In this document: positions 1-25,924 of the stretch, in pieces
How positions within the stretch are numbered: position 1 is the stretch's first letter
Layout: each line of letters begins with the position of its first letter
Origin: a virus
IMG/VR virus record: IMGVR_UViG_3300006875_000139
Location: 1 to 25,924 of that record
Strand: one strand, 5' to 3'
DNA: 25,924 nt
Notes under the pieces: model-generated
Databases searched by the model: none
Seen by the model: the letters and a program-made list of their open reading frames with translations, nothing else
What the model was told of the DNA's origin: nothing
Translations under genes and position numbers: made by a program

Positions 1-801
1 TGAACCAACCGCAGATAACAATGAAATTTGATTTTTATACGCTTTTTGCAGCTGAGCAATTGAATATTCTTTTGCTTGCTGATTCATAGTTTGGCTGGTT
101 TGAACGGCCGCAATATCATTGTTTAAATTGCTTGTAATGCTGGCAATTGCATTTGCAGTAGCTGTATCTTTGGCCGATGTAATTGAACGCTCTTGCTGTG
201 CGGTAGCAATTTGTTGGTTATAAACATTTTGAGCCGCTTCAAGCGATTTGTTATATTGATTTTGCGCAACAGCTGTTTCAGTATTGTATTGATTTTGCTG
301 TGCGGTAAATGCATTTGCAGCATTAGTTGTTTTAAATGCATTTTCAGCATTTTGATTAGCCTGTGCAGCGGCAGCATAGGTTGAAGCGTCTTGTGTTGCT
401 AGTGGAGTGGCTTTTTCAATCATGGCATTTTCAGCGGCGCCAGCGGCAATACTTGAATTTAGCAATCCTCTTTGTGCAGCAGTTTGTAAACCTTGCGTTT
501 TGGCTTGCGTCATCAATGGCGATCCACTTGCTAATATTCCGCTAAGCTGGCCTTGCGACGTTTGTTCAGGTGCAACATTCCATTTTGTAGGCTCACCCAA
601 TTGTGTGCTAGCAGTAGACAGTCCTTTATAAGTAGAGGGTTGCAAATTGCTTGTTGTAATTGGCGACGCACTATTTAAGCTAGGAGTTGCGCCAGCAGGA
701 TCAGGAGCAATACCGCCGGTTGTTAATATGCCGTTATTTGCTACTCCTGTGTTTACCTGTGATTGATACCAATCTGATAACGCTGCCGGTGCTACTGCCA
801 T
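1..801 (-). CDS. Virion / DNA-transfer-like protein (C-terminus beyond window)
   Basis: The reading frame is open from an ATG at 801 to the left edge, so 267 residues are visible and the C-terminus is missing. The N-terminal half is low-complexity and rich in Ser, Thr, Pro and Gly. Around residues 95-140 is a segment with SPLMTQAK, RGLLNSS and AAGAAENAM. I recall this pattern from phage virion proteins encoded after tail-fibre genes. From about residue 140 it is Ala/Gln/Asn-rich with spaced Q-Y-N repeats (QNQYN occurs twice), typical of a long helical or coiled-coil protein. Its place at the 3' end of the late operon, after the fibre genes, suits an internal virion or DNA-ejection protein. 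That role is inference. Dyad copy 1 lies 14 bases before the ATG, with an AAGG ribosome site between them. Confidence 0.7.
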   Translation of the reverse strand, partial: MAVAPAALSDWYQSQVNTGVANNGILTTGGIAPDPAGATPSLNSASPITTSNLQPSTYKGLSTASTQLGEPTKWNVAPEQTSQGQLSGILASGSPLMTQAKTQGLQTAAQRGLLNSSIAAGAAENAMIEKATPLATQDASTYAAAAQANQNAENAFKTTNAANAFTAQQNQYNTETAVAQNQYNKSLEAAQNVYNQQIATAQQERSITSAKDTATANAIASITSNLNNDIAAVQTSQTMNQQAKEYSIAQLQKAYKNQISLLSAVGS

Positions 802-814
802 AATTATTACCTTT

Positions 815-833
815 AATTGAACGCTGTTTAATT
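815..833. repeat. 19-bp palindromic element, copy 1
   Basis: The sequence is AATTGAAC-GCT-GTTTAATT, an 8-bp dyad around a 3-base centre with one mismatch. It overlaps the TAA stop of the 117-aa gene and ends 14 bases before the ATG at 801. On the minus strand a TATAAT hexamer overlaps its upstream edge, but no good -35 was found. Related copies lie at 8926-8944, 11269-11287 and 17395-17413. Confidence 0.75.
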
Positions 834-1185
834 ATAACGTAATTGCTATATCAAATAAATTAGTTAAGTATTCAGGTGTCCAGCTTAATGCTGTAGCTAT
901 ATCCTGAACCATTGAGTTATTTTTCTCAACAATAGTGGAATAGTTCCACCAAATTAGCTGCTCGCGAGTTGTAATCAAAGCCTCAACATCATCAAGCTGA
1001 TTCTCTTGCAGTAACGCCAGACGGCATTGGCGCATTGACACAACAGTTATTTCAGGTTGAACTGGTGGTAAAGGCCAAGAGCCAGTTATCTCAATCCAGC
1101 CATTAGTTAAAGCCTCATCAATGTATGACTGCTGGTCAACATCATAGCCATACACTTGGTTTTCAGGATTTTTAAAATATCGCAT
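832..1185 (-). CDS. Tail-fibre-associated protein (assembly-like)
   Basis: A 117-aa protein whose ATG overlaps the stop of the preceding fibre gene by one base (TAATG), which implies coupled translation. The N-terminal part (MRYFKNPENQVYGYD, then SYIDEALTNGWIEI) resembles the short proteins often encoded right after phage tail fibres. The C-terminal part has a recurring phage pattern: SMRQCRLALLQ, then DDVEALI, then WWNYSTIVEKN, then a final helix before LTNLFDIAITL. Such proteins are often annotated as fibre assembly proteins or as uncharacterised. I recognise the pattern from memory. The chaperone role is inference from gene order. Confidence 0.65.
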   Translation of the reverse strand: MRYFKNPENQVYGYDVDQQSYIDEALTNGWIEITGSWPLPPVQPEITVVSMRQCRLALLQENQLDDVEALITTREQLIWWNYSTIVEKNNSMVQDIATALSWTPEYLTNLFDIAITL

Positions 1186-2345
1186 TATCTAAGCTCCAGC
1201 CATTTTTGAATTGTACCAGCCGATAAAGTAACTAAATAAGTTTGACTGTTTGGAATAATAAAAGTGTATTGATGCGTTGCATTGACAGCTTCTGTGATGC
1301 TTGAAACAGCAGTTGCAGTTCCATTTAATGTAATACTGCCTTGAGCCGCTCCAGTTCCAACAATAATAACTGACACTTGAATTGGTCTACCAGTTGAGTT
1401 GGTATAAACTGTTCCGGCTGATCTACTTCCAGTAACATCTTGCCATGTTTGCCCTAAACCTACGCAATTAGCATTAACAAAAGCAGTGGTAGCAATAGAT
1501 GTATCGTTATCACCAGTGCTTGGAGTTGGTGCAGTAGGATTGCCGGTTAAGGCTGGACTATCAGCTTTTACAATTGAGCCTGTTCCAGTAAATGTGGATG
1601 TAAAATTAATTAGATACCATGCACTACCGTTTGACATAACCTGTATAAGGTCTTGCCCTGCTAAAGTAACGCTTGTTACTAGTGAACCACCATAATAAAA
1701 TGTATCAGTACCTTGCCTTTGCACAGTTACGCCAGACGCATTACCATAAATTATTATAGTTGTGCCAGCAGGAGAAGCGCTCACCAAAGGTAGTGTGAAT
1801 GTCAAGCTGGTTGTTGTTGGAGCAATCCATTTACCAGCGTCTGCAGTAGTTAAAACCGTATTAACACCGTAAGCAGCTACGCCAGCCAAATTCCCCAAAG
1901 CCCGTTGAACAAAGGCTGTTGTTGCTATACTAGTATCGTTGTCAAATTGTGGCGCTGTTGTTGATGTTGTTGCATTAGTTGCATTAGTTGCATTAGTTGC
2001 AGTAGCAGCATTTCCACCAATTGATAATGAAGCCGCAGTTCCGGTTAATCCTGTTCCGGGGCCAGAAAATTGAGATGACGCCGTGATTGTCGTACCATTA
2101 ATTGTTGCAAATGAAACATTTGTTCCTAGTTCAGCTGCATTTAATGCTAACAAAACTTCATGATACGAATAAGTTGATAATGCTGTGCCTGAGCTATTAA
2201 CACCAACCAATAAGCCGTTATAGCCAGTAAGCGGCGGCATTTTTGAAAACGCTGCGGCAATTGAATTGTATTCGCTTCGCAATACGTTCGACGCACCAGC
2301 TGAACCTTGCGTTGGATTTCCGCTTGCTGTGTACCAATCTGTCAT
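1185..2345 (-). CDS. Tail fibre protein (386 aa)
   Basis: The start MTDWYTASGNPTQGSAGAS, followed by a segment containing SEYNSIAAAF, is a common phage fibre N-terminus. The body is rich in Gly, Thr, Ser, Ala and Asn, as in beta-structured fibres. NDTSIATTAFV occurs twice, near residues 137 and 285; this repeat is widespread in tail fibres. A short ATN-repeat coded by a 9-base tandem repeat lies near residue 115. The protein ends in QKWLELR, a typical fibre C-terminus. It would bind the host surface as a trimer; the trimer is known of the family, not seen here. It follows the nozzle-like gene and overlaps the assembly-like gene downstream. Confidence 0.82.
   Translation of the reverse strand: MTDWYTASGNPTQGSAGASNVLRSEYNSIAAAFSKMPPLTGYNGLLVGVNSSGTALSTYSYHEVLLALNAAELGTNVSFATINGTTITASSQFSGPGTGLTGTAASLSIGGNAATATNATNATNATTSTTAPQFDNDTSIATTAFVQRALGNLAGVAAYGVNTVLTTADAGKWIAPTTTSLTFTLPLVSASPAGTTIIIYGNASGVTVQRQGTDTFYYGGSLVTSVTLAGQDLIQVMSNGSAWYLINFTSTFTGTGSIVKADSPALTGNPTAPTPSTGDNDTSIATTAFVNANCVGLGQTWQDVTGSRSAGTVYTNSTGRPIQVSVIIVGTGAAQGSITLNGTATAVSSITEAVNATHQYTFIIPNSQTYLVTLSAGTIQKWLELR
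1969..2001. repeat. 9-bp tandem repeat inside the tail-fibre gene
   Basis: The unit GTTGCATTA (plus strand) is repeated about 3.7 times. In the fibre protein it codes an Ala-Thr-Asn triplet repeat, so unit gain or loss keeps the frame. Confidence 0.8.
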
Positions 2346-2356
2346 ATTTTATCCTT

Positions 2357-4429
2357 TTATCTAAGCATTCTTTGTGGCGAATACTCAAGCAATGCGCCGT
2401 TAAAATTAATTGGGTAAAAATAGTTGCTGGATGATGAAATTTTAAGGGAAATATTCATCCCATCGCCTTCAATTGCAATTGATTTATTGGTTAATGCGGT
2501 GCCATCCCATGTCCAGCCGGTATCCCAATAAACGCCGCTATCGTATGAAATGCTTGTGGTATTAGCTGAATTAAAAAACGTGTCTGGCTGAGCATAATCT
2601 GGCTCAGCGTAATTTAAATCATAATCGACATTAAATTCAACATATCCTTGACCATACATTTCAAGCGAAATTCTTCGGTAACGCTTAAGCATCCGGTAGG
2701 ATTTTGAATTATTAAATACAAGATTTAAATTAGCAGTAATAATAGCGCCATCAAAACTTGTGCCGCATTCCATTTGCATAACATACCCATTTGTCATCCC
2801 GGCAAACACAACATCATTGCCACCGCCATACACTTCTTGAGATACAGAACAAGTTACAACATCGGTTGACGGAAACAAGATCGGCATAAATGAGTTAACA
2901 TTGGGGCCAAGCGTTGCGTACATAGCAGTTCCATCATTAAAAAATAATCTTAGCTGCTGTTTGTCGCGCAATATGTGCGAGTCTACAAATGAATTACGCT
3001 TGCTATCTAATACCGATTTAACACGCTGACTAATGGTGGCCTGTAAAAAGTTGCCAAAATTTAGTGTTGATTGAATATCGGATATTCCGCGATCATCATA
3101 AACAAATGCGTGACCACCTACTTTTTGCATTGAATAAGGCAATGCGCCAGCAGTATCGTTAAAGTTAATTAACTGCCATGTGGTTGCACTACTTCCATAT
3201 AATACATAAGACCTATTTCGGCAATAAATACCTAATGCAGGTGATGTTTCGTTACCGGGCTGGCGCATAAATCCTGTAACACTATCGCCGCAACCAATTT
3301 CAGCAGCGCCACTAATTGCTTGCCAATTATATGGATCACCAATAGCGCTAAACTGAACTGAGCCATCAAATGAATAAAACAAATAACCTTGATGAACGGT
3401 TAAATGTGACGGCGTATCATTTGTATTGCCGGTATTAATTGGAACAAATGTTGTCCCATCAAACTCAAATCCTCGGTTTCTGCCATCAACGCCATACATT
3501 TTTGATGTGGTTGATAAGCCAGTAAAATTATCGGTTACGAACTCATAACGACCGTTTTGATTTGGAATGGTAATTGTATCTTGGCTTACAACATCGGCTT
3601 GCATGCCGCCAGTAAACGGCCCAACCGTAAATGGGCCATTGGTAATGGTTGCAAATATTAATCGGCCAGCAGCGTCATTAGCAGCAAATGTACCGCTTTC
3701 AATAGTAATAGCTTTTAATACAGCGGTTGTTGTGCCTTTTGTGATTGTTGCGCCAATCGCAGGAATGCCGCCAGCTATTTTTCCATGCTGATAATAAACT
3801 TCAAAGCCTAAACTAATTTGCGACCAGCCTGAGGATGTGTTTTTAAACATTCCCACGCCGCCAGCAACCAGATTGCGAAAAGCATAAACAATGCCTTTGT
3901 AGTACCAAACGCCTAATACGCTACCTGAACAAGCGCCATCGCCAACCTTTCCAATAAAGCCACGGTAACGCTCGCTTGCTAAATATTGATAATAAGCTGT
4001 TGTATCATCATAAACAGAACCAACAGCAACAGGCCCATTAACTGTAATTCCTGTATAAGTAATAAGTATTTCTGAAGCATTAAACACACCAGTAACAGCG
4101 GTTAAAACAAGCTGAGTTGGTGTAACAGCAAGTAAATATCCGGTGGCGCCCGATGTTGCGCCGGTAATAATTATATTAAGCGGAACCAAACCTGAGTTGC
4201 CTGTATAAGGCAAATAATAGAACAATGCTTCTGATGGTGATGATCTTCCATCAAATCGTTCATACCCCGTAACAGACACATAACCACCAAGAATATCTTC
4301 TTCAAAATTCACGCAATCGCGACAAAATCCTGAAGGAATTAAAATTTGGGGTGATGTGGTATCTAAACCGCCGCTAAACTGGATAAAATCAGCTTTATGC
4401 GGATTAATCGGCAGTTTATTAAGTTTCAT
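2357..4429 (-). CDS. Large tail protein, nozzle / tubular protein B-like
   Basis: The start at 4429 gives 690 aa, beginning MKLNKLPINPHKAD. It is chosen because this ATG overlaps the adaptor's stop as ATGA; an earlier in-frame start at 4465 would run 40 bases into the adaptor gene. The N-terminus contains QFSGGLDTTSPQILIPSGF, then DCVNFEEDILGGY and GYERFDG. That is the layout of tail proteins that begin with a 'GG(L/I)...P' segment, as in T7 gp12-like nozzle proteins. The rest is beta-rich, with no membrane or enzyme motif. Its place directly after the adaptor fits a tail tube or nozzle component. The family match is by general resemblance, so the exact role is uncertain. Confidence 0.7.
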   Translation of the reverse strand: MKLNKLPINPHKADFIQFSGGLDTTSPQILIPSGFCRDCVNFEEDILGGYVSVTGYERFDGRSSPSEALFYYLPYTGNSGLVPLNIIITGATSGATGYLLAVTPTQLVLTAVTGVFNASEILITYTGITVNGPVAVGSVYDDTTAYYQYLASERYRGFIGKVGDGACSGSVLGVWYYKGIVYAFRNLVAGGVGMFKNTSSGWSQISLGFEVYYQHGKIAGGIPAIGATITKGTTTAVLKAITIESGTFAANDAAGRLIFATITNGPFTVGPFTGGMQADVVSQDTITIPNQNGRYEFVTDNFTGLSTTSKMYGVDGRNRGFEFDGTTFVPINTGNTNDTPSHLTVHQGYLFYSFDGSVQFSAIGDPYNWQAISGAAEIGCGDSVTGFMRQPGNETSPALGIYCRNRSYVLYGSSATTWQLINFNDTAGALPYSMQKVGGHAFVYDDRGISDIQSTLNFGNFLQATISQRVKSVLDSKRNSFVDSHILRDKQQLRLFFNDGTAMYATLGPNVNSFMPILFPSTDVVTCSVSQEVYGGGNDVVFAGMTNGYVMQMECGTSFDGAIITANLNLVFNNSKSYRMLKRYRRISLEMYGQGYVEFNVDYDLNYAEPDYAQPDTFFNSANTTSISYDSGVYWDTGWTWDGTALTNKSIAIEGDGMNISLKISSSSNYFYPINFNGALLEYSPQRMLR

Positions 4430-5121
4430 GCTAACGCACCGCCACGAGTAATTGGCTCGGCCCAATCAGCCTCAAGTTTGCCTATTAATCGTCCGTATTG
4501 CTGCTGGGCATAAGTAAATAAAGCCGGTTCGCTAACATAAGCCGCATAACGCATTAGCGCGTTATAAACAATTACCATTTCATTGGTGTCAAAAATAGGA
4601 ACCGAGTTATCATTAGCGAAAACATCCGGTATCTGATAATACTCACCACGAATAAAATATGGCACAGATGAATCGGGCTTTGGCCATACATAAACATCTT
4701 TTGACGGATCAGACGAAAACTCAATTGGTCTGCCAGTTTGATTTGAACTAGCACCGCGCAAACGGTTATCCCTAAATAAATCCCAGTCACGATTAGGAAG
4801 CCACAATTCATCGCTGAAATTAACTGTGTCGGTATAAATTCTTAAGCTATTACGCTTCCAATTTTTAACAGCACCACCAGATAAAGTTAATGCCGGCGAT
4901 GTTCTTGGGTAAATGTTTTGCGCGGGAACTAATGCTAGCGTAAAGTTTTTGCGCAAAAAACGCCAATCATTTCGTTTATTCTGAATATCTTCATAAGCGG
5001 AATTAATCCAAGAAACTAACCTACCTAATTCACCAGTTTGACCAACAGTAGTTGTTGGGCCTGTGCCAGCTATGCCGCTTTCCATTCTAAGCTGCTGAAC
5101 TAACTGTAGGTAGGTCATCAT
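4426..5121 (-). CDS. Head-tail adaptor, SU10-type
   Basis: A 231-aa protein starting MMTYLQLVQQLRMESGIAG, followed by TVGQTGELGRLVSWINSAY and a WRFLRKNF segment near residue 53. This is the pattern of adaptor proteins in SU10-like phages: an N-terminal helix bundle, then a beta domain with residues such as VYVWPKPD and FIRGEYYQIP. It would join the portal dodecamer to the tail. Two adjacent ATGs at 5121 and 5118 are possible starts. It lies 3 bases after the preceding gene, and its stop overlaps the next start as ATGA. Confidence 0.75.
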   Translation of the reverse strand: MMTYLQLVQQLRMESGIAGTGPTTTVGQTGELGRLVSWINSAYEDIQNKRNDWRFLRKNFTLALVPAQNIYPRTSPALTLSGGAVKNWKRNSLRIYTDTVNFSDELWLPNRDWDLFRDNRLRGASSNQTGRPIEFSSDPSKDVYVWPKPDSSVPYFIRGEYYQIPDVFANDNSVPIFDTNEMVIVYNALMRYAAYVSEPALFTYAQQQYGRLIGKLEADWAEPITRGGALA

Positions 5122-5124
5122 AAA

Positions 5125-5613
5125 TTATGCGCTCATTAAAATATTTTCTAACCAACGACGCCCACGTTCGCCACTTGGATCGCTAATTACTGCAAACGGA
5201 TAAGCCAATGCCGATGTTTTAACAATCTTAGTTGATCTGTTTCCGTTTGAATCAATAAATTCTGGAGTTTGCATTGTGTAAGGTTTTGCTCTTGCTAATG
5301 CCTCAACAAACATGCGCTTTACTTTTGTGGTTTTGCCGCGTTCAAAAAACTGAGCAACGCCATTTACATAAGTTTGAATAAATTGTTCAGCGTTAGGATT
5401 TGCGCTTTCGTGAACTTCAACTAAAAGTTCTTCGCGCATAAACCGTTCGCGTTCAATGCCTTCTTTAAAGGCTTCTTCATCAATGATTTCAAATTGTTCA
5501 TCATCAAACATTGAGTCGGTTCGATCAATATGTCCAGTTGCAGGAATTTCTATTTCCTGTGTTGCAAAAGGCTGATCAATTTCGTTTGTACTAATGCTTC
5601 CTCTACGAGCCAT
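5125..5613 (-). CDS. Hypothetical virion-module protein (162 aa)
   Basis: I do not recognise a function. The N-terminal 70 residues are strongly acidic (FDDEQFEIIDEEAF near residues 36-49). The C-terminal half is mixed and basic in places (GKTTKVKRMFVEAL) and ends SGERGRRWLENILMSA. It lies between the structural gene at 5670 and the adaptor, and an intrinsic terminator separates it from the former, so its expression depends on read-through or on an unseen promoter. A capsid-associated or portal-vertex protein is possible, from position only. Confidence 0.75.
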   Translation of the reverse strand: MARRGSISTNEIDQPFATQEIEIPATGHIDRTDSMFDDEQFEIIDEEAFKEGIERERFMREELLVEVHESANPNAEQFIQTYVNGVAQFFERGKTTKVKRMFVEALARAKPYTMQTPEFIDSNGNRSTKIVKTSALAYPFAVISDPSGERGRRWLENILMSA

Positions 5614-5632
5614 TATCTATTCCTCTATAGTT

Positions 5633-5662
5633 AAAAAAATGGCGGCTATATTTCAAGCCGCC
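5633..5662 (-). terminator. Intrinsic terminator after the 215-aa structural gene
   Basis: On the minus strand a perfect 7-bp stem (GGCGGCT / AGCCGCC) with an 8-nt loop is followed by one A and seven T. It starts 8 bases after the stop at 5670. It should end or reduce late transcripts after the capsid genes, giving less of the tail genes than of the capsid genes. Confidence 0.85.
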
Positions 5663-5669
5663 AAACCAA

Positions 5670-6317
5670 TTAGAAACCAACTAATGGTCTTAATGGGTAT
5701 GCTGTAATGTTATAAGCAGTTGTTACAATGCTTGTCGCATTCCAGTTGGTTGTACCAAAGGTAAATGTTGCAGTTGAAGAACCAGCAGGGTTTTTAACAG
5801 TAAAGTAACCTACTGGTGTCAACAGGTCTGGTAAATCAGGGAATTGCAGCGCACCAGAACCGCCGTTTTGACCAACGGAGTTTTCAGCACCTAACAATGC
5901 GCCGTTAACATCAATGTTAGCAATAGGGCCAACAACAGCAACTAAACCGATTGTTCCTGATACGTTCCAAGCTACTGGAGTATTTGCAACACCACTAACA
6001 GTCGCCAAGTTAGCCAATGCAAATACAACGATCGCACCCTGACCATAAGCAACAGTAGTTGTTGAGCCATTAACCAATGCAGGAAAAGTACCTGACATCA
6101 ATACAGGCGCAGGAGTGCCAGTTGAAGCCAATGTTTTGCCATTATTGTCAACATACACTGGGGTCTTAGCGCCAGCAGTTAAGTTGGCATAGTAGCCGCC
6201 ATTGGTTGCAGTTAAACCGCCTGTACCAGCAGTAACAGTTACCGCACCCGCAGTTGCAGTAATGCCGCCAGTCGGGAAGTTTAAATTCAACCCGTAAAAG
6301 TTATTTTTTTCAGCCAT
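5670..6317 (-). CDS. Putative head decoration / structural protein (215 aa)
   Basis: The protein is Gly/Thr/Ala/Val-rich and lacks Cys. It starts MAEKNNFYGLNLNFPTGGIT and is almost entirely beta-prone (for example GAVTVTAGTGGLTATNGGYY). No enzyme motif or membrane segment is visible. A good ribosome site (AGGAGT) precedes the ATG. It sits two genes after the major capsid protein and just before an intrinsic terminator, so it probably shares high capsid-level expression. This fits a decoration protein or head fibre. A match to a particular family is not claimed. Confidence 0.72.
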   Translation of the reverse strand: MAEKNNFYGLNLNFPTGGITATAGAVTVTAGTGGLTATNGGYYANLTAGAKTPVYVDNNGKTLASTGTPAPVLMSGTFPALVNGSTTTVAYGQGAIVVFALANLATVSGVANTPVAWNVSGTIGLVAVVGPIANIDVNGALLGAENSVGQNGGSGALQFPDLPDLLTPVGYFTVKNPAGSSTATFTFGTTNWNATSIVTTAYNITAYPLRPLVGF

Positions 6318-6332
6318 AATAAGTAACTCCTT

Positions 6333-6626
6333 TTATGGTAAGAATGTAGTGGTTGTAAGCTGTGTAGTGCCGGGAACATCAGGCCCATACGTTGCGCGGT
6401 TTGCAGAACCGAAAGCAGTTCCGGTAATTGCTGTACCGCCAGCAGTTGTAGCAATGGTGTCTAAACGAGTTAATAACGCCGCATAATTAGCTTGTAGCAC
6501 AGCAATATCATATTGCGCAGCAGCTAATAAAGCGTCTAATTCAATACCATCGCGACGATGTGACAGCTTATTTGTTCTGTTATCGACAGACTCTTGAGGA
6601 GTCAATGCAGAAACTAAAGTAGGCAT
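6333..6626 (-). CDS. Hypothetical small capsid-cluster protein (97 aa)
   Basis: The function is not recognised. The first half is helical (ELDALLAAAQYDIAVLQANY), the second half is Thr/Gly-rich and probably extended (TAITGTAFGSANRATYGPD). A GGAG ribosome site lies 8 bases before the ATG. It lies between the major capsid protein and the 215-aa structural gene, in the same orientation, so a minor head protein is plausible. Confidence 0.7.
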   Translation of the reverse strand: MPTLVSALTPQESVDNRTNKLSHRRDGIELDALLAAAQYDIAVLQANYAALLTRLDTIATTAGGTAITGTAFGSANRATYGPDVPGTTQLTTTTFLP

Positions 6627-6667
6627 TTCAAATCTCCAATGTTAAGCACTTCCATGTGCATCAGTAA

Positions 6668-7756
6668 TTAAAGCGCAGAAACGCCAGCTTCAAGAACTGC
6701 AATCCAGCCTTGGTTCAACACGCCGCATGTGTGCCAGAATTTAGCACCAATGTAGCCACGTTGACCGCCGGGATCGTTTTTGTCTTTTTGACCGGGTGGC
6801 AACCAGATAGGATCAACCGCAGCAGCGCCACGCAATTTAACTTGAGCAAAAGCAGATTTTGACAAGAAAATGAATGGGTAGATGTCAATGTTTGAACCAC
6901 CAACAGATTGCAAACCAGTTGTACCAACAGAACCGCCGCCAGCCAAGATTGGTTGCAATTCTGGAGAAACAATAAATCTAATACGTTGCCATGTACCTAA
7001 TTCATACTCACTGATTGGAGTACGAGTGCCGTAAGCCGCTACTTCACGAAAGCCCGGTAAACGACGAATATCGTATTCCGCATCAGTGTGAACATAACAG
7101 ACGTAAGCCGCTTCAACAGGAGTTGTGCCAAAGTTTTGACTAGGTGACAAAATTTTGGTGATTTGTTTTGCGTGGTTAGCTTGTAATGAACGAGCTACTT
7201 TACTTACCCATCGCTCTTGAACTGGCAAGTTAACACCAGCGCGAGTAGTAACAGCAGAACCGCCAGACAAACCAGCATAAAATCTGTTTGTGCAGTTTTT
7301 CATTTGGCCGTAAATAGCCATCTCACGAACCAAGCCCATACGCTCACCAGTTTGCTCTTTCATAGCTTCTGGGATGTCATCTTCGTACAAGTCAAAATCT
7401 TTATCAGTCAAAGCGTATAACGCCATGTACTGGTTCAAGATCATGGTGACATCACGCGGCACAATAGTATCGGCGGCAGGTGTAACACCTTCTTGGGTGA
7501 TGTGTGATGTGGCAAAGTTATCGCCGCTTAATTGCACGCCTTGCGCATTATTAGCAGCAAAGAATGTATTAGGGTTAGCAGCGGTACCGCCATAAGGAAC
7601 CCAAGACCGGAAAATAACGGTATCGGATTTATTTTTTGGCATTTCTTTTTGATCAATGGCAGGAGTTAAAACCTCTGTCCACATTGCGTGGCCGATGATT
7701 TCACCAGCCAATTTACCAATCCTCGCAGGGCTGGTATCAAAGTATTGCATACTCAT
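6668..7756 (-). CDS. Major capsid protein, N4-gp56-like
   Basis: A 362-aa protein. Key family-like segments are the N-terminal region to EVLTPAIDQKEMPKNKSDT, the ALTDKDFDLYEDD segment near residue 120, YVCYVHTDAEYDIRRLPGF near residue 222, and the C-terminal part with IDIYPFIFLSKSAFAQVKL. These fit the N4-gp56 type HK97-fold capsid proteins. The length is slightly short for the family. A clear AGGAG site precedes the ATG. It follows the scaffold gene, the usual order in this head type. A 98-base gap to the scaffold holds only weak hairpins. Confidence 0.88.
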   Translation of the reverse strand: MSMQYFDTSPARIGKLAGEIIGHAMWTEVLTPAIDQKEMPKNKSDTVIFRSWVPYGGTAANPNTFFAANNAQGVQLSGDNFATSHITQEGVTPAADTIVPRDVTMILNQYMALYALTDKDFDLYEDDIPEAMKEQTGERMGLVREMAIYGQMKNCTNRFYAGLSGGSAVTTRAGVNLPVQERWVSKVARSLQANHAKQITKILSPSQNFGTTPVEAAYVCYVHTDAEYDIRRLPGFREVAAYGTRTPISEYELGTWQRIRFIVSPELQPILAGGGSVGTTGLQSVGGSNIDIYPFIFLSKSAFAQVKLRGAAAVDPIWLPPGQKDKNDPGGQRGYIGAKFWHTCGVLNQGWIAVLEAGVSAL

Positions 7757-7854
7757 TTGAGCATCTCCTATTAATAAAAACGTACACCAAGCGGTAAGCG
7801 CACCGACCGCCAGACGTTGAGATTAGGCTTTCAAGTAGCCCAACCTTTTATTGC

Positions 7855-8688
7855 TTATACTTTTCTGGATTTTTGAACATTCGCCAATCCAGCATTAAAA
7901 GCATCTTCAGAATCTAAAGTAGATGTTCTAGCTGATTGTCCAGCACCTTTTAATGGCACTGCTTGAGCTAGTCTTTCTTGCTTCTTTGCTTCTGCATCAG
8001 CCTTTCTCTTTTCCCAGCTTTTAAAACCTGTAATAGCTTTAGCGGCTTGTAGCCCATCCCATTTATCAGATTGTAAAGCGGCTAATTCCGCCTTGCCTTC
8101 TGGGCTTAAAGATTGCTGCCAAGTATCAAACTCAGGCTTATTTACAACGTCTTTCCAGTCTGGGTGTAAAACTGTTAATATCTTTACTTCTGATTCTTGT
8201 TTAAACGATGCAATTTCTTGTCGAATACTATCAAGATCAGCAGATGAAGTACCGCCACCAAATTGTATACCCGCTAAATCGCTAGCCAGCTTTTCAGCAA
8301 AATCCTCATCCGAAAAATACTCAGTTACATTTTTAAATGTATCTTTTGTAATTTGTACCGGTTCAAATTGCTGCGCTCTTAATGCTTTAAGCTCTTTTAA
8401 CTCCTGCTCCAACTGGCCAATTTTTCCGAACGCTTTGTCGTGTGTTTTAGTCAGCCTTTCTTGCAAGTCATCATAGCTTTTAGCTTTTGCTGCAACTTCT
8501 TCCCAATCCTGTTTGGATAAAGAAAAAGGGGTTTCTTGTGATACTGGTGTTTCGGTTTCTTCATTTCGGGCTATAGCAATGCCCTCATTAAAATTATCCT
8601 CGATTACTTCTTCTTCGTTTGGCTCTATTGGATCAATAGCGTCAACATCATCAAAGTTGTCGTTCGATTCAAATAAATTGTCACTCAT
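7855..8688 (-). CDS. Scaffolding protein
   Basis: A 277-aa charged protein. The first 45 residues are very acidic (EPNEEEVIEDNF). A helical coiled-coil-like stretch follows (near residues 65-105, KIGQLEQELKELKALRAQQF). The C-terminus is basic and helical (SWEKRKADAEAKKQERLAQA), as expected for the part of a scaffold that binds the capsid protein. The position between portal and capsid genes supports the call. Scaffolds share little sequence, so the call rests on composition and gene order. Confidence 0.8.
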   Translation of the reverse strand: MSDNLFESNDNFDDVDAIDPIEPNEEEVIEDNFNEGIAIARNEETETPVSQETPFSLSKQDWEEVAAKAKSYDDLQERLTKTHDKAFGKIGQLEQELKELKALRAQQFEPVQITKDTFKNVTEYFSDEDFAEKLASDLAGIQFGGGTSSADLDSIRQEIASFKQESEVKILTVLHPDWKDVVNKPEFDTWQQSLSPEGKAELAALQSDKWDGLQAAKAITGFKSWEKRKADAEAKKQERLAQAVPLKGAGQSARTSTLDSEDAFNAGLANVQKSRKV

Positions 8689-8705
8689 TGCGATAGCCTT
8701 TTATG

Positions 8706-8915
8706 TTAGTTATCAAAATCTTCAGTCACTTCCGTGGCCGAACCAAGAGCAATTAACTCTCGGGTTCTTTTAATTCGACCTCTTATTACAGCGGTCATTT
8801 CATTGCTATTGCTAATCTTTTCTAAAGCTCGCCTGTCAGATTCTAGCAACTCGTTTAAACGGGCTTCTATTTTCTTCCAAAGTACGGATTCTTTTTCAAG
8901 TCTAGTTAATAGCAT
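8706..8915 (-). CDS. Small helical protein between portal and scaffold (69 aa)
   Basis: The protein is almost wholly helical and charged (LEKESVLWKKIEARLNELL, ALEKISNSNEM). The function is not known. Small ORFs in this position are common in podovirus head modules. No good Shine-Dalgarno site is visible. Dyad copy 2 ends 11 bases before the ATG, and a promoter-like TTGACT-17-TTTAAT (8927-8955, minus strand) has its -10 inside that dyad. Confidence 0.6.
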   Translation of the reverse strand: MLLTRLEKESVLWKKIEARLNELLESDRRALEKISNSNEMTAVIRGRIKRTRELIALGSATEVTEDFDN

Positions 8916-8925
8916 ATTCGTAGTT

Positions 8926-8944
8926 AATTAAACGCTGTTTAATT
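8926..8944. repeat. 19-bp palindromic element, copy 2 (perfect dyad)
   Basis: AATTAAAC-GCT-GTTTAATT is a perfect 8-bp dyad with a 3-base centre. It lies between the portal stop (8960) and the small ORF start (8915). A minus-strand promoter-like pair, TTGACT (8950-8955) and TTTAAT (8927-8932) with a 17-base spacer, has its -10 inside the dyad. This is what an operator site would look like. Confidence 0.75.
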
Positions 8945-8959
8945 TAAAAAGTCAATAAA

Positions 8960-11257
8960 TCATTGCTCAAACGCATGACCATTATCAGCCCTTCCAGCTG
9001 GCTCCGCTACTGGTGTTGCAACCTGTTTGGCATGAGCATGTTCTCTACCTTGTACGCCAGCTTGAGCAACTAAGGCTTGTTCTGATAATTCTTTTTGCGT
9101 TCTTAGCTTCATAACGTCGCTAGATAGCTTGGCCTTGATTTCATCCAAAGAAATATTTTGCGCTTGGCTTAGCTTCATCATTTCCAGATTTAGCTCCATT
9201 TGTTTCATTTCTTTAGCATGTGCCATTTCTTCTTGAGCTAGATGAATTTTTAATGCGATCTCAGATTCATCCAGACGGGATTTTTGAACAAGCTCAGCCT
9301 GTGTTGATTGTTGGCGCAATTGTTCGCGTTGAATATCGCCCTGCTGCCGTAATTGCTCAACTTTGATTTGACCTTCAATTCTAGGATCAACAGGCGGGTT
9401 TTGTTGAGCGGCTTTTTGCATTTCAATGATTTGCGCATCAGTGTATCTAACTCGCTCAGGACTAATGCGATTCATTTTTAATATTTCAACCATTAATCTA
9501 TCTGGATCAAGATGAAACCCTTGATTACCGGCTAATGGCAGTAGTTGCATAATTGCCTGATTTTCCGCATCACGCTGAAAAAATGCTGTGCTGCCTAGTG
9601 ATACAATAGAAAAATCACCTTTGCACGAATCATCTTCACCGTAAATAAGCAACCATTCGTAATAACGCTGAATGTGTGGCTCAGTTAAATCATCATCGCA
9701 AATTTTAGCAATGCGCCGTAAAACAGATGATGCATTTCGATCGAGTATGGTCATGCCACCAACAGTATCAGTAGCATTGCCTTGATTGCCTTGCATAAGC
9801 AAAGGCATGTTTGTTGATTTTTCCGCTAATTCAAAACCGTATTTGATAATGTTTTGAAGTTCAGCTTGCATGGTTGGAATCTGAATAGCTTGAATAGCGT
9901 GAGCAACATCGTTTACATCCGCATCTTCATCAACAGTCCAAAGCTTCATGGGCGTAATAGTCCATTGACCATCGGCAGGGACAACGGCGCCGCGGCGAAT
10001 AACAATTTGCGGGCCAGCTGCCACACCAGCATTATCAAGCATTGCGCGAGTTGCGGCATTAACAATACGTTGCGGCGTTCTAATCTGCCTTGCAACACCA
10101 ATACCTGCCCAATGATCAATTTGACGCTGCCAAACCATTACATCATAGGGAAATGTCCCTGAATCAAAAATACTGACACTAGCCTTGATCACTCGATCAT
10201 TGACCATAACAACGACAACAGGAATTTCATCACCTTCTTCAGCATTCAATCCAGCTGACTCTAAATCTTCAGCAGTTGCTTCGCCGTGGTAATACCAAAC
10301 ATCAAACTTGTCTTGGTCTTTTGCTTCGCCGCGAGTATTAATATACTTTTTGTTTGGGCCTTCTTTTAATAAAGCATCAATTTCAGAATCAATATAGCCC
10401 GGCAATCCTTTTAGATCGCGCAATTGACGCAAACTGATTTCGTCTTTTTCAAAAATATATGAACCGTTGTGAATGCATCCGCCGCATGTTGGGTCGGGAT
10501 ATAGATTTCTTGCGTCAATAAATTTAGACGCAGGTTTGATTTCTTCAACAATCTCAAGAGCAATACCATCCGGCGTTTTTGTTACCTTGCGCTTTTTTCG
10601 TACTTCTGGAAACGGGCCCTTTATTACGCCTGTGCCGATCCTTGCAGATTGTTCTAATACTTTCCGCGCTTCGCAATGCCAATTTGATTCAACCAGCCAA
10701 TCCCAAATTTGAGTTTCGGCTTTTGTTGCTTTTTCGTTAGCTTCTTTTACAAATGCTTGAGCAGCTTCGCCAACAGTGTGCTGGCCTCCGGGCATTGGAT
10801 CATTATTTTGAATAGCTGATTCAATATCTGGAATAGGCGTTGCTTTAATCATGAATGGCTTGTCATCGGTAGGCAGCAACATATCAGCAACACGACTAGC
10901 GGCCATGTCAACATACGGCGCAGTAATATTGACAAACACAGTCGATCTAACCTGATCATCAGTCATTGGCTTTAAATAATATGGACTGCCTGCAACCGAT
11001 GGTGATTTAAGCATCATTTCTTTACGATTAGCATTGTCGATGCCATTGTAATGATCATCATCTTCATTCCATTTATCTTCAATGCCAGATTGCCTGCGAC
11101 CATCCTCGGCTTCTTTACGCTTTTGTGTTAATTTGCCGGCAAACGCTTTTAATCTTGCTAGTCGTTCTTGCTCTTGTTGAAAGCCAATATCTTCACCGTC
11201 AAAATAATCGGTGCTTGCATTATCTTTATTTTGTTGCGGATAGATGTCGTTGTACAT
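8960..11257 (-). CDS. Portal protein, SU10-like
   Basis: A 765-aa protein, the usual length for portals of this head type. Recognisable parts are DQVRSTVFVNITAPYVDMAA and ASRVADMLLPTDDKPF (about residues 100-140), the GTGVIKGPF segment near residue 215, and the DARNLYPDPTCGGC segment near residue 250. The C-terminal 150 residues are a long Gln/Glu/Lys coiled coil (for example QQGDIQREQLRQQSTQAELV), fitting a portal barrel or internal extension. It forms the dodecameric DNA channel at the head vertex. It follows the large terminase gene, with dyad copy 3 and a GAGAG ribosome site in between. Confidence 0.88.
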   Translation of the reverse strand: MYNDIYPQQNKDNASTDYFDGEDIGFQQEQERLARLKAFAGKLTQKRKEAEDGRRQSGIEDKWNEDDDHYNGIDNANRKEMMLKSPSVAGSPYYLKPMTDDQVRSTVFVNITAPYVDMAASRVADMLLPTDDKPFMIKATPIPDIESAIQNNDPMPGGQHTVGEAAQAFVKEANEKATKAETQIWDWLVESNWHCEARKVLEQSARIGTGVIKGPFPEVRKKRKVTKTPDGIALEIVEEIKPASKFIDARNLYPDPTCGGCIHNGSYIFEKDEISLRQLRDLKGLPGYIDSEIDALLKEGPNKKYINTRGEAKDQDKFDVWYYHGEATAEDLESAGLNAEEGDEIPVVVVMVNDRVIKASVSIFDSGTFPYDVMVWQRQIDHWAGIGVARQIRTPQRIVNAATRAMLDNAGVAAGPQIVIRRGAVVPADGQWTITPMKLWTVDEDADVNDVAHAIQAIQIPTMQAELQNIIKYGFELAEKSTNMPLLMQGNQGNATDTVGGMTILDRNASSVLRRIAKICDDDLTEPHIQRYYEWLLIYGEDDSCKGDFSIVSLGSTAFFQRDAENQAIMQLLPLAGNQGFHLDPDRLMVEILKMNRISPERVRYTDAQIIEMQKAAQQNPPVDPRIEGQIKVEQLRQQGDIQREQLRQQSTQAELVQKSRLDESEIALKIHLAQEEMAHAKEMKQMELNLEMMKLSQAQNISLDEIKAKLSSDVMKLRTQKELSEQALVAQAGVQGREHAHAKQVATPVAEPAGRADNGHAFEQ

Positions 11258-11268
11258 GACGGCTCTCT

Positions 11269-11287
11269 AATTGAACATTGTTTAATT
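11269..11287. repeat. 19-bp palindromic element, copy 3
   Basis: AATTGAAC-ATT-GTTTAATT lies between the terminase stop (11298) and the portal start (11257), 11 bases before the ATG. On the minus strand TATAAT overlaps its upstream end (CTATATAATTAAAC), but the -35 region is poor. Confidence 0.75.
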
Positions 11288-11297
11288 ATATAGCATA

Positions 11298-12800
11298 TTA
11301 CATGATGCCCATATCATATTGACGATAAGGCATTGTAATTGGTGCTGATGTTTTTTTAATTCTGACTGGCTCGGCAAATGTTAGCGCCAGTGAATCAGCG
11401 TAATCCGGTGATTTGACGCCGCGCTTTTTGGCATCGTCTTTTGATTCCATCAATCGCAATCCGCCGTTAAACTTATAGCGCAATGCAGTTAAATCGGTTC
11501 TAAGCAATCCATCCTTAGGAATTGATACTGGTGTTTTTAACCATTCGCGCATGTCATCCCACATTTTTGCTCGCAAATTATAGTTATACCCGTCATCAAC
11601 TCTGAGTGCCGAATTCACTTCAACGACCAAGCCTTTTTCTGGATAAATGCGCTTTAGCTTATCCACAACACCAGCACCAACACCGATAACATCTATTGCT
11701 ATTTGATCCGGTTTCATAAATGCATCTATTTCAGATTTAACCCGACCCGCTGTATCTTCGGTGTCAGTTTTTCCCCATGATTTCTGCCAAAACACAACGC
11801 GGCCCCGTCGGCAGGTTAAAACGGTTTTATCATCCCCAAACCTAGCAACGTCCAATCCATATTGAACTGGCCCAAGCGCTTCAATATCCGCCACCCCTCG
11901 TCTAGTAGCTGATTCAACTATTGGTGCAGGAATAAATGCATCAGTAATAGATGCCTCGTAATTTCGATCAATTTCTTGCGCAACAATAACTGGATCGAGT
12001 GAATCACATTGTTTCTGGTACCAAGCATCATCTTTGCGCGGATCATCTTTCCAGTCAAAAACAAAAACCTTTATTTTGCCACCATGCCGTTTTCGATAGA
12101 ATGGATTGCCAACACCGTTTGGTGTTGATACATCTATCTTGCAATTTGATGTTTGTGACAAAGCAGCATCAATTGATTCCGGATGCTCATAAAAAGCTGA
12201 TTCATCTTTAAAGTAAATTGCCGTTCTATTGCCTCGACCAATATTGTCACCGGCCTCGCCAGCAATAACAGAATCATTTTCAGGATTGACTATTCGCATG
12301 TGCGGCGCATGTTTGCACTCATCATAGCCAATAGGCTGAAATTCTCTAGGCAAATAGCTGATAAATTGTCTGATTTTCCAAAAAAGTGATTTTGGATCGC
12401 CAATTTTATCAACGTATTCTTCTTTGCGTGAGCCTAATCCAATTACTACGCCCGGCTTAAATAAATACATCCAAGCTGCAATTGCTACGCATAACCAAGA
12501 AACACCCATGTCGCGAGATTTTTCGGCTAAACCATCCTCACGATTTCCCCATAAATTAACAACCCATTCAACAAATTCAGCTTGTTTATCAAACAGCAGA
12601 AACGGAACAATTGTTTCAACACCTATTTCAGCATTTCTAGGATCAAATGTAACGCCCCAATCAGTTATAAATTGGACAGGATTGTCTTTGTAATGCAATT
12701 TTAGCGCGTGCAATATTTCCGGATTGGCGCGAATTCTGTCTAACCTTTCAGCCCTTTCTTTCCATATTGGCGCATAATCAGGATTTTTCCAGTTAATCAT
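11298..12800 (-). CDS. terL: Terminase large subunit
   Basis: A 500-aa packaging motor and nuclease. ATPase motifs: a Walker A-like KSRDMGVS at residues 94-101 (a variant lacking the GKS/T ending), Walker B and catalytic Glu in AIYFKDES at 194-201, and a coupling motif STPNG at 225-229. Nuclease domain: YGLDVARFGDDKT with Asp317, AIDVIGVGAG with Asp370, and SPDYADSLAL with Asp466/Asp469, which together fit the RNase H-like metal site. The start ATG overlaps the stop of the small subunit (ATGA). It works with TerS and the portal to package DNA. Confidence 0.93.
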   Translation of the reverse strand: MINWKNPDYAPIWKERAERLDRIRANPEILHALKLHYKDNPVQFITDWGVTFDPRNAEIGVETIVPFLLFDKQAEFVEWVVNLWGNREDGLAEKSRDMGVSWLCVAIAAWMYLFKPGVVIGLGSRKEEYVDKIGDPKSLFWKIRQFISYLPREFQPIGYDECKHAPHMRIVNPENDSVIAGEAGDNIGRGNRTAIYFKDESAFYEHPESIDAALSQTSNCKIDVSTPNGVGNPFYRKRHGGKIKVFVFDWKDDPRKDDAWYQKQCDSLDPVIVAQEIDRNYEASITDAFIPAPIVESATRRGVADIEALGPVQYGLDVARFGDDKTVLTCRRGRVVFWQKSWGKTDTEDTAGRVKSEIDAFMKPDQIAIDVIGVGAGVVDKLKRIYPEKGLVVEVNSALRVDDGYNYNLRAKMWDDMREWLKTPVSIPKDGLLRTDLTALRYKFNGGLRLMESKDDAKKRGVKSPDYADSLALTFAEPVRIKKTSAPITMPYRQYDMGIM

Positions 12801-13213
12801 TTGCCGATCATTTTCTTATACGCTTCAGCAGGTGAAATGCTCAAATCAATTTTGATTGGCTTATCAGCATCGCCAATATGTTTTAATTCCATTGCTGCAT
12901 TGAATCCATGCATCATATTTAGCTCTTTAACTGCTGCAACAACATCGCTTGGTCGGCTTGGCTCATTGACAACACTAATTAACGCTCGAATAGAATCCTC
13001 TTTTCGCCATAATTCAAGCTGCTTAACTTCGTTTTTTAATTCTTTTATCTTTGCCGCAACATTTGGATTTGTAGACGTCTCATATCCACGCACCTTCATA
13101 ACGTTGTTTGAATAATTTGCATTGTAGGCTTTTCTGTATGCGTCGGATAAATTTGATCCAGCAGCTACAAGTTTGGCAAACTCCTCTTGCTTTGCTGTTA
13201 ATTTTCTAGCCAT
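12797..13213 (-). CDS. terS: Terminase small subunit
   Basis: A 138-aa protein with an N-terminal helix-turn-helix region, LTAKQEEFAKLVAAGSNLSD followed by AYRKAYN, as in phage small terminases. The middle is helical (AAKIKELKNEVKQLELWRKE) and fits oligomerisation. It recognises packaging DNA and hands it to TerL; this is known of the family. The ATG is one base after the preceding stop (TAACATG), and its own stop overlaps the terL start. Confidence 0.85.
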   Translation of the reverse strand: MARKLTAKQEEFAKLVAAGSNLSDAYRKAYNANYSNNVMKVRGYETSTNPNVAAKIKELKNEVKQLELWRKEDSIRALISVVNEPSRPSDVVAAVKELNMMHGFNAAMELKHIGDADKPIKIDLSISPAEAYKKMIGK

Positions 13214-13214
13214 G

Positions 13215-13607
13215 TTAAATTAATGCTGATTGTTCATTGATAATCACCGGCGCTTCACCATTATCCCAACCCCCAAATATTCTAAGCGGTGCAGCAGGGA
13301 ACGGTATTGAAGGCAACAGAGCTAATTGCTCATCTGTAAACTCACCCAGTAGATTACACATGTAGCCCACATAACCCTCAGCGAAGCCAATAACATCAAT
13401 AGAATAACCTTGAACAGGTTGGAATATTAGATTAGTACCTATCGGTTTAGCATTGATATTGCCAACTGTAGTTCTTGTGCCGTCCTCGTTAATAATAACT
13501 TCTGGTTCAGGGTAAATAGGCTGTTGAACCCATTGTGCTACACCTGCATCAACTAAAGCTGTTTCAAGTGTGTCTTGGTCTTGTGCAACTAAATATAAGA
13601 CTCTCAT
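13215..13607 (-). CDS. Hypothetical protein of the fibre cassette (130 aa)
   Basis: The function is not recognised. It starts MRVLYLVAQDQDTLETALVD and has a probable beta-rich middle (NLIFQPVQGYSIDVIGFAEG). There are no membrane segments or catalytic motifs. Its start overlaps the stop of the fibre C-terminal fragment (ATGA), so it is translated with it. Position after a fibre gene suggests a fibre accessory protein, but the protein has none of the patterns seen in the assembly-like gene at 832-1185. Confidence 0.7.
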   Translation of the reverse strand: MRVLYLVAQDQDTLETALVDAGVAQWVQQPIYPEPEVIINEDGTRTTVGNINAKPIGTNLIFQPVQGYSIDVIGFAEGYVGYMCNLLGEFTDEQLALLPSIPFPAAPLRIFGGWDNGEAPVIINEQSALI

Positions 13608-14140
13608 GCTGTTAGTGATTGTAAGGTTGAGTTAGGCAAACGCTGACTGTAGTAGCGTATTGTTCGGATGTGGCCGTTGAGTGTTGGAGCTGCTCCGTCA
13701 TCCCAACCTATTCTAAAAGTTGTCAAACCTGTTGTTACAGTACCAACGCTATCTGTTTGTACAGTTGCACCACTTAAAGACCTAGCAAAAGAATTGTCCT
13801 TATATCCAAAAGCGTCTTTATAAAATGTATTGGCGCTAAGAACAGCCACTGATGTAAATGCAGCTTGTGATGCTCCAGCATTTAATACCACATCCGCCAT
13901 GTTTCCGGTGCTATTTGTAGAATAAGCGACAATATTATTTGAAGCATTTAGATAAGCACAATAAACACCTTTGTTGCCAGTTCCTAAAGGCGCAACCACA
14001 TGGTCAAATTCAGCAAATATTGTTCCTTCTACAGCATTATACCAACTACTAAAGTTAGTTCCTGTCATGCTGCCTTGGTCGGCGGCTCTTGTTGCCTGAG
14101 AAGCTGTTGTTGGTATATAACTTGAAGCAAAACTAGCCAT
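13604..14140 (-). CDS. Tail-fibre C-terminal fragment, lectin/LamG-like (split gene, part 2)
   Basis: A 178-aa piece that begins MASFASSYIPTTASQATRAA and continues TGTNFSSWYNAVEGTIF. In intact phage fibres this segment directly follows a module ending in WGAQLE, which is exactly where the upstream fibre ORF stops. The rest fits a beta-sandwich carbohydrate-binding domain and ends HIRTIRYYSQRLPNSTLQSL. The HNH gene lies between the two pieces; only 2 bases separate its stop from this ATG. A GGGA ribosome site inside the end of the HNH gene lies 7-8 bases before the ATG, so this part can be translated on its own. It may assemble with part 1 into a working fibre, or the fibre may be truncated. 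Confidence 0.78.
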   Translation of the reverse strand: MASFASSYIPTTASQATRAADQGSMTGTNFSSWYNAVEGTIFAEFDHVVAPLGTGNKGVYCAYLNASNNIVAYSTNSTGNMADVVLNAGASQAAFTSVAVLSANTFYKDAFGYKDNSFARSLSGATVQTDSVGTVTTGLTTFRIGWDDGAAPTLNGHIRTIRYYSQRLPNSTLQSLTA

Positions 14141-14142
14141 AA

Positions 14143-14625
14143 TTAATTCCCATGCCTTGCGTAAACGCCGTGGTATTTTTCTCTAGCTTCATAAGCAACC
14201 AATTCTGCTAGCTCTAAATCGTAGAAACAGCCTATGTGTTTTCGTTTGTTGTTTGCTTGAATTACAACATTGTAATTTTTATTCTTTTTATTCCATACAA
14301 CATTCTTAATTTTAGTTGTAGAATTTTTGTATGTAGGCCTATTTTTAGCATTATCAGATTCTAAACAAGACCTTAAATTTTCTATTTTATTATTGGCTCT
14401 ATTGCCATCAATATGATCAACATGTTCGTTCAACTCAAAACCATGCCATAACATAATCAATCTATGCGCTTTATACGCTTTACCATCAATTTTTATAGTT
14501 ATATACCCTTCATTAGTTAAAGAACCTGCTTTTTTACCTTTCCAACCTTGTCTAGCAGAGGTTTTCCAATACAAATCGCCATCAACATAATCAAATAAAT
14601 TTTTAACTTGTTCAGTATTAATCAT
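14143..14625 (-). CDS. HNH homing endonuclease with AP2-like DNA-binding domain
   Basis: A 160-aa free-standing homing endonuclease. The HNH core is AHRLIMLWHG (residues 53-62), then VDHIDGNRANNKIENLR (69-85) with His71, Asp73, Asn75 and Asn83. An AP2-like domain follows at about 108-160: VVWNKKNKNYNVVIQ, then KHIGCFYDLELAEL and AYEAREKYHGVYARHGN. The ATG overlaps the TGA of the upstream fibre ORF (ATGA). The protein is richer in Lys and Asn than its neighbours, and the gene is more A+T-rich, which fits horizontal insertion. Only two bases on its downstream side are outside the ORF, so there is no room for a group I intron core. It is not in frame with the fibre, so it is not an intein. Confidence 0.88.
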   Translation of the reverse strand: MINTEQVKNLFDYVDGDLYWKTSARQGWKGKKAGSLTNEGYITIKIDGKAYKAHRLIMLWHGFELNEHVDHIDGNRANNKIENLRSCLESDNAKNRPTYKNSTTKIKNVVWNKKNKNYNVVIQANNKRKHIGCFYDLELAELVAYEAREKYHGVYARHGN

Positions 14626-16643
14626 TCTAATTGCGCTCCCCAGACATAAACACCAGACACCCCATCGCCAGTGTATGAAAAATTGCCAGAATTATCACAA
14701 ACATAAACAGACGGTGTTGCAGTGGTTGATGCTGTAGTCACGGTAATCGAACATCTATACCAACCATTACTTACCGGTGTAATAGTGTATGACGTTGGTG
14801 CGGCTACTAAATTAGCAAAGAAAGCCCCAGTATTTAAATTAAATATAACGCCTTTACCTGTTACGCCTTCATAAACACCAGCGTATGTTCTAGCGCCAGC
14901 TTTTAAGAACACAGAAAATGTATATGCGGTTGCAGTGGTTACTGTTATAGCTGTAGTTACAGCAACTAAATGCGTTGATGCGGCGGTTGCATCTTCAATT
15001 AAATAATCACCAGAAGTTGTGCCATCTGGCGCAATTTTAGCATTTGCACTTATTGACGACCTTGTTTTAGTCCATGCCGCATTATCAAATTGTTCGCTAT
15101 ACAGACAAAGGTTTACCCTTTGCTCCTCAATCAACCACGACTTAGGCCCAACAGCATCCCATAAGCCTTGATAAATCTTAGCATTGCCGTTTAGTGTCCA
15201 GACTTCGCCGGTTTCTAGGCCAGTAAATGTTGAACCGCTTGTCCAGTTACTCGGGTCAAAATCCAGCACCATTGTGCTTGAACCACTGAACTTAAGGCCG
15301 GTATAAACATGCGAATCGTATATCTTGCCAAACAAATCAAAACCTGACGAGGCTAGGCTTCCAAACTGCACCTGTGTGCTTGTGGCATTGTATAAGCTGC
15401 CTGCTGTGCCGGTCTTGTCTGTGCCTAGCTGTGTGAATGTTGTGCCATTCTCTGATGTATAAAAACGAATAATACCTGTAGCCGCTTCACGCTGTACGCC
15501 AATATAATGAACTGTTCCATCTGTGAAGCCTGTAGACGCTGAGCAATCCACAGATATAATGCTAGTACCATCCAACGAGTAATTAAGCCGTGGAGCGCCT
15601 GAGGTTTGGATATTCAAAGCCCATGAACGTGTGCCAGCACTAACGCCGTCTTTAGCGACTAATGTTTGAACAGTAGCAGGTGTCCAGTCGTCTAAGGCTA
15701 CTTGAACCAATAGCGATATATCGCCGGTAATTTGGTTAGCTGTCGAGCTTGGTGTGCTGAAATAGTCTCCAGATGCCACGCAGTTATATGCGAATTTGCT
15801 ATTGCTGGAGTTAATCGCAATCGTTGGTATCTGTGTAATCGCACCGTTGATGATGCAATTAGGATTTGTGTAAGGGAAGTATTGAACGCCGTCAACATTA
15901 GCACCTTGGTATGGCGCAGATAGTACGTTGGTCGAAACATACTCAGACGGATTTTGATTGGCTTGGCCTGTGACGTTTTCAAGCTGAGCGCCCCAGATGT
16001 AAATGCCAGATGTGCCGTCGCCAGCATAACTAGTTGTTCCGTTTGCAGTTGAAATAAACGCTGTTGGAAATATTGTGCCTGCTGACTGTGTGCTAGTTAT
16101 GCTACATCTATACCATCCATTTCCCACATTTATGATTGCTGCATTTACACCAGAATCAATAGTTCCAATTGCGCCGGATGATAGATTAAAGTATGCACCA
16201 ATAGAATTTCTGACATATATCCAAGACCTTTCACCGGCCTTTGCATAAACAGTAAAAGTAAAACTGCCAGAATTAACTGCAATTGGGTTATATACAAAAT
16301 GTGTTGCAGTTGCGGAATTTTCCACAATTTTATCAGCGGTTAATGTTCCATCAGGAGCGGCTATTGCATCTGCGCTGATAGTTGCAGCTGATTTAACCCA
16401 AACCGCATTACTAAAATCCTGACTATACGTCAGCAGATTCTCAACCCTACGCATACCATCAAACCTAACTTCACCGCTCTTGACGTTCTTAATCAAGCCT
16501 TCAAAATCAGTAACAGTGCCGGTTGTAGCGCGTGTGAATGATATTCTTGGATCAATAGCGCCCGACATAAAATTCAGCGCTAATTTTATTGATTTGGCCA
16601 GCCCACGTTGCTGTAGTGCTGGAAACTGAGCTGGCACGGTCAT
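14622..16643 (-). CDS. Tail-fibre / receptor-binding protein, N-terminal part (split gene, part 1)
   Basis: The start at 16643 (MTVPAQFPALQQRGLAKSIK) is chosen because it lies one base after the previous stop and has a GAGAG site; the longer form from 16700 overlaps that gene by 56 bases. It is 673 aa. Residues about 25-70 have the phage fibre motif DPRISFTRATTGTVTDFEG. A sugar-binding-like module follows (NLLTYSQDFSNAVWVKS to GIYIWGAQLE). A LamG-like beta domain comes next (VQTLVAKDGVSAGTRSWAL, HYIGVQREAATG). A second module runs from NLCLYSEQFDNAAWTKT to GVYVWGAQLE and then stops. The third domain is encoded separately after the HNH gene. Confidence 0.85.
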   Translation of the reverse strand: MTVPAQFPALQQRGLAKSIKLALNFMSGAIDPRISFTRATTGTVTDFEGLIKNVKSGEVRFDGMRRVENLLTYSQDFSNAVWVKSAATISADAIAAPDGTLTADKIVENSATATHFVYNPIAVNSGSFTFTVYAKAGERSWIYVRNSIGAYFNLSSGAIGTIDSGVNAAIINVGNGWYRCSITSTQSAGTIFPTAFISTANGTTSYAGDGTSGIYIWGAQLENVTGQANQNPSEYVSTNVLSAPYQGANVDGVQYFPYTNPNCIINGAITQIPTIAINSSNSKFAYNCVASGDYFSTPSSTANQITGDISLLVQVALDDWTPATVQTLVAKDGVSAGTRSWALNIQTSGAPRLNYSLDGTSIISVDCSASTGFTDGTVHYIGVQREAATGIIRFYTSENGTTFTQLGTDKTGTAGSLYNATSTQVQFGSLASSGFDLFGKIYDSHVYTGLKFSGSSTMVLDFDPSNWTSGSTFTGLETGEVWTLNGNAKIYQGLWDAVGPKSWLIEEQRVNLCLYSEQFDNAAWTKTRSSISANAKIAPDGTTSGDYLIEDATAASTHLVAVTTAITVTTATAYTFSVFLKAGARTYAGVYEGVTGKGVIFNLNTGAFFANLVAAPTSYTITPVSNGWYRCSITVTTASTTATPSVYVCDNSGNFSYTGDGVSGVYVWGAQLE

Positions 16644-16644
16644 A

Positions 16645-16986
16645 TTATTGACTCTCGATAATTGATAAATAACCTGCGGTTGAATCGTATAGTGCAGCAA
16701 TCTTAGTTACGCCGTTTTGTACTGAGATCGGATAACTTTGTGCGCCAGCAGCTAAAAAGAAACTTCCAGCAGTAGCTTTTGCAGCGGTCGGATTAGTTCC
16801 GATTGCAATCCAGCAGTCTTGTGTAGTTGATAACACTACCCGATTAGTATTTGATGCAACGGCGGCAGATTGATTGCTAGTCAATGCCAGCGTAATAATT
16901 TGCACAGCATTAATCCATAGCGATTGCTTAACATCAATGTCGTAAAGATTTTCGGTCGTACCGTTATTAAATAATGGGCCAAACAT
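16645..16986 (-). CDS. Hypothetical structural protein (113 aa)
   Basis: A small beta-rich protein starting MFGPLFNNGTTENLYDIDVK and containing NTNRVVLSTTQDCWIAIGTN. No known catalytic motif is present. It resembles small virion surface or fibre-associated proteins in composition, but no family is recognised. It starts one base after the preceding stop and ends one base before the fibre start, so it is coupled to the fibre gene. Confidence 0.7.
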   Translation of the reverse strand: MFGPLFNNGTTENLYDIDVKQSLWINAVQIITLALTSNQSAAVASNTNRVVLSTTQDCWIAIGTNPTAAKATAGSFFLAAGAQSYPISVQNGVTKIAALYDSTAGYLSIIESQ

Positions 16987-16987
16987 A

Positions 16988-17284
16988 TTACATTCCTCCA
17001 GCCATTGGGCTTAGGCCTTTTACTGGCGCAGTTTTCTGCATGCCTTGATCAAACATTGACTGTTTTTGCGCTTCATCAGAACGTGATAACAATTTAGCAG
17101 CAATCATTAAAGCAGATTTTAAATCAGGCGCAGGCTGGGCATTTTGTTTTTCCGCTGATTCAGTAGCAGCAGATTCAGGCGCGGATTCTTGGCCCGGTGC
17201 AGCAGACTGCGTTTCTGCCGCTGGTTCATTTTCTTCATAAACGCTAAATTCACCAGTGTCGCTACGTTCAATGCAAACTTTCAT
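16988..17284 (-). CDS. First gene of the late operon, hypothetical (98 aa)
   Basis: It starts MKVCIERSDTGEFSVYEENE and has a Pro/Ala/Glu/Gln-rich linker (residues about 20-55). A short helical part (LKSALMIAAKLLSRSDEAQK) and a Met/Gly-rich end follow. The function is not known. Similar small ORFs occur next to head genes in related phages, as I recall, but no role can be given. A GGAG site lies 9 bases before the ATG. The 5' leader can pair AACTCC with this GGAGTT. Confidence 0.7.
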   Translation of the reverse strand: MKVCIERSDTGEFSVYEENEPAAETQSAAPGQESAPESAATESAEKQNAQPAPDLKSALMIAAKLLSRSDEAQKQSMFDQGMQKTAPVKGLSPMAGGM

Positions 17285-17311
17285 TATGCTAACTCCAAAT
17301 AATTAAATGGG

Positions 17312-17363
17312 CGCTATAGCTGCAATGAGGAGTTGCGACTGACATGCCAGTTTTGCTATAGCG
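17312..17363 (-). promoter_or_regulatory. Structured leader of the late operon (inverted repeats, possible anti-Shine-Dalgarno)
   Basis: CGCTATAGC (17312-17320) and GCTATAGCG (17355-17363) are perfect inverse copies. Each contains the 8-bp palindrome GCTATAGC. Between them are two smaller hairpins: GCAA/TTGC (17322-17325 / 17333-17336) and the near-palindrome ACTGACATGCCAGT (17338-17351). In RNA this would form a three-way junction. The first inner loop holds AACTCC on the minus strand, which is complementary to the GGAGTT ribosome site of the 98-aa gene (17291-17296). It could equally be a set of DNA operator sites. Confidence 0.5.
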
Positions 17364-17394
17364 TTATGCGCGATTATTACACAAATCAATCATA

Positions 17395-17413
17395 AATTGA
17401 ACAATGTTTAATT
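17395..17413. repeat. 19-bp palindromic element, copy 4
   Basis: AATTGAAC-AAT-GTTTAATT lies in the divergent region, 111 bases before the late operon start at 17284 and 52 bases from the plus-strand promoter. A minus-strand TATAAT at 17438-17443 lies just upstream but has no good -35. Confidence 0.75.
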
Positions 17414-17464
17414 GTGACTAGCAAGTTACCAACACAAATTATAAAAAATAATCACAAATTACTA

Positions 17465-17492
17465 TTGACTTATGTCCGGTCAGAACTATAAT
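17465..17492 (+). promoter_or_regulatory. Sigma70-type promoter of the lysis operon
   Basis: TTGACT (17465-17470), a 16-base spacer, and a perfect TATAAT (17487-17492). Transcription should start near 17499, giving a short leader before the GGGGAG site and ATG at 17541. A short TGAC...GTCA dyad spans the -35 and spacer, a possible but weak operator. Confidence 0.85.
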
Positions 17493-17540
17493 ATTAGCCA
17501 TAGATTCGGGATTGTCTTGGATCGTTAAACGGGGAGATTT

Positions 17541-17942
17541 ATGTACGAACACTGTTTTTTTTCTAGATCAAAGAAAATGATTATTGATGGATGTGACGCT
17601 AACAATCTTGGATTGTACAGTCATAAATCACTTGATGATTTTCAGGAAACTTATTTTGATGCTGAGATCATTGATACTGAATTGGCTATTCAGATCCTAG
17701 AAGATTCTAATAGAACACCGGTTACTGAAACTATTAAAGAGAAATATGAATACGCACTAGAAGTATTACCTCCCGAAAACTGGAAAAATATCCCTGATGG
17801 GGATTACTTTCAAATGTCTGAATACTGGTCGGGAAATATTACAACGTATTATGTTAGACAAGGTGATCGTTACTTTACGTTTATGGACAATGCTTGGATG
17901 ACGCCTAAACAAGTTATGGAAAAGCTAAATGAAAACAGATAG
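17541..17942 (+). CDS. Hypothetical protein, first gene of the plus operon (133 aa)
   Basis: A strong GGGGAG ribosome site precedes the ATG. The protein is acidic in the middle (AEIIDTELAIQILEDSN) and then has VLPPENWKNIPDGDYFQMSE, continuing TYYVRQGDRYFTF. This second half recalls the plasmid/phage DUF1419-type pattern (LPP..W, then MSE, then a GDRY strand), but I am not sure of the match. The function is unknown. As the first gene from a strong promoter it could be expressed early. Its end overlaps the next small gene by 14 bases. Confidence 0.75.
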   Translation: MYEHCFFSRSKKMIIDGCDANNLGLYSHKSLDDFQETYFDAEIIDTELAIQILEDSNRTPVTETIKEKYEYALEVLPPENWKNIPDGDYFQMSEYWSGNITTYYVRQGDRYFTFMDNAWMTPKQVMEKLNENR

Positions 17943-18072
17943 TGATTACAAGCAAGACCAGCGAAAACGGGACAAGGCTGCCGGATTAGTAAGATTGGAA
18001 CTTAGAGTACCGGCTAAGCATGTTGAGAAAATTAAAACTTTTGCAAGAGGACTACAAAATGAAAAAAATTGA
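17929..18072 (+). CDS. Small ribbon-helix-helix-like protein (47 aa)
   Basis: ATG at 17929, stop TGA at 18070-18072. The protein starts MKTDSDYKQDQRKRDKAAG and continues LVRLELRVPAKHVEKIKTFA. The alternating beta strand followed by a helix is the pattern of Arc/MetJ-like DNA-binding proteins. It has an AAGCT-type upstream region and overlaps both neighbours: 14 bases with the upstream gene and 14 with the holin candidate. It may autoregulate the operon, an inference from the fold only. Confidence 0.62.
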   Translation: MKTDSDYKQDQRKRDKAAGLVRLELRVPAKHVEKIKTFARGLQNEKN

Positions 18073-18271
18073 TGCTTTGATTATGTTATTGCTAATTAGC
18101 TTTAGCTTTGGTTCTGCTTGGTGCGCTTTAACGTACCATCAGGAGTCGGCCGGATTAGTTGGATTGGCGTTATTTGTTGCAGCTAGTGTTTGGCAAGAGC
18201 TTTTGCAAAAAAGAGCTGCTTTAGAGCAGTCAAAATCACTAACGTATTATACATGGAAACGGGGTAAATAA
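18059..18271 (+). CDS. Two-helix membrane protein, holin candidate (70 aa)
   Basis: The start at 18059 is chosen for its GAGGA site; an in-frame ATG at 18020 would overlap the previous gene more deeply. The sequence has two hydrophobic segments: residues about 6-25 (ALIMLLLISFSFGSAW) and 30-45 (GLVGLALFVAASVW). A charged C-terminus follows (QKRAALEQSKSLTYYTWKRG). Size, topology and position two genes before an endolysin fit a class II holin. Holins share little sequence, so this rests on topology and context. Confidence 0.6.
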   Translation: MKKIDALIMLLLISFSFGSAWCALTYHQESAGLVGLALFVAASVWQELLQKRAALEQSKSLTYYTWKRGK

Positions 18272-18273
18272 CT

Positions 18274-18531
18274 ATGATTATTGAGATACAAGGCATTCCG
18301 CTATATGTTGAATTTTCTTATCAAGCCGAAGCTAATGAATCTGAATTTGATCCCGGCGATAACGAACTGGTTTGCATAGAATCCATTGAACTGCATGGGT
18401 ATGACATTACCGATATTATCAGCGAAGATTGGATTAAAAAAATTGAAGAACGCATATTAAAATCAATTCACGAATCAGGCGATGATGTTGATGATGCTGA
18501 CGACTACATTTTCAGATTGGGGTCGATATGA
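18274..18531 (+). CDS. Hypothetical acidic protein (85 aa)
   Basis: It starts MIIEIQGIPLYVEFSYQAEA and is very acidic overall (SGDDVDDADDY near the end). It contains a likely beta-strand start and a helix (EDWIKKIEERILKSI). The function is unknown. It lies between the holin candidate and the endolysin, starts 2 bases after the former, and overlaps the latter (ATGA). A lysis-control role is only a guess. Confidence 0.72.
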   Translation: MIIEIQGIPLYVEFSYQAEANESEFDPGDNELVCIESIELHGYDITDIISEDWIKKIEERILKSIHESGDDVDDADDYIFRLGSI

Positions 18532-18920
18532 GAAGCGTTTATTTTTTACTAGCTGTTGCAGCCTTGTCGGCTTATAAGGCAAATGCTGACGAAGTTAAAT
18601 GTTTATCTCGCGTAATCTATGCTGAATCACGCGGCGAATCTGTGCTTGGTGCGGTAGCCAATGCGCAAGCTGTAATTAATAGGGCGGTAAATCAAGAGCG
18701 AAGCATTTGCGATGTTAAAGGTGTGCATCGTAAACAACCAGATAAATCACTGGCTACTTATTACATGGCAATAGCAAGAGCGGCTTTATTTGACAGGTTT
18801 CCTCAAATTATTAAAAAAGCTGACAGCTGGAATACTGGAACAAAACCAAAGCATGGCGGCAATGTTGAACGCGTTATTGGGAATCACGTTTATTACGTCT
18901 TACGTCCTGTAAAAGAATAG
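18528..18920 (+). CDS. SleB-type cell wall hydrolase (endolysin) with signal peptide
   Basis: A 130-aa protein of the SleB / Hydrolase_2 family. The N-terminus is a signal peptide (MRSVYFLLAVAALSAYKANA, with probable cleavage before DEV). The catalytic region begins LSRVIYAESRGES, with the Glu of the YAE motif at residue about 34, then VLGAVANAQAVINRAVNQ, as in the family. The mature protein would cut peptidoglycan after Sec export or on membrane disruption. The start overlaps the previous stop as ATGA. No separate spanin gene was found nearby. Confidence 0.86.
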   Translation: MRSVYFLLAVAALSAYKANADEVKCLSRVIYAESRGESVLGAVANAQAVINRAVNQERSICDVKGVHRKQPDKSLATYYMAIARAALFDRFPQIIKKADSWNTGTKPKHGGNVERVIGNHVYYVLRPVKE

Positions 18921-18938
18921 CATTTACCCAATTTTCAT

Positions 18939-18975
18939 AGGCGTTAGCGGGTGTTGAGCCTGCGACGCCTTTTTT
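18939..18975 (+). terminator. Intrinsic terminator of the lysis operon
   Basis: AGGCGT/ACGCCT forms the base of a stem, extended inside by GCGGG/CCTGC with one G-U pair, followed by six T. It starts 19 bases after the endolysin stop. The opposite strand lacks a T run, so it acts on the plus strand only. Confidence 0.85.
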
Positions 18976-19015
18976 ATTGCCTATGCAAAACCAATGGCCG
19001 CAATATTTGATAATT

Positions 19016-19312
19016 TTAGGCTTTGTCATTTGTTGTTAAATCAATCCACAAAATAAATATCAAACAGCATATAGCGTGCGCAAGATGATTGAGATTTGAT
19101 TCCTCGTCATTTGCAATGCCCTCAGCATGCGCATTGATATGTCGATATGCTGCCGATAAATACCGGCGTTTAGCATCAGACACAAGCTTCCAGTTATGGC
19201 GGCCATATTTGATAGCGCCAAACATCAAAACCTTAACCACTTCATCAAGCGGTTTCCACGGCATTAATGAATAATCAAGCTTTCCATCGTCGTGTTTATT
19301 TCCGTGATTCAC
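19016..19312 (-). CDS. dATP/dGTP diphosphohydrolase-like protein (MazG-type)
   Basis: A 98-aa protein. It has the pattern HDDGKLDYSLMPWKPLDEVV, then MFGAIKYGRHNWK, then AKRRYLSAAYRHINAHAEG and ESNLNHLAHAICCLIFIL. I recall this pattern from phage dATP/dGTP diphosphohydrolase (all-alpha NTP pyrophosphatase-like) proteins. The paired acidic residues in NDEESNLNHLAHA would bind metal. The start is GTG, with AGAGGA 8 bases upstream. It overlaps the upstream small ORF by 17 bases. It would change dNTP pools with the dUTPase-fold protein of the same operon. The substrate is not known. Confidence 0.72.
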   Translation of the reverse strand: MNHGNKHDDGKLDYSLMPWKPLDEVVKVLMFGAIKYGRHNWKLVSDAKRRYLSAAYRHINAHAEGIANDEESNLNHLAHAICCLIFILWIDLTTNDKA

Positions 19313-19487
19313 TTCTAATTTCCTCTAACGCCATTACTCTTGCTCTAGATTCTTCAAATTTGGCATCACAGACCAGAATTGCTACTCGTTCAACAAATTC
19401 ATCTATTTCATTCATTGTTGCCATGCGGCCGAGCGCTTTATCCAGCCATTCCTCGTCTAGCTCTGCTTTTGTTTCATCTCTACTCAT
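19296..19487 (-). CDS. Small hypothetical protein (63 aa)
   Basis: An acidic, helical protein (MSRDETKAELDEEWLDKALG, then NEIDEFVERVAIL). It has no known motif. The ATG lies inside the last codons of the upstream 45-aa ORF (GATGAGTAG), suggesting translational coupling, and its end overlaps the GTG of the MazG-like gene by 17 bases. The function is unknown. Confidence 0.6.
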   Translation of the reverse strand: MSRDETKAELDEEWLDKALGRMATMNEIDEFVERVAILVCDAKFEESRARVMALEEIRSESRK

Positions 19488-19617
19488 CGTCTAATAATCC
19501 ATTCACAAAAGAATCAACCGTTTCACACGCCAATAAAAAAATAGCGGTTAATACTGAGATAGTTAATATAGCTATCTCAGCAATGCTAATCAAAATAATG
19601 TTAGCAAACCGCATCAT
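19480..19617 (-). CDS. Small single-helix membrane protein (45 aa)
   Basis: ATG at 19617, five bases after the stop of the dUTPase-fold gene; stop at 19480. The sequence starts MMRFANIILISIAEIAILTI and continues SVLTAIFLLACET, one long hydrophobic segment, then an acidic tail ending LLDDE. Ribosome site weak; coupling with the upstream gene is likely. The support is the tight gene packing and the clean frame. The function is unknown. Confidence 0.5.
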   Translation of the reverse strand: MMRFANIILISIAEIAILTISVLTAIFLLACETVDSFVNGLLDDE

Positions 19618-19622
19618 TTACG

Positions 19623-20066
19623 CTATACGCCTGTTGATCCAAATCCGCCACTTCCTCTATCCGACGGGCTTAACTCAGAAACGGTAATAAATTTAGCTTT
19701 CATCACAGGGGCGATAACGCCTTGGGCTATTTTCATGCCGCGAGTAATAACAAAATCTTTATACCCGTGGTTGATTAAAATGACGCCAATCTCGCCGCGA
19801 AATCCGGCATACACGGTTCCCGGGCTATTAAGAACAACAATTCCATTTTTTAATGCCAACCCAGAACGTGACCTTACTTGTAACTCATAACCAGCAGGTA
19901 CGGCAACGGAAATACCCGTAGGAATGCAAACAATATTTCCAACATCTAACACTATTCCAAAAGGATTGTTTGCAATTAAATCAAATCCAGAATCAAATTC
20001 ATGCGCATATTCCGGAATTGCTACGGATTCATCAAGAAGCTTTAATTCTACATCAATGTTGAACAT
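19623..20066 (-). CDS. dut: dUTPase-fold protein with altered motif III
   Basis: The start at 20066 gives 147 aa, the usual dUTPase length, and has AGAGGA 8 bases upstream; 20075 is an alternative ATG. Motifs in order: DSGFDLIA (25-32), RSRSGLA (65-71), NSPGTVYAGFRGE (80-92), RGMKIAQGVI (109-118) and RGSGGFGSTG (137-146). In active trimeric dUTPases motif III reads G-T-(I/V)-D-x-(D/G)-(Y/F)-R-G-E, and its Asp positions the attacking water. Here residue 86 is Tyr (codon TAT). A single G-to-T change would convert Asp GAT to this codon. The activity may be lost or changed, or it may bind dUTP without cutting it. It shares an operon with the MazG-like protein. Confidence 0.83.
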   Translation of the reverse strand: MFNIDVELKLLDESVAIPEYAHEFDSGFDLIANNPFGIVLDVGNIVCIPTGISVAVPAGYELQVRSRSGLALKNGIVVLNSPGTVYAGFRGEIGVILINHGYKDFVITRGMKIAQGVIAPVMKAKFITVSELSPSDRGSGGFGSTGV

Positions 20067-20391
20067 TAACTTCATCCTCTTCCGAAGGTTCTTGCATAGG
20101 CACATTATCATCTTCAAATAAAGATTCTTGCGATTCTGCATATTCATCTGGCGTCATTACATGCATGGAAAAGCCTTCTGGATTGCAGACTAAATTAACA
20201 AGTTGCGGCGGAACATTACCTCTTAGCAAGTTATGAGCAAATCCGTAAACATGTTTCATAACTTTTGCCGCTTCATGCAAATTTTCTTCTGATATTTCCT
20301 CAACTTCCTCACCGTGATGCAATTCAACTGTCATCTGAAGCTGCTCTGTTTCTGGAAAAAACTCTATTTTTAAAATTGATGAATTACTCAT
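20053..20391 (-). CDS. Hypothetical acidic protein (112 aa)
   Basis: It starts MSNSSILKIEFFPETEQLQM and is acidic, with a very acidic C-terminus (EPSEEDEVNVQH). Middle helical part: NLHEAAKVMKHVYGFAHNLL. The function is not recognised. Its start overlaps the winged-helix-like gene (ATGA) and its end overlaps the dUTPase-fold start by 14 bases. Confidence 0.7.
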   Translation of the reverse strand: MSNSSILKIEFFPETEQLQMTVELHHGEEVEEISEENLHEAAKVMKHVYGFAHNLLRGNVPPQLVNLVCNPEGFSMHVMTPDEYAESQESLFEDDNVPMQEPSEEDEVNVQH

Positions 20392-21029
20392 TTCAACCCC
20401 CGTAAAAATTCAATAACTGGAATAATGTTTTTCACTGCAATTTTTTCGTTTAACAAGTCGCTTGTCTCATACAAGCCATTAATTAATTCGTCTATATTTA
20501 AAATTTGCGAATGCGAAAGTTGCGACTGTTGCAAACGTACCGCTGTTGTTAGCTTGTCAAACACATTAAACACTGATGTTGCCAATACTGTATTAGCCGA
20601 TTCTATCAGCGCTTCAATAATATTTGCTTGATTAGTGTCGATTGACTTATCAATTGATTTTTCTTCTGACCTGTCCTTAAAATTGGTATCAGTTTCTTGG
20701 GTGATACTTTCTGAAATGGGATCGACCAAAGATTTATCGGTGGAAATTTCATCTTTAATTTTCTGTGACTTTTCGACGATTCTTGGTTCGTCTAATACTT
20801 TCCATTTTGACATGATTGTTCCGCCAACTTTTATCTTTTCTGTGGCTTCAATCAAACCAGATTCAGCTAATCGTTGCAGGGCTTTGCTGACATAAATAGA
20901 ACTGTTATGCACCATAAATAGCTCAGGAGCAGTCATTACGGCCATTATATCTCGCGTGGTGTATGAATCATTGCCTAAACCTTTAAGCACATCAAACACA
21001 ACGTCTTTATGCGTTTTTTTTATTTCCAT
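20388..21029 (-). CDS. Winged-helix-like protein (213 aa)
   Basis: Residues about 8-78 look like a winged helix: KDVVFDVLKGLGNDSYTTRD, then IYVSKALQRLAESGLIEATE and a wing (GGTIMSKWKVLDE). The middle has a Ser/Asp/Lys-rich linker with repeated KSIDKSIDT-type units, and the C-terminal part is helical (LLNEKIAVKNIIPVIEFLRG). It could be a DNA-binding regulator or replication accessory protein. A structured leader of about 130 bases separates it from ssb. A GGGA site precedes the ATG. Confidence 0.62.
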   Translation of the reverse strand: MEIKKTHKDVVFDVLKGLGNDSYTTRDIMAVMTAPELFMVHNSSIYVSKALQRLAESGLIEATEKIKVGGTIMSKWKVLDEPRIVEKSQKIKDEISTDKSLVDPISESITQETDTNFKDRSEEKSIDKSIDTNQANIIEALIESANTVLATSVFNVFDKLTTAVRLQQSQLSHSQILNIDELINGLYETSDLLNEKIAVKNIIPVIEFLRGLK

Positions 21030-21049
21030 TTGATTATCCCGTTTGTTAT

Positions 21050-21128
21050 CCCCGTTAGGCGCTTCGCCCTAGACCATAAACGGGGGAAAGGCTAACCCAA
21101 GCAGGACTAGGACTTGGGCGGGCGAAGC
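21050..21128 (-). promoter_or_regulatory. Structured leader with pseudoknot potential
   Basis: GCTTCGCCC (21061-21069) and GGGCGAAGC (21120-21128) are a perfect 9-bp inverted repeat. It encloses CCCAAG/CTTGGG (21096-21101 / 21113-21118). A third pair, CCCCGTT (21050-21056) with AACGGGG (21079-21085), crosses the 9-bp pair, so the two together form a pseudoknot topology. GTTATCCCCGTT nearly repeats the TTATCCCGTT at 21034-21043. The whole region lies in the gap between ssb and the winged-helix-like gene, transcribed on the minus strand. There is no T run, so it is not a terminator. Confidence 0.5.
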
Positions 21129-21135
21129 TGGTGTT

Positions 21136-21164
21136 ATTGTATCAGGCTTAATATGCAATGTGGA
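21136..21164 (-). promoter_or_regulatory. Weak promoter candidate upstream of the winged-helix-like gene
   Basis: On the minus strand TCCACA (21159-21164), a 17-base spacer, and TACAAT (21136-21141): 4/6 and 5/6 matches to sigma70. It would transcribe the structured leader at 21050-21128. Such a match can occur by chance in A+T-rich DNA. Confidence 0.3.
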
Positions 21165-21166
21165 GC

Positions 21167-21586
21167 CTAAAAAAGTATATCCAAGTCGAAATCATCGTAG
21201 CTTTCTCCTTGTTGGTTGCTTGATGCTTGTTCATGCGATTGATTTGACGGTTCTGCTTGATCTTTTTTGCTACCAAGCAAATTTATATTGCTAGCATTAA
21301 TAACCGTTTTATATTTTTTTTCACCGTCTTTTTCCCATGATTGATATTCAATCGAACCCTCAATAGCTAGCTGCGATCCTTTTTTTACATAGTCGCCAGC
21401 AATCTTGGCTGTTTGGCCAAACGTCACAATATTGTGCCACTGCGTTGATTCTTTTTTTTCTCCGGTATTTTTATCCGTCCATCGTTGGCTTGTCGCAAGC
21501 GTAAAGTTTGTTATTTGCGCCCCGCTTGGTGTAAACCTGCTTTCTGGGTCTTGCCCTACTCTGCCTATCAATATTGTTTTATTCAT
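21167..21586 (-). CDS. ssb: Single-stranded DNA-binding protein
   Basis: A 139-aa protein. The N-terminal OB fold (residues 1-105) starts MNKTILIGRVGQDPESRFTP and includes TNFTLATSQRWTDKNTGEKK and WHNIVTFGQTAKIAGDYVKK. A flexible Gln/Ser-rich linker follows, then an acidic tip DDFDLDILF, which is the SSB interaction tail (a variant of DDDIPF). It protects and presents ssDNA for Bet annealing. Its ATG overlaps the stop of the exonuclease gene (ATGA). Confidence 0.93.
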   Translation of the reverse strand: MNKTILIGRVGQDPESRFTPSGAQITNFTLATSQRWTDKNTGEKKESTQWHNIVTFGQTAKIAGDYVKKGSQLAIEGSIEYQSWEKDGEKKYKTVINASNINLLGSKKDQAEPSNQSHEQASSNQQGESYDDFDLDILF

Positions 21587-23280
21587 GATTTACGTCCAAA
21601 TTCTTTAATTAACAATGCTTCTGCTTCTTGATCAACTAAATCAAAATATTCTCGAACCAGTCTAATGATTATAGTTCTATCTGATGGAAGCGATGGTGAC
21701 TCATCAATGAAAAGCTTAGAAGTATCAGCTTCAATCTTTTGATTTTCATTTTGTTTGGCAAAAAGTTTTTCTTCTGCAGCTGCCGCAAAAGCCTCTTTTG
21801 CCTCTTGAGATTCTTTTAAAATCCTAAGCCTTTCTTCCCGATTGACTCGCTCTAATTCTGCTTGCTCTGCTTTTAGCTTTTCATTGGCTTCTCTTTGAAT
21901 TTTTTCTTGCTCAACTCTAAGCTTTTCAGCGGCTTCACACTCTGCCTTGGCTTTTTCCTCGGCAGCAATGCGCAAACGTTCTTGTTCTAACCGCTCTGCT
22001 TCGGCTTTTTTATGTTGCTCAATTCTGGTGGAAATAATCAATTGCAAATCATCAAGCGGCTTATAGATGATAGTCTGCAAATCATTAAACAAAAAACTGT
22101 ATTCAACAGCATTATCAGCCATAAATTTTAGCTTTTCATTAATATTGCGTGCAATTTGTGTTGCCTGAATTTTAGCGTTAGCTACCTCTGTATTTACGGC
22201 ATTGCGCAAGCTATCAATGGTGCGCTTATTTTTCATTGCGCTAGCCAAATCAGGGTCTTGAACAATTAACTGGATACCCTTAATGTTTGATTGCAAATCA
22301 GTTTTATGTTTTAACCAATCTGACTCACCAGCCAGCTTAATTTCAATCTTAATTGATTGCTCTCTTGTTTTAACCAGCTTGTCAATTTCAAGTCGTTTGG
22401 ATCGCAACTCAGCTTTAACATCGTCAATTGTTCTGATTGCCAACTCAATATCAGAAGTTTGCGCCAAAATTGCGCTTTTTTGGGCTTCAAGTCGCTCTTC
22501 GCCGTCTTGCGCAAATTTCACAAATGCTTTTGCATTAACGAAATCTTGATCAGTTTGCAAGTCGGTATTAACTGATTTAATAAATCCAATTGCCGCTTGT
22601 TTAAATTGAGGCAAGTTGGATTGAACTACTTCGCCGCGAGTAATTACGGACAGCGCTGGCAATTGTGGAATTGCCTCAGCTACCACCTCGGCTACTGGCT
22701 CGACAACAACAAAAGATTCTAGATCAATATCAAACTGTTCCCATCCGTTCTTAATACGATCAAACCAAGCATTATCAGGATCAATACCAACCCATGCTGT
22801 ATTAGCTTCTGTTCCATCGGATACTGTGAAATAAATGGAATTAGCACCCGTAACCATTAAAACTTGTTGACATTGCGCCATATAATATTCAGGTATAACG
22901 CCTGTTTTTACGCCATCAAACAATGATTGATTAAACTGTTTACATTCAAACGCAATAGCTTCATCCATTGTAATCCCGTCACAGGATGCAGACATTTTGC
23001 CTAATGAGTAAACAACTGGATATAAATCATCTTCGATATACCTTTCCAGCATTTCACGCGCTAACGGCTCCACACGATGCCCTTCAGCAAAAATCACTTT
23101 CTCAACAAAATCACTAAATTCTTTGGGTAATCCAGTTTTTTTGATTTGCAATAATTCATCGCGTTTTGCAAATGGCGATATGCCAAGCATGACAGCAGCT
23201 TCGCTTGCGCCGTTGTGGTTTATTCTAAAATCAAGCCATTCTTGAGTGCCTTGAACTAAGTTATGTATTTGTTTAATCAT
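21583..23280 (-). CDS. YqaJ-type phage exonuclease with long coiled-coil C-terminus
   Basis: The start at 23280 (ATG, with GGAA 8 bases upstream) gives 565 aa; a longer form from a TTG at 23301 is possible. The N-terminal PD-(D/E)XK nuclease of YqaJ type has QGTQEWLDFRINHNGASEAA (10-29), EGHRVEP (66-72), an Asp101 in ASCDGIT, the Glu112/Lys114 pair in FECKQF, and YMAQCQQVLMVTG (133-145). The remaining 370 or so residues are mostly helical. They include a strong coiled coil near 430-530 rich in Glu, Ala, Lys and Arg (EAERLEQERLRIAAEEKAKA). A typical YqaJ protein is far shorter. It would make 3' single strands for the Bet annealase encoded upstream. Confidence 0.85.
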   Translation of the reverse strand: MIKQIHNLVQGTQEWLDFRINHNGASEAAVMLGISPFAKRDELLQIKKTGLPKEFSDFVEKVIFAEGHRVEPLAREMLERYIEDDLYPVVYSLGKMSASCDGITMDEAIAFECKQFNQSLFDGVKTGVIPEYYMAQCQQVLMVTGANSIYFTVSDGTEANTAWVGIDPDNAWFDRIKNGWEQFDIDLESFVVVEPVAEVVAEAIPQLPALSVITRGEVVQSNLPQFKQAAIGFIKSVNTDLQTDQDFVNAKAFVKFAQDGEERLEAQKSAILAQTSDIELAIRTIDDVKAELRSKRLEIDKLVKTREQSIKIEIKLAGESDWLKHKTDLQSNIKGIQLIVQDPDLASAMKNKRTIDSLRNAVNTEVANAKIQATQIARNINEKLKFMADNAVEYSFLFNDLQTIIYKPLDDLQLIISTRIEQHKKAEAERLEQERLRIAAEEKAKAECEAAEKLRVEQEKIQREANEKLKAEQAELERVNREERLRILKESQEAKEAFAAAAEEKLFAKQNENQKIEADTSKLFIDESPSLPSDRTIIIRLVREYFDLVDQEAEALLIKEFGRKS

Positions 23281-24097
23281 TTTCGTGATTCCATGAGTCA
23301 ATTTCGTTTTCCTGCTCGTTAGTCAATATAGCTTTTGAACTGACAACATCAATAATTTGTTGTGTGGTTTTTTTTCCCATTAATACAGCCTCTCTCCACT
23401 TGGCTTTGTTTTGATTAAATTTATCTTCTGGATAGAAATCCAATGCCGCAGGTTGCTGTACAGTATCTATTTGCGCTTGGTAATTAAACTGAGAATCCTC
23501 AATTATTTTGCCTTCCATTTCATCTGATGTTGGTTGTGATCCAAGTTCTGGGAATGCTTTCCGCAAGGCCTGAGCCTCTGCGCATTTCGCTATTTGTGCA
23601 TAAGGTCGCCTGCTCCACATTGCATTGGGCGCAATAGATTTATCTTTCCCGCCTTTAGTTGCGTAGTTTTCTTTCCATCGTTCCGTAGCTGTAAATTCAG
23701 CCACAATGCCGTTACCCATTAATCTCTTTACAGTGATTCGACACCAAGCCGGGTATGTTATTTGTTGGCCGCCAATTATCTCGGTCACATCTTCCCCATA
23801 CTCTGCGTCACTTACTCCGGCATATTCTCCGGATCGCGCAGCCTGCGTTCTATATGATCCAATACCGGGCATAATTACATCACGCATTCCACCCACTTTT
23901 GCGTCATACATAGGCACAATGTGAACAGGCTTTTGAATTGGGTCTAAGCCAGCGGCTCTGCAGTACCCTAAAACAAGTTTAATTGAGCCATCTTGTGCGC
24001 CCGGGTATAAACTGCTTTTTAATACATTAATTAGCTCATCTTCCGACATTGCAGACGACGGCAGATTTTGTTTCTTGCTTTGAACTAAATCATTCAT
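23273..24097 (-). CDS. bet: Bet / RecT-family ssDNA annealing protein
   Basis: The start at 24097 (MNDLVQSKKQNLPS) is chosen for its strong GGGGGAA site; the open frame reaches 24148 but would run into the terminator. The 274-aa protein has LVLGYCRAAGLDPIQKPVHI, then GGMRDVIMPGIGSYRTQAAR, GEYAGVSDAEYGED, and ending region YAQIAKCAEAQALRKAFPEL. These are hallmarks of the lambda Bet/RecT annealases. It anneals single strands made by the YqaJ nuclease, helped by SSB. The three genes are consecutive. An RNA terminator ends three bases before its ribosome site. Confidence 0.9.
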   Translation of the reverse strand: MNDLVQSKKQNLPSSAMSEDELINVLKSSLYPGAQDGSIKLVLGYCRAAGLDPIQKPVHIVPMYDAKVGGMRDVIMPGIGSYRTQAARSGEYAGVSDAEYGEDVTEIIGGQQITYPAWCRITVKRLMGNGIVAEFTATERWKENYATKGGKDKSIAPNAMWSRRPYAQIAKCAEAQALRKAFPELGSQPTSDEMEGKIIEDSQFNYQAQIDTVQQPAALDFYPEDKFNQNKAKWREAVLMGKKTTQQIIDVVSSKAILTNEQENEIDSWNHEND

Positions 24098-24112
24098 TTT
24101 TATTTCCCCCAT

Positions 24113-24161
24113 AAAAAAAGCCCTAAACACTGCATGGTCGAGATGCACTGGATAGGGCTTT
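24113..24161 (-). terminator. Intrinsic terminator (P3) before bet
   Basis: A 9-bp stem AAAGCCCTA / TAGGGCTTT, then seven T in the minus-strand sense. It ends three bases before the GGGGGAA site of bet, so bet mRNA from upstream must read through it. AAAGCCC occurs a second time (24170-24176) and can pair with the same GGGCTTT arm, which would break the terminator. Confidence 0.85.
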
Positions 24162-24217
24162 AAGCCGATGGGCTTTGGTGTATATCAATCTCGACCATTG
24201 AACACCAAAACCCACGA
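24113..24217 (-). ncRNA. Kissing-loop RNA: small RNA or attenuator upstream of bet
   Basis: A predicted RNA of about 105 nt between the DUF1064-like gene and bet. Read 5'-3' on the minus strand: hairpin P1 has stems TTTGGTGT/ACACCAAA (24202-24209 with 24174-24181) and TCAAT/ATTGA, and loop GGUCGAG (24190-24196). A short GGCTT/AAGCC hairpin follows. Hairpin P3 has stem AAAGCCCTA/TAGGGCTTT (24153-24161 with 24117-24125), inner stem TGCAT/ATGCA, and loop CUCGACC (24136-24142). The two 7-nt loops are perfectly complementary; complementarity extends to 11 bases with the closing stem bases. A run of seven U ends P3. It matches no RNA family that I recognise. Whether it is a free small RNA or only the bet leader is open. 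Confidence 0.65.
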
Positions 24218-24222
24218 TTTTT

Positions 24223-24251
24223 ATTTTACATCAATAAAATTTAAACCTCAA
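24223..24251 (-). promoter_or_regulatory. Promoter candidate for the kissing-loop RNA
   Basis: On the minus strand TTGAGG (24246-24251), a 17-base spacer, and TAAAAT (24223-24228). The expected start near 24216-24218 lies just upstream of hairpin P1. The -35 lies in the last codons of the DUF1064-like gene. Match is 4/6 and 5/6, so it is a candidate only. Confidence 0.5.
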
Positions 24252-24567
24252 TAATTTTGATACCATGAAACCATAGCATAAGTTTCTTTTTCAGCCTATA
24301 AACAGGCAGCTTTCGTGTAAATTCTGATTTAACATCAACAACAACTTCTCTATCTTTTTTGCGGTCATAATAAGAAAAATCGGCCACATAATGCGCAGCT
24401 CTTTCGCCATCCTGTTTTGGTATTAATAGATACTTTTCCTGTCGCCGCAGATTTTCTATTTCTCCGGCATCCTGCTTGCTTTTCAAAATTAACCAAAATT
24501 CATATTCTTTCTTACTGTCAAAAACCACTCCATCGCGAAGAATCTTTTTATTTCTATATTTGCTCAT
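24241..24567 (-). CDS. DUF1064-like protein, nuclease-like
   Basis: A 108-aa protein with the family pattern: MSKYRNKKILRDGVVFDSKK, EYEFWLILKSKQDAGEIENL, then YVADFSYYDRKKDREVVVDV, KSEFTRKLPVYRLKKKL. The Glu near 22, Asp63, and the Asp-Val-Lys (VDVKS) near 78-80 could form a PD-(D/E)XK-like metal site (D-x-K). I recall this as DUF1064, common in phage recombination modules and often compared with Holliday junction or VRR-type nucleases. The start overlaps the upstream stop (ATGA). Confidence 0.78.
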   Translation of the reverse strand: MSKYRNKKILRDGVVFDSKKEYEFWLILKSKQDAGEIENLRRQEKYLLIPKQDGERAAHYVADFSYYDRKKDREVVVDVKSEFTRKLPVYRLKKKLMLWFHGIKIIEV

Positions 24568-24821
24568 GCCTTTGCTTCGTAGTAATTTGCATTTCCAATT
24601 CTTTTTGCCGCATCAAGCAATTGCCTAGCCAGTTCAATTGCATTTGATTCCGGCATTGATGCAATGTTCTCTATTGTTGCCTTAGTTGTTTTTAAGCGGC
24701 ACATTCTGTTGCTCGTTTTCTCGCTAACAAAATAATCAACTGCGCCGGATTGTCCAATTTTGCTATAAAGCTTAATGGTTCGCATGTCTCTAATTCCGTT
24801 TACTTTCCCGTTTCTTTTCAT
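24564..24821 (-). CDS. Hypothetical protein (85 aa)
   Basis: The function is not recognised. It starts MKRNGKVNGIRDMRTIKLYS and has a helical C-terminal half (ESNAIELARQLLDAAKRIGN). It lies between the Ref-like HNH and DUF1064-like genes and overlaps both by four bases (ATGA), so all three are probably translated together. Confidence 0.68.
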   Translation of the reverse strand: MKRNGKVNGIRDMRTIKLYSKIGQSGAVDYFVSEKTSNRMCRLKTTKATIENIASMPESNAIELARQLLDAAKRIGNANYYEAKA

Positions 24822-25072
24822 ATTAATTTCTCTATTGTTTCAGCCAAAACCAGTAATTCTGTTTTTTTAAAAATTTTCCACATGGCTTTTTCGCCATGAA
24901 TTCCATTATGCGAGTCTTGATGACAGGATTTGCACAAAGGTATTGTCGCGTAATGGCTTACTCGCCTATCGCCTTCTTTTATGTGATGAGCATCTGATGG
25001 TGCTGATTGCCCACATACTCCGCAAGGAAGTTCTTTTATTTTTTGCATGTGTCGGCTTTCTTTTTTATTCAT
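24818..25072 (-). CDS. Ref-like HNH nuclease
   Basis: An 84-aa protein with two zinc-knuckle Cys pairs and an HNH core: CGVCG (residues 17-21), then DAHHIKEGD (27-35), then IPLCKSCHQDSHNGIHG (44-60). This is the layout of the P1 Ref-type RecA-dependent nucleases and related phage HNH proteins (AHH, then PLC..CH....G.HG). It could cut at RecA-bound D-loops, which is known for Ref and inferred here. It is the first of a string of ATGA-coupled genes leading to bet. Confidence 0.78.
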   Translation of the reverse strand: MNKKESRHMQKIKELPCGVCGQSAPSDAHHIKEGDRRVSHYATIPLCKSCHQDSHNGIHGEKAMWKIFKKTELLVLAETIEKLI

Positions 25073-25527
25073 GAAAACCTCAATATCTGTTCAACATGAT
25101 AATCAATATCGTCACGCGAGTAATTGATTAAAATTTTAGCCAATGCAACATCAATAATTTTGCTATACATTTCCTCAAAATCTTCCTGACTCATGCTAGC
25201 AAACGACCATGATTTAGCCCTTAACCGCAGCGTTCCATCGTACTTAAATTCGGATGTGTAATATCCTGCTAAAATTGTTAAATCATTCCGCAATGATTCA
25301 AGGTTCTTTTGAACTTTTACGCCCTTATGTGTTAACTCGCTTGGTTCCCATGCGTCATAAATAACTTGCAAAAGCGCCCATGCTTTTCGGTGAAAGGCAA
25401 TATTTCTTGGTTGAGTTATTTTTACTTGATACTCCCCGTTTGGTTTTAATTTAGCCATTATATCCGCTGATGTTTGATCAACCGGAACAAGGCCGTTGTA
25501 AAGTTTTCTGACAAAAAAATTTGCCAT
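25069..25527 (-). CDS. DUF1367-like protein
   Basis: The start at 25527 (MANFFVRKLYNGLVPVDQ) has GGGG 8 bases upstream; two earlier in-frame starts (25533, 25554) are less well placed. The 152-aa protein has YQVKITQPRNIAFHRKAWAL, then NDLTILAGYYTSEFKYDGTL, RLRAKSWSFASMSQEDFEEM and ends in HVEQILRFS. I recall this as DUF1367, a phage protein linked with recombination genes (NinB/NinG-like neighbourhoods). Its function is not established to my knowledge. The 94-base gap upstream (25528-25621) holds no feature I can support. Confidence 0.78.
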   Translation of the reverse strand: MANFFVRKLYNGLVPVDQTSADIMAKLKPNGEYQVKITQPRNIAFHRKAWALLQVIYDAWEPSELTHKGVKVQKNLESLRNDLTILAGYYTSEFKYDGTLRLRAKSWSFASMSQEDFEEMYSKIIDVALAKILINYSRDDIDYHVEQILRFS

Positions 25528-25621
25528 ATACATAACCCCGTTTATTTGTATCAATGTGCGGTCTATTCCCTGCCGTCAACCGTTGCCGGATTTAAGCCCG
25601 ATGCCGAAGCAGAGCGGGAAT

Positions 25622-25831
25622 TTACTCCGTTAATTGTTGTCTTTCATTTTCTAATTCAGCAGCGAGCGCTTTACAACTTGAACCAAAAAAATCATTCATT
25701 GATTTATTAAGAAGCATTACAGCAACCATGGCAGGTGTTATTTTTTCGCCTTTAAAAGTAGAAATATTATCAGAAATAAATAATCCATCGGTTTCAAAAT
25801 CATCTTCTATTATCAATATTACTTTTGCCAT
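25622..25831 (-). CDS. Small hypothetical protein (69 aa)
   Basis: The start at 25831 (MAKVILIIEDDFETDGLFIS) has GAGAGAG upstream; a start at 25861 would overlap the previous gene. A beta strand, an acidic EDDF turn, and a helix with PAMVAVMLLNKSMNDFFG are visible. The function is not recognised. It begins one base after the stop of the partial gene upstream. Confidence 0.65.
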   Translation of the reverse strand: MAKVILIIEDDFETDGLFISDNISTFKGEKITPAMVAVMLLNKSMNDFFGSSCKALAAELENERQQLTE

Positions 25832-25832
25832 A

Positions 25833-25924
25833 TCATTTCTCTCTCTCAGCCAGCATTTCATCTGCTATCCTGTACGCATCTTGTGCTAAGTATTTCCAGC
25901 CTGAATATTTTTCCAAACATCTTG
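25833..25924 (-). CDS. Partial gene at the right edge (C-terminus only)
   Basis: Thirty residues before a TGA stop at 25833-25835, ending with LEKYSGWKYLAQDAYRIADE followed by MLAEREK. The pattern is like the C-termini of small phage proteins that end with IADAML-type helices. The start is outside the window. No function is claimed. Confidence 0.55.
   Translation of the reverse strand, partial: RCLEKYSGWKYLAQDAYRIADEMLAEREK

Follow-up and report, generated by a model that had tools for sequence, protein, structure and literature searches.

What occupies the gap between DUF1064 and bet in this phage, and what could it do for the genes that follow? The window, by which we mean the whole stretch of 25,924 nucleotides that was analysed, is a 25.9-kb virus record of a tailed phage with a G+C content of 40%, and the record is probably incomplete. 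On its minus strand the genes run in the order NinB, HNH, an 85-aa protein, DUF1064, bet (RecT family), a RecE-like exonuclease and ssb, every one of them in the same orientation. About 140 bases separate the stop of DUF1064 from the start of bet, and it is this gap that contains a two-hairpin element (Table 1).

Table 1 The two-hairpin element, its parts and the genes around it (positions in the window)
Feature	Positions	Strand	Evidence and remarks
DUF1064 (Holliday-junction-resolvase-like), directly upstream of the element, same direction	24241..24567	-	Pfam PF06356, E 6e-17; PHROG 190
Promoter-like site TTGAGG-17-TAAAAT, overlapping the DUF1064 stop codon	24223..24251	-	Consensus 9/12, weak
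Hairpin 1: long basal stem with one U-G pair, 3-nt bulge UAU, 5-bp apical stem, 7-nt loop	24166..24216	-	-25.6 kcal/mol, z -5.2
Loop 1, GGUCGAG	24190..24196	-	Unpaired in minimum free energy and centroid folds
GGCU-UAA-AGCC, a weak hairpin of 4 bp that shares bases with the 5' arm of the terminator	24156..24166	-	Excluded once the terminator has formed
Hairpin 2 (terminator stem): 9 bp, 2x2 internal loop, 2 bp, 1x1 mismatch, 5 bp, 7-nt loop	24117..24161	-	-21.7 kcal/mol, z -6.4 for 24113-24161
Loop 2, CUCGACC, fully complementary to loop 1	24136..24142	-	Fold
U7 tract of the terminator; its first three U pair within the stem	24113..24119	-	Sequence, fold
Ribosome site of bet, GGGGG, two bases past the U7 tract	24106..24110	-	Sequence
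bet, RecT-family single-strand annealing protein, first gene downstream of the terminator	23273..24097	-	Pfam RecT PF03837, E 3e-23; PHROG single strand annealing protein, E 4e-95
RecE-like exonuclease, second gene downstream of the terminator	21583..23301	-	PHROG 7655, E 8e-154
Single-strand DNA-binding protein (ssb), third gene downstream of the terminator	21167..21586	-	PHROG 44, E 2e-48

A preliminary description of the locus had reported two minus-strand hairpins with complementary 7-nt loops, both closed by U-A pairs, and we find each of these elements where it was placed. Folding of the minus-strand RNA between 24217 and 24113 (105 nt) gives -47.7 kcal/mol (z -7.4), a value equalled by none of 200 shuffles, and the minimum free energy and centroid structures are in agreement. 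Both hairpins are outliers when folded singly as well. In a sliding fold scan of the whole window, the intervals covering the two-hairpin region rank among the strongest. On the plus strand (24168-24220) the same hairpin 1 reaches -17.7 kcal/mol, compared with -25.6 kcal/mol on the minus strand, because the U-G pair turns into a mismatch there; this is a mild argument for an RNA made from the operon strand rather than a hairpin of DNA.

The loop match sits within an 11-nt perfect inverted repeat (24134-24144 and 24188-24198). Given two 7-nt loops, the probability of perfect Watson-Crick complementarity is 6e-5. We then defined a loop pair as two neighbouring hairpins with at least seven complementary loop bases, both loops being unpaired in the predicted structure. 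Dinucleotide shuffles of the region give 18 passes in 20,000, and other loci, amounting to 3.13 Mb on both strands, yield five distinct passes, all weaker and none resembling the element. The z-scores, the shuffle counts and the loop-match probability together confirm the structural observation: the structure is real, strong and more than a product of chance, while its job can only be inferred. No tRNA was found at the element, nor any Rfam RNA at gathering thresholds; the best sub-threshold Rfam match is Phe_leader, with 24.5 bits against the 55 needed, and membership in any RNA family is not established.

Other structured sites of the window were seen in passing. A second long gap of the operon, between ssb and a DnaD-like gene (21030-21166), carries GCTTCGCCC/GGGCGAAGC, the 9-nt arms of a perfect inverted repeat separated by 50 nt, as well as a hairpin formed by CCCAAG and CTTGGG, its overall fold being not above shuffles (z -0.4). 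The large divergent intergenic region at 17280-17545 contains the inverted repeats CGCTATAGC/GCTATAGCG, 34 nt apart, and a near-consensus plus-strand promoter, TTGACT-16-TATAAT (by eye), facing a 133-aa ORF. The strongest fold of the sliding scan (z = -5.6) belongs to the plus-strand interval starting at 19501; in this part of the window (19490-19640) a 12-bp hairpin, CTGAGATAGTTA/TAGCTATCTCAG, lies just beyond the end of the dUTPase gene.

Hairpin 2 is a credible intrinsic (Rho-independent) terminator placed directly before bet, as had been proposed from its 9-bp stem and U7: a stable hairpin (-21.7 kcal/mol) is immediately followed by a U tract. The tract overlaps the last three paired bases of the stem, so four U are free. 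Between the terminator and bet no consensus promoter-like site was found, hence bet, the RecE-like nuclease and ssb should need read-through, whether through leakiness of the terminator or through phage antitermination, in support of the dependence suggested for these three genes at the outset. Among the operon proteins scanned, none was recognised as an antiterminator.

A promoter of its own had also been ascribed to the element. The site TTGAGG-17-TAAAAT is indeed present and would place the transcript start near 24216, but a 9/12 match is not above chance: the region holds 13 sites of this class, fewer than the shuffle mean of 19.8, which makes the promoter candidate weak.

The idea that the RNA is switchable, with loop pairing locking or releasing the terminator, finds no support in the folds. 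A nested 11-bp alternative, in which the loop regions are paired, reaches -26.8 kcal/mol versus -47.7 kcal/mol, i.e. it is 21 kcal/mol worse, and no antiterminator of comparable stability, as expected of an attenuator or riboswitch, accompanies the terminator. A kiss between the loops keeps both stems intact, and so alone it would neither lock nor release the terminator. Competition of the GGCU-UAA-AGCC hairpin with the terminator stem had been overstated, since its 4 bp are seen only in a fold without the 3' arm of the terminator. Pairing of the 3' arm with the first AAAGCCC would again give a hairpin ahead of U7. With the nested helix costly, the stem intact under the kiss and the AAAGCCC pairing again terminator-like, no two-state switch is visible. 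A leader-peptide attenuator was considered separately and rejected: short ORFs, e.g. MVEIDIHQSPSA, have neither a clear ribosome site nor a run of a single residue.

We looked for relatives of the element by sequence, by pattern and by structure. Searches with blastn in phages, plasmids and E. coli genomes returned chance-level matches only. A first pattern with both loops fixed had no match in viral contigs, and a second one matched 37 viral stretches, none of which folds with both loops open in two separate hairpins. When the stem of hairpin 1 was fixed and its loop left free, 96 viral stretches were recovered; a second complementary loop was absent from all 80 loci checked. One pattern scan was genome-wide, and its 14 stretches are long palindromes repeated in Hymenobacter, together with unrelated sequences.

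The Hymenobacter genomes (L067-L070, L072, L075-L077, L079) hold many copies of this long near-perfect palindrome (GTCATGTCGAGCTGGTCGAGACATCTCGC...), several of them beside T runs; it resembles a dispersed repeat or a terminator family and is unrelated to the two-hairpin RNA.

A covariance model found no match outside the window in 82 source sequences, none in 369 genomes of one class or 9 genomes of one order, and none in 33 related phage records, negatives that are limited by a model built on one sequence, by a host that is not identified and by collections from which near-identical records may be missing. Among relatives gathered via Bet, RecE, DUF1064 and terminase, a scan for any hairpin pair with complementary loops found none like the element. 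The element is thus an orphan, with no homologue in any collection searched.

Relatives of Bet itself are many, with identities of about 50-73%. In 90 of them the median distance from bet to the upstream gene is 8 nt, which makes the element lineage-specific; most have no gap and no terminator before bet, and very few show a terminator-like signal. In the related loci L010/L129 (the same contig) and L009, we noted by eye a different, unrelated terminator just before bet: GGCCGCC-TAA-GCGGCC followed by a T run, with TAA in the loop.

Among known systems, the closest characterised layout (promoter, structured RNA, terminator, coding sequence) is that of IsrK in the Salmonella prophage Gifsy-1, where partial read-through of the small RNA's terminator yields an mRNA on which the short RNA acts in trans (PMC4825925). 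Both are phage operons with a Rho-independent terminator directly ahead of coding genes in the same direction, and downstream expression depends on read-through in IsrK and is predicted to do so here. For the promoter part of this layout the candidate is the 9/12 site, of a class rarer in the region than in shuffles. The two systems differ in that no sequence relation was detected and that recombination genes lie downstream here, orf45-anrP in the case of IsrK. Furthermore, IsrK rearranges its helices (PMC4825925), whereas the sole competing fold tested here is 21 kcal/mol less stable than the best one.

The putRNA of phage HK022, a cis antiterminator of about 70 nt with two tandem stem-loops (PMC9378689), is similar in having two long tandem stem-loops near a presumed early promoter of a phage operon. 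Unlike putRNA, the RNA described here has 105 nt and its second hairpin is followed by U7, which makes it terminator-like and sets it apart from that class. To our knowledge, no terminator U tract follows the stem-loops of HK022 put.

We now propose, with middling confidence, that the element is a structured leader whose predicted intrinsic terminator gates read-through into bet-recE-ssb and releases an RNA of about 105 nt. RNA polymerase would arrive either by transcribing the replication/recombination operon upstream or after starting at a promoter near 24220. The majority of it would halt at 24113, freeing the stable RNA, and bet, recE and ssb would be made only by the read-through fraction or by polymerase that phage antitermination carries past the stop. 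The two matching loops may pair with each other, compacting and protecting the RNA, or may, by analogy with IsrK, let the freed RNA bind through its loops to the corresponding hairpins of the read-through mRNA; they would not toggle the terminator by alternative base pairing. Consistent with such a leader are the fold and shuffle outliers, a U tract ending two bases short of the ribosome site, the lack of a consensus promoter between terminator and bet, the greater stability of hairpin 1 as minus-strand RNA, the co-oriented genes from NinB to ssb, the IsrK precedent and the unrelated terminators seen before bet in L010/L129 and L009. Against it stand a promoter not above chance, the lack of any homologue found and the fact that most Bet relatives are without a terminator at this place.

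It is possible, though we consider it unlikely, that the element is instead an independent trans-acting small RNA: transcribed from a promoter near 24220 as a 105-nt molecule, it would have its targets elsewhere, in host or phage, with a seed within one loop, and its position before bet would be incidental. A compact two-hairpin RNA with a U-tailed terminator and a suitably spaced promoter-like site fits this description, and small structured two-hairpin RNAs of the FinP and FinO/ProQ group do act through kissing loops (PMC9977716). FinP is antisense to its target; here, a scan of the operon proteins found no FinO/ProQ gene, and the RNA matches no Rfam family. The below-chance promoter count also speaks against a separate transcript, as does the distribution of the loop sequences: GGTCGAG has no further plus-strand copy in the window, and CTCGACC has one, at 12233, within the large-terminase gene.

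In ColE1, RNA I and RNA II interact through fully complementary 7-nt kissing loops, carried by sense and antisense RNAs from opposite strands. The loops described here are of the same length and full complementarity, whereas both belong to one transcript. In a rather improbable alternative, kissing itself is the regulatory event: the released RNA would dimerise or pair in trans with the mRNA made by read-through, and feed its dose back on bet. The seven perfect loop-loop pairs are worth -10.7 kcal/mol (-16.4 kcal/mol for the 11-bp version), each loop caps a 5-bp apical stem with a bulge or mismatch beneath it, and the loop match is the rare event computed above. By a crude triangle estimate, an intramolecular kiss needs bends of about 120-135 degrees at the bulge and mismatch joints, which makes intermolecular pairing at least as plausible. 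On the other hand, no antisense or trans partner was seen, and the terminator stem stays intact under pairing, which leaves the output of the switch unspecified. A plus-strand antisense RNA was also considered and rejected, there being no consensus promoter on that strand in the first part of bet. A self-complementary kissing-loop attenuator, in which the dose of leader RNA would control the recombination operon with no antisense gene, looks no better than a long shot; the terminated leader would then pair, loop to loop, with itself or with the copy of the leader that the read-through mRNA carries.

That the gap holds mobile or repeat DNA, i.e. a REP-pair-like or MITE-like hairpin pair inserted between DUF1064 and bet, is highly improbable. 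Two hairpins of inverted orientation are built around a common 11-nt core, copies of a 10-nt direct repeat, AAATAAAAAT, lie on either side of the element on the minus strand (from 24226 and from 24105), and relatives are usually gapless at the same place. Yet the element is single-copy in the window, and no second copy was found in phages, plasmids, E. coli, viral contigs or sampled genomes. The U-G pair of hairpin 1 favours RNA over DNA, AAATAAAAAT is A-rich, and the window has four 10-mer repeats at such spacing. Deletion between the AAATAAAAAT copies would strip bet of its ribosome site, which reduces insertion to a minor rival. The repeat itself (24096-24226) may be a trace of insertion or merely A-rich spacers.

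Phage operons commonly carry strong terminators. The least probable reading, an ordinary tandem hairpin terminator whose loop complementarity is coincidental, would make the loop match the sole unusual part, found after many patterns had been examined in the preliminary description, and it is hard to reconcile with the loop-match probability and the few region shuffles that pass.

Altogether, the element is well defined but stands alone, and its place in the operon makes regulatory sense. A structured terminator dedicated to bet implies a control point for the timing of recombination-protein production. Should the loop pairing turn out to be functional, the element would achieve within a single transcript the kind of loop-loop control for which sense-antisense pairs of plasmids are otherwise known.
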